Below the pieces are notes generated by a model. The model ran no database searches. It was not told where the DNA came from and was given only the letters and a program-made list of their open reading frames with translations. Position numbers and translations under genes: made by a program. Source: Clostridia bacterium (GTDB lineage: Bacteria; Bacillota; Clostridia; Christensenellales; Aristaeellaceae). Taken from it: a stretch of DNA of 42,966 nucleotides. How positions within the stretch are numbered: position 1 is the stretch's first letter; the number at the start of each line of letters is the position of its first letter. The stretch covers positions 1 to 42,966 of the forward strand of contig JAFWEL010000096.1 in the NCBI GenBank assembly GCA_017512905.1, in the 5' to 3' direction. This document shows positions 1 through 42,966 of the stretch, in pieces.

Positions 1-177
1 CAAGGTACTGTGCACATACCCGGGAGACCTGATACGCTCCGAGAAACGGTATGCGACTTTATGCGCTTAAGTGAGTGGAGAGAAGCAAATGGCGTATCAG
101 GAGTCGGACTGACTCATAGTAGTGATGAATCCCGTGAAAGCAGGAGGAGCAAAGGGGTCAGCGGATGGTCGTCATCA

Positions 178-231
178 ATGCAGAAGCACAATTGACACAA
201 GAGGTCAAAGTACAGTGGAACAGGATGCATT
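178..231 (+). pseudogene. Vestigial start of intron-encoded reverse transcriptase/maturase
   Basis: ATG at 178 begins MQKHN and meets a stop at once. Shifting the frame by one base gives TRGQSTVEQDA (ending near 230), which together resembles the N-terminus of intron-encoded reverse transcriptases from Clostridia. After this, sequence passes directly into the domain IV/V junction. It therefore looks like a frameshifted start codon region followed by loss of the rest of the gene. The resemblance is from memory and not a search. Confidence 0.45.
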
Positions 232-272
232 GTGGTGAAGTTCCCTGTAAAGGGAACGAATGACCATTCGGG

Positions 273-305
273 GAGCCGTATGCCTTAATAGGGCACGTAC
301 GGTTC
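273..305 (+). other. Group II intron domain V (catalytic hairpin)
   Basis: Thirty-three bases form the characteristic hairpin: GAGCCGTA pairs with TACGGTTC, there is a two-base bulge on the 3' side, and TGCC pairs with GGCA around an A/T-rich loop. The AGC catalytic triad sits at 274-276. This is the most conserved part of the intron and fixes its orientation as plus. Confidence 0.8.
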
Positions 306-360
306 TGAGGAGGGGCGGCGGCAGTAATGCCGTCCGTCTACTCCACATTTTCGACGCGAA

Positions 361-445
361 GCTAGTCCTTTAGGACTCCTTCACTAACCACTAAATGCTA
401 AATACTGAATTATGATTTGTCGCAACGCGACAAATCATAATTTGT
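361..445. repeat. Palindromic repeat copy 1 plus CTAG...TAAATACTGAATT arm
   Basis: 408-442 is a perfect hairpin (AATTATGATTTGTCGC, loop AAC, and its complement). The preceding 45 bases, from CTAGTCCTTTAGG to TAAATACTGAATT, reappear in inverted orientation at 42792-42838 at the other end of the window. The group II intron ends about 15 bases to the left. No gene is seen between the intron and 453. Confidence 0.85.
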
Positions 446-452
446 CACTCCC

Positions 453-1274
453 TCACAACAGTCCCTCGATCACCGCCGCCACGCCGTCTTCGTCGTTGGT
501 GGCGGTGATTATGTCTGCCGCATGGCGGACTTCCTCGACGGCGTTTGCCATGGCCACGCCGACGCCGGCGGCGCGGATCATGGTGATGTCGTTGAGGCCG
601 TCCCCGAAGGCCATCACCTGTTCGCGCTCCAGGCCCAGGTGCGCTGCCAGACCCAGCAGGGCGTGGCCCTTGGTGGCGTCCGCGTGGTTGATTTCCACGT
701 TGCGCGGCACCGACGACGACAGGGCGATGTCGGGGAAGGGCATACCGGCCAGCAGGCGGCGCTGGGTCTCGTCGTCCCGGCAGAACGCCTGGATCTTCTG
801 GATATCGCGGCTCTGGTCCTGTATAAAAGACTTCAGCTCCGGCACGGGCGTTCGTATGGATTTCATGTAGTCCACGACGATGGGGCTCCATGCGTAGCGG
901 TCGATCTGCCGCCACATGGCCTCGTTCATATAGCCCTGCCCATCCATGTAGCAGTCGTAGATCACCGGCTGGCCGTCCAGCCAGGCCATGATCGCCAGGG
1001 CCTGGTTCAGCGGAATCTCGGCGCGACAGAGCAGGCTGTCATGGGCCACGTCGTACACCGCCGCGCCGTTTGACAGGATCGCGTATTTCAGGAAGGGCCA
1101 ATCGAGGACCGCCTGGGGCAGCCCCCGGAATATCCGGCCGGTGGCCGGCACGATGTCGATGCCGCTCTCGCTGGCCCGCCGAAGGGCATCCAGGTTCCGC
1201 GCCGACAGCCGCTTGTCGGTGGTCAGCAGCGTGCCGTCCAGGTCGAGGGCGATGAGCTTTATGTCTCTTGCCAT
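453..1274 (-). CDS. Cof-type HAD-superfamily phosphatase
   Basis: A 273-residue protein of the usual length for Cof/YidA-like HAD phosphatases, which remove phosphate from sugar phosphates, flavin or cofactor phosphates in the cytoplasm. Motif I is LDLDGTLL (residues 10-17), motif II lies in LSNGAAV, and motif III/IV is GDGLNDITMI near residue 223. A cap domain fills the middle. The start lies one base after the stop of the GH42 gene upstream, so the two are one transcript and probably coupled. Linkage suggests, without proof, that it dephosphorylates a sugar phosphate arising from galactoside use. Substrate cannot be read from sequence. Confidence 0.9.
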   Translation of the reverse strand: MARDIKLIALDLDGTLLTTDKRLSARNLDALRRASESGIDIVPATGRIFRGLPQAVLDWPFLKYAILSNGAAVYDVAHDSLLCRAEIPLNQALAIMAWLDGQPVIYDCYMDGQGYMNEAMWRQIDRYAWSPIVVDYMKSIRTPVPELKSFIQDQSRDIQKIQAFCRDDETQRRLLAGMPFPDIALSSSVPRNVEINHADATKGHALLGLAAHLGLEREQVMAFGDGLNDITMIRAAGVGVAMANAVEEVRHAADIITATNDEDGVAAVIEGLL

Positions 1275-1275
1275 A

Positions 1276-3285
1276 TCAGTTTTCTCCTTCCGGGCTGAGC
1301 CTGACGATCCTGAAGCCGTTGACCGGCAGCGTGGCCCGCTCGTTCGTCCTCTCTCCGGTGAGCAGGTCCCTGCCCGTGGGCAGCGAGACCTCCACCGGCG
1401 CGCCGGAAAAGTTCATCACAAAGGCGAGGTCGCCCCGCCGGGTCACTTGGACGCCCGCTGGCAGTTCCGGGATAATAGGCTTCACGCCGGCTTCGGGGAC
1501 GACAGTCCTGTAAAAGTCATCCAGATAGCAAGCCTCCGGACAGGTGGCGATGTAGTAGGCCCGGCCCTTGCCGAACCGGTTGACGGTGACGCAGGGCATG
1601 CCGGCGTAAAAATCCTCGGTATAGACCGCCAGCGTCTCCGCGCCTTCGGTGTGGATCAGGTCGCACAGGGCGTCGCAGGCATAGACCCGGCCCTCCGGGG
1701 TTTGCAGGCCGTTGTGCTCGTCGTCATACAGGGCGTCGGTCTCCTCTGCCCAAAGGCCCAGCACCTGGCGCAACGGGCCGGGGAAGCCGCCCAGGAAGCA
1801 CAGGTCGTCCTGGTCCACCCGGCCGGTGAAGCAGGTGCAGACCAGTATGCTACCGTTGCGCACATAATCCGCCAGCCGCTCGGCGACGCCGGGACGCAGC
1901 ATATACAGCATCGGCGCGGCGATCAGCCGGTATCTGCTGAAATCACAGGTCTCGTCGATGATGTCCAGGTCGACGCCCTGACGCTTCAACGCCCGATAGT
2001 GGGCCAGCACGGTTTTGTCGTGGCCCATGTCCCGGCGGGGCCCCTGGCAATCCTCCAGCGCCCATCGGTTCTCGGCGTCGAAGATGAGGGCCGCCCGGGC
2101 GTCGGGCATCGCGCCTACCACGTCCTTCAGCCTGGGCAGCAGCCCGCCCACCGCCTGGACATCCCGGAAGGTGCGGGTGTGCTCATGGCCCGCGTGGTCC
2201 ACCACCGCGCCGTGAAACTTTTCCGCCGCGCCGCGGCTCTTGCGCCACTGGAAGTATTGCACGGTGTCCGCGCCGTGGGCGATCGCCTGGAGGCTGGACA
2301 GCAGGTGCATGCCCGGCTTCTTCAGCTTGCACACCTCGTGCCAGTTCACCTGGGATGGCGTGGATTCCATCAGCGCGAAGGGCTTTTGCTTCAATGAGCG
2401 CATCCAGTCGTAGTTGAAGGCGGCGCTCAGCGCGACCTGTTCGCCGTCGCCGTGTCCCCACCTGGGGTAGCTGTCGAAGCTGGCGAAGTCCAGGACGTCG
2501 GCCAGCTCAAAGTAGTTCAGGCCGCCAAACATCTCCATCAGGTTGGTGGTGACGGGGAGGTCCGGGGTCAGCTGGCGCAGCGGCGCGATTTCGGCCTTGA
2601 TGAAATCGGCGGTCTGGTGGGTGACAAAGCGCCGCCAGGCCAGGTTCAGGCCGTGGATGGAGGTCTCGCCGATGGTCGTCGGGCTGTGCAGCTGACTCCA
2701 GTCGGTGTAGGTCTTGCTCCAGAAGCCGGTCCACCAGGCGCGGTTGAGGGCGTCCAGCGTGCTGTAGCGCGCCTTCAGGAACTGCCGAAAGGCCTCCTGG
2801 CACAGCTCGCAGTGGCATTCGCCGCTGTATTCGTTGGAGATGTGCCAGCCCACCACCGCGGGATGGCTGCCGAAGCGCTCGGCCAGGGCGCGGTTGATCC
2901 GCTGGACGAAGGAACGGTAGGCGGGGGAGGTGAAGCAGTGGTTGTGCCGGCCGCCGTGGAGGTTCCGCCCGCCGTCCGGCCGCACCCGCAGCACCTCCGG
3001 CCAGCGCTGGCTCATCCAGGCCGGCCGCGCGCCGCTGGGCGTGGCCAGAAAGACGGAGATGCCCGCCTCGTGCAGCTGGTCCAGCACGTCCTCCAGCCAG
3101 TCGAAGGTAAAACGCCCCTCCTCGGGCTCCAGCGCGGACCAGGCAAAGATGCCCACGCTCATCAAATTGCAGCCCGCCAGCTTCATCAGGCGGATGTCTT
3201 CTTCCAGTATGTCGGGCCGGTCCAGCCATTGGTCCGGGTTGTAATCGCCCCCGTGGCCGATAAACGGCAGCTTTAGTTCAGCCAT
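1276..3285 (-). CDS. GH42 beta-galactosidase
   Basis: A 669-residue cytoplasmic enzyme (no signal peptide) of full GH42 length, hydrolysing beta-galactosides. The acid/base glutamate is E152 in HISNEYSG and the nucleophile E307 in ALMESTPSQ. Cysteines 117, 157, 159 and 162 (CHCELC cluster) match the zinc site of metal-binding GH42 enzymes. The TIM barrel is followed by a trimerisation domain and a small C-terminal beta domain. AAGGAGAAG precedes the ATG. It is the first gene of a two-gene transcript with the HAD phosphatase, driven from a promoter at 3405-3432, with a palindromic repeat in the leader. The true substrate could also be a galactooligosaccharide or arabinoside. Confidence 0.93.
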   Translation of the reverse strand: MAELKLPFIGHGGDYNPDQWLDRPDILEEDIRLMKLAGCNLMSVGIFAWSALEPEEGRFTFDWLEDVLDQLHEAGISVFLATPSGARPAWMSQRWPEVLRVRPDGGRNLHGGRHNHCFTSPAYRSFVQRINRALAERFGSHPAVVGWHISNEYSGECHCELCQEAFRQFLKARYSTLDALNRAWWTGFWSKTYTDWSQLHSPTTIGETSIHGLNLAWRRFVTHQTADFIKAEIAPLRQLTPDLPVTTNLMEMFGGLNYFELADVLDFASFDSYPRWGHGDGEQVALSAAFNYDWMRSLKQKPFALMESTPSQVNWHEVCKLKKPGMHLLSSLQAIAHGADTVQYFQWRKSRGAAEKFHGAVVDHAGHEHTRTFRDVQAVGGLLPRLKDVVGAMPDARAALIFDAENRWALEDCQGPRRDMGHDKTVLAHYRALKRQGVDLDIIDETCDFSRYRLIAAPMLYMLRPGVAERLADYVRNGSILVCTCFTGRVDQDDLCFLGGFPGPLRQVLGLWAEETDALYDDEHNGLQTPEGRVYACDALCDLIHTEGAETLAVYTEDFYAGMPCVTVNRFGKGRAYYIATCPEACYLDDFYRTVVPEAGVKPIIPELPAGVQVTRRGDLAFVMNFSGAPVEVSLPTGRDLLTGERTNERATLPVNGFRIVRLSPEGEN

Positions 3286-3333
3286 GCTCCACTTCTCCTT
3301 TTAATTATGCGCGTATATGTAATTGTTTGACGT

Positions 3334-3378
3334 AGGCAAATTCTGATTTGTCGCGCTGCGACAAATCAGAATTTGCCT
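3334..3378. repeat. Palindromic repeat copy 2 (perfect 21-bp arms)
   Basis: Arms AGGCAAATTCTGATTTGTCGC and its exact complement flank the loop GCT. It lies in the leader of the GH42 gene, between its promoter and start codon. It is the cleanest short copy and defines the consensus used for other copies. Confidence 0.95.
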
Positions 3379-3404
3379 GCCCGAACAGCAATATCTCTAT
3401 TCAA

Positions 3405-3432
3405 ATTATATCAAAAAATGTCACAGGTTCAA
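3405..3432 (-). promoter_or_regulatory. Promoter of GH42-HAD transcript
   Basis: On the minus strand TTGAAC, 16 bases, TATAAT. It places the transcription start near 3398, giving a leader of about 110 bases that contains the palindrome at 3334-3378. Confidence 0.6.
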
Positions 3433-3450
3433 TGTTTTTTAATTCTTTAC

Positions 3451-3479
3451 TTGCCTTTTCCACAAAAATCGGGTAAAAT
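3451..3479 (+). promoter_or_regulatory. Promoter of cation diffusion facilitator
   Basis: TTGCCT, 17 bases, TAAAAT. Transcription would start near 3486, just before the structured leader, leaving about 120 untranslated bases before the ATG at 3606. Confidence 0.65.
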
Positions 3480-3485
3480 ATCCAT

Positions 3486-3577
3486 GAACAGGCCCATGGG
3501 AGCCGGGTCACGTGAGTGATAGCGGGTATAGGATCCGCGGGACAGTCGTACAATGACTTGCCCGCGGTCTTTTTGTA
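3486..3577 (+). promoter_or_regulatory. Structured leader with terminator; possible NiCo (czcD-type) riboswitch
   Basis: The leader holds small helices: GTCAC/GTGAT with a GTGA tetraloop, GCGG/CCGC, then GGGACAGTC. It ends in a terminator: CCGCGGG (3535-3541) pairs with CCCGCGG (3561-3567), followed by TCTTTTT. The terminator 5' arm overlaps GCGGGACAG. CAGGC and GGGACAG segments resemble conserved parts of the NiCo riboswitch, which controls metal exporters of this very family in Firmicutes. The terminator and its position are visible; the riboswitch class is inference from memory. Confidence 0.45.
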
Positions 3578-3605
3578 TATGTCGTGGGCTGAGGGAGGCA
3601 GTGTT

Positions 3606-4490
3606 ATGCAGAATCAATCCCAGCAGGCGCTTCGGGTCTCCGGGGTCAGCATCGTGGTCAACCTGCTGCTGTCGGCGGGCAAGCTGGCGGCAGGGCTGAT
3701 CGCCCATTCCGGAGCGATGGTCTCCGACGCAGTGCATTCCGCTTCGGATATATTCAGTACGCTCATCGTGATGGTCGGCCTTCGGCTGTCCGGCAAGGCC
3801 GCGGACCGGGAGCATCCCTATGGCCACGAGCGCATGGAATGTGTGGCCGCCATCGTGCTGGCGGGGGTGCTGATGGTCACGGGCCTGCTGATCGGCTACA
3901 AGGGTGCCCGGGAGATCTTGTCCGGGCAGGCGACCGACCGACCCGCGCCGGGTCTGCTGGCGCTGGTAGCGGCCATCGTCTCCATCGCCGTCAAGGAGGG
4001 CATGTTCTGGTACACCCGCGGCTATGCCCGGAGGCTGGCGTCCCCGGCGCTGATGGCCGACGCCTGGCATCACCGCTCTGACGCCCTCAGCTCGGTGGGC
4101 GCGCTGATCGGCATCGCCGGGGCGCGCCTCGGGGTGCCGATGATGGACCCCTTGGCCAGCGTGGTCATCTGTGCCTTCATCATTAAGGCCGCCTTCGACA
4201 TCTTCCGGGACGCCGTGGACCGCATGGTGGACCATAGCGGCGATCCCCAGACCGAGGGACAGATCCGGGAATGTGTCATGGCCCACGGCGGTGTGCGCCG
4301 CATCGACGTGCTGCGCACCCGGGAGTTCGGCAGCCGCTTGTACGTGGAGCTGGAAATCGCCCTGGACGACACGCTGACCCTCAGCGAGGCCCATTCCATC
4401 GCCGAAGGCGTACACGACGACGTGGAACGGGCCTTCCCCCAGGTCAAGCACATCATGATTCATGTCAATCCAGTGGGTGAAGCAGCGTGA
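3606..4490 (+). CDS. Cation diffusion facilitator (metal cation/H+ antiporter)
   Basis: A 294-residue membrane exporter for divalent metals (Zn, Co, Ni, Fe or Mn) of the usual CDF length. Six membrane segments are followed by a cytoplasmic ferredoxin-like domain. Metal-site motifs are HSASD (near residue 42) and HHRSD (near 157) in helices II and V, with HPYGHERME between. The C-terminal domain carries H and E residues ending IMIHVNP. I chose ATG 3606 because GGGAGG lies 7 bases upstream; a longer frame from 3516 would translate the leader and terminator. The preceding terminator-bearing leader suggests control by the exported metal. Confidence 0.92.
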   Translation: MQNQSQQALRVSGVSIVVNLLLSAGKLAAGLIAHSGAMVSDAVHSASDIFSTLIVMVGLRLSGKAADREHPYGHERMECVAAIVLAGVLMVTGLLIGYKGAREILSGQATDRPAPGLLALVAAIVSIAVKEGMFWYTRGYARRLASPALMADAWHHRSDALSSVGALIGIAGARLGVPMMDPLASVVICAFIIKAAFDIFRDAVDRMVDHSGDPQTEGQIRECVMAHGGVRRIDVLRTREFGSRLYVELEIALDDTLTLSEAHSIAEGVHDDVERAFPQVKHIMIHVNPVGEAA

Positions 4491-4534
4491 GCCGGATACG
4501 ATTTTTGAGACAGCCTTTTTATTCCTGCTAAGGT

Positions 4535-5758
4535 TTAGAAGTCCACCTCGGTGTCATAATAGCAGCATTTGAGCAGCTTCTCCATCTCCTCCTGGCTGGG
4601 CTGGCGGGGATTGGAGCCGGTGCAGGCGTCGGCGATGGCGTTCTTCGCGATCTCCGGCAACCGCTCCAAGAACACGTTCTCCGGCACAAAGCCCTGCTCG
4701 CAGGGATAGCTGTCCGCGCCGTAGTTCTTGATGCAGTGGGGGATGTTCAGCTGGTCGTTCATGCCCCGCAGGAAGGCGATGAGCTTGGCAACCTTCACGT
4801 CGTCGCTGTCGGCCTTGTCGGCGATGCCCATGTAGTCCACGATCACGCCATAGCGCTTCTTGGCGGTCGGGTCCTTGGCGTTGAAGGCGATGACCTTCGG
4901 CAGGTACATGGCGTTGGCCGCGCCGTGGATGATGTGGGCGCCGTAGTCGGCAAAGATCGCGCCGGTCTTGTGGGCCATGGAGTGGACGATGCCCAGCAGC
5001 GCGTTGGAGAAGGCCATGCCGGCCAGGCACTGGGCGTCGTGCATGTGGTCGCGGGCGGTCATGTCGCCGTTGTAGCTGGGCACAAGCTCCTTCATGATCA
5101 TCTCGATGGCGTGGATGGCCAGCGGGTCGGTGTAGTCGCTGTTGGCGGTGGACACATAGGCCTCGATGGCGTGGGTCATGGCGTCCATGCCGGTGTGGGC
5201 CACCAGCTTCTTGGGCATGGTCTCGGCCAGCTCGGGATCGACGATGGCCACGTCGGGAGTGATCTCAAAATCGGCAATCGGGTACTTGATGCCCTTCTGG
5301 TAGTCGGTGATGATGGAGAACGCGGTCACCTCGGTGGCCGTGCCGCTGGTGCTGGACACCGCGCAGAAGTGGGCCTTGCGGCGCAGCTCAGGGATGCCGA
5401 ACACCTTGCACATGTCCTCGAAGGTGCACTCCGGGTACTCGTACTTGATCCACATGGCCTTGGCCGCGTCGATGGGGCTGCCGCCGCCGATGGCCACGAT
5501 CCAGTCGGGGCCGAAGTCCTGCATGACCTTCGCGCCCTTCATCACGGTATCCACGCTGGGATCGGACTCGATGCCCTCGAACAGGGCGACCTCCATGCCG
5601 GCTTCCTCCAGATATTTCTTTGCGCGATCCAGGAAGCCAAAGCGCTTCATGGAACCGCCGCCCACGCAGATGATGGCCTTCCTGCCCTTCAGTCCCTTCA
5701 GGTTTTCCAGGGCGCCCTTGCCAAAGTAAATGTCCCGGGGGAGAGTAAAACGTGCCAT
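4535..5758 (-). CDS. Iron-containing alcohol dehydrogenase (group III)
   Basis: A 407-residue cytoplasmic enzyme, slightly longer than the usual 380-390, that reduces aldehydes to alcohols with NAD(P)H during fermentation. The nucleotide-binding motif is GGGSPIDAAK (near residue 92); metal ligands lie in MDAMTHAIEAY, HSMAHKTGA and HGAANA. It resembles clostridial butanol/ethanol dehydrogenases, and a 1,3-propanediol or lactaldehyde role cannot be excluded. AGGAGG lies before the ATG. It is monocistronic, with an unusually long upstream region holding two duplicated promoters (5895-5923 and 6068-6096), implying elaborate control. Confidence 0.93.
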   Translation of the reverse strand: MARFTLPRDIYFGKGALENLKGLKGRKAIICVGGGSMKRFGFLDRAKKYLEEAGMEVALFEGIESDPSVDTVMKGAKVMQDFGPDWIVAIGGGSPIDAAKAMWIKYEYPECTFEDMCKVFGIPELRRKAHFCAVSSTSGTATEVTAFSIITDYQKGIKYPIADFEITPDVAIVDPELAETMPKKLVAHTGMDAMTHAIEAYVSTANSDYTDPLAIHAIEMIMKELVPSYNGDMTARDHMHDAQCLAGMAFSNALLGIVHSMAHKTGAIFADYGAHIIHGAANAMYLPKVIAFNAKDPTAKKRYGVIVDYMGIADKADSDDVKVAKLIAFLRGMNDQLNIPHCIKNYGADSYPCEQGFVPENVFLERLPEIAKNAIADACTGSNPRQPSQEEMEKLLKCCYYDTEVDF

Positions 5759-5894
5759 AGTACATACCTCCTAAAGATTATAATCAACAGCTTTTTTGCC
5801 GCTGCTTTCTCGCACAGAGAAAGAGGCTGCACTGTTCACCACGCAGCGCAACCCCTTCCCGAAACATGGGAACTGTTTCATTGAGCGTGAGACC

Positions 5895-5923
5895 ATTATA
5901 AACGATCTGGGTACCTTTCGCAA
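5895..5923 (-). promoter_or_regulatory. Proximal promoter of alcohol dehydrogenase
   Basis: TTGCGA, 17 bases, TATAAT on the minus strand. A block reading CCCCCTGGGG lies just upstream of the -35 hexamer and is a candidate operator. The leader to the ATG at 5758 is about 130 bases. Confidence 0.7.
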
Positions 5924-6067
5924 GCTCCCCAGGGGGATAATAAGGCAGTGTTTAATCAAATAATAACGCTGTGACGTCTACCGAGATAATAACAAGGGCT
6001 GCCCGCCCGGCGAAAAGCGCGCAACCCCCTCTCACCGAAGCGGAGAGATCGGTTCATCACCGGGCCC

Positions 6068-6096
6068 ATTATAAAGCATCTCTTTGAGGCGCGCAA
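6068..6096 (-). promoter_or_regulatory. Distal promoter of alcohol dehydrogenase
   Basis: TTGCGC, 17 bases, TATAAT on the minus strand, preceded by CCCCCGGGGGG. Its transcript would run through a hairpin GGGC/GCCC followed by a T-rich stretch (about 5985-6005), which may terminate part of the RNA before the proximal promoter. Confidence 0.65.
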
Positions 6097-6161
6097 GCTC
6101 CCCCCGGGGGATGCTTTTTCCGGTTTCATCATTTTCTTTCGTATGTAATCCCCCTCCGGGC

Positions 6162-6190
6162 TTCCACAGCTTTGTGTTTTCGGCTATAAT
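6162..6190 (+). promoter_or_regulatory. Promoter for His-rich small reading frame
   Basis: TTCCAC, 17 bases, TATAAT. A second TATAAT follows at about 6199-6204. Both point at the small frame starting at 6235. Confidence 0.45.
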
Positions 6191-6234
6191 TCCAGTTGTA
6201 TAATCATGTCAATCGACACAAGGAGGTCTATTTC

Positions 6235-6324
6235 ATGCACGACCACGATCATCACGATGAACACCATCGGCATATTCAAGGCGGCGTTTTAGGCCTTTAC
6301 CCTTGCTCATTAAGAGAGTGTTGA
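6235..6324 (+). CDS. Small His-rich peptide, 29 aa, possibly a truncated gene
   Basis: AAGGAGGTC lies 10 bases before ATG 6235, and a promoter precedes it. The peptide starts MHDHDHHDEHHRH (eight His and four acidic residues in 13) and ends LYPCSLREC. Such N-termini bind nickel, zinc or copper and are typical of HypB-like chaperones and metal transporters, but nothing after residue 16 is recognisable. A repeat element begins about 60 bases downstream, so the frame may be what is left of a longer gene broken by insertion. As a free peptide it could be a metal buffer. Family unknown. Confidence 0.45.
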   Translation: MHDHDHHDEHHRHIQGGVLGLYPCSLREC

Positions 6325-6384
6325 TTGCCAAACCCAGAATCCCAGCCATGCAGGGGAGAATGGAACAATACTATTTTCAAATAA

Positions 6385-6537
6385 TACTAAACTCAATCTA
6401 AACCGCAACCCTCTGCAGGCCTCTTTTCCGCCCTGCCGTTGCCTCGCTGCGGTCAACGATGCGCTGCATCGCCTCCCTCCGCTCCGCTTAGGCAGAACGA
6501 AAAATCTGCTCCGCATAGGTTTACTCTTAGATTGAGC
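6385..6537. repeat. Second repeat type, about 150 bp with terminal inverted repeats
   Basis: The left end ACTCAATCTAAACC and the right end GGTTTACTCTTAGATTGAG are inverted repeats. The interior contains CCCTGCCGTTGCCTCGCT and a GATGCGCTGCA segment; the same interior recurs at about 31305-31345. No convincing reading frame is inside. It behaves like a small non-autonomous element. Confidence 0.6.
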
Positions 6538-6556
6538 TCAGTATAAGAAATGAAAC

Positions 6557-6606
6557 AACGCGCTGCCCGGGATGAATGCATCGTCTGTCATCCCGGGCAG
6601 CGCGTT
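6557..6606 (-). terminator. Strong hairpin terminator after L,D-transpeptidase gene
   Basis: Arms of 17 bases (CGCGCTGCCCGGGATGA and complement) around a 12-base loop. On the minus strand TTGTTTCATTT follows. It lies 25 bases after the stop of the gene at 6631. Confidence 0.8.
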
Positions 6607-6630
6607 TGAGTTTGTTTGAACGGTATCCTG

Positions 6631-8505
6631 TTATACCTGGGCGGTGAACCTCAGGTCGATCTCCTTGACATAGCCCCGGTGGCCCTGCAGTTCGATCAGC
6701 GACCAGCCGTCGACGGTCTCGATGACGCTGACCTCCACCTCCTGCTTCAGCGAGCCCAACACCGCGCTGCTCTCGTCGGCGGAGGCGTAGACCGGCACCG
6801 CGTGGCCCTCGTGGGGACTGGTCAGCGCCGTTTCGGTGGTGTCGTCCTCGAAGACCCGGGCGGCGCTTTCAGGCGCGTCCTCCGTCTCGGCGGGCACCAG
6901 CTGGAAGCTGACGGCGTCGGTGGGAACGTAGCCCTGCATGCCCTCGTATTCAATGAAGGTCCATTCGCTGCTCCTGAGCAGCACCATGGCCTGTTCGCCC
7001 TGGGGGAAGGTACCCATCACCTCGCTGGAGGTTGACGGCGCGCTCTGGATGTCCAGGCCGGTTTCAGCGGTGGCCCGTTGACTGAGGTCCTCGTGCTCAT
7101 CCAGCGACCCGCCGCCCTCGATATAGGCGGTGAAGCGCTCGGCGGGGCTCTCGTTCAGGTCGGTGATGCCGATGGCATAGACGGTCTTGCCACCGTCCAC
7201 GGAATATTCCAGGGTGAGGGCGGTCTTGGACGTGAAATCCATGTAACGGTTCATCACATAGCCGGTCTCGCCGCCCTTCATCACCTTGGACCACTTGTCG
7301 CCCCGCTCTACGCCGATGACGGCGGTGCCGTCCTTCAGGCTGGTCAGCGCCTCGGATTCGGCGGAGGGCGCCTGCCTGAGCTTGATGCCCACCTCGCAGT
7401 CCACCGTGCCCAGGAAGCGCTCCCGCTCCGTGGGCGTCATGGTGTAGTCCGCCTCGTCCACGAACATGGCTTTGACGTGCTCCGATTCATAGTAGACGGC
7501 CTTCTGGACCATGGGGGTGGCGATGCCGTCGGCCTCGAAGCCGTAGGCGTCCTGGAAGGTGGTCACGGCCTCGGTGACGTCCACGTCGTAAACGCCGTCG
7601 ATGTTCCCGCCATACAGCTTCAGGGTCTGCAAATACCGCTGCAGGGCGCGCACGGCCGCGCCGCTGCTGCCGTGGCTGAGGGTGACGTTCATGGCGGAGG
7701 GGGCGGCGGGATCGGTGAGGGCGTCCTGGAATTCCAGGGTGGCCAGGCCGGTCTGCGCCATGCCCAGCAGGCCCTGGGCCTCACGGACGGCCCGCACGGT
7801 GGCCAGCGTGTATTCCTCGGTGATGGCCTCGTCATAGACACCCAGGCCCTGCAGCTTCATCTGAAGATCCCGCACCTCACTGCCGGTGCAGCCCCGGCCC
7901 AGCAGACCGGGCACGTCGGGCACGCCCAGGAACTGGCTGTAGGACTGGCCGCTGGAGGCGTGATAGGAGGACTGGTACAGCAGGTCCCGCAGCTCCTCGT
8001 CCCGCTCGTTGTCCTTGTGGATCTTCACCACCGTGCCCACGGGGCAGTTTTCGGCGATGAACCGGGCGTCCTCGGTGCGCATGCGGATGCAGCCGTGGGA
8101 GACCGGGTAGCCGTAATCCCGGACGGACTGTTCGTTGATAGCGGCCTCACTGGGGCGGTTGTAGAGCAGCGAGTGGAACATCACGTCGTAGTGGATCCGG
8201 CTGGCGTAACGGGCGTAGCCGCCGAAGGCCCGGAAGTGGAACCACTCCTCGCGCTCGCCGTCCCGCTCCTTGTCGGGCATTTTGAAGGTGCCCAGGGGCG
8301 TGGCGTCCTCAGCGCCCGAGGAGCAGAGCCCCTGCATCACGATGGCGCCGCCGTCACGGTTTTCATAGACGGTGACGATCTGGTTGACGATGTCCACGTC
8401 CACCCGGTAGGGGGACGCGATTTCGTCGGCCCGGGCAAAGGGGCCGATGGCGCTGATCAGGAGCGTCAAAACGATGCTGTAAAGCGCAAGTCGCCTTGCT
8501 TTCAT
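6631..8505 (-). CDS. Secreted L,D-transpeptidase (YkuD) with peptidoglycan-binding and SH3 domains
   Basis: A 624-residue exported protein that makes 3-3 peptidoglycan cross-links or attaches proteins to the wall. Residues 1-26 are a Sec signal ending ARA. The YkuD domain spans about 32-164, with catalytic C139 in SHGCIRM and H111 region motifs. Two peptidoglycan_binding_1 repeats follow (about 205-255 and 275-335), then three SH3-like repeats (about 365-425, 465-530, 555-622). Catalytic domain first and binding modules after is an unusual order and makes the protein long for the family. Start: AAGGAG lies 11 bases before ATG. It is transcribed alone, divergently from the deaminase-like gene. 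Confidence 0.92.
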   Translation of the reverse strand: MKARRLALYSIVLTLLISAIGPFARADEIASPYRVDVDIVNQIVTVYENRDGGAIVMQGLCSSGAEDATPLGTFKMPDKERDGEREEWFHFRAFGGYARYASRIHYDVMFHSLLYNRPSEAAINEQSVRDYGYPVSHGCIRMRTEDARFIAENCPVGTVVKIHKDNERDEELRDLLYQSSYHASSGQSYSQFLGVPDVPGLLGRGCTGSEVRDLQMKLQGLGVYDEAITEEYTLATVRAVREAQGLLGMAQTGLATLEFQDALTDPAAPSAMNVTLSHGSSGAAVRALQRYLQTLKLYGGNIDGVYDVDVTEAVTTFQDAYGFEADGIATPMVQKAVYYESEHVKAMFVDEADYTMTPTERERFLGTVDCEVGIKLRQAPSAESEALTSLKDGTAVIGVERGDKWSKVMKGGETGYVMNRYMDFTSKTALTLEYSVDGGKTVYAIGITDLNESPAERFTAYIEGGGSLDEHEDLSQRATAETGLDIQSAPSTSSEVMGTFPQGEQAMVLLRSSEWTFIEYEGMQGYVPTDAVSFQLVPAETEDAPESAARVFEDDTTETALTSPHEGHAVPVYASADESSAVLGSLKQEVEVSVIETVDGWSLIELQGHRGYVKEIDLRFTAQV

Positions 8506-8687
8506 GGCACATTTTACTCCTTTATGAATGATATGAATATTATATCACGGCAATATGTCATATTATCAGATGAATTGTAACAAGGTTGTGCCGTTCCGGG
8601 AACACATTCGGCTATAATGGACACGGGCGTGAATCTGTGGTAAAATGATCGCAAAGGCCGCGGGAGCGGCGAAAGGGGTGGGGCAGC
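8506..8687. promoter_or_regulatory. Divergent intergenic region
   Basis: On the minus strand a TATAAT at 8539-8544 serves the L,D-transpeptidase, without a good -35 hexamer. On the plus strand TATAAT near 8614 and TAAAAT near 8641 precede the deaminase-like gene, also with weak -35 hexamers. No operator is obvious. Confidence 0.4.
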
Positions 8688-11156
8688 GTGATCTTCTTTC
8701 AGCGCTTTTATCTGGACCGAGAGAAGGACATCGTGGTGGACCTGTACATGGAGGGCGAGCGCCTGCTTCACGTCATCCACACGCCCAACCACCACACGGG
8801 CAATCTGATCTCCAACCTGGCGCGGCTGTGCGCCCTTCAAACCAGCGAGGATGAAAACGGCCTGAAGGTGATCCGGGGAGAGGTGCCCTGCTATTACGAC
8901 GGCGACAACCGCCGGCTGTACATCTTGCGCCTGGGGAACACGAAGGTGGCCAACATCTGGCCCGACGGTCGGGTGGAGTTGAAGGCGTCGGTGCCCGCCA
9001 TCTCCAAGACGCTGATGAGCCAGACCAAGGATTACCGCCTGGGCATCGACAAGACCATCGTCAAGACCTACATCCCCAGCGACTGTAAGTTCCGCACCGA
9101 CCTGCACACCCACATGAACGGCAACCTGCCGCCGGACGTGCTGATCGCGCTGGCCATCGCCCATCAGATCCGATATCCCTACTATTACATCAAGAAGCTG
9201 GGGCTGAAATGCACGCCGGCGCAGATCGAAGGGCTGGAGGCGCGCCGCGTGGTCGCCGGGATGGCCCTGGGCGAGACGACGCTGACGGGACGCCACCGGG
9301 AGCGGCGCATCGACGACTACACCTTCATCAACTTTGCCGACCTGATCCTGGGCAACCCTGCCGACGCGGCCTTCAACATCGAGCGCGTCCGCAATTCGCT
9401 GACGATCCCCAAGGATGGCCAGGCGGTGTTCGCCAATCTGGAGAAGGTGTACCTGTACCGCTACGTGTTCACCAAGGGGGTGCGCTCCGACGCGCCCTTC
9501 AGCGGGCTCAATATCGACGGCATCCCTGACCGGGAGGTGGCGGGCTGTGCCGCGGCCATCCTCCGTGACCGGGAGGACGACCGCTACCGGGCCAACACCC
9601 TGTACCAGGACCTGCTGCTGTGGATCGCCCGGGAATACCAGCGCCGAGGCGTGGAATACGTAGAGATCACCGACACCGCGCTGCTGAACTGGGCGGACTT
9701 CCCGTCCAGGCTGCGCCAGATCCACGAGATCATGCCCGCCATCACCCGGGAGACGGGGGTGCTGATCCGCTTCCTGGCGGGCATTAGGCGCATCCCTCTG
9801 ACCATCGTGCGGGACCGGGTGACCCCCAACGACTACCTGCTGGAAAATATGCGCTGCCTGCGGGCCATCGCCGCTGACCCCTATGTGGCGGGCAGCGATA
9901 TCATCGGCGAGGAGATCAACGACATCCTCGAGCTGCGCAGCGTGATCCGGGAGCTGGTGGCCATCGCGGGAGAGCACCCGGGCTTCGTCATCCGCATCCA
10001 CGCCGGCGAAAACGACAGCCTGCGGGACAATGTGGCGAACAGCATCCGCTGCGTGGCCGAGGCGCTGGCTCCCGGCCAGGCCATGCCGCCGCTGCGGGTG
10101 GGCCATGGGCTGTACACCTGCGACCTGCGTGGCGCCAAGGGCCGGCGGCTGCTGGAGGATATGGTGAAATACGGGGTGACGCTGGAGTTTCAGATCACCT
10201 CAAATGTGCGGCTGAACAACCTGAGTCGGCTGGAGCGCCATCCCCTGCGGCAGTACCTGAAGGCGGGGGTGAGGTGTGTGCAGGGTACCGACGGCGGGGC
10301 GCTCTACGGCACGAACTCCATCGACGAGGAGCTGAGCCTGGAAAAGTTGCTGAGCCTGAGCCACGGCGAGCTGCTGGCCATGCGCCATGCCGAGGACGAC
10401 ATCCTGGCAGCCAGTCGCGCGACCTTTGCCGACCGGCTGGCCGCCTTCCGGCGGGACTGCCCCGGCCGGGACGTGGAGCTTTATTACCAGGAACAGCTGG
10501 AATCAGCGGGAGAGGCGTCCGGGGACCTGTGGCGGGGCTCCGACAAGCTGCCCGCCGAGCAGGCCCTCGCCGACCGGATCGCGCCGCTGCCGGAGGCCGG
10601 CTTTCCCATCGTGGTGGCGGGGGGCAGCTTCAACAACAGCCAGCACCGCACCGCCCTGCGCGCCGGGGACAGGGCCGTCATCGACGCGCTGCTGGCGCGG
10701 CTCGACCCCGGGAAGGTGTTCTTTGTGGTGGGCCATACCCTGACCGGCCAGGAGGGCTACCTCGCGCGACAGGCTGCGGGGCGCTTCAGGGTGTACGCCA
10801 TCGTGCCCACCATGGTCAGCCGGAGTGAGCTGAACCGCCTGAGGGCTTCCGGCGTGGCCGTGCGGATGTCCATCGAGAGCTCGGGTATGGGCCTCTACAA
10901 GAGCTTCGCCTATGAGATCTTCAAGCGGATGCCCTCAGCGCTGCTGGCCTTCGACGGCAATTCCGCGGCGCTGAACCTGATCCAGGAGGCCCGCAACGGC
11001 AGGCGCAAATGCCGCATTTATATCAATCCCAAGTCCCGGGGACTCGCCGCCAAGGCCAGACTGCTGGAGGGCTACGTCAGCCCCCTGGGGGACCCCGACG
11101 CGTTGATCGAAGCTGTGAACCGCTTCGCAGGGATCCATGATCCCGACGGAATGTAA
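8688..11156 (+). CDS. Adenosine/AMP-deaminase-like protein with SLOG-like C-terminal domain
   Basis: An 822-residue cytoplasmic protein. Residues 1-135 are a beta-rich N-terminal domain I do not recognise. Residues 136-600 carry deaminase marks: DLHTHMNG (H140, H142), RIHAGEN (H438, catalytic E441), VGHGLYT (H473), ITSNVRLNN, and GTDGGALYG (D535). The usual Asp-Asp pair is Asp-Gly here. This region is about 100 residues longer than standard adenosine deaminase. Residues 638-800 look like a SLOG/LOG nucleotide-binding Rossmann fold: IVVAGGSFNNSQ, FFVVGHTLTGQEG, IVPT, AFDGNSAALNLIQEA. GTG start with GGGGTGG upstream. It stands alone, convergent with PPK2. Family placement is inference; the role may be purine or modified-nucleotide processing or signalling. 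Confidence 0.8.
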   Translation: MIFFQRFYLDREKDIVVDLYMEGERLLHVIHTPNHHTGNLISNLARLCALQTSEDENGLKVIRGEVPCYYDGDNRRLYILRLGNTKVANIWPDGRVELKASVPAISKTLMSQTKDYRLGIDKTIVKTYIPSDCKFRTDLHTHMNGNLPPDVLIALAIAHQIRYPYYYIKKLGLKCTPAQIEGLEARRVVAGMALGETTLTGRHRERRIDDYTFINFADLILGNPADAAFNIERVRNSLTIPKDGQAVFANLEKVYLYRYVFTKGVRSDAPFSGLNIDGIPDREVAGCAAAILRDREDDRYRANTLYQDLLLWIAREYQRRGVEYVEITDTALLNWADFPSRLRQIHEIMPAITRETGVLIRFLAGIRRIPLTIVRDRVTPNDYLLENMRCLRAIAADPYVAGSDIIGEEINDILELRSVIRELVAIAGEHPGFVIRIHAGENDSLRDNVANSIRCVAEALAPGQAMPPLRVGHGLYTCDLRGAKGRRLLEDMVKYGVTLEFQITSNVRLNNLSRLERHPLRQYLKAGVRCVQGTDGGALYGTNSIDEELSLEKLLSLSHGELLAMRHAEDDILAASRATFADRLAAFRRDCPGRDVELYYQEQLESAGEASGDLWRGSDKLPAEQALADRIAPLPEAGFPIVVAGGSFNNSQHRTALRAGDRAVIDALLARLDPGKVFFVVGHTLTGQEGYLARQAAGRFRVYAIVPTMVSRSELNRLRASGVAVRMSIESSGMGLYKSFAYEIFKRMPSALLAFDGNSAALNLIQEARNGRRKCRIYINPKSRGLAAKARLLEGYVSPLGDPDALIEAVNRFAGIHDPDGM

Positions 11157-11187
11157 ATATTTATATATCGGGCTGTTGGCTGGGTCT

Positions 11188-11223
11188 CCAAAAGTAGCCT
11201 TCCCTAAAGGGGAGGGCTTTTGG
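11188..11223 (+). terminator. Hairpin after deaminase-like gene
   Basis: CCAAAAG and CTTTTGG flank CCTTCCC/GGGAGGG with loop TAAAG, 32 bases after the stop. The T run lies in the 3' arm rather than after it, so it may be a terminator or a folded repeat. TTCTCCCCGCCAAACC follows. Confidence 0.45.
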
Positions 11224-11232
11224 ATGCCTCTT

Positions 11233-11256
11233 CTCCCCGCCAAACCAGAATTTGCA
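11233..11256. repeat. Half copy of the palindromic repeat
   Basis: CTCCCCGCCAAACCAGAATTTGC matches the right end of the long repeat elements at 27781-28015 and 35502-35722, with no left partner nearby. Confidence 0.6.
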
Positions 11257-11287
11257 GCACTGTTGTGTCAGTCAATCCCACTTGCGT

Positions 11288-11317
11288 CAGCAGCCCGGGC
11301 AATGGCCCGGGCTGCTG
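11288..11317. terminator. Bidirectional terminator between convergent genes
   Basis: CAGCAGCCCGGGC pairs with GCCCGGGCTGCTG around a short loop, followed on plus by TTAT. It ends the deaminase-like transcript on plus and the PPK2 transcript on minus. Confidence 0.65.
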
Positions 11318-11334
11318 TTATCGAGGTTCGCCTG

Positions 11335-12825
11335 TCACTCCATAATCTGTTTGAACCGGTTGTCACACGCCTCCTCCAGCGCCTTGACGATGATGCTCAG
11401 CGTGCGGATGCGGGCGTATTTTTTATCGTTGGATTCGATGATGTGCCAGGGGGCGTTCCGGGTGCTGGTCTTTTGCAGCATCTCGTCCACCGCCAGCTCG
11501 TACTGGGGCCATTTTTCCCGGTTGCGCCAGTCCTCGTCGGTGATCTTCCACTGCTTTTCCGGGGTATTCTGGCGGTCGGTGAACCGGGCCAGCTGGGTCT
11601 CCTGGTCGATGTGGATCCAGAATTTCAGCACCACCGCGCCCCAGTCGGTGAGCATCCGCTCGAACTCGTTGATCTCGTTGTAGGCCCGCTTCCAGTCGTC
11701 TTCAGTGCAGAAGCCCTCCAGCCGCTCCACCATCACCCGGCCGTACCAGGTGCGGTCGAATATGGCGATGTGGCCGGTGCGGGGCAGCCGCGTCCAGAAG
11801 CGCCACAGGTACTGGCGGTTCAGCTCGTGGGGCAGCGGCGAGGCGATGGGGTGCACGTCAAAGCCCCGGGGGTCCAGCGGATAGGCCACCCGGCGGATGT
11901 TGCCGCCCTTGCCGGCGGCGTCCCAGCCCTCGTAGCACAGGATCACCGGGATCTTCTTGCGGTAGAGGATGTTGTGCAGCTCGCTCAGGCGGTTCTGGAG
12001 CTTCTTCAGCGTCTTCTTGTATTCGTCGTCGTCGATGGTGGGGGAGAGATCCACCTCGGCCAGCTTCGGCATCGGGATCAGCGGGAAATCGGCCTCGAAG
12101 GGCTCGCCCACATAGCGGCCCTGGGCCAGGCCCCGGTCGATGCGCCCTGCCAGCAGCTGCATGGCGTCCCGAACGGCCACCCTGCTGTGGCTGCCGTCCA
12201 GTATGTGCCAGGGAATGGTGTCGCCGGTCTTTTCCATGAAGCCGTCGTAGGCCTCCAGGAAGCGATTGTATTCCCGGTGCTGCCACAGGTCGTCGACGCT
12301 CACGCGCCACTCGGTCTCGGGGGCCTCCACCAGGCCCTGCAGCCGCCTGAACTGCTCCGCCTTGTCGATGTGCAAAAACAGCTTCAGTACCAGGTAGCCG
12401 CCGTCCCGCAGCTGGCGCTCAAATTCGTTGATCTGGCGCACCCGGTGCCGGTATTCCGCTTTGGTGATCTCGTGGCGCAGGAACTTCTGCACGGCGCAAT
12501 CCATCCAGCCGGAATCCAGGAAGGTGATCTTGCCGTTCATGGGGATGGCCTTCATGTACGGGTAGAGGAAGGGATAGCGGGCCTCGACCTCCGGGGTGAT
12601 CGCCGGGGAGACCACGCTGTAGAAGCGGGGGTCGATTTCGCTGATGAGCTCCTTGATCAGGCTGCCCTTGCCGGCGGCGGCCCAGCCCTCGATCAGCACG
12701 ATCACGGGCAGTTTGGCGTCCCGGAGCTGTTGCTGCTGGCCCAGCAGCTTTTCCCGCAGGGCCTTGATCTGTCGGTTGAGTTCCTTCTTGTCCTCCGGCG
12801 CGGCCGGAGCGTATTCCTTCAGCAT
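11335..12825 (-). CDS. Two-domain polyphosphate kinase 2 (polyphosphate:AMP phosphotransferase)
   Basis: A 496-residue cytoplasmic enzyme with two fused PPK2 domains, the layout of class II PPK2 (PAP), which makes ADP from AMP and polyphosphate. Domain 1 has the P-loop GWAAAGKGS near residue 47 and FLDSGWMD; domain 2 has EGWDAAGKGGNIRR near 305 and FDRTWYGRVMVER. Domain 2 keeps the canonical DRTWYGR lid and should be catalytic, while domain 1 has DSGWMD instead and is probably structural, as in known two-domain members. AGGAGG precedes the ATG. It follows the SDR gene by 35 bases and likely shares its transcript. It could help recycle AMP under starvation. Confidence 0.93.
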   Translation of the reverse strand: MLKEYAPAAPEDKKELNRQIKALREKLLGQQQQLRDAKLPVIVLIEGWAAAGKGSLIKELISEIDPRFYSVVSPAITPEVEARYPFLYPYMKAIPMNGKITFLDSGWMDCAVQKFLRHEITKAEYRHRVRQINEFERQLRDGGYLVLKLFLHIDKAEQFRRLQGLVEAPETEWRVSVDDLWQHREYNRFLEAYDGFMEKTGDTIPWHILDGSHSRVAVRDAMQLLAGRIDRGLAQGRYVGEPFEADFPLIPMPKLAEVDLSPTIDDDEYKKTLKKLQNRLSELHNILYRKKIPVILCYEGWDAAGKGGNIRRVAYPLDPRGFDVHPIASPLPHELNRQYLWRFWTRLPRTGHIAIFDRTWYGRVMVERLEGFCTEDDWKRAYNEINEFERMLTDWGAVVLKFWIHIDQETQLARFTDRQNTPEKQWKITDEDWRNREKWPQYELAVDEMLQKTSTRNAPWHIIESNDKKYARIRTLSIIVKALEEACDNRFKQIME

Positions 12826-12860
12826 GGCGTTCCCCTCCTGTAATGGTTGTTGGTTGGGGG

Positions 12861-13736
12861 TTACTTCAGCATCACCTGGCCGCCGGTGACGGGGATGGCC
12901 TGGCCGGTCTCGTACTTCTGCTCCACGCAGTAGAAGATGGCCTTGGCCACGTCCGCCGGGAAGCAGCCCCGGTTCATGGGCACCTTGGCCATGTAGTATT
13001 TGCGCACGTCCTCCACGGTCTTTGCCCCGGGCACCTTGCCGGCGTTCAGGTACTGCACGAACAGGCCCCGCTCCGGGTCAGACCACAGCGGGCCGTCCAG
13101 GTAATTGCCGGGGCAGATGGCGTTGACCTTGATGTTGTAGGGGCAAAGCTCCAGCGCGAAGCTCTGGGTCAGGCCGATGCCGCCGAACTTGGAGCCGGCG
13201 TAGGCGTAGTTGTTCTTGCTGCCCTCCAGGCCGGACTTGGAGTTGATGGTGATGATGTCGCCGAACCACTCCGCATCCGCCTCGTGTTCGGCCTCCATGA
13301 CGGCGGCGGCATACTTGGCGCACAGGAAGTAGCCGGTATAGTTGATATTGGTGACGAAGTCAAAGGATTTCTTTTCCAGCTCCAGCAGGTTGCCGGCCTT
13401 GGCCACGCCCGCGTTGCTGACCAGAATGTCCAGGCCGCCGAACTGCTCCACGGTCTTTTGCACCATCGCGGCGACGCTCTCCTCATCGGTCACGTTCACC
13501 TCTACGGCGGCGGCGTGCTCGCCCAGTGCGTCGGCTACGGCCTGGGCCCCGGGCAGGTTCATGTCCGCGATCACCACGGTCGCGCCCTCCCGGTGCATCT
13601 CCTCGGCGATGCCCTTGCCGAAGCCCTGGGCCGCGCCGGTCACGATGGCGATCTTCCCCGCCAGCCGTCCCTGGGTCGCCGGACGCTTGCCGATGTTTTC
13701 CTTCGCGATGGCGATCCACTTGCTCATGTCAACCAT
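12861..13736 (-). CDS. SDR-family NAD(P)-dependent oxidoreductase (sugar-phosphate/polyol dehydrogenase type)
   Basis: A 291-residue short-chain dehydrogenase. The cofactor motif is TGAAQGFGKG near residue 33, followed by NAG (SNAGVAKAG), catalytic S in INSKSG, and YAYAGSKFG (Tyr-x3-Lys). An extra 25-residue N-terminal helix (WIAIAKENIGKR) resembles sorbitol-6-phosphate dehydrogenase-like and rhamnulose-aldolase-fused SDRs. I chose the ATG at 13736 with AAAGGAT 9 bases upstream; an upstream frame extension of 27 residues has no ribosome site. The promoter is at 13817-13845, with a long inverted repeat beyond it. PPK2 follows in the same transcript. Substrate unknown. Confidence 0.88.
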   Translation of the reverse strand: MVDMSKWIAIAKENIGKRPATQGRLAGKIAIVTGAAQGFGKGIAEEMHREGATVVIADMNLPGAQAVADALGEHAAAVEVNVTDEESVAAMVQKTVEQFGGLDILVSNAGVAKAGNLLELEKKSFDFVTNINYTGYFLCAKYAAAVMEAEHEADAEWFGDIITINSKSGLEGSKNNYAYAGSKFGGIGLTQSFALELCPYNIKVNAICPGNYLDGPLWSDPERGLFVQYLNAGKVPGAKTVEDVRKYYMAKVPMNRGCFPADVAKAIFYCVEQKYETGQAIPVTGGQVMLK

Positions 13737-13816
13737 TTTAATCATCCTTTCATGTGCGTTTTGCTGTTTCACGGCGGTGCCCCGTCCAAGCCGGATCACC
13801 CACCGTTCCTGGTTCA

Positions 13817-13845
13817 ATTATAGCCAAATCTTCCCGGAAATGCAA
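13817..13845 (-). promoter_or_regulatory. Promoter of SDR-PPK2 transcript
   Basis: TTGCAT, 17 bases, TATAAT on the minus strand, about 80 bases before the ATG. Confidence 0.75.
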
Positions 13846-13875
13846 TACCGGAGGGAGAAAACGGCTCCGGGCGAT

Positions 13876-13954
13876 TGTAGCAGGTTTTGGGTAATATTCC
13901 TTAAGGATATTTCTTTTACAGAATAACCTGTAGAGCTTGCTACTACCTGCTACA
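13876..13954. promoter_or_regulatory. Long inverted repeat between two divergent promoters
   Basis: TGTAGCAGGT (13876-13885) and ACCTGCTACA (13945-13954) are exact inverses; a related ACCTGTAGAG lies at 13926 and a TCCTTAAGGA palindrome at 13898-13907. The array lies between the -35 hexamers of the SDR (minus) and CCA-enzyme (plus) promoters and may bind a regulator at both. Confidence 0.5.
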
Positions 13955-13977
13955 CAAGGTTGATGAACGTTCGCCCC

Positions 13978-14006
13978 TTGCATTGGGTGGGGCCATGCTT
14001 TATAAT
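13978..14006 (+). promoter_or_regulatory. Promoter of CCA enzyme-RNase Z-GH5 transcript
   Basis: TTGCAT, 17 bases, TATAAT. The leader to the ATG at 14108 is about 95 bases and contains a palindromic repeat copy. Confidence 0.75.
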
Positions 14007-14022
14007 AAGAGCAGTAACGGGT

Positions 14023-14080
14023 CAGGCAAGAGAAAAAACTGATTTATCGAGCTGATGCTCGATAAATCAGAATTTGCCTG
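14023..14080. repeat. Palindromic repeat copy, TCGAGC variant
   Basis: CTGATTTATCGAGC (14039-14052) pairs with its complement (14057-14070) around TGAT; AGGCAA and AATTTGCCT flank it, with a short insert on the left. It sits in the leader of the CCA-enzyme gene. Confidence 0.85.
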
Positions 14081-14107
14081 TCTGAATTGAAAGGACGGGT
14101 GACGTCG

Positions 14108-15367
14108 ATGGCGGAGCGGAACATGGCCATGGCCCGGTGCATCGCCGAGGCGGTGGTCGAAGCCGGGGGCAGGACCTACTTTGTGGGAGGCTGCGTTCGC
14201 GACCGGCTGATGGGCCGGGAGAACAAGGACATCGACATCGAGGTCCACGGCGTATCCGTGCGGGCGCTGGAGGCGATCCTGGACGGGTTGGGCGAGCGCA
14301 CGACCATGGGAGCCTCCTTCGGCATCATGGGCCTGCGCCACTACGACCTGGACATCGCCATGCCCCGTTCAGAGAAGGCCACAGGGCGGGGACACAAGGA
14401 TTTTGAGGTGTTCGTGGACCCCTTCATCGGCGAGGAACGGGCGGCCATGCGCCGGGATTTCACGATCAACGCGCTGATGGAGGACGTGTTGACCGGCGAG
14501 GTGCTGGACTTCTTCGGTGGGCGGGAAGACATCGCGGCAGGCCGGATCCGCCACGTCAGCGATGCCACCTTTGCCGAGGATCCCCTGCGGGTGTTTCGCG
14601 CCGCCCAGTTCGCCGCCCGCTTCAATTTCACCGTGGCGGAGGAAACCACGGCCATCTCCGCCACGATGGCGGTGGAGGCGCTGGCGTCGGAACGGGTGAT
14701 GGGCGAGCTGGAGAAGGCGCTGTTGAAGGCGGCGCGCCCGTCGATCTTCTTCCGGGAGCTGGAAAAGATGGGGCAGCTGAATCCCTGGTTTGAAGAACTG
14801 GCGGTGTTGCCCCGGGACGATTGGCGACGGGTCATGGCGGGCCTGGACGGGGCGGCGGCGGTAAGATCGGAGACGTCGCGTCCCCTGGACTTCATGCTGG
14901 CGGCCGCCTGCGCCGGGTTTGCCCCGCCGGCGGCGAAGCGCTTCCTCGCCCGGCTCACCAACGCGGCGGAGGCGACGCGGTACGTGCTGAACATGGCTCA
15001 GCGCCACGGGGAGATGGGCGCGTTGCTGGCCGCCGACCCCGGCGAGGCGGCCTGGATGGCGTTTTTCGACGGAACGGCCTGCCCGGAGGACCTGATCCTG
15101 CTGGAGCGGGCGACCCGGGGGGACGGGACGCCGGACTGGCCCGGCATCGAGGACCATCTGAGAGAGACGGTCGCGCTGTATCGCCATCGGATGGCTTTGC
15201 CCCATGTGATGGGCCGGGACCTGGTGGAGGCCGGTGTCCGTCCCGGGCCGGAGATGGGCAGGGCGCTGGCCTATGCCCACGGGCTGCGGCTGGCGGGCGT
15301 GGACAAGGCCGGGCAGCTGCGAAGGACGCTGGCGTGGATCGGTCAGGAGGTGAAGGGGGATGCTTGA
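14108..15367 (+). CDS. cca: CCA-adding tRNA nucleotidyltransferase (class II)
   Basis: A 419-residue enzyme adding or repairing the 3' CCA of tRNA. The nucleotidyltransferase motif is GGCVRDRLMG near residue 23 followed by DIDIEV; RRDFTINAL (near 115) is the class II motif, and EDPLRVFRAAQFAARF is in the neck/tRNA-binding helix bundle. The body then diverges, and I see no HD phosphohydrolase motif. ATG 14108 is chosen with AAAGGA about 12 bases upstream; GTG 14099 is an alternative. The end overlaps the RNase Z gene by 8 bases, an apt pair because RNase Z makes the 3' end that this enzyme completes. A poly(A) polymerase-like specificity cannot be excluded. Confidence 0.88.
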   Translation: MAERNMAMARCIAEAVVEAGGRTYFVGGCVRDRLMGRENKDIDIEVHGVSVRALEAILDGLGERTTMGASFGIMGLRHYDLDIAMPRSEKATGRGHKDFEVFVDPFIGEERAAMRRDFTINALMEDVLTGEVLDFFGGREDIAAGRIRHVSDATFAEDPLRVFRAAQFAARFNFTVAEETTAISATMAVEALASERVMGELEKALLKAARPSIFFRELEKMGQLNPWFEELAVLPRDDWRRVMAGLDGAAAVRSETSRPLDFMLAAACAGFAPPAAKRFLARLTNAAEATRYVLNMAQRHGEMGALLAADPGEAAWMAFFDGTACPEDLILLERATRGDGTPDWPGIEDHLRETVALYRHRMALPHVMGRDLVEAGVRPGPEMGRALAYAHGLRLAGVDKAGQLRRTLAWIGQEVKGDA

Positions 15368-16355
15368 CATCACGCTGCTGGGCACGGCGGCCCTCATGCC
15401 CATCCCGGACCGGGCGCTGACCGCGGCGACCCTCACCTGCGCGGGGCATACGATACTGTTCGACTGCGGCGAGGGCACCCAGACCGCGGCCCGTCGGGCG
15501 GGCGTGAGCCTGATGAAGGCGGACGTGATCGCCCTGACCCACTATCACGGGGACCATATCTTCGGCCTGCCGGGACTGTTGCAGACCATGGAGGTGTTCG
15601 GGCGAACCCAGCCGCTGACCCTCGTCGGCCCGGCGGGCCTGGAAGCGGCGATGCGCCCGATACTGGAGATGGCGGGCCATACGGGCTATCCGGTGCGCCT
15701 GGCGACGCTTCCGGAGGATGGCCTGAAGCTGGAAATGCTGGCTCGGGGCTGGCCGGAGGGGGCGCGGCTTGCGGCCTTCCCGACAGTCCATCGTGTGCCC
15801 AGCCAGGGCTATTGCTTTACGCTGGACCGCGCCGGGAAATTCCTCCCCGACAGGGCGCGGGCGCTGGGGGTGCCGGTGAACCAATGGAGCCTGCTGCAAA
15901 GGGGGCAGCGCCTGAAGCTGGAGGACGGGCACGCCGTGGGGCCGGAGGACGTGCTGGGCGCGCCCCGGAGGGGCCTGAAATTCGTGTTCACCGGGGACAC
16001 CGCCCCCTGTGACAGCCTGGTGGAGGCGGCGAAGGGCGCGGACCTGATGATCTGCGAGGCCACCTACGGCGAGGACGACCAGGCGCAGCTGGCCCGGGAG
16101 CACGGGCACATGGTGTTCGCCCAGGCCGCCGGGGTCGCCCATCGGGCAGGGGTGAGGCGGCTGTGGCTGGCCCACTATTCCCAGATGGTGGAGGACCCGT
16201 CGGCGTACCTGCCCAACGCGACGGCCCTGTTTGAACACACGGTGTGCGGCGCGGACGGCCTGTCCGTCACGCTGCGGTTTGAAGAACAGGCGCAAGGGCC
16301 GCGCCCGCTTTGCGCGGCGGAAGCGACAGAACAGAAGGAAGAGATGGAGCAATGA
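15360..16355 (+). CDS. rnz: Ribonuclease Z (tRNA 3' endonuclease)
   Basis: A 331-residue metallo-beta-lactamase-fold nuclease that removes the 3' trailer of tRNA precursors. The zinc motif is THYHGDHIFG near residue 61, with further ligands at VFTGDTAP (near 220) and AREHGHMVFAQAA (near 246). HTILFDCGEGTQ matches the family N-terminus. Length is normal for the short RNase Z form, apart from an acidic tail of about 20 residues. It overlaps the upstream CCA-enzyme gene by 8 bases and the downstream GH5 gene by 4 (ATGA), so all three are translated together. Confidence 0.9.
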   Translation: MLDITLLGTAALMPIPDRALTAATLTCAGHTILFDCGEGTQTAARRAGVSLMKADVIALTHYHGDHIFGLPGLLQTMEVFGRTQPLTLVGPAGLEAAMRPILEMAGHTGYPVRLATLPEDGLKLEMLARGWPEGARLAAFPTVHRVPSQGYCFTLDRAGKFLPDRARALGVPVNQWSLLQRGQRLKLEDGHAVGPEDVLGAPRRGLKFVFTGDTAPCDSLVEAAKGADLMICEATYGEDDQAQLAREHGHMVFAQAAGVAHRAGVRRLWLAHYSQMVEDPSAYLPNATALFEHTVCGADGLSVTLRFEEQAQGPRPLCAAEATEQKEEMEQ

Positions 16356-17278
16356 AAACCTATTTTGAGCGCCATGGCGCGCTGCGTGTCCAGGGTACGC
16401 GCCTGGTGGACGGCGCGGGACAGCCGGTGCAACTTCGGGGCGTGAGCACGCTGGGGCTGGCCTGGTATCCCGAATTTGTGAACTTGGGCGCCTTCCGCAC
16501 CCTGCGGGACGAATGGGGCGCGAACACGGTGCGCCTGGCGATGTACACCTGCGAGGAGGGCGGCTACATGACCGACGGCGACCGGGCCGCGCTGGAGGCG
16601 CTGATCGACAGGGGCGTGACGCTGTGCGAAGGGCTGGGCATGTACGCCATCATCGACTGGCACATCCTCAGCGACGGCGACCCGAACATCCACGCCGATG
16701 CCGCCGAGGACTTCTTCCGCCGGATCAGCGCAAGGGTTGCCGGCAGGCCCCATGTGCTCTACGAGCTGTGCAACGAGCCCAACGGCGCGGCGGTGACCTG
16801 GCCGGTGGTGAAGGGCTATGCCGAACGCATCATCCCGGTGATTCGCGCCAACGCGCCGGAGGCGGTGATCATCTGCGGTACACCCACCTGGTCCCAGGAC
16901 GTGGACGCGGTGGCCGCCGCTCCCCTGGACGACGCCAACATCCTGTACGCGCTGCACTTCTACGCCGCCACCCACGGCGACGCGCTGCGGCGCAAGGCGG
17001 AAAGGGCGCTGGAGGCGGGAACGCCGGTATTCGTGTCCGAATGCAGCATCTGCGACGCCTCCGGCGACGGCGTGATCGACTACGCTTCCGCCGCGGCCTG
17101 GCGGGAGCTGATCGAAAGGCACGGCCTGTCCTACATCGCCTGGAGCCTGTCCAACCGGGACGAGAGCGCCGCGCTGATCCGCGCTGATTGCCCCAGGACC
17201 TCGGACTGGACCGGGGACGAACTGACCGAAACGGGCCGCTGGTTCCGGGATATGCTGCTGGCGGACCGGGAGAAGTAG
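16352..17278 (+). CDS. GH5 glycoside hydrolase (cellulase/endoglucanase type), cytoplasmic
   Basis: A 308-residue GH5 enzyme (looks like subfamily 2) for beta-1,4-glucans or cello-oligosaccharides. The acid/base is E142 in LCNEPNG and the nucleophile E230 in FVSECSICDASG; H202 and Y204 line the site, and WSLSNRDESAAL closes the barrel. It has no signal peptide and no carbohydrate-binding module, so it probably acts on imported oligosaccharides inside the cell. ATG 16352 overlaps the RNase Z stop by four bases. Linkage of a glycosidase to two tRNA-maturation genes is unexpected and may be chance. Confidence 0.9.
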   Translation: MKTYFERHGALRVQGTRLVDGAGQPVQLRGVSTLGLAWYPEFVNLGAFRTLRDEWGANTVRLAMYTCEEGGYMTDGDRAALEALIDRGVTLCEGLGMYAIIDWHILSDGDPNIHADAAEDFFRRISARVAGRPHVLYELCNEPNGAAVTWPVVKGYAERIIPVIRANAPEAVIICGTPTWSQDVDAVAAAPLDDANILYALHFYAATHGDALRRKAERALEAGTPVFVSECSICDASGDGVIDYASAAAWRELIERHGLSYIAWSLSNRDESAALIRADCPRTSDWTGDELTETGRWFRDMLLADREK

Positions 17279-17326
17279 AGGAAAGCAGAAAGGACGGCTC
17301 GTGACGAGCCAGGGAGAATAAACGCT

Positions 17327-18115
17327 ATGAAGAGATTAATGGGCCTGTTGCTGGCGCTCACCGTGCTGCTGGGCGGCGCTTTCCCCGGGGCGTGCGCCGA
17401 AGCCGGGGACGCGGACGCCTATCTCGGCTTCTGGGTTGCGGAGGGCGCGCGGGCGGAGATCTGGCGCGAGGACGACGAGCTGCGATGCCGGGTCGTCTTC
17501 ATCTGCGGGGATGAGGACAGCGATGTGTGGGCCTTTGACTACTGTTGGATTGACGAGGAAAGCGGCGTGTTCCATTGCGGCAGTGTCACACGGACCCATC
17601 AGCATTATGACACCCTATGGGAAACGCTGCAGGAAACGGACTGGTCGCTGAACGACATGCCCTTCTCGGACTTCCAGGTTTCGGAGACTGGCATTCGCTT
17701 CACGGATGAGAAATTGGACGCGCCCCTCGAGTTCAAGCGGCTGGACGGGGCCGACGGGGGGATGTGGGGCAAGGTCCTCGCCTACGTGGGCCGGTGGACC
17801 TGCGAAGGCGCCACCCTCCGGGTGGAGGACTATGGCGCGGCATACCTGTTCACCGTCGCCGTGCCCCTGGATGCCGGGCGCACCGGCAAGTGGACGTACA
17901 CCTGCCGCTACGACGCCGAAGGGGAGCGCATGGTCTCGGTGGACGTCTCCAACCGCACACTCATCACCCCGACGGCGGACGGCGGCACCATAGAGGAAGA
18001 GGTGGGCCGGGACAACAGCAAGGCGGCCTTTACCCTCGAGGGCGAAAGCCTGGTCTGGAGCGACGTGACCGACGGCGACGGCGAGGATATGACCTTCGAG
18101 CGCGTCGGGGGATGA
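17327..18115 (+). CDS. Secreted protein of unknown function with two similar halves
   Basis: A 262-residue protein with a Sec signal (residues 1-24, ending ACA). No family recognised. Two halves begin alike: YLGFWVAEGARAEIW (near residue 32) and YVGRWTCEGATLRVED (near 152), each followed by short beta strands, which suggests a duplicated lipocalin-like or beta-barrel domain. Strongly acidic. GGGAGAA precedes the ATG. It follows the GH5 gene by 48 bases and could be read through from it. The mature C at the cleavage region lacks a clear lipobox. Confidence 0.75.
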   Translation: MKRLMGLLLALTVLLGGAFPGACAEAGDADAYLGFWVAEGARAEIWREDDELRCRVVFICGDEDSDVWAFDYCWIDEESGVFHCGSVTRTHQHYDTLWETLQETDWSLNDMPFSDFQVSETGIRFTDEKLDAPLEFKRLDGADGGMWGKVLAYVGRWTCEGATLRVEDYGAAYLFTVAVPLDAGRTGKWTYTCRYDAEGERMVSVDVSNRTLITPTADGGTIEEEVGRDNSKAAFTLEGESLVWSDVTDGDGEDMTFERVGG

Positions 18116-18126
18116 GGGGAATGGGG

Positions 18127-18163
18127 CAATTCTGATTTGTCGCGTTGCGACAAATCAGAATTG
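18127..18163. repeat. Palindromic repeat copy
   Basis: CAATTCTGATTTGTCGC and its complement around GTT, directly after the secreted-protein gene. A further degenerate half, CCCCGACAAATCAGTC, lies at about 18185-18200. Confidence 0.92.
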
Positions 18164-18224
18164 TCTGCCGCTCCATGATCACTCCCCGACAAATCAGTCT
18201 AAACCCGCCTGAACAGGCCAATAA

Positions 18225-18277
18225 AAAGCCCCTTCCCTTCGTTCAGGATGTCAAAACCGAACGAGTGAAGGGGCTTT
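18225..18277. terminator. Bidirectional terminator between convergent genes
   Basis: AAAGCCCCTTCCCTTCGTTC pairs with GAACGAGTGAAGGGGCTTT around a 14-base loop, flanked by A and T runs on both sides. It serves the secreted-protein gene and the GGDEF/EAL gene. Confidence 0.85.
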
Positions 18278-18294
18278 CCTGTCTGCCGCCCGTG

Positions 18295-20034
18295 CTACGC
18301 GGCCACAGAATCGAGCACCAGGGCTTCGGCTTCCTCCGGGGGCAGGGGACGGCCCCATATGTAGCCCTGGATGTAGTCACAGCCAATGCTGCGCAGCGTG
18401 TCCAGCTGCTCCGGCTCCTCGACGCCCTCGGAGATGACGTCGAAGTTCATGATGTGGCCGATGGAGATGATGGCGGCCACGTACTGCTTTGAGGAATCGC
18501 TGCTGTTCATCTTGTCGATGAAGGATTTATCGACCTTCAGGATGTCCGCCGGGAAGGTGTTCAGGTAGCTCAGCGAGGAATAGCCGGTGCCGAAGTCGTC
18601 CAGGGCGATGCGCGCGCCCATCCGCTTGATCTCCTTGATGCAGTTCAGCGCTTCCTCGGCGGAATCGATCATCACCGACTCGGTGATTTCGATTTCCAGG
18701 TCCCGGACGGGGAAATCGCAGGTGTTGACGATGCTCCTGACTTCGTCGAGGAAGTCGTTGCGCATCAGGTGGCGGGCGGAGACATTCACGCTGAGGGTGA
18801 AGTCGGTGCCGGTGCGCCGGATCAGCTCGCCCAGGAACATCGCGGAATCCCGGAAGATGCGGCGGTCGATCTTGTCGATCAGGCCGGCCTTTTCGGCCAC
18901 GGGGATGAACTGGGCGGGGCTGATGAAGCTGCCGTCCTCGTCCTTCAGGCGGGCGAGGGCCTCGAACCCGCGCAGCCTGTGGGAGATGTCAAACTGGGGC
19001 TGGAGATAGAAGCACAGCGTATTGCGCTCCAGCGCCGCGCGGATCTTCCGCTCGATTTCCAGCGTCTGCTCGGTTTGCAGGATGCCGGGGGTGAAGCGGC
19101 AGACGCGGCTTGTGGTGCGCTTGGCCTCGTAGAGGGCGGAGAAGGCGTAAGTGAGCAGTGTGTCGCCGTCCTGGGCGTCGGCGGGGTATTCGGCGTAGCC
19201 GTAGGAGGCGGTGATGTAATAATCGCAGCTGTCCAGGGTCAGCTTCTGTTCCAGCGCGTTGTTGTAGTAGGCGATGGTCCTTTCGATGTCCTCGGGGGAA
19301 CCGTAGCCCTGCAGGACCAGCGTGAATTCCACCCCGCCCTGGCAGGCGAGAAAATCCCGGGTGCCGGATTTGCCGGCCTCCAGGGCCTGTTTCCATCGGT
19401 TGGCCACCTCGATCAGCACCCGGTTGCCGGTATTGCGGCCCATGGTGTTGTTGATGGACTTGAAGTGATTCAGGTCGATGCTGACGACCGCGAAGGTCTC
19501 GCCCCGGCTCACCAGGGCGTTGATCAGCTCGGAGCAGGCGAATTTGTTCGGCAGGCCGGTGAGCTGGTCCGTGATGGCCTGCTCCCGCAGCCGGGTCTGG
19601 TAATGCCGGGTGCGCATGCTGTTGTTGTGGATCAGGCAGATGGTTACCAGCGCGGACAGGGCCATGAACAGGCCGGGGATGGAGGACATGTTCTGCCGCG
19701 TGAACATGAGCAATACCTGGGACAGGATCTGTATCGTCAGCACGATCAGCGCCGTATAGAACCCCTGCCTGGCGTAGATCACCACCAGCAGGATCAGGCA
19801 AAAGTTGGCCAGGGACGAGAATACGCCGGCGAAGGAGGTGATGGGGGTCGGAATCCCGAAGAACTCGATCATGCCCCCCTGCCGGTGGGACAGGTTCAGC
19901 GTCGCGATGTGCGCGCCCGCGTACAGCAGCAGAAGAAGCACGAACCCCATATAGGACGACGGCCTCCTGCGGGGAAGGCCGTTGAGGAGCCTCTCGGCCC
20001 GGGTATGCTCGTGAACGGTTTTGTCCGTGCTCAT
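18295..20034 (-). CDS. Membrane GGDEF/EAL protein, likely cyclic-di-GMP phosphodiesterase
   Basis: A 579-residue protein. Four membrane helices (about 28-137) are followed by a GGDEF domain (about 150-315) and an EAL domain (about 325-575). The GGDEF signature reads GGVEF (residues 233-237), so the metal-binding Asp is lost and cyclase activity is unlikely; the domain may bind GTP as a regulator. The EAL domain keeps FEALARL, ITESVM, DDFGTGYSS, KVDKSFI and SEGVEEPEQ, so it should hydrolyse cyclic di-GMP. GGGGGA precedes the ATG. It is monocistronic with a good promoter at 20094-20122. Confidence 0.92.
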   Translation of the reverse strand: MSTDKTVHEHTRAERLLNGLPRRRPSSYMGFVLLLLLYAGAHIATLNLSHRQGGMIEFFGIPTPITSFAGVFSSLANFCLILLVVIYARQGFYTALIVLTIQILSQVLLMFTRQNMSSIPGLFMALSALVTICLIHNNSMRTRHYQTRLREQAITDQLTGLPNKFACSELINALVSRGETFAVVSIDLNHFKSINNTMGRNTGNRVLIEVANRWKQALEAGKSGTRDFLACQGGVEFTLVLQGYGSPEDIERTIAYYNNALEQKLTLDSCDYYITASYGYAEYPADAQDGDTLLTYAFSALYEAKRTTSRVCRFTPGILQTEQTLEIERKIRAALERNTLCFYLQPQFDISHRLRGFEALARLKDEDGSFISPAQFIPVAEKAGLIDKIDRRIFRDSAMFLGELIRRTGTDFTLSVNVSARHLMRNDFLDEVRSIVNTCDFPVRDLEIEITESVMIDSAEEALNCIKEIKRMGARIALDDFGTGYSSLSYLNTFPADILKVDKSFIDKMNSSDSSKQYVAAIISIGHIMNFDVISEGVEEPEQLDTLRSIGCDYIQGYIWGRPLPPEEAEALVLDSVAA

Positions 20035-20093
20035 ATATTTCCCCCGCTTTGCCGTAGATGGGTTTGAACAATACGAATTGGTTACTTTGTCAT

Positions 20094-20122
20094 ATTATAA
20101 CATGGTTGTTATTCCATGACAA
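20094..20122 (-). promoter_or_regulatory. Promoter of GGDEF/EAL gene
   Basis: TTGTCA, 17 bases, TATAAT on the minus strand. Confidence 0.75.
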
Positions 20123-20189
20123 GTTAAAATAGTCGATCATTTTAGTTGTCCGAATTTTGGTTTTTTTCGATGCCTGGCCCGCTTTTCTA

Positions 20190-20218
20190 TTGCGTCGGTG
20201 GGCGGCCGTTGGTATAAT
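20190..20218 (+). promoter_or_regulatory. Promoter of dehydrogenase-isomerase-GT2 transcript
   Basis: TTGCGT, 17 bases, TATAAT, about 57 bases before the ATG at 20275. Confidence 0.75.
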
Positions 20219-20274
20219 AGATAATATCCGTGTAGACCGCTGCATGACCCCGTGAAATGTCAGGAGGAGAGCAT

Positions 20275-21279
20275 ATGCACAATCGCAAGATCGTTTTTGA
20301 AGCACCGTGGCAGGTGTCGTTGCGGCAGGAGGAGCTAACCCTGAGCCCCGGCAAGGGCGAGATGCTGGTGGAGACCCAATATTCCCTGATCAGCACCGGC
20401 ACGGAGCTGGCCTGCCTGTCCGGCAACGAGGGCTGGTTCAGAATGCCCGCGGTACCCGGCTACTGCTGCGTTTCCAGGGTGGTGGAATCCGGCGAGGACG
20501 CGCCGTACAAGCCCGGCGAGATCATCTTCCACTACGGCATGCACTGCCGCTACCAGCTGACCAGCCCCGGCGATTACAACCTGATCGCCCGGGTGCCGGA
20601 GGGCCTGGACATCCGGAGCATCCCCATGGTGCGCATGGCCACCATCGCCTTCACCGCCATCCGCGTGTCCGACATCCAGCTGGGCGACACCGTGCTGGTC
20701 TGCGGCCTGGGGCTGGTGGGGAATATGGCGGCCCAGCTGGCGCGCCTGTCCGGCGCGACGGTCATCGGCGTCGATCCCGCCCCCGCCCGCCGGGAGTTGG
20801 CGGGGAAGGTGGGCATCGACTGCGTCGCCAACCCAGAGGAAGCCGGCCGGATCGTCGGGATCGTCACCGAAGGCCAGGGCTGCAACACCGTGATCGAGGC
20901 CACCGGCATTCCCGCCTGCGCGGAGAAGTGCCTGGAATACGTGGGCCATCACGGCGAGATCATCCTTCTGGGCACTCCCAGGGGCGATTACCGGACCAAC
21001 CTGGCCAACGTGCTGCGCTACAGCCACCTGGAGGACCTGGGCGGCGTGACCTTCAAGGGCGCCCACGAGTGGCGGCTGCCCATCCGGCAGGAGCGCTTCA
21101 GCAGGCATTCCATCGAGCGCAACACCCAGGTGTGCTTCGAGCAGGTCGAGAAGGGCGGGCTGCACCTGGCGGAGCTGGTCTCCCACGTGCTCACGCCCGA
21201 GGAGGCCGCCGGGGTCTACCTGAAGCTGAACGAGGACCGTAACGCCTATATGGGCATCATCATCGACTGGAAGGAGTAG
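20275..21279 (+). CDS. MDR-family (zinc-type) alcohol/polyol dehydrogenase
   Basis: A 334-residue medium-chain dehydrogenase. The GroES-like half has STGTELACLSGN; the Rossmann motif is GLGLVGNMAAQLA near residue 145, followed by GVDPAPARRELA. The usual structural-zinc cysteine cluster and the catalytic C/H-E set are not obvious, which fits the non-canonical MDR group that oxidises sugars or cyclitols. I chose ATG 20275 with AGGAGGAG before it. It lies 6 bases before the isomerase gene, and such pairs commonly convert unusual sugars or inositols by oxidation and isomerisation. Substrate unknown. Confidence 0.85.
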   Translation: MHNRKIVFEAPWQVSLRQEELTLSPGKGEMLVETQYSLISTGTELACLSGNEGWFRMPAVPGYCCVSRVVESGEDAPYKPGEIIFHYGMHCRYQLTSPGDYNLIARVPEGLDIRSIPMVRMATIAFTAIRVSDIQLGDTVLVCGLGLVGNMAAQLARLSGATVIGVDPAPARRELAGKVGIDCVANPEEAGRIVGIVTEGQGCNTVIEATGIPACAEKCLEYVGHHGEIILLGTPRGDYRTNLANVLRYSHLEDLGGVTFKGAHEWRLPIRQERFSRHSIERNTQVCFEQVEKGGLHLAELVSHVLTPEEAAGVYLKLNEDRNAYMGIIIDWKE

Positions 21280-21285
21280 CGGAAG

Positions 21286-22023
21286 ATGCTGATCAGGGAT
21301 GTGGGTCTGCAGCTGTATTCGCTGCACGAGCTGACAGACGTGGATTTCCGGGGTACAGTGGAAAAGGTGGCCCGGATGGGCTACCGAGGCGTTGAGTTCG
21401 CCGGCTACGGCGGCCTGAAGCCCGATGAGATGGCCCGCTTTTTGAAGGACAACGGCCTGGAGGCCTACGGCAGCCACATCGGCGGCCTGCCCAAGACCGA
21501 CGCCGAATGGGATGTCGAGATCGAGATGAACCTGGCCGTGGGCAACAAATACCTGGTCTGCCCCTGGCAGGACATGGCCACCCACGACGACGCCATGCGC
21601 TTCGCCGAGGTTATGACGAAGGCCGCCGGGAGGCTGCGCCCCCACGGGCTGCGTATCGGCTACCACAACCACGCATTCGAGTTCGCCGTGGACAAGGGGG
21701 AAATCCTGCTGGATACCCTGCTGCGGAACGTGCCCGAGGACGTCTTTGTCGAGTTCGACGTGTTCTGGGTGGCCTACGCCGGCTTCGATCCGCTGCGCTG
21801 GATCCGCAAGTACGCCGGACGGCAGCCGCTGATGCACATCAAGGAGCTGGCCGCCGACCGCAAGGCCAACGTGGAGATCGGCGCGGGCATCATGGATTTC
21901 GAGTCCATCATCGGTCTGGGCAGGGAGATTGGCACGAGGCACTTCATCATCGAGCAGGAGGAATACACCCTTCCGCCGCTGGAGAGCTGCCGGGTGAGCC
22001 TGGAGAACCTGCTGAGGTTGTAG
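21286..22023 (+). CDS. Sugar phosphate isomerase/epimerase-like TIM barrel
   Basis: A 245-residue protein of the xylose isomerase-like/AP endonuclease family 2 fold. Family marks include LQLYSL at the N-terminus, GVEFAGYGG, GYHNHAFEF (near residue 125), VEFDVFWV and HIKEL near 185, which give the metal-binding E, D, H and E. Family members include inosose dehydratase, hydroxypyruvate isomerase and 3-keto-sugar epimerases. It follows the MDR dehydrogenase by 6 bases and is surely co-transcribed; the pair probably handles a ketosugar or cyclitol. The exact reaction is not readable. Confidence 0.88.
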   Translation: MLIRDVGLQLYSLHELTDVDFRGTVEKVARMGYRGVEFAGYGGLKPDEMARFLKDNGLEAYGSHIGGLPKTDAEWDVEIEMNLAVGNKYLVCPWQDMATHDDAMRFAEVMTKAAGRLRPHGLRIGYHNHAFEFAVDKGEILLDTLLRNVPEDVFVEFDVFWVAYAGFDPLRWIRKYAGRQPLMHIKELAADRKANVEIGAGIMDFESIIGLGREIGTRHFIIEQEEYTLPPLESCRVSLENLLRL

Positions 22024-22070
22024 GCGCAGGGCCGGATTGATGAAAAACCCCATTCAGAAAGGAGTCTCCC

Positions 22071-22922
22071 ATGGCTGACATCACCGCGATCATACTCACC
22101 CGCAACGAAGAACTGAATATCGAGCGGTGCCTGCAATCGGTGCGGGGGCTTTGCCGCCGCATGGTGGTGGTGGACAGCGGCAGCACCGATCGGACCCTGG
22201 AGCTGGCCAGGGCCAACGGTGCGGAGGTGTACTTTCACGAGTTTGAATATTACGCCCGCCAGTTCAACTGGGGCCTGGACAACTGCGGCATCGACACCCA
22301 ATGGGTCATCCGCATCGACGCCGACGAGCAGTTTCCCCCGGCGCTGTGCGCGGAGATCGAGCGTAACATGGCCGCCCACGCCGACGACGATGTGAACGGC
22401 ATGACCCTGGAGGCTACCTATTTTTTCATGGGCCGGGCGCTGACCCACGGCAGCAAGAAGCGCAAGCTGATGGTGTTCAAGAACGGCATCGGCCGCATCG
22501 AGGACCGCCGCCGGGACGCCCACACGATCCTTTCCCGGGGCGAGAGCATCTCTCTGAAGGAAAACTTTCTGCATTATGACTTCAAGGACCTGGACAACTT
22601 CATCGGCCGCTACAACTGGTATGCCACCCGGGAGGCCATGGATTACATGGACTGGAAGAGGGGCCACGTGGACGCCAGCGTCGACGACCCCGAGATCGAA
22701 AAAAAGCGGAAAAAGAAGTACGGCGTCTATTACAGATTCCCCAAGTTCCTGCGGGCGTTCCTGTGGTTCAACGTGAATTACTTCCTCCGGGGCGGCTTCC
22801 TGGACGGCAAGGAGGGCTTTATCTACCATGTGCTGTCCTCCTTCTGGTACCGCTTCGTGGTGGACGCGAAGATCTTTGAATACGAGCACGGCAAGGCGTT
22901 CGAGGAATTGAAGGCTTTTTGA
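22071..22922 (+). CDS. Family 2 glycosyltransferase
   Basis: A 283-residue GT-A enzyme of the WaaE/KdtX-like group. The start ITAIILTRNEELNIERCL is typical, VVVDSGSTDRT follows, and IRIDADEQFP is the DxD metal/UDP-sugar site near residue 82. The C-terminal third is basic and aromatic, with RGGFLDGKEGFIYHVLSSFW likely touching the membrane. It would add a sugar to a cell-surface glycan or lipid. AAAGGAG precedes the ATG, 47 bases after the isomerase. Confidence 0.9.
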   Translation: MADITAIILTRNEELNIERCLQSVRGLCRRMVVVDSGSTDRTLELARANGAEVYFHEFEYYARQFNWGLDNCGIDTQWVIRIDADEQFPPALCAEIERNMAAHADDDVNGMTLEATYFFMGRALTHGSKKRKLMVFKNGIGRIEDRRRDAHTILSRGESISLKENFLHYDFKDLDNFIGRYNWYATREAMDYMDWKRGHVDASVDDPEIEKKRKKKYGVYYRFPKFLRAFLWFNVNYFLRGGFLDGKEGFIYHVLSSFWYRFVVDAKIFEYEHGKAFEELKAF

Positions 22923-22960
22923 TATACCGTCATCAACGACAGAGAAAAGGGGCACATTCC

Positions 22961-23518
22961 ATGAAGAAGCTGGTTATACTGGTCATCGCGCTGCTGGCCG
23001 TCGCAGTGCTTGGCGTATCCGCTGCAACAGTCGTTAAGCCGGATACGGTCGACTCGGTCTTTCAGAACAGTTCCCAGACGAATTGGACCATATCCTGGAA
23101 CAGGCAGGATGACGGTGCACTCACCATTGAAGAGACCGCCAATGTGGACGGCCACACCTATCAGGTGAACATAGAGGGCACCGATAACAGCGTCAACAGG
23201 GTCTCCATGATTGGCTGGTTTGAGGACATGGCGATGCTGGATGGGGGCATGTTCTCTGAAGGACTGGATATCTACAACGATCTGTACAATGCCTGTTCGA
23301 ATTTTCTGCCGGATGACGAGGCAATCTACATTGTCTTCAACAGCTACGATATCTATAACGCGGTGCGGGAGGGCAGCAGTTACTTTGAAGGCGAGGTCTT
23401 CGACAACTGGGAACTGCTTCCAACCCAGCCCGGTCGCCTGGCCATGCGCGGCAGCTACGGCATGCTGGAGGCCGAGCGGCTGAAGGATGGAAGGTTTTGG
23501 TTTGCGGTGAACTTCTAA
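22961..23518 (+). CDS. Small secreted protein, unknown function
   Basis: A 185-residue protein with a Sec signal (residues 1-22, hydrophobic core VILVIALLAVAVLGV, cleavage after SAA). The mature part is acidic with aromatic residues and no family I recognise; the pattern of short strands suggests a compact beta protein. ATG 22961 has AAAAGGGG upstream. It lies between the glycosyltransferase and AddA genes on the same strand and could be co-transcribed. Its base composition is a little lower in GC than its neighbours. Confidence 0.75.
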   Translation: MKKLVILVIALLAVAVLGVSAATVVKPDTVDSVFQNSSQTNWTISWNRQDDGALTIEETANVDGHTYQVNIEGTDNSVNRVSMIGWFEDMAMLDGGMFSEGLDIYNDLYNACSNFLPDDEAIYIVFNSYDIYNAVREGSSYFEGEVFDNWELLPTQPGRLAMRGSYGMLEAERLKDGRFWFAVNF

Positions 23519-23591
23519 TTTGTAACGGGCGCCGGTGAGACGCTCGTTTTCAGATCAAACTGCTGCGTATCCAAACAAGGGAGGCGATCAT

Positions 23592-26500
23592 ATGCCCAAC
23601 TGGACCGACGAGCAGCTCCGGGCCATCGAGGCGCGGGGCGGCAACATCCTCCTCAGCGCGGCGGCGGGCTCCGGAAAGACCACCGTGCTGGTGGAGCGGG
23701 TGCTGCGGCTGATCGCCAACGACGGGGCCGACATCAGCCGGATGCTGGTGGTGACGTTCACCCGGGCCGCCGCGTCGGACATGCGCGCCAAGCTGTCCCG
23801 ACAGCTGGGGGAGCGGGCCGCGGCGGGGAACGCCCGCTGCCGGGAGCAGCTGCTGAAGCTGGACCAGGCCAACATCTCCACGCTCCACGCATTCTGCGCC
23901 GATTTCCTGCGCGTCAACTTTGAATCCGCCGGGGTGGACCCGGCTTTTCGCATATTGGACGATGCCATGGACACCCGCCTGCGGGACGAAGCCCTGGACG
24001 CCGCGCTGGAGGAAGCCTACGGCGCGGGGGGCGACGCGCTGCTGGCGCTGGATTACGGCAGGGGCCCCAAGGGTGTGCGGGCGGCGGCGGAGCTGCTTTT
24101 AAAGCGCATGGAGGACCGGCCCGACCCGGCGGCGTGGCTTGAACAGGCCGCCGAATGTTCCGACGCGGCCCTCTCCCTGTGGCAGGACGAGTTGAAGCGG
24201 GACGCCCGCCGGGCCATCCGCACGGCACTGGTCCACGTGCGCCACGCGCTGGCGCTGCTCGGCTGTCCGATGAATTACCAGGCGGCGATGCGCCTGGACG
24301 AGCAGGCCCTCACGGCCATGCTGGCCCTGGAGGATTACGACGAACTGTACCGGGCGCTGTCGGACTACAGGCAGGCCTCGGCCAGGGGCAAGAAGGATCC
24401 CAACGCCGACCCGGACGCCGTCGAGGCGGTGAAGCGCCTGCGGGAGGCGGCCAAAAAGGCGGTGGGGGACACGCGGTTGAAGGACCTGCCGCTGCTCCAG
24501 GCCCGGAAGGACGCCGTTGCCCTGGGCGGCGAGATCCGCACGCTGTCCGGCATCGCCCTGCGGGCCGCGGCCCTGTATGAAGAGGCCAAGGCCGGGCATT
24601 CCGGCCTGACCTACGCCGACCTGGAGCACCGGACGCTCCGGGCCTTGGCCGACCCGGCGGTGGCCGGGAGCATGCGCGAGCGCTACGACTATGTATTCGT
24701 GGACGAGTACCAGGACACCTCCGACATCCAGGAGGCCCTGGTCAGCGCCCTGTGCCGGGGGGACAACCGGTTCATGGTGGGGGATGTGAAGCAGTCCATC
24801 TACCGCTTCCGCCTGGCCGAGCCGGGGCTGTTCCTGGAAAAGTATGACGCCTATGGCCGGGGCGAGGGCGGCATGCTGCTGCCGCTGACCCGCAATTTCA
24901 GGTCCCGCCGGGGGATACTGGACTTCGTGAACATGGTTTTCGAGCGGGTGATGACCGGCGGCGACGCCGAGATCACCTATGACGCCATGGCGCGGCTGAA
25001 CCCGGGCCGGCCGGACGGGGACGACGGGGACGGACCGGACGTGGATATCCTGCTGCTGGACGCCGACGCTGAGCCGGACGCGCCGGAGGACGACGCTGTT
25101 TCGGCCCAGGGCATTGCCCGGCTCCAGGCCATGGAGCGGGAGGGCGTCGTCATCGCCCGGACCATCAAAAGCATGATGGCCGGGGACCCGAGCCTGCGCT
25201 ACCGGGACTTCGCCATACTGACCCGCAGCAAGGCCGCCGCCTTCTCGGCGATGATGCCGGTGATGCTGGCCCACGGCATCCCCGCCTTCGCCGACGGCCA
25301 GTCTGGCTATTATGAGTCGCTGGAGATCCGCTGGCTGCTGTCGATGCTGCGGCTGATCGAGAATGCCCGCCGGGACGTGGAGCTGATCGCCATGCTCCGC
25401 TCGCCGGTGGTGGGGCTGAGCGCCGACGCGCTGGCCCGCATTCGCATCGCCTACCGGACGGTGCCCTATGTGGACGCCGCCGCCGCCTACGCCAGGGACG
25501 TGGACGACGACATCGCCCGGAGGCTGTCGGTGTTCTTTGACCAAATGGACGGCTGGCGGCTGAAGGCGGGCAGCCTGGGGCTGGGCGAATTCGTGCGGCT
25601 GGTGCTGGACGAGAGCGGCTTTTATACCTATGCCGGAGCGCTGCCCGGCGGGGCCCAGCGACAGGCCAACCTGGACCAGTTCGTGGCCGGCGCCTGCGGC
25701 TTTGACAGCGAGTATTCCGGCTCGCTGACCCGCTTCCTGTTCTACACCGAGCACATGCGAAAACGCAGCGACGGCGACGCGGCCCACCTGTTGGGGGAGA
25801 ACGACAACGTGGTGCGGATGATGTCGGTGCACAAGAGCAAGGGCCTGGAATTCAAGGTGGTGTTCGGGGCACAGTTGGCGAAGACGTACCGCACGGAGCG
25901 CAGCGACGCGCCGTTGCTGACCCACCGGGACCTGGGCGTGGGCATGAGCTACTGCGACCCGGAACTGCGCACCCGGCGGCTGACGATGCCCCAGGCGGCC
26001 ATCATGGCCCGGCAGAAGCGGGAGGACGCCGCCGAGGAGATGCGGATACTCTACGTAATGCTCACCCGCGCCCAGCAGAAACTGGTGCTGGTGGGCACGG
26101 TGAAGGACGTGGAACGGGCGATGAAGCGCTGGCAGGCGCTGTCCGCCGCGCCGGTGGCCGCGGGCAGCCACCTGGACCTGATCATGGCGGCCCGCTGTGG
26201 CGCGGAGGCCGAGGACGCGCCACTGTGCTCCGAACTCAGGGTGATTCCGGCTGCCTCGGTCCGGCTTCAGGCAGAGGCGGTGGCCAACGACGGGAAGGCA
26301 CTGTTCGAACGGGTGATGGAAACCCCGGGGGACTACGCTGATTCCGATCTGGAGGCCCAACTGGCTTGGCGCTACCCGGACCCGCTGGCGGCAGACCGGC
26401 CTTTGAAGCTGACGGCCTCGGGCCTGCTTCGGGAGATCGAGGGGCCCGGCCAGCTGCCCGCGCTGGTGGAGCGCCCCGCGTTCCTCTCCGATGACGCCAG

Positions 26501-27047
26501 TCGCATGACCGGCGCGGAACGGGGCACGGCCTATCACCGCTGCATGCAGCTGCTGCGGCTGGACGCGCTGGAGAGCCTGTCCGGGGACGCGCTGACCGGC
26601 GCGGTGGCCCGGCAGCTGGACGACTGCGCCAACCGCCGGCTGCTGACGGACGGCCAGCGTCAGGCGGTGGAGCCCTGGCGGCTGTCCCGCTTCCTCGAGA
26701 GCGATGTGGGTAGGCGGCTGCGCGCGGCGGCACAGGTGCGAAAGGAGTGGCCCTTCAACGCCATGCTGCCCATCGACGAGGCCCTCGCGCCCCAGGAGGC
26801 CGGGCACTTTGGCTCCGGCGAGCTGCTGGTGCAGGGCACCATCGACTGCTGTTTCGTCGAGGACGGGGAATGGGTGCTACTGGACTACAAGACCGACCGC
26901 ACCGACGACATGGACGCCCTGCGCGCCCACTACGAAAAGCAGCTGGCGGTCTACGCCCTCGCCCTGGAGCGCATCACCGGCATGAAGGTCAAACAGCGCC
27001 TGCTATGCCTGCTGGAAAGCGGGGGAACGCTGGAGCTGGGCCTGTAA
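23592..27047 (+). CDS. addA: ATP-dependent helicase/nuclease subunit A
   Basis: A 1151-residue UvrD-type helicase with RecB-like nuclease, acting in double-strand break repair as the AddAB complex. Motifs in order: AAAGSGKTT (Walker A, about 23-31), TFTRAAASDMR (Ia), VFVDEYQDTSD (II, near 369), VGDVKQSIYRFR (III), SVHKSKGLEF (near 745), YVMLTRAQQKL (VI), and nuclease GTIDCCF...LLDYKTDR near 1080-1100. Length is close to the usual 1200. ATG 23592 has GGGAGG 8 bases upstream. AddB normally lies directly upstream but is absent here; only a small secreted protein and a glycosyltransferase precede it. Confidence 0.95.
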   Translation: MPNWTDEQLRAIEARGGNILLSAAAGSGKTTVLVERVLRLIANDGADISRMLVVTFTRAAASDMRAKLSRQLGERAAAGNARCREQLLKLDQANISTLHAFCADFLRVNFESAGVDPAFRILDDAMDTRLRDEALDAALEEAYGAGGDALLALDYGRGPKGVRAAAELLLKRMEDRPDPAAWLEQAAECSDAALSLWQDELKRDARRAIRTALVHVRHALALLGCPMNYQAAMRLDEQALTAMLALEDYDELYRALSDYRQASARGKKDPNADPDAVEAVKRLREAAKKAVGDTRLKDLPLLQARKDAVALGGEIRTLSGIALRAAALYEEAKAGHSGLTYADLEHRTLRALADPAVAGSMRERYDYVFVDEYQDTSDIQEALVSALCRGDNRFMVGDVKQSIYRFRLAEPGLFLEKYDAYGRGEGGMLLPLTRNFRSRRGILDFVNMVFERVMTGGDAEITYDAMARLNPGRPDGDDGDGPDVDILLLDADAEPDAPEDDAVSAQGIARLQAMEREGVVIARTIKSMMAGDPSLRYRDFAILTRSKAAAFSAMMPVMLAHGIPAFADGQSGYYESLEIRWLLSMLRLIENARRDVELIAMLRSPVVGLSADALARIRIAYRTVPYVDAAAAYARDVDDDIARRLSVFFDQMDGWRLKAGSLGLGEFVRLVLDESGFYTYAGALPGGAQRQANLDQFVAGACGFDSEYSGSLTRFLFYTEHMRKRSDGDAAHLLGENDNVVRMMSVHKSKGLEFKVVFGAQLAKTYRTERSDAPLLTHRDLGVGMSYCDPELRTRRLTMPQAAIMARQKREDAAEEMRILYVMLTRAQQKLVLVGTVKDVERAMKRWQALSAAPVAAGSHLDLIMAARCGAEAEDAPLCSELRVIPAASVRLQAEAVANDGKALFERVMETPGDYADSDLEAQLAWRYPDPLAADRPLKLTASGLLREIEGPGQLPALVERPAFLSDDASRMTGAERGTAYHRCMQLLRLDALESLSGDALTGAVARQLDDCANRRLLTDGQRQAVEPWRLSRFLESDVGRRLRAAAQVRKEWPFNAMLPIDEALAPQEAGHFGSGELLVQGTIDCCFVEDGEWVLLDYKTDRTDDMDALRAHYEKQLAVYALALERITGMKVKQRLLCLLESGGTLELGL

Positions 27048-27049
27048 AG

Positions 27050-27093
27050 CAGACACCCGGGGGGATGGCATCAGCCATCCCCCCGGGTGTCTG
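27050..27093 (+). terminator. Terminator after addA
   Basis: CAGACACCCGGGGGGATGGC and its complement around ATCA form a 20-bp stem two bases after the addA stop. No clear T run follows, so it may also protect the 3' end. Confidence 0.7.
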
Positions 27094-27113
27094 AATATGA
27101 AGCTCAGTCGTAT

Positions 27114-27159
27114 GTAAATTCTGATTTATCGAGCTGCTGCGCGACAAATCAGAATTTAC
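27114..27159. repeat. Palindromic repeat copy, hybrid centre
   Basis: GTAAATTCTGATTT and AAATCAGAATTTAC are exact inverses. One side of the centre carries TATCGAGC and the other GCGCGAC, mixing the two centre variants seen at 14023 and 3334. Confidence 0.9.
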
Positions 27160-27177
27160 CTGACCGAACCATTACGT

Positions 27178-27741
27178 TCAGTCGATGGGATTCCCGTCGC
27201 TGTCGAACAGGGGCAGCTTTTCCAGGTAGATGATGTCATCGCGCTTGGTTGCGTCACCCTCGGCGAGGATCGCCATGCGGCCCACGATGTTGCCGCCGGC
27301 CTTTTCCACCAGGGTCTCCAGGGCCTTCAGCGATTCGCCGGTGGAGATCACGTCGTCCACGATCACCACGCGCTTGCCCTTCAGGTATTCGGCGTCGCCC
27401 CCGTCCAGACACAGGGTCTGCTTGTGGTCGGTGGTGATGGAGCGCACCTCTACCGTCAGCACGTCGCGCATGTACAGCTTCGGCGACTTTCGGGCCAGCA
27501 CATAGCGTGCGTTGCCGTTCATGCGGGCCATTTCGCAGATCAGCGGAATGCCCTTGCTCTCGGCTGTGATCAGCACGTCGTGCTCGGGACACCGCGCCAG
27601 CAGCTCCCGGGCGCAGGCGGTGGTCAGCTCCGGGTCGCCGAAGATCACGAACGCGCCGATCTTCAGCTTTTCCGATATGGGGCACAGGGGCAAATCGCGG
27701 TCCAGACCGGCGATGTTCATCCTGTAAGCCTGCTTGGTCAT
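27178..27741 (-). CDS. Purine phosphoribosyltransferase-like protein
   Basis: A 187-residue type I phosphoribosyltransferase. The PRPP-binding motif is VVIVDDVISTGES near residue 125, with an LITAESKGIPL loop near 57 and YVLARKSPKLYM after it. Such enzymes salvage adenine, xanthine or orotate, or act as PurR/XPT-like regulators; the sequence is closest by eye to adenine phosphoribosyltransferase-like clostridial proteins. GAGGTG precedes the ATG. It is alone on minus, with a 27781-28015 repeat element just upstream. Base specificity is not readable. Confidence 0.85.
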   Translation of the reverse strand: MTKQAYRMNIAGLDRDLPLCPISEKLKIGAFVIFGDPELTTACARELLARCPEHDVLITAESKGIPLICEMARMNGNARYVLARKSPKLYMRDVLTVEVRSITTDHKQTLCLDGGDAEYLKGKRVVIVDDVISTGESLKALETLVEKAGGNIVGRMAILAEGDATKRDDIIYLEKLPLFDSDGNPID

Positions 27742-27780
27742 ATTGCAACACCTCGTTCTTTCATGGAGTTCATGATACTG

Positions 27781-28015
27781 AATTCGTATCTATTCAGGCA
27801 GATAGGTTCTGAATTGGCGGGGAGACGCGCAGGGATTAGGGATTAGGAAAAGCCGCGCCAATGCAGCAAGGGGATAAAACGAGCGATCTCGCGACGAAAC
27901 AGAGTCATTTTCGTGGTTTAACAGACGGTGTTTGTAATTCCATGCGTCAGCCACTATTTCTAATCCCTGGTCCCTAATCCCTCTCCTCGCCAAATCAGCA
28001 TTTGCCTACAACTGA
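27781..28015. repeat. Long repeat element A (MITE-like, about 210 bp)
   Basis: The left end TTCTGAATTGGCGGGGAGA and the right end CTCTCCTCGCCAAATCAGCA are inverted repeats; inside them come GGGATTAGGGATTAGG and CTAATCCCTGGTCCCTAATC. The central 110 bases (AAGCCGCGCCAATGCAGC to GCGTCAGCC) match element B at 35502-35722 almost exactly. There is no reading frame of note. It fills the gap between the phosphoribosyltransferase and the hydrogenase promoter; nothing else is seen in 27742-28073. Confidence 0.85.
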
Positions 28016-28073
28016 ACACTTATCTAAATTCTATCATTATACCAGTCCATTGTCAAATAATTTAAAGTGAGTA

Positions 28074-28103
28074 TTGCATATCGAATCGCTTACATGTTAT
28101 AAT
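28074..28103 (+). promoter_or_regulatory. Promoter of hydrogenase gene
   Basis: TTGCAT, 18 bases, TATAAT, about 35 bases before the ATG at 28144. Confidence 0.7.
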
Positions 28104-28143
28104 AGCCGTAAGTTTGAAAAGTGTAACACAGGGAGGAATGGAC

Positions 28144-29583
28144 ATGACGGCGAAATTCGATACCGATGTTCAGGAGCTGAAATATAAGGTATTGAAGGAA
28201 GTGGCCACGCTGTCGCTGAACGACGCGATGACCCCGGAAAATACCCTCGGCATCGCGGAGAAGATCATCCCCGACGGCGCGAAGCCCACCATGCGCTGCT
28301 GCATCTACAAGGAACGGGCCATCATCAACCAGCGGGTGAAGCTGGCCCTGGGGGGCAATCCCCGCAACCCCAACGTGGTGGAGGTGCTGCCCATCGCCTG
28401 CGACGAATGTCCCGTGGACGGCATCACCGTCACCCAGGCCTGCCGCGGCTGCATCGCCCACAACTGCATGAATGCCTGCCCGAAGCAGGCGATTACCATC
28501 GTCAACCGCCACGCCACCATCGACAAGACGAAGTGTGTGGAGTGCGGCCGGTGCGCCGCCGCCTGCTCCTACGGCGCGATCCTGAAGCTGGAGCGGCCCT
28601 GCATCAAGGCCTGCAAGATGAAGGCCATCAGCATCAACCCCGATACCTCGAAGGCCATGATCAAGATGGAGAAGTGCGTCTCCTGCGGCGCTTGCGTGTA
28701 CCAGTGCCCCTTTGGCGCGATCTCGGACAAGTCCTTCCTGACGAAGGCCATCCAGATCATCAAGGGCTCGCTGAACAACAAGCTGTACCACACCTATGCC
28801 GTGGTGGCCCCGTCCATCGGCGCGCAGTACGCCGACGTGAAGGCCGACCAGGTGTACGAGGCGCTTCTGAAGCTGGGCTTCTACCGGGTGGAAGAGGCCG
28901 CCTGGGGCGCGGACGCCGTGGCCTTCCATGAGGCGAAGGAGCTGGTGGAGGAGGGCTTCCTCACGTCCTCCTGCTGTCCCGCCTTCGTCAGCCTGGTGGA
29001 GAAGAACTATCCCACCATCGCGCCTCACGTGTCCCACAATCCCTCGCCGATGGCGATGATGGCACTGCAGATTCGCAAGAAGGACCCCACCGCCGAGATC
29101 GTGTTCATCGGGCCCTGCATCGCCAAGAAATATGAAACGCTGTATACCCGCAGCAAGAATTCGGTCAGCTGCGCCATCACCTTCGAGGAGATGCAGGCGT
29201 GGATCGACGCCGCGGACATCGACCTGAAGGCCCTCAAGGGCGTGGAGCTGACCAACTCCTCCACCTATGGCCGGGGCTTCGCCCGGTGCGGCGGCCTGGC
29301 GGACGCCGTGGCCGAGGCCATCCGGGAGATGGAGGGCATGGAGGACTTCCAGCTCCAGGCCGTGTCCTGCAACGGGCTGGCGGAGTGCAACGCCGCGCTG
29401 CTGAAGAAGAGCAAGGGCGTGTTGAAGGAGAACTTCATCGAGGGCATGGCCTGCGACGGCGGCTGCATCGGCGGCCCCGCCTGCCTCAGCCACAGCGCCC
29501 GCAACCGCGCCCAGTTCGCCAAGTACGAAAAGCAGGAGAGCGAGCGCACCATCGTCGGCGCGATGGGCGAGTTTGAGCAGTAA
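28144..29583 (+). CDS. Monomeric [FeFe] hydrogenase, group B type
   Basis: A 479-residue cytoplasmic iron-only hydrogenase. Cysteine sets for 4Fe-4S clusters are C100/103/108/112, C131/134/137/141 and C178/181/184/188, with extra C153 and C157. H-cluster motifs are L1 TSSCCPAFV (near 274), L2 IGPCIAKKYE (near 326) and L3 EGMACDGGCIGGP (near 440). The motifs differ from group A enzymes (L1 normally ends PAW/PMW, L3 GGGQP) and match group B. It has no partner subunits or maturation genes nearby. ATG 28144 is preferred to ATG 28138, because GGAGG abuts the latter. It may take up or evolve hydrogen with ferredoxin, or sense it. Confidence 0.92.
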   Translation: MTAKFDTDVQELKYKVLKEVATLSLNDAMTPENTLGIAEKIIPDGAKPTMRCCIYKERAIINQRVKLALGGNPRNPNVVEVLPIACDECPVDGITVTQACRGCIAHNCMNACPKQAITIVNRHATIDKTKCVECGRCAAACSYGAILKLERPCIKACKMKAISINPDTSKAMIKMEKCVSCGACVYQCPFGAISDKSFLTKAIQIIKGSLNNKLYHTYAVVAPSIGAQYADVKADQVYEALLKLGFYRVEEAAWGADAVAFHEAKELVEEGFLTSSCCPAFVSLVEKNYPTIAPHVSHNPSPMAMMALQIRKKDPTAEIVFIGPCIAKKYETLYTRSKNSVSCAITFEEMQAWIDAADIDLKALKGVELTNSSTYGRGFARCGGLADAVAEAIREMEGMEDFQLQAVSCNGLAECNAALLKKSKGVLKENFIEGMACDGGCIGGPACLSHSARNRAQFAKYEKQESERTIVGAMGEFEQ

Positions 29584-29602
29584 CAATGCCAGCATAAGCT
29601 TT

Positions 29603-29632
29603 GAGGGCACGGATCACACGATCCGTGCCCTC
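29603..29632. terminator. Bidirectional terminator after hydrogenase
   Basis: GAGGGCACGGATC and its complement around ACAC, between the convergent hydrogenase and hemolysin-III-type genes. Confidence 0.8.
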
Positions 29633-29667
29633 AGTCTGTAGCGGTCGCATTCTGCCGCCACAGGACG

Positions 29668-30342
29668 TTAGATCACGTACTTCAATATGCACAGAAAATG
29701 CAGCAGGCTTCCGATCACCGTGAATACGTGAAAGGCCGTGTGGGCGTAGCGCCGCTTCTTGCCGACGAGGTACAGCGCAGCGCCGACGGTGTAGGCCAGC
29801 CCGCCCGACAGCAGCAGCCAGAACCCCGCCGGGGTGATCAGCCTGTAGATCAGGTCGATGCGCACGACGATGGCCCAGCCCATCAGCAGGTAGCAGATCA
29901 TCGAAAACTTCGCGTATTTCTTCAGGTCGATGGCGTTGAAGGTGATCCCCAGCGCCGCCAGCGCCCAGATCAGCCCGAACAGCACCCATCCCAGCGCCGA
30001 ATTGTAGGGCCGTATGGCGCACAGTGCCATGGGGGTGTAGGTGCCCGCGATCAACAGGAAGATGCTGCAATGGTCCAGCACCTGCATCACCCGTTTGCCG
30101 TGCAGCTTCGGGCTCAGTCCGTGGTAGACGCTGGAGATGGCGTACAGTACCAGCATACAGAAGGCGAATATGGTTCCGCACACCACGCCCCAGGCGCTGT
30201 GATGCCGTGCGCCGAACACTGGACACAGTACCAGCGCCAGTATCCCCAGCGCGCCGCCCAGGATATGAGTGACCATGTTGCAGATTTCCTCGCCCCGGGT
30301 GTAGTCAGGCAGCACGCGCTCGGCCAACGGGGTTCGCTTCAT
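29668..30342 (-). CDS. Hemolysin III/adiponectin-receptor family membrane protein
   Basis: A 224-residue integral membrane protein with seven predicted helices, of the CREST (YqfA/PAQR) family. The conserved zinc-site residues are present: SSVYHGL, DHCSIFLLIAGTYTP and HTAFHVFTVIGSLLH. These proteins are thought to be membrane hydrolases; bacterial roles in lipid homeostasis are poorly known and the haemolysin name is historical. ATG 30342 has AAGGGGGG upstream; an upstream extension of 12 residues has none. Transcribed alone. Confidence 0.9.
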   Translation of the reverse strand: MKRTPLAERVLPDYTRGEEICNMVTHILGGALGILALVLCPVFGARHHSAWGVVCGTIFAFCMLVLYAISSVYHGLSPKLHGKRVMQVLDHCSIFLLIAGTYTPMALCAIRPYNSALGWVLFGLIWALAALGITFNAIDLKKYAKFSMICYLLMGWAIVVRIDLIYRLITPAGFWLLLSGGLAYTVGAALYLVGKKRRYAHTAFHVFTVIGSLLHFLCILKYVI

Positions 30343-30480
30343 GGGGATCCCCCCCTTTCTGTCGGCAATGAATATCATATGATGTAGTTTACAATACCAT
30401 ATTAAACGATATCCTCCAAAATGTCAATACTGCATCGCGTTTCTGTAGTGAAGTCGGGGAATGTTGTTGGTTGGGGATTG

Positions 30481-30514
30481 ACAAATTCTGATGCCAATAA
30501 GCAAATCAGACCGC
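30481..30514. repeat. Degenerate palindromic repeat copy
   Basis: ACAAATTCTGATG ... GCAAATCAGA keeps both ends of the repeat but has lost the centre. It merges with the terminator hairpin that follows. Confidence 0.55.
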
Positions 30515-30535
30515 GGGAATGATCCCGTGGTCTGA
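30506..30535 (-). terminator. Terminator after secreted-protein gene
   Basis: TCAGACCGCGGGA pairs with TCCCGTGGTCTGA around ATGA; on the minus strand it is followed by TTTGCTTATT. Confidence 0.65.
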
Positions 30536-30546
30536 TATTACACAAA

Positions 30547-31230
30547 CTACACCTTCCGCATATCCTCCGGCTCTCCCGTGGGCTTGGGAGCGTCGGGCAG
30601 GGGGGCGGAGAGCTGGCCGGAGACGGTGAAGCGGAAAGGGGTGTCGGGGATTTCGAGGGTGTCCGCCACGTCGCCTGACGCCATGTCCAGGGCGATCAGG
30701 TTGGCGGAAAGGGTGCCGGCGTAGCTGACACTGCCGCCCTCGGGGCTGACGCTGTCGAAGGCGATGGTAAAGCCGGAGCCCTGCGGGTAGACGCTGCCGT
30801 CCAGCAGGCTGGAAAAGTAGTACCGCTCCACGCTGTCCCGGGACACGATCAGCACCACTGAGCTTTCCTCGTTGGTCAGGGAGGCGTATTCGGGGGTGAT
30901 CACCATGCCGGCCCGGGCCGTCTCGGGGAAGGTAAGATACATCTCATACAGCGTCTTGCCGTCCGCACTGCGGGCATAATAGGACGCCTGGACGAGGCCG
31001 CCCTGGATGGACGAATACTGGGGCGAGGCGTCGTAGGTCAGGAAGACGGATTCGCCATCCACCTGCAGCGCAATGCCCTCGGCGTTGTCGCCGTCCCCCC
31101 GGGGCGGGGTTTCGCTTCCAGGCTCGCCGGGCAGGATGTCAAACAGGCCGTCGATGGGGCTCTCGGCCGGGGCCACGGTTCCCAGGACCGCCAGCAGCGC
31201 GCACAGAAATATTGCCACGATCTTCTTCAT
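30547..31230 (-). CDS. Secreted protein of unknown function
   Basis: A 227-residue protein with a Sec signal (residues 1-22, cleavage after APA). After an acidic, proline-rich linker (residues 25-50) the rest alternates short beta strands with many Ser, Gly and Tyr, suggesting a single beta-sandwich domain. The C-terminal tail is proline-rich (PLPDAPKPTGEPED). No family recognised and no lipobox. GGAG precedes the ATG. Transcribed alone, with a terminator after it. Confidence 0.75.
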   Translation of the reverse strand: MKKIVAIFLCALLAVLGTVAPAESPIDGLFDILPGEPGSETPPRGDGDNAEGIALQVDGESVFLTYDASPQYSSIQGGLVQASYYARSADGKTLYEMYLTFPETARAGMVITPEYASLTNEESSVVLIVSRDSVERYYFSSLLDGSVYPQGSGFTIAFDSVSPEGGSVSYAGTLSANLIALDMASGDVADTLEIPDTPFRFTVSGQLSAPLPDAPKPTGEPEDMRKV

Positions 31231-31279
31231 GTTCTCCGCTCCTTCGTCGCGGTCGTTGATTAATGCTCATCTCGATCAA

Positions 31280-31350
31280 CCGGCAACTCTCCGCGGGCAT
31301 GATTTCCGCCCTGCCGTTGCCTCGCTTCGGTTAACGATGCGCTGAACCAT
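31280..31350. repeat. Partial copy of second repeat type
   Basis: TTCCGCCCTGCCGTTGCC to AACGATGCGCTGAA repeats the core at 6426-6466 with few changes. The terminal inverted repeats seen there are missing. The rest of 31231-31516 holds no gene that I can support. Confidence 0.6.
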
Positions 31351-31516
31351 TTCATATTGTAGCTTTAAATCGCGGGCTTGTCAAGGCGCGTGAAGGCGGC
31401 GCAGGGCGATTGTCGGGCGTATTTACAGCCTTCGGGTGACAATTTGAGGAGGCTTGGGACCCTGCCGCCGCAATAATAAATTTTAAAATTTGTGGCGGAA
31501 AATGCCCGGAAAGGGC

Positions 31517-31545
31517 TGTACAAAATTGCTCCACTGTGTTATAAT
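31517..31545 (+). promoter_or_regulatory. Promoter of zinc-ribbon gene
   Basis: TGTACA, 17 bases, TATAAT. It leaves an untranslated leader of about 117 bases. Confidence 0.6.
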
Positions 31546-31551
31546 ATTTCC

Positions 31552-31668
31552 AGCCCCGATTAGAGCGCTTCGGAACCGTATCCCTCCGGTATAACCCTAC
31601 CGATGACAGGAATCGGCAACAGAGACTATACATCGCATGGGCACATACTATTAGGAGGGTTTTTTTCC
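31552..31668 (+). promoter_or_regulatory. Structured 5' leader of zinc-ribbon gene
   Basis: The leader contains competing helices: ACCG/CGGT (near 31577-31592), CGGTA/TACCG (near 31589-31605) and CCGAT/ATCGG (near 31603-31619). These cannot all form at once, which suggests a conformational switch of the cold-shock or autoregulatory kind. AGGAGG lies at its end. No known riboswitch recognised. Confidence 0.4.
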
Positions 31669-31965
31669 ATGTTCGAAGACAAGACTTTGGTATGCCGTGA
31701 GTGCGGCAATGAGTTCGTTTTCACCGCGTCCGAGCAGCAGTTCTACGCCGATAAGGGCTTCCAGAATGAGCCCGGCCGCTGCAAGGCCTGCCGTGACAAG
31801 CGCAAGGCTGCCAACGGTGGTTTCAACCGCAGCGATCGCCCGATGTACGATGTCGTTTGCGCCGAGTGCGGCCAGCCCACTCAGGTGCCCTTCCAGCCCC
31901 GCGGAGATCGCCCGGTCTACTGCCGTGCTTGCTTCGACAAGCAGCGCATGGAGAACCGCTGGTAA
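31669..31965 (+). CDS. Small zinc-ribbon protein
   Basis: A 98-residue cytoplasmic protein with two zinc ribbons: CRECGNEF...CKACRDKR (residues 10-45) and CAECGQPT...CRACFDKQR (about 65-93). It matches the short CxxC zinc-ribbon proteins widespread in Firmicutes, of unknown role, possibly RNA- or ribosome-linked. Highly basic between the ribbons. ATG 31669 with AGGAGG 10 bases upstream is preferred over an upstream extension that would cover the leader. A strong terminator follows, so it is a single-gene, probably abundant transcript. Confidence 0.85.
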   Translation: MFEDKTLVCRECGNEFVFTASEQQFYADKGFQNEPGRCKACRDKRKAANGGFNRSDRPMYDVVCAECGQPTQVPFQPRGDRPVYCRACFDKQRMENRW

Positions 31966-31980
31966 TCCGATGCTGAATCA

Positions 31981-32010
31981 AACCCCCTTCCGATTTGGAA
32001 GGGGGTTTTT
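31981..32010 (+). terminator. Terminator after zinc-ribbon gene
   Basis: AACCCCCTTCC pairs with GGAAGGGGGTT around GATTT, followed by TTT. Classic intrinsic terminator, 15 bases after the stop. Confidence 0.9.
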
Positions 32011-32020
32011 GAGTAGTCGA

Positions 32021-32875
32021 TCAGATGATCTTCTTAATCAACCCCAGGGCGATGACGCCGGGGCCGACGTGGCAGGCGATGCTGATGGGCAGCGGGTCGC
32101 CGGTGACCTGGTATTCGGGGAATTGCTCCTGCACCTGGGCGTTCCAGGCCTTGCCGATGGCGGCATCGCCGGTATAGGCGGTGCGCAGGATCATCGGCAC
32201 CCCGGCAAAGCGGGTGTCCAGGTCCTTGCGGATGGCCTCCAGCATCGTGTGCTGGGCGGCGTGAAGGCCCCGTACCTTTTTATAGGTGTCCAGCTTGCCG
32301 CCCTGGATCTGCAGCACCGGCTTGATGTTCAGTACCGTGCCGATGGTCGCCACCGAGGGGGTGATCCGGCCGCCCCGCTTCAGGTAGGACAGGTCGTCCA
32401 CGGTCAGGTAGATGCTGGCGTCCAGCGCGGTATCCATCAGCTTTTGCAGGATTTCCTCGGCGGAAAGGCCCATGTCCCGCCAATGCAGCGCGTCGTAGAC
32501 CGACTGCTTCTGGCTGATGGAGATGCGGCGGTTGTCCGCCACAAGCACCCGGCCGTCGAAATCCTCCGCGAACAGCTTCGCGCTCTGGCAGCTGCTGCTC
32601 AGGGCGCTGGACATGGGGATGTAGATGAGCTTGTCGCAATCCTCCAGCGCCTTCTTCCAGCAGGCCATGACGTCCTCGGGGGAGGGCTGGGAGGTGGCGA
32701 CCTGCGCGCCGCCGGCCAGGTGCTCGAAGAACTCCATATAGCTCATGTTGACGTTTTCAACATAGTTCTTGCCGTTGACGGTAAAGGGCATGGGCATCAG
32801 GGTGACGCCGCATTCCCGGGCCTCGGCCTGGGTCATGCCCGAATTGGTATCGGTGATGATGCCGGTCTTTTGCAT
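32021..32875 (-). CDS. DegV family fatty-acid-binding protein
   Basis: A 284-residue protein of normal DegV length that binds fatty acids or acyl phosphates and hands them to fatty-acid kinase for lipid synthesis. Family marks are ITDTNSGMTQ at the N-terminus, PSPEDVMACW, IPMSSALSSSCQSA and LSYLKRGGRITP, and ACHVGPGVIALG at the C-terminus. ATG 32875 has AGAGGT upstream. A palindromic operator-like sequence overlaps its promoter region (32895-32909). Monocistronic on minus. Confidence 0.92.
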   Translation of the reverse strand: MQKTGIITDTNSGMTQAEARECGVTLMPMPFTVNGKNYVENVNMSYMEFFEHLAGGAQVATSQPSPEDVMACWKKALEDCDKLIYIPMSSALSSSCQSAKLFAEDFDGRVLVADNRRISISQKQSVYDALHWRDMGLSAEEILQKLMDTALDASIYLTVDDLSYLKRGGRITPSVATIGTVLNIKPVLQIQGGKLDTYKKVRGLHAAQHTMLEAIRKDLDTRFAGVPMILRTAYTGDAAIGKAWNAQVQEQFPEYQVTGDPLPISIACHVGPGVIALGLIKKII

Positions 32876-32894
32876 GGCAGTACCTCTTTTACAC

Positions 32895-32909
32895 ATAATG
32901 AATCATTAT
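32895..32909. promoter_or_regulatory. Operator-like palindrome at DegV promoter
   Basis: ATAATGA-A-TCATTAT is a perfect 7-1-7 palindrome between the ATG at 32875 and a minus-strand TATAAT near 32911. It shares both half-sites with 33735-33750. Confidence 0.5.
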
Positions 32910-32980
32910 AGTTCTATGATATTGTAACCATGGCCGGGTGTTTAGTCAATGGCCTTTGGCAGAGTATTGCGTAAAAAATC

Positions 32981-33009
32981 AACGCCCCGGGCAGCGCTGC
33001 CGGGGCGTT
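32981..33009 (-). terminator. Terminator after corrinoid-protein gene
   Basis: AACGCCCCGGGCAGC pairs with GCTGCCGGGGCGTT; on the minus strand GATTTTTTA follows. It lies 13 bases after the stop at 33023. Confidence 0.85.
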
Positions 33010-33022
33010 TGAACGAGGCGCG

Positions 33023-33652
33023 TCAGGCCACCAGCTCCTTGGCCTTCTGGGCGGCGGAGGCGGCGTCCTCGGTGTAGGCATCCGCGCCGATCTTGTCGGC
33101 GAACTCCTGGGTGATGGGCGCGCCGCCCACCATGACCTTCACCTTGCTGCGCCAGGGCTGCTGGTTGATGGCGGCGACGGTCTGCTCCAGGGCCGGCATC
33201 GTGGTGGTCAGCAGCGCCGAGCAGCCGATGATCTTCGTGTCGGGGTTTTCCTCGTAGGCGGAGATGAAGCGGTCGACGGGCACGTCCACGCCCAGGTCGA
33301 TGACCTCGAAGCCGGCGGACTCGATCATCATGATGACCAGGTTCTTGCCGATGTCGTGCAGATCGCCGGCCACGGTGCCCATGATCATCTTGCCCATGCT
33401 GCCCACACCGCCGTCGGACAGGTGGGGCTTGAGCACGTCCACGCCCTTCTTCATGGCCTTGGCAGCCACCAGCATTTCGGGCACGAATATTTCATTCCTG
33501 GAGAAGCGCTCGCCGACCACGCTCATGGCCTCGATCATCGTGTTCAGGATATCGGCGGCGGCGATGCCGTCGTCCAGGGCCTCGTTCACCGCGCCGGGAA
33601 CCAGGCGGGTCTTGCCGTTGCATACCAGTTCATGGATATTTTCAAGCGTCAT
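33023..33652 (-). CDS. Corrinoid (methylcobalamin-carrier) protein of methyltransferase systems
   Basis: A 209-residue MtaC/MttC/MtbC-like protein that carries a methyl group on cobalamin between two methyltransferases. Residues 1-80 form the helical cap; the Rossmann domain has GDLHDIGKNL (near residue 98), whose His ligates cobalt, then SALLTTTMP and VGGAPIT. Its usual partner methyltransferases and reactivase are not in the window, so they must be encoded elsewhere. Good AGGAG before the ATG. It lies divergent to the PucR-type regulator, which may control it. Confidence 0.9.
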   Translation of the reverse strand: MTLENIHELVCNGKTRLVPGAVNEALDDGIAAADILNTMIEAMSVVGERFSRNEIFVPEMLVAAKAMKKGVDVLKPHLSDGGVGSMGKMIMGTVAGDLHDIGKNLVIMMIESAGFEVIDLGVDVPVDRFISAYEENPDTKIIGCSALLTTTMPALEQTVAAINQQPWRSKVKVMVGGAPITQEFADKIGADAYTEDAASAAQKAKELVA

Positions 33653-33734
33653 GGGGATGATCTCCTTTCGGTTTTAAACTCTTTCCTCATATTCAAGCAT
33701 CGCAATCGAAGGGACGCGACGCATCCTGTTGGCA

Positions 33735-33750
33735 ATAATGTTAGCATTAT
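33735..33750. promoter_or_regulatory. Operator-like palindrome over corrinoid-gene -10 element
   Basis: ATAATG-TTAG-CATTAT overlaps the -10 hexamer TAACAT (33738-33743, minus) and repeats the half-sites found at 32895-32909. Confidence 0.5.
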
Positions 33751-33767
33751 GGGGTTATCCCTGTCAA
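33738..33767 (-). promoter_or_regulatory. Promoter of corrinoid-protein gene
   Basis: TTGACA, 18 bases, TAACAT on the minus strand, giving a leader of about 80 bases. Confidence 0.55.
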
Positions 33768-33817
33768 TTCATTGGGGGAAATCCTGCTGATTTTCCACGA
33801 TTTCCGCGTTTCGCCGC

Positions 33818-33846
33818 TTTACATTCCTCATTTATGAGGATATAAT
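33818..33846 (+). promoter_or_regulatory. Promoter and operator of PucR-type regulator
   Basis: TTTACA, 17 bases, TATAAT. The spacer holds CCTCAT-TT-ATGAGG (33826-33839), a perfect palindrome where a bound repressor would block RNA polymerase; autoregulation is likely. Confidence 0.65.
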
Positions 33847-33867
33847 ACAAGGGATGGAGGAAGCACT

Positions 33868-35406
33868 ATGGAAGAAAGGGTATTGAAGCACCTGTACCCC
33901 ACGCTGGAAATGCTGGCGGAGGAGCTGAACCTGGCGGGGTTCACCTGCCGGGTGGTCCGGGAAGCGGGGGAGCTGCGCTTTCGCGGGGCCAGACGCGTGT
34001 CGGGCCAGGGTTTGCCGGCCCAGGACGTGATCTGCGTGGCCGGGCCGGAGGATGCCGCCATCCTCCGGGGAAGTGATCACGCCTGTGTCACCACCACGCC
34101 GGTCGCCGGCAAGGGCGGCTGCATACTGTGCATGAACCGCACGCCGGAGGCGCTGCTGGACGCGCTGTTGGACATATTCGAGCGCTGCCGGGAGATGGAG
34201 GTGGACATCGACGGACTGGTCTACCGGGGCGCTGACCCGCGCCAGCTGTGCGAGCTGGGGGCGGCGCTGCTGGAGAATCCGATCTGCATCCACGACGACT
34301 GGTTTGTGATGGTGGCCCGCTCAGCGGAGCTGGCGGAGGTCATGCCGCCGGACTACGTGATGTCCTCGTCGAAAGAGTTCATGCCCAGGGCCATCGTGGA
34401 GGATTTCAAGAACGAGGGGGAATACCTGGAAACCTACGTCCATCGGACCGCCCGCCTGTGGGACGCCACGCCCCAGGGCCCGCGATGCCTGTACGCCAAC
34501 CTGTGGGAGGGCAGCGTCTACCGGGGCCGGCTGCTGGTGGTGGAGCACCGGCGCAGCTTCCGAAAGCTGGACTTCGCCCTGGCCGAGCTGCTGGCCCAGC
34601 GGGCGCTGATGCTGCTGGACCGCAGCCGTTCGGGCCAGGACCGGGCCTACCGCAGCATGGACGACGTGGTGCTGGACCTTCTCAACGGCAAGACTCCCGA
34701 GCCCCGGGAGGAGGGCCAGCTGCTGGCCATGCTGGGCTGGCGGCGGGATGACCGGTTGCTGTGCATGCGGCTGGAATCCCAGGTGCAATCCGAAGCCGGT
34801 GTGGCAGATCACGCCCTGCACAGCGACCTGTTCCAGGTTTTTCCCCGGGGCTATATCCTGTTCTCGGGCCACCAGCAGTGCGTGCTGCTGAACCTGGACC
34901 GGGAGACGCTGACCCTGACAATGCTGCGCCACCGGCTGTCGCCGCTGTGCCGGGATTACTGCCTGTACGCGGGCATATCCTCACCGGTGCGGGGGACGGG
35001 GGAGCTGCACGTCGCCTACCTGCAATCCCGGGTAGCCTTGGAAAGGGCTTTCCAGCTGGGCGGCGAGCGCTGGGCGATCCCCTTCTCGGACTGCGCGCTG
35101 GAATACATGCTCGCCCGCACCCGGGAGGCCATGCCGCCGGACCACCTCGTCGCGCCGGAGCTGTACACCCTGATCGACCATGACCGGGAGAAGGGCACCC
35201 AGTACTACGAGACCCTGCGCGCCTTCCTGCTCAACGAGAGGGACATTCCCCGCACCGCCGAAGCGCTGATCATCCACCGCACCACCCTGCTGTACCGCCT
35301 GCGCAAGCTGCAGGCGGTCGTCGCCATCGATCTGGATGACCCGGCCCGGCGGCTGCACCTGCTGATCTCGCTGTGGATCCTGGACAGCGGTGGGATGGGA
35401 GGATAG
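33868..35406 (+). CDS. PucR/CdaR-family helix-turn-helix transcriptional regulator
   Basis: A 512-residue regulator. The N-terminal part is a ligand-sensing region without a family name I can give; the C-terminal 60 residues are the PucR-type HTH_30: YYETLRAFLLNERDIPRTAEALIIHRTTLLYRLRKLQ in part, at about 445-490. These proteins respond to sugar acids, purine products or methylated compounds. GGAGGAAG precedes the ATG. It is divergent from the corrinoid-protein gene and upstream of the GH2 gene, either of which may be its target. An operator-like palindrome sits in its own promoter. Confidence 0.88.
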   Translation: MEERVLKHLYPTLEMLAEELNLAGFTCRVVREAGELRFRGARRVSGQGLPAQDVICVAGPEDAAILRGSDHACVTTTPVAGKGGCILCMNRTPEALLDALLDIFERCREMEVDIDGLVYRGADPRQLCELGAALLENPICIHDDWFVMVARSAELAEVMPPDYVMSSSKEFMPRAIVEDFKNEGEYLETYVHRTARLWDATPQGPRCLYANLWEGSVYRGRLLVVEHRRSFRKLDFALAELLAQRALMLLDRSRSGQDRAYRSMDDVVLDLLNGKTPEPREEGQLLAMLGWRRDDRLLCMRLESQVQSEAGVADHALHSDLFQVFPRGYILFSGHQQCVLLNLDRETLTLTMLRHRLSPLCRDYCLYAGISSPVRGTGELHVAYLQSRVALERAFQLGGERWAIPFSDCALEYMLARTREAMPPDHLVAPELYTLIDHDREKGTQYYETLRAFLLNERDIPRTAEALIIHRTTLLYRLRKLQAVVAIDLDDPARRLHLLISLWILDSGGMGG

Positions 35407-35454
35407 GGGGCGGCGCAATCTGAATGACATCGCCCGTGACCGGGGGATTCGCTG

Positions 35455-35483
35455 TGGACAAGGACCACGGTTTTCGGTATAAT
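35455..35483 (+). promoter_or_regulatory. Promoter of GH2 gene
   Basis: TGGACA, 17 bases, TATAAT. It lies about 300 bases before the GH2 ATG, with repeat element B in between. Confidence 0.6.
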
Positions 35484-35501
35484 AAGAGAGTAATGGTAAT
35501 T

Positions 35502-35722
35502 GTTCAGGCACAGGCTAATTCTGATTTGTTGGGGAGACGCGCAGGGATTAGGGATTAGGAAAAGCCGCGCCAATGCAGCGAGGGGATAAAACGAGCGATC
35601 TCGCGACGAAACAGAGTCATTTTCGTGGTTTATAAGAGGGTGTTTGTAATTCCATGCGTCAGCCGCTATTTCTAATCCCTAATCCCTCTCCCCGCCAGAT
35701 CAGAATATACCTGACCAATAAA
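35502..35722. repeat. Long repeat element B (MITE-like, about 210 bp)
   Basis: The left end ATTCTGATTTGTTGGGGAGA and right end TCTCCCCGCCAGATCAGAAT are inverted. The centre is nearly identical to element A; the right side has one fewer TAATCCC unit. It sits between the GH2 promoter and gene and would be part of the GH2 leader RNA. No other gene is seen in 35407-35788. Confidence 0.88.
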
Positions 35723-35788
35723 TACGAATAACGATAGTTTCGTTCCATCGTCCGGCATCGGGGACTGGAGCGCAAGGAGGATGACGGT

Positions 35789-38299
35789 ATGGGAAGCATC
35801 AGCATCAATCGGGGCTGGCGGTTCGGCCTCGGGCAGATTGACGGAAACAAGCGGCTGGGCGGCGGGCTGGACGAGCGCGTCGTGGACCTGCCCCACGATT
35901 ACATGATCGGCACGGAGGTGTTTGCCGAAGCGCCGTCCGGCCCGGCCAGCGGCTATTACAACGCAGGGGTCGCCCACTACTGGCGGCAGCTGGACATCCC
36001 CGCCGAATGGGCCGGGGAGCGGGTCGCCCTGCGCCTGGACGGGGCGATGATGAACGCTACCATCGAGGTCAACGGCGCGAAGGCCGCGCTGCACCACTAC
36101 GGCTATGCGCCCTTCGAGGCGGACATCACCCGGCTGGTCTATCCCGGCGAGGCGAACAGCGTGGTCATCACCCTCAACCCCAGTATGCAGCCCAATTCCC
36201 GCTGGTATTCCGGCGCGGGGCTGTTCCGGGGCGTGGCGCTGGCCCACATGCCGAAGCTGCACGTCGCCTTCGGCGGCCTCTCCGGATACACCCGGAAGAT
36301 CGAATATGCCGCGGACGGCAGCGCCGAAACCGCATATCTGAAAGTCGCCGCCGAGCTGCGCAACGCATACGCCGACAACCGGCTGGCGGAGGTGACCTTC
36401 GCGCTGATCGATGACGCCACCGGCGGGACGGTGCGCACGGCGAAGACGCTGGTCCAGGTGCCCCCGATGGACGGGGCGACGGCCCACATGACCCTGACCG
36501 TGGATGCCCCGGAGCTGTGGAGCGCCGAGCATCCCCACCTTTACCGGCTGGCAGCCCGGGTGCGGGACGTGGGCACCTACAAAACCCGCATCATCCCCAC
36601 CGACGCGCCTGCCGTCCACGAGGAGCAGGTGCTGTTCGGCATCCGCACCGTCGAGGCGGACGTAAAGCACGGCCTGAGGATCAACGGCAGAACGATCAAG
36701 CTGAAGGGCGGCTGCCTGCACCACGACAACGGCGTTATCGGCGCGGTGAGCCTGTACGACGCGGAGGCCTGGAAGCTGGGCAGGCTGAAGGCCCTGGGCT
36801 TCAACGCCATAAGGACCACCCACAACCCGCCTTCCGCCGCGCTGATCGAGGCCTGCGACCGGCTGGGCATGTACGTGTTCGACGAGGCCTTCGACGCCTG
36901 GGGCATGGGCAAGCAGCCCGGCGACTACAACCAGTACTTTGAAGCCGACTGGCGGGAGGACCTGGCCGCCTTTGTGCGCCGGGACCGTTGCCATCCCAGC
37001 GTGATCATCTGGTCCACCGGCAACGAGATCACCGAGCGGGCCGGCCTGAACGACGGCTATGTGTGGGCGGCCCGCCTGGCGGAGGCTGTCCGCGCGCTGG
37101 ACCCCAGCCGCCCGGTCTCCAACGGCATCTGCTCCTTCTGGAACGGGCTGGACGACACGCTGATGGCCGAGCAGCTGCGCCGGTGGAACGGGGAGGGTGA
37201 GGCCCAGAACGCCGACATGGCCGGCACGGCGGACCTGCAGTGGGAGCGCTACACCGAGGCCTTCGCCAACGGCCTGGACGTGGTGGGCTACAATTACCTG
37301 GAGGACAAGTACGACCAGGATCACCGGCTGTTCCCCGAGCGGGTCATCCTCGGTTCCGAGAACTATCCCGTCCAGGTGGGCATGCACTGGCCGATGATCG
37401 AGGGTACCCCCTGGGTGATCGGCGAGTTTACCTGGACGGCCTGGGACTACATCGGCGAGGCGGGCATCGGCAAGGCCACCTTCTACGCCCCGGGGGACCC
37501 CAACATGAAGGACGGGGCGAGCCCCTGGCTCGGCGGATCGCCCTTCCCCTGGCGCACGGCGAACGATTCCGATTTTGACATCACCGGCGCGATGCGGCCC
37601 CAAGGGGCCTATCGCCGCATCGTGTGGGGCAGCGGTGAGACCGCCCTGTTCAGTTACGACCCCGAAACCCACGGGAAGGTGGAGGTGCTGACTCCCTGGG
37701 GCTTCCCCGGCGTCTGGGACCGGTGGACCTGGCGCGGGCAGGAGAACCGGCCCGTGGAGGTGCTGGCGTTCAGCCAGGCGGAGGAAGTGGAGCTGAGGGT
37801 CAACGGCGAGGCGGTGGGTCGCCTGCGCCAGGGCGAGGCCCGGATCCACGACATGCCCATGACCTTCCTGTTCCGCACCGTCTACGTTCCCGGCAGGCTG
37901 GAGGCGGTGAGCTACCAGGACGGCCGGGAGGTCTCCCGGGCGGCGCTTGAAACGACAGGCGAGCCGGTGAGCCTGCGCCTGGCGGCGGAATATGGCGCGA
38001 TGCGCGCAGACGGGCAGTCCCTGGCCTATGTGCGGGTGCTGCTGCAGGATGCCGACGGCTCGACCGTTCCCGACGCCCGGGTGAAGCTTAGTGCCAGGGT
38101 GAGCGGCGCGGCGCAGCTGATGGGCTTCGGCTCCGGCAACCCCGTCACCGATGAAAACTATACCTCGGGTGAAATCACCAGCTACCGGGGCATGGCCCTG
38201 GCGGTGCTGCGTGCCGGATATGAGGCCGGCGTGGCGACCCTCAGCGTGAGCGCCGGGGACCTGGGCACCGCTACGCTCGAGCTGCCAGTCGAGGCATGA
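35789..38299 (+). CDS. GH2 glycoside hydrolase (beta-galactosidase type)
   Basis: An 836-residue cytoplasmic enzyme with no signal peptide. A sugar-binding beta-sandwich (about 1-165), an immunoglobulin-like domain (about 165-285), the TIM barrel (about 290-600) and C-terminal beta domains follow in GH2 order. The acid/base is E413 in WSTGNEI and the nucleophile E524 in LGSENYP; RTTHNPPSAALIEACDRLG is the family signature. The C-terminal DUF4982/invasin-like domains (about 640-830) are seen in Bacteroides and clostridial GH2 enzymes. AAGGAGG precedes the ATG. Beta-galactosidase, glucuronidase or mannosidase activity cannot be told apart. Confidence 0.92.
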   Translation: MGSISINRGWRFGLGQIDGNKRLGGGLDERVVDLPHDYMIGTEVFAEAPSGPASGYYNAGVAHYWRQLDIPAEWAGERVALRLDGAMMNATIEVNGAKAALHHYGYAPFEADITRLVYPGEANSVVITLNPSMQPNSRWYSGAGLFRGVALAHMPKLHVAFGGLSGYTRKIEYAADGSAETAYLKVAAELRNAYADNRLAEVTFALIDDATGGTVRTAKTLVQVPPMDGATAHMTLTVDAPELWSAEHPHLYRLAARVRDVGTYKTRIIPTDAPAVHEEQVLFGIRTVEADVKHGLRINGRTIKLKGGCLHHDNGVIGAVSLYDAEAWKLGRLKALGFNAIRTTHNPPSAALIEACDRLGMYVFDEAFDAWGMGKQPGDYNQYFEADWREDLAAFVRRDRCHPSVIIWSTGNEITERAGLNDGYVWAARLAEAVRALDPSRPVSNGICSFWNGLDDTLMAEQLRRWNGEGEAQNADMAGTADLQWERYTEAFANGLDVVGYNYLEDKYDQDHRLFPERVILGSENYPVQVGMHWPMIEGTPWVIGEFTWTAWDYIGEAGIGKATFYAPGDPNMKDGASPWLGGSPFPWRTANDSDFDITGAMRPQGAYRRIVWGSGETALFSYDPETHGKVEVLTPWGFPGVWDRWTWRGQENRPVEVLAFSQAEEVELRVNGEAVGRLRQGEARIHDMPMTFLFRTVYVPGRLEAVSYQDGREVSRAALETTGEPVSLRLAAEYGAMRADGQSLAYVRVLLQDADGSTVPDARVKLSARVSGAAQLMGFGSGNPVTDENYTSGEITSYRGMALAVLRAGYEAGVATLSVSAGDLGTATLELPVEA

Positions 38300-38371
38300 T
38301 CGCTTCTTCGGCAGAAGGCCCGGGAAGCGTGATGGTGGGAAGGATGATCTGGAGGAATCGTATCTATTACT

Positions 38372-38420
38372 GTCGGATAAGTTCTGATTTGGCGGGGAGC
38401 GACAAATCAGAATCTACCCG
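38372..38420. repeat. Palindromic repeat copy, short form with GGCGGGGAG centre
   Basis: GATAAGTTCTGATTTG and CAAATCAGAATCTACC are inverted around GCGGGGAGCGA, a centre that joins the long-element left end to a short-copy right end. GAATCGTATCTATT before it matches the flank of element A. Confidence 0.8.
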
Positions 38421-38445
38421 ACCCAACAGAACCCAGGAGGTAAGC

Positions 38446-38865
38446 ATGATGCGAACGGCATTGGTCGTAATGGCGGATATCCTTGTGCTGGTGGTGGCGC
38501 TGTTGGCGGTGACGGAGTTCCACGCCCTGAGGCGCTTCAACACCTTCACCGTGCCTTTTACCGACTGCCTGATCGCCTGCGGGGCGATACAACCGGAAAA
38601 CCGGCAGCGCGTCCTGCGGGAGGACCGGGTGGTCCACGCCGTGGGCATCGCGCTGCCGGTGGTGATCTGGTTGATGCTGTCAAAATTCTTCGCCGGGGTC
38701 AGCGGGCTGATCGCCTTTCCGGTGGGCGTGATCGCCCTGCTGGCGCTGCTTCGCCCCGGAATGAGGGAGGACGCGGAGAACCGGGAGCAGTATTACCGGG
38801 TCCACAGGAAGTACATCGACGATATCAGGTATCACGAATACCTGTCCCGGACGGCGGAGCATTGA
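38446..38865 (+). CDS. Small membrane protein of unknown function
   Basis: A 139-residue protein with three likely membrane helices: ALVVMADILVLVVALLAV (near residue 4), a stretch near 65 (VGIALPVVIWLMLSKFF) and LIAFPVGVIALLALL. The cytoplasmic tail is charged and ends RYHEYLSRTAEH. No family recognised. AGGAGG lies 5 bases before ATG 38446 and 8 before ATG 38449; either may be the start. A longer frame from 38296 would cover the repeat and lacks a ribosome site. Its 3' end overlaps the convergent FliB-like gene by 41 bases. Confidence 0.75.
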   Translation: MMRTALVVMADILVLVVALLAVTEFHALRRFNTFTVPFTDCLIACGAIQPENRQRVLREDRVVHAVGIALPVVIWLMLSKFFAGVSGLIAFPVGVIALLALLRPGMREDAENREQYYRVHRKYIDDIRYHEYLSRTAEH

Positions 38866-39589
38866 TCCCGGGTTCCCCGGCGATCCACGTCTCAAGCGCT
38901 TCGTCGTCGTATTCCACCGCGTCGGAGAAGACGCGGGCCCGTTCCACGAGGGTGGCGAGCCGTCCGTCCGTCCAGCCGTCGGCGATATGGTTATAGGCGC
39001 GTCGTATGAAGTCGACGCGCTCCTCCAGCCGGCCGTCGTACAGCGCGTCGGGCAGGTGGCGCAGGATCAGCGTCTCCAGCAGCCGCGCCCGGGGTCCCTC
39101 CTCCCGGATGGAAGCGAGCCAGCGGGCCCTCAGGTCAAACAGATAGCGCTCGTCGTCCGTGGGCGTCTCGTCGGCGTCCCCCTCCAGGCGAACCAGGCGC
39201 AGCGGGCGCGGCCAGGACAGGATCAACCGCCCGGCTTCTTCGCACACCAGCCCCAGGCCCATCTCCACCCGGCAGGAGTAGAAGCTCCTGAACCGGGGGT
39301 GGTCCCGACAGATCTGGCACAGCGCGGCCTCCCCCTCCCGGAGGATCAGCTCGCAGAGGTTGTCGCAGGTCAGCAGCGGGCAACGCTCGTTCCCGTCCAG
39401 TATGAAATGGGGGGTGTCCTCCCGGCTGACGCATCGCCGCAGGCGCTCGCCAAAGGCCCCGGGTATGCGGTCATACCGCGCCAGGCTCTCGTCGTCGATG
39501 TCGATCTCCCAGCCCGCGCAGCAGGTGTGCCGGCAACGCGAGGCGACGCATCGGAAGCCGGCATAGTATTCAGGCACATAGAGGTTCAT
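38825..39589 (-). CDS. FliB-like (flagellin lysine-N-methylase family) Cys-rich protein, short form
   Basis: A 254-residue protein. The N-terminus YVPEYYAGFRCVASRC continues with HTCCAGW, so C14, C19, C23 and C24 form the FliB/YkgJ cluster for an iron-sulfur or metal centre. CPLLTCDNLC and CQICRDHPRF add further cysteines. Standard FliB is near 400 residues; this one lacks the C-terminal half. No flagellar genes are seen, so its target is unclear. The start ATG 39589 overlaps the stop of a tiny signal-peptide frame (ATGA) upstream; an in-frame extension to 39712 has no ribosome site. Confidence 0.75.
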   Translation of the reverse strand: MNLYVPEYYAGFRCVASRCRHTCCAGWEIDIDDESLARYDRIPGAFGERLRRCVSREDTPHFILDGNERCPLLTCDNLCELILREGEAALCQICRDHPRFRSFYSCRVEMGLGLVCEEAGRLILSWPRPLRLVRLEGDADETPTDDERYLFDLRARWLASIREEGPRARLLETLILRHLPDALYDGRLEERVDFIRRAYNHIADGWTDGRLATLVERARVFSDAVEYDDEALETWIAGEPGINAPPSGTGIRDT

Positions 39590-39678
39590 GGCGGTGCCTC
39601 GGGCGCGGCCAGCGCGATCTGGGCGGTCAGGCACAGGGCCAGAAGAACTGTGGTCAGCGCGATCAGTTTCTTTTTCAT
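39586..39678 (-). CDS. 30-residue signal-peptide-like frame coupled to FliB-like gene
   Basis: MKKKLIALTTVLLALCLT begins a complete Sec signal ending ALA, followed by only APEAPP and the stop. The stop overlaps the FliB-like ATG by one base pair set (ATGA). AAAGGGG and a good promoter precede it. It may be a leader peptide for translational coupling, or the remnant of a secreted protein or of a protein once fused to the next gene. Confidence 0.6.
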   Translation of the reverse strand: MKKKLIALTTVLLALCLTAQIALAAPEAPP

Positions 39679-39715
39679 CTCTGTTTGCCCCTTTGCATGA
39701 TATACTAACCATACT

Positions 39716-39744
39716 ATTATAGCGGACCGGACGCCGGTTTTCAA
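39716..39744 (-). promoter_or_regulatory. Promoter of signal-peptide frame and FliB-like gene
   Basis: TTGAAA, 17 bases, TATAAT on the minus strand. Confidence 0.7.
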
Positions 39745-39785
39745 GGGCGAGCTGCGCCCGGCGTGTTGTTTTGTGGCGGGCATGG

Positions 39786-39814
39786 TTGCATTATCCCGGA
39801 TGATATGTTATAAT
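39786..39814 (+). promoter_or_regulatory. Promoter of LEA-like gene
   Basis: TTGCAT, 17 bases, TATAAT, about 35 bases before the ATG. Confidence 0.8.
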
Positions 39815-39849
39815 GAAATTAAGGGTAATAACAACGAGGAGGCATAGAC

Positions 39850-40674
39850 ATGGCTGGTTTGATGGATGAGCTGGGCAAGGCGGTTGATAAGCTCCAGGAT
39901 CTGGGCGGAAAGGCCGTGGACGGCGCGAAGGATTTGTTTGAGAAGGCGAAACCGGGACTGGAGGAGACCTTCGACAAGGTGTCCGACGGGGCGAAGGACC
40001 TTATTGAAAAGGCGAAGCCTGTCGTGGCGGACGCGCTGGACAAGGTGTCCGACGGGGCGAAGAACCTGGCCGAAAAGGCGAAGGCCGAGCGCAAGCCGGA
40101 CCTGAAGTCTCAGATCTCCGACGAGGTCAAGGCCCAGGTGGAGCAGATTCGCAGCTCGGCCACGGGCACCGACCCCATCCACGATTACATACAGAGCAAG
40201 TTTGCCAAGACCGAAGAGAAGGTCGATGAGACCAGGGAGAAGATGGAGGAGGCAAAGGACGAGGCCGACAAGGCCGTGAAGGAGATTGCCGACGACGCCA
40301 AACAGGAGGCGGACAAGGTGATGCAGGACTTCGCCGAAAACGCCAGGCAGGCCGCCGACAAGGCGGAGGTCGCCGCCCAGGATGTGATCAAGGCCGTGGG
40401 CGACAGTATGCGCACGCTGGCGGACAAGGTCAAGACCACCTTTGAGCAAGTCAAGGGCGATGTCATCCAGGCTGCTGACACCGCCGCGGACAAAGGGGAA
40501 GCCGTCGCGGATCAGGCCGAAGACTTCGCCGGCAAGGCTGAAGCCACCGCGGAGGCGGCGAAGGAAGTCATCCTGGAGGGCCCCTCCGCCGAAACCCTCG
40601 CCGAGGTGTTTGAAACCAGGATCGAAGAGCCTGCGCCTGAAGAGCCCGCGCCCGAGGAGACCGCGGAGGAATGA
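39850..40674 (+). CDS. LEA-like/apolipoprotein-like amphipathic helical protein
   Basis: A 274-residue, highly charged, Lys/Asp/Glu/Ala-rich protein with no Cys, Trp or signal peptide. Residues 20-80 hold 22-residue repeats (DKVSDGAKDLIEKAKP is followed 22 residues later by DKVSDGAKNLAEKAKA), backed by a 24-base exact DNA repeat at 39973 and 40039. The rest is 11-mer-like amphipathic helix (residues 115-235), then an acidic Pro/Glu tail. Such proteins protect cells in desiccation or coat lipid, but the homologous function in Clostridia is unknown. GAGGAGG lies before the ATG, and a strong terminator follows. Confidence 0.8.
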   Translation: MAGLMDELGKAVDKLQDLGGKAVDGAKDLFEKAKPGLEETFDKVSDGAKDLIEKAKPVVADALDKVSDGAKNLAEKAKAERKPDLKSQISDEVKAQVEQIRSSATGTDPIHDYIQSKFAKTEEKVDETREKMEEAKDEADKAVKEIADDAKQEADKVMQDFAENARQAADKAEVAAQDVIKAVGDSMRTLADKVKTTFEQVKGDVIQAADTAADKGEAVADQAEDFAGKAEATAEAAKEVILEGPSAETLAEVFETRIEEPAPEEPAPEETAEE

Positions 40675-40686
40675 TCCCTTCGCCCT

Positions 40687-40731
40687 GCGCCGCGCACAAT
40701 CCCGATCGGGGTTTGCGCGGCGCGGTTTTTT
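40687..40731 (+). terminator. Terminator after LEA-like gene
   Basis: GCGCCGCGCA pairs with TGCGCGGCGC around an inner CCC/GGG helix, followed by GGTTTTTT. Classic intrinsic terminator. Confidence 0.9.
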
Positions 40732-40775
40732 CCGGGCGTGGCAGGGATGCAAAGGACAACGAGGAGGATAAGACG

Positions 40776-41693
40776 ATGAAAAGATACGCTATCCACAAAG
40801 ACCTCCATGGCGGAAGGCTCATGCCCGTGGCAGCGGCGCTGCTGCTGTGCTGCATGGTCTGCCTGCCGGCGATGGCGGAGACCGCCCGGGTGAGCTACCT
40901 GGGGCCGGCGGGCACCTATACCGAGGAGGCCACGCAATTCTTCTTCCGGGAGGGGGAAGCGCTGGTCCCGAGGGACACCGTGAACGACGCCATCGCGGAC
41001 CTGATGTCCGGAGCGTCGGACTATGCGGTGATTCCCCAGGAGAACACCCTGGGAGGCGCCGTGGTCAGCTATGTCGACGCGCTGATCGGGGCTGAGGATA
41101 CCTTTGTGGTGGGCGAGGTGGTGCTGCCCATCAGCCAGACCCTGATGGGCCTGCCCGGCGCCACGCTTGCGGACATCCGCACGGTCTGTTCCCATGCCCA
41201 GGGCCTGACCCAGAGCGCTCAATGGCGCTCGGAGCACCTGCCCGATGCCGGGGCCGAAGAGATGGCCAGCACCGCTGCCGCGGCCAGCTATGTGGCGCAG
41301 ATGGGGGACAAATCCATCGCCGCCGTCGCCGCGCCGGGAGCCGCCGTCCTCTATGGGTTGGAGGTGTTGGCGGAAAACGTACAGCTGACCGATGCCAACA
41401 AGACCCGGTTCTACGTGCTCTCCCGGCAGCCCCTTGGGGAGGAAGCCCTGGAGCGCGCCGTGCTGGTGGCCACCTGCGAGGCCAACAGGATCGACGACAT
41501 CATCCTCCGGCTGCACGAGGCCGGGATGGAGCTGGTGACGCTCCATGACCGGCCTGAGGGCAGCCGCCTGGGCAAATACCACTATGTGATCGAGGTGGAA
41601 CAGGAAGGGAGCATCTCCTCGGACCTGCCCGAGCTGGTCCGGGAGCTGGAGGGTGTGCGCTTCGCGGGATGCTTCAACGCCGTGGAAAAGTGA
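40776..41693 (+). CDS. Prephenate-dehydratase-like protein with signal peptide and ACT domain
   Basis: A 305-residue protein. Residues 1-34 form a Sec signal (hydrophobic VAAALLLCCMVCL, cleavage after AMA). The dehydratase domain follows: SYLGPAGTYTEEA (40-52), DYAVIPQENTLGGAV (82-96), CSHAQGL, and the catalytic TRF (210-212). An ACT domain (about 225-305) has ALVAT...GMELVTLHDRPEG, where the canonical phenylalanine-binding ESRP reads HDRP. It would make phenylpyruvate from prephenate, normally in the cytoplasm. The start is fixed by GAGGAGG 8 bases before ATG 40776. The export signal is unusual; the enzyme may act outside or be a repurposed binding protein. Confidence 0.85.
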   Translation: MKRYAIHKDLHGGRLMPVAAALLLCCMVCLPAMAETARVSYLGPAGTYTEEATQFFFREGEALVPRDTVNDAIADLMSGASDYAVIPQENTLGGAVVSYVDALIGAEDTFVVGEVVLPISQTLMGLPGATLADIRTVCSHAQGLTQSAQWRSEHLPDAGAEEMASTAAAASYVAQMGDKSIAAVAAPGAAVLYGLEVLAENVQLTDANKTRFYVLSRQPLGEEALERAVLVATCEANRIDDIILRLHEAGMELVTLHDRPEGSRLGKYHYVIEVEQEGSISSDLPELVRELEGVRFAGCFNAVEK

Positions 41694-41737
41694 CGGGACT
41701 GATTGCCATTCTTTTTACTGAACTGGCGGGAAATATG

Positions 41738-41766
41738 TTGACATAATGTGATAAATGTGATAAAAT
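41738..41766 (+). promoter_or_regulatory. Strong promoter of SH3-like secreted-protein gene
   Basis: TTGACA, 17 bases, TAAAAT: the only copy here with the full consensus -35 hexamer. Confidence 0.8.
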
Positions 41767-41772
41767 CATGAC

Positions 41773-41892
41773 AGATTGATGATTCGGAAGAAGCATCAAT
41801 CATTCTTGCCGGGCACATTGGGCAATTCGCGAACCGCGGATTCGCGGGTTTGTCCCTGAACCGGCGAATACTTAACGGGAGGGTATTTTACA
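41773..41892 (+). promoter_or_regulatory. Structured leader of SH3-like secreted-protein gene
   Basis: About 120 untranslated bases contain ATTGATG/CATCAAT (near 41775-41800) and CCCGCGAATCCGCGG-type inverted sequences (41835-41850) before GGGAGG. It may stabilise the RNA. No known riboswitch recognised. Confidence 0.45.
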
Positions 41893-42534
41893 ATGAAGAG
41901 AATAGTTGCTGCTCTGTTGGTCCTGACCATGGTGCTGGCGCTGGCGGGCACCGCGATGGCGTCCAGCTGCATCACTGCCGGTATGTGGGTAAAGTTCAAG
42001 AAGGACACCCCGGCTTACACCGAACCCAAGTCGAGCAAGAAGACCACCAACCTGGTCCAGAAGGGCTCCACCGCCTGGTGCGACAAGGTTTGCGGCGATT
42101 ATGCCCGCGTGATCGTGAATGAAAAGGCTGACACCAAGTGCTGGTTCCGGATCGGCGACCTGTGCAAGGCCGATACCTATCACGCTTTCACCCGCGTTGT
42201 TTGGGCCAGGGGCGGCCAGGGCATGTCCACCTGCCGCAAGGACTCCATCACTTACATTGGCGCGATCAAGGGCTTCTACGTCAAGGTGAGCGGCCACACC
42301 AACCTGTTCCGCAACCCCGGCATGAAGTTCAGCAGCCAGGGCATGGTGGAAAAGGGCAAGCTGCTCAAGCTCACCGGCTACTCCGGCTTTGACGATCGTG
42401 ACGTGATGTGGGTCCAGGTTTGCTACAAGGGCAAGAAGGTCTGGCTCTCCACCAACTTCGTCAAGTCCAGGAGCGACGGCCGGATGAAGTATTACGACAA
42501 GGACGGCAACTGCGCTGAGCCGACCTTCGAATAA
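41893..42534 (+). CDS. Secreted protein with SH3-like repeats
   Basis: A 213-residue protein with a Sec signal (residues 1-23, ending AMA). After it lie two SH3b-like stretches: residues 28-90 (VKFKKDTPAYTEPKSSKK, then WCDKVCGDYARV) and residues 127-200 (VKVSGHTNLFRNPGMKF, then KGKLLKLTGYSGFDDRDV). Four to six Cys are probably disulfide-bonded. It is rich in Lys, unlike other secreted proteins here. GGGAGG lies before the ATG, and a strong promoter and long leader suggest high expression. It may bind the cell wall; no family fixed. Confidence 0.8.
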   Translation: MKRIVAALLVLTMVLALAGTAMASSCITAGMWVKFKKDTPAYTEPKSSKKTTNLVQKGSTAWCDKVCGDYARVIVNEKADTKCWFRIGDLCKADTYHAFTRVVWARGGQGMSTCRKDSITYIGAIKGFYVKVSGHTNLFRNPGMKFSSQGMVEKGKLLKLTGYSGFDDRDVMWVQVCYKGKKVWLSTNFVKSRSDGRMKYYDKDGNCAEPTFE

Positions 42535-42688
42535 TCGAACCATCCTGACCGGGCGTGGCCGATGGCTGCGCCGGGGCCCGGTGTCCGGACCCCAGTCCGC
42601 GAGGCGTGTCGTATCCACCGCCCACGGGCGCTTATGGCAACTCGCGGGCGGTCACGATGCCGCGGATCGTTGACAACCCAACTGTGGC

Positions 42689-42720
42689 AAACCCCCGGGC
42701 GATGCTTCGCCCGGGGGTTT
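42689..42720 (+). terminator. Terminator after SH3-like gene
   Basis: AAACCCCCGGGCGA and its complement around TGCT, ending in TTT. The stretch 42535-42688 before it holds no gene. Confidence 0.85.
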
Positions 42721-42776
42721 GGCGTGGTTTGCCGGTCATGGCGCACACCCAATCAATTCAAGTAACTGTTCAGTCG

Positions 42777-42837
42777 CATACAAATCAGAATTCAGTATTT
42801 AGTATTTAGTGGTTAGTGATGGAGCCCTAAAGGACTA
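42777..42837. repeat. Repeat half with TGAATT...CTAG arm (inverted copy of 361-445)
   Basis: CATACAAATCAGAATTCAG then AGTATTTAGTATTTAGTGG and CCCTAAAGGACTAG: the reverse complement of 361-420 with a handful of changes. The insertion sequence abuts its CTAG end. Confidence 0.85.
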
Positions 42838-42966
42838 GAGTGTGTTTCAAAATGCATAACGGCCCAGATTATGCAAGGAGTATGCGAATGCAGGCCAAAT
42901 GGACGAAGGAGAGGAAGCGGGAGGCAAGCTTGTCATAGCGCATGGCGACACGGCGGAACTCCTTGA
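42838..42966 (-). mobile_element. IS5-family insertion sequence, one end (continues past window)
   Basis: GAGTGTGTTTCAAAATGC looks like the terminal repeat of IS427-group elements, and TA before it is their usual target duplication. The transposase frame runs in from the right and ends about 30 bases inside this terminus. Confidence 0.7.
42869..42966 (-). CDS. IS5-family transposase, C-terminal 31 codons
   Basis: Read on minus from the window edge, the frame gives RRVAMRYDKLASRFLSFVHL and ends IRILLA at TAA. This matches the C-terminus of IS5-family DDE transposases (RVATRYDKLA...F). The start and catalytic residues lie outside the window. The frame seems intact. Confidence 0.75.
   Translation of the reverse strand, partial: KEFRRVAMRYDKLASRFLSFVHLACIRILLA

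Follow-up and report, generated by a model that had tools for sequence, protein, structure and literature searches.

In the literature examined, the enzymes of the adenosine deaminase (ADA) fold that attack the ATP pool are RdrB of RADAR and Cad1 (Cad1/CAAD), and both work together with other genes, namely RdrA in the former case and a type III CRISPR complex in the latter, where the deaminase is fused to an N-terminal CARF domain. RdrB converts ATP and dATP to ITP and dITP (PMC9994260). Cad1 departs from ADA at both substrate-pocket positions, which are occupied by Gly and Asn, and both residues contact ATP (PMC12669630). Restoring the canonical residue pair in Cad1 raised its activity on adenosine yet did not restore it, and the two residues are therefore not its sole determinants; the same report, citing earlier work, states that the change of Asp296 to Asn severely impairs mouse ADA (PMC12669630). 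SLOG domains, which serve as nucleotide sensors in ThsA of Thoeris, span enzymes to apparently non-catalytic sensors (PMC9503650), and those of the YpsA type contain a GxD/E motif (PMC6459960).

Here we describe ADA-SLOG, an uncharacterised protein of gut bacteria in which a deaminase with altered substrate contacts is joined to a probable nucleotide sensor, a fusion that suggests a single-gene switch altering intracellular adenine nucleotides. The gene lies in a window of 42,966 nucleotides, the whole stretch of DNA analysed, which corresponds to contig C133 of a draft genome of 3.53 Mb in 209 contigs (G000). Its coordinates and those of its domains, motifs and flanking genes are collected in Table 1.

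Table 1. The ADA-SLOG gene, its parts and its flanking genes in the window.
Feature	Position	Strand	Basis or conservation
Whole gene, ADA-SLOG-like protein	8688..11156	+	ORF, 822 aa, GTG start; conserved among relatives
N-terminal domain, residues about 1-130	8688..9077	+	no Pfam match in this region
Adenosine-deaminase domain, residues about 131-570	9078..10397	+	PF00962 9e-13; PDB adenosine deaminases
H140-x-H142 metal ligands and N144 at the mouse Asp19 position	9105..9119	+	H, H in 106/106; N 89, S 14, A 3
H438-A-G-E441, metal ligand and catalytic Glu	9999..10010	+	106/106
H473, mouse His238 equivalent	10104..10106	+	106/106
D535-G536, metal-ligand Asp kept, second Asp replaced by Gly	10290..10295	+	D 106/106, G 106/106
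C-terminal Rossmann-like domain, probably SLOG, residues about 635-800	10590..11087	+	sequence comparison
G682-H683 to E689, loop after strand 2	10731..10754	+	E689 invariant in A1 and A2
D756-G757-N758 loop	10953..10961	+	invariant in A2; inferred site of LOG PGGxGTxxE
L,D-transpeptidase gene, flanking	6631-8505	-	YkuD, peptidoglycan-binding and SH3 domains (Pfam)
PPK2-type kinase gene, flanking	11335-12825	-	recognised from sequence, not by profile

The start of the gene is shared by five relatives (upstream codons of reverse-strand loci being left aside), with GTG in L003 and ATG in L007, L010, L011 and L016 at the position of the GTG in the window. Over 818 codons, the gene and its counterpart in G018 differ at 69, 65 and 222 sites in codon positions 1, 2 and 3, respectively, corresponding to 196 synonymous and 99 non-synonymous codons. 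The common start and the concentration of changes at third positions show that the gene is real and that purifying selection acts on it. The three-domain architecture proposed in the preliminary description (an N-terminal domain, a deaminase and a Rossmann-like C-terminus) is conserved among the relatives and agrees with the profile searches: Pfam A_deaminase (PF00962) matched the 822-aa protein at 48.4 bits, above its curated cut-off of 27, and a PDB search with the A2 profile returned adenosine deaminases, the best at 6.2e-10. The N-terminal domain belongs to no known family by Pfam search and is conserved about as strongly as the ADA domain, with mean column conservation of 0.793 and 0.768, respectively, compared to 0.672 for the C-terminal domain.

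The active site was analysed in 106 distinct members, obtained from 134 loci with BLAST scores above 150 bits after removal of duplicates, alongside 22 other ADA-family proteins (of 23; L150, a copy of L164, was dropped) and one RdrB-like protein. The full H-x-H, H, E, H, D catalytic set of PF00962 is present in every member, a conservation that identifies the ADA domain as a zinc hydrolase in which no metal ligand is missing and the catalytic Glu is retained. The replacement of the usual Asp-Asp by Asp-Gly at 535-536, first noticed in the window protein, proved to be a property of the family, with Gly in all 106 members; the equivalent of position 536 in the 22 other ADA proteins is Asn in 14, Asp in 8 and Gly in none. 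At the position of mouse Asp19, D or E is found in 19 of those 22, and N, S or A in all family members. Thus, no member combines an acidic residue at Asp19 with Asp or Asn at Asp296, the signature of a canonical nucleoside deaminase. In the RdrB-like protein, encoded by a sister genome, Asn occupies the Asp19 position and Asp-Asp is kept. Because both positions differ from ADA and contact ATP in Cad1, a phosphorylated adenine nucleotide is, by analogy, the likely substrate. Since Asn stands at the Asp296 position in 14 of the 22 other ADA proteins, a substitution at this site is not by itself a marker of nucleotide use.

Distant relatives with the same domain order are encoded by ORFs of 783-1006 aa in genome G380 (protein P0002) and three genomes of its family, a scan of which matched 5 of 147, one of the five via a short ADA only. 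A2 aligned with P0002 over 683 columns, pairing residues 6-812 with 3-737 at 27% identity (E 2.6e-44); the N-terminal domains on their own gave a weak match (7% probability, E 0.0048). This whole-length homology indicates that the architecture is old and not a recent fusion. One distant relative, the 1006-aa ORF at 895-3912 of locus L144, has about 200 aa extra C-terminal to the SLOG-like domain, and another, at 3686-6373 of L165 (G1309), begins 16 bases past a gene at 3167-3670 whose product resembles ribosomal protein L9 by eye.

The same relatives provide the link between the C-terminus and SLOG. No SLOG profile of Pfam matched the 822-aa protein or the 15 members of alignment A1, the C-terminal consensus of the own family matched nothing in Pfam, and no SLOG chain was retrieved from the PDB when C-terminal sequences served as queries. 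Among the four distant relatives, two matched LSDAT_prok (0.0069 and 0.0026), one matched LSDAT_euk (0.038) and another matched neither profile; taken one by one, these values are close to those that unrelated hits reached in the scans. The consensus of their C-termini matched LSDAT_prok (PF18171, “SLOG in TRPM, prokaryote”) at 1e-4 and 22.1 bits, under the cut-off of 25.4, across profile positions 13-161 of 195, and the C-terminal domain of the window protein in turn aligned with the C-termini of the distant relatives (hhalign, 89% probability, E 2e-6). A scan of 196 genomes of the class with PF18171 gave one match, under the cut-off and in another protein. The SLOG-like C-terminus of the preliminary description is thus sustained through the distant relatives and not by any direct match, and we consider the domain a probable SLOG fold on sequence grounds. 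Relative to the SLOGs of the TRPM type and of ThsA, the own clade differs in its glycine loop, which reads GH instead of GG. E689 in this loop, which is absent from the most distant relative (L146), may correspond to the GxD/E motif seen in SLOGs of the YpsA type. LOG phosphoribohydrolases (PF03641) are similar in that the strand-helix alternation of the C-terminal domain resembles their beta-alpha order in a crude propensity plot, but a profile comparison with LOG proteins of the same genus, whose set contained one faulty entry, the spurious frame L172, that was taken out only before the plot, yielded no match, and the window protein has FDGNSAA at the inferred place of the PGGxGTxxE motif, which it lacks.

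ADA-SLOG is patchily distributed. In a sample of 100 relatives, own genome included, 16 carry the protein: apart from the source genome, 10 of 27 genomes of the genus, 5 of 32 from elsewhere in the family and none of 40 from elsewhere in the order. Near-full-length copies were found in 11 of 396, 11 of 391 and 2 of 398 genomes in even samples of the order, class and phylum, respectively, the own genome being part of every count and some genomes appearing in more than one sample; apart from the distant relative in G380, the remaining matches there are partial and fall in the ADA region of frames that are shorter (324-433 aa). In a named genome collection, 423 of 440 pattern-matched stretches encode relatives, the best 80 of which were taken further and, judging by their titles, are mostly uncultured Clostridia-type drafts, many from ruminant guts. 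Scans of phage, plasmid and viral-contig collections gave no ADA-SLOG match, the viral ones proceeding via short peptide patterns that reach close relatives best. PF00962 is absent from 15 of the 28 genus genomes; together with the occurrence in 10 of 27, this indicates that the gene is dispensable. The carriers in the genus have no second PF00962 match. TIR proteins show no association, being present in 7 of 11 carriers and 11 of 17 non-carriers.

Two genus non-carriers have one PF00962 match each. The first, G027, a sister genome without the ADA-SLOG gene, encodes an RdrB-like RADAR deaminase at 3716-6670 of L163 (G027:C14; PADLOC RdrB, 6.9e-27); the adjoining gene product of 749 aa has no PADLOC match, so that the RdrA of this locus is missing, divergent or elsewhere. 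The second has, at 101-1819 of L164 (G007:C104), an ORF of 572 aa for an ADA-like protein that, judged by eye, seems to carry a signal peptide.

A tree of 37 proteins clusters them by bacterial family with 4 changes, the minimum possible; support for f1 and for f58 as single groups is weak in this tree. Inside f1, genera g1 and g26 do not form single groups, pointing to possible exchange or old paralogy within that family.

The neighbourhood was surveyed in 81 loci, comprising the window and the best 80 of the 423 relatives, using genes called by a custom codon score, some calls of which may be wrong; 133 of 147 adjacent genes were analysed, the 14 longer than 700 aa being left out. No conserved partner emerged among the 133 genes or the 81 loci, in agreement with the proposal that ADA-SLOG acts as a single gene. 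The widest neighbour cluster, ABC-transporter-like by eye, occurs in 20 of 81 loci, followed by clusters in 11 and 7, and the commonest Pfam family occurs 5 times (at 1e-5). Eight PADLOC families were matched at 1e-10, each by at most 2 genes, and RdrA is absent from these eight, the two flanking genes of the window being included in the set. The absence of an RdrA-type ATPase alongside, noted at the outset, is therefore borne out, the genes on either side encoding an L,D-transpeptidase and a PPK2-type kinase. No purine-gene neighbourhood is apparent in the 25 Pfam families most frequent among the adjacent genes. Upstream, the closest gene shares the strand of ADA-SLOG in 53 of 74 loci and lies no more than 60 bases away in 24; for the closest downstream gene the counts are 43 of 73 and 8, respectively, so some copies may be co-read with a neighbour, though not a constant one. 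In two loci (L026 and L033, 12449-12886), a small gene encoding an HD-domain protein, RelA/SpoT-hydrolase-like by eye, follows ADA-SLOG.

The locus itself is common to the window and the two closest carriers, G018 and G008. In these two, PPK2 has no match between the flanking genes; in the window it is present between ADA-SLOG and the next gene. PPK2 as a linked partner was rejected, as it is full-length in only 8 of 28 genus genomes. The product of the downstream gene at 12861-13817 is about 97% identical in G018 and G008, compared to 71-88% for other genes of the locus, which may reflect strong conservation or a recent transfer. The adjoining L,D-transpeptidase gene is present in G009 and G010, which show no ADA-SLOG match; the rest of the stretch does not match the window, and neither a clean empty site nor a mobile element is readable from them. 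The window contains no CRISPR-type repeat array. A PADLOC scan of its 29 ORFs matched 54 models, and the 25 models listed are helicase or helicase-like with one ORF each, which we take to come from the UvrD-like gene at 23535-27047.

Among the closest described proteins, Cad1/CAAD resembles ADA-SLOG in its logic: a sensor of Rossmann type is fused to the ADA domain, neither aspartate of the substrate pocket is kept, and the substrate is probably a nucleotide; it differs in that its sensor is an N-terminal CARF linked to type III CRISPR, whereas the candidate sensor here is C-terminal and SLOG-like. The PADLOC model CARF_ADA (PDLC01908) was the only one to hit the 822-aa protein at E values up to 10, aligning residues 313-543 with positions 339-548 of 605, that is, with the later part of the profile and without the CARF. 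The same model matches the signal-peptide ADA-like protein L164 (3.5e-23) and is therefore not specific for Cad1; membership in Cad1, for which this hit to the ADA part was the candidate evidence, was rejected. RdrB is likewise an enlarged ADA-fold protein with Asn at the Asp19 position, but the RdrB-like protein examined keeps Asp-Asp where the window family has Asp-Gly. The RdrB model of PADLOC matched neither the window protein nor 45 family members, and, with no RdrA among the adjacent-gene matches, membership in RADAR was also rejected. Canonical adenosine deaminases (PF00962) share the family, zinc ligands and catalytic Glu, whereas ADA-SLOG has two pocket changes, two extra domains and 822 aa as opposed to 326-376 aa, the length of most PDB chains matched.

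The explanation that we favour, at an even level of credence, is a stand-alone, SLOG-gated adenine-nucleotide deaminase that resembles Cad1 in logic and not in membership. Without the acidic residue that grips the ribose hydroxyls of adenosine, and with Gly in place of Asp beside the metal-ligand Asp, the pocket would be likely to take a 5'-phosphorylated adenine nucleotide as substrate; by analogy with Cad1 and RdrB, ATP, dATP, AMP or a modified form would be converted to the inosine form. The C-terminal domain, probably a SLOG without the LOG hydrolase motif, would bind a nucleotide ligand, of the NAD/ADP-ribose type or other, and might thereby turn deaminase activity on or off. In this way, the adenine-nucleotide pool would be altered in a controlled manner under stress, phage infection possibly being one such condition. 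The retained catalytic residues, the class-specific substitutions in 106 of 106 members, the parallel with Cad1, the old architecture and the lack of a conserved partner all speak for such a deaminase. Against it, the link to SLOG passes through four distant relatives, one of which has no match, the RdrB-like protein keeps Asp at the Asp296 position, and there is no association with TIR proteins.

The strongest rival, which we nevertheless judge unlikely, is an accessory enzyme of purine metabolism, namely a constitutive deaminase of AMP or of damaged or modified adenine nucleotides, in which the Rossmann domain would be an allosteric or a second catalytic (base-releasing) module with no immune function. 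The clustering of the gene tree by family with the minimum of changes (f1 and f58 weakly supported), the ordinary neighbours, the lack of phage, plasmid and viral-contig matches and the lack of another PF00962 match in genus carriers are in its favour, but the patchy occurrence marks the gene as dispensable, PGGxGTxxE is absent and the commonest adjacent Pfam families hold no purine genes.

A defence role is possible. In its specific form, a RADAR/Cad1-type effector against phages, encoded by one gene, that would sense an infection-linked nucleotide, deaminate ATP or dATP and stop growth, it is a special case of the favoured explanation, with which its probability overlaps, and we rate it slightly below the purine-metabolism enzyme. 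It belongs to the same enzyme class as Cad1 and RdrB, whose pockets are changed at both positions and at one, respectively, and the sensor-effector architecture, patchy distribution and scattering of g1 and g26 within f1, itself compatible with exchange inside that family, are consistent with this role. However, the eight PADLOC models, each in at most 2 of 133 adjacent genes, do not make a defence neighbourhood, the tree needs no transfer between bacterial families, and phages, plasmids and viral contigs gave no match, which together argue mildly against a mobile defence gene. Finally, an inactive ADA fold serving as a nucleotide-binding sensor or scaffold, in line with the Gly at the Asp296 equivalent, where Asn severely impairs mouse ADA (cited in PMC12669630), is improbable given metal ligands and a catalytic Glu that are invariant in 106 of 106 members and needless in a dead enzyme.

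As the preliminary description anticipated, we found no description of this protein in the open-licence literature, and ADA-SLOG is a real and widespread deaminase-sensor family that has apparently gone undescribed. More tentatively, it may be a new one-gene effector family, gated by SLOG and not by CARF, whose ATP/dATP deamination would be turned on by a nucleotide signal resembling ADP-ribose or of another kind, and which would have evolved the strategy of Cad1 and RADAR independently and with no partner gene. If the favoured explanation is true, a large family that unites deaminase and sensor in a single polypeptide, recognisable by a diagnostic pocket change, would represent a third solution next to RADAR and Cad1, and one simple to assay, with one gene, one purified protein and a set of nucleotides.
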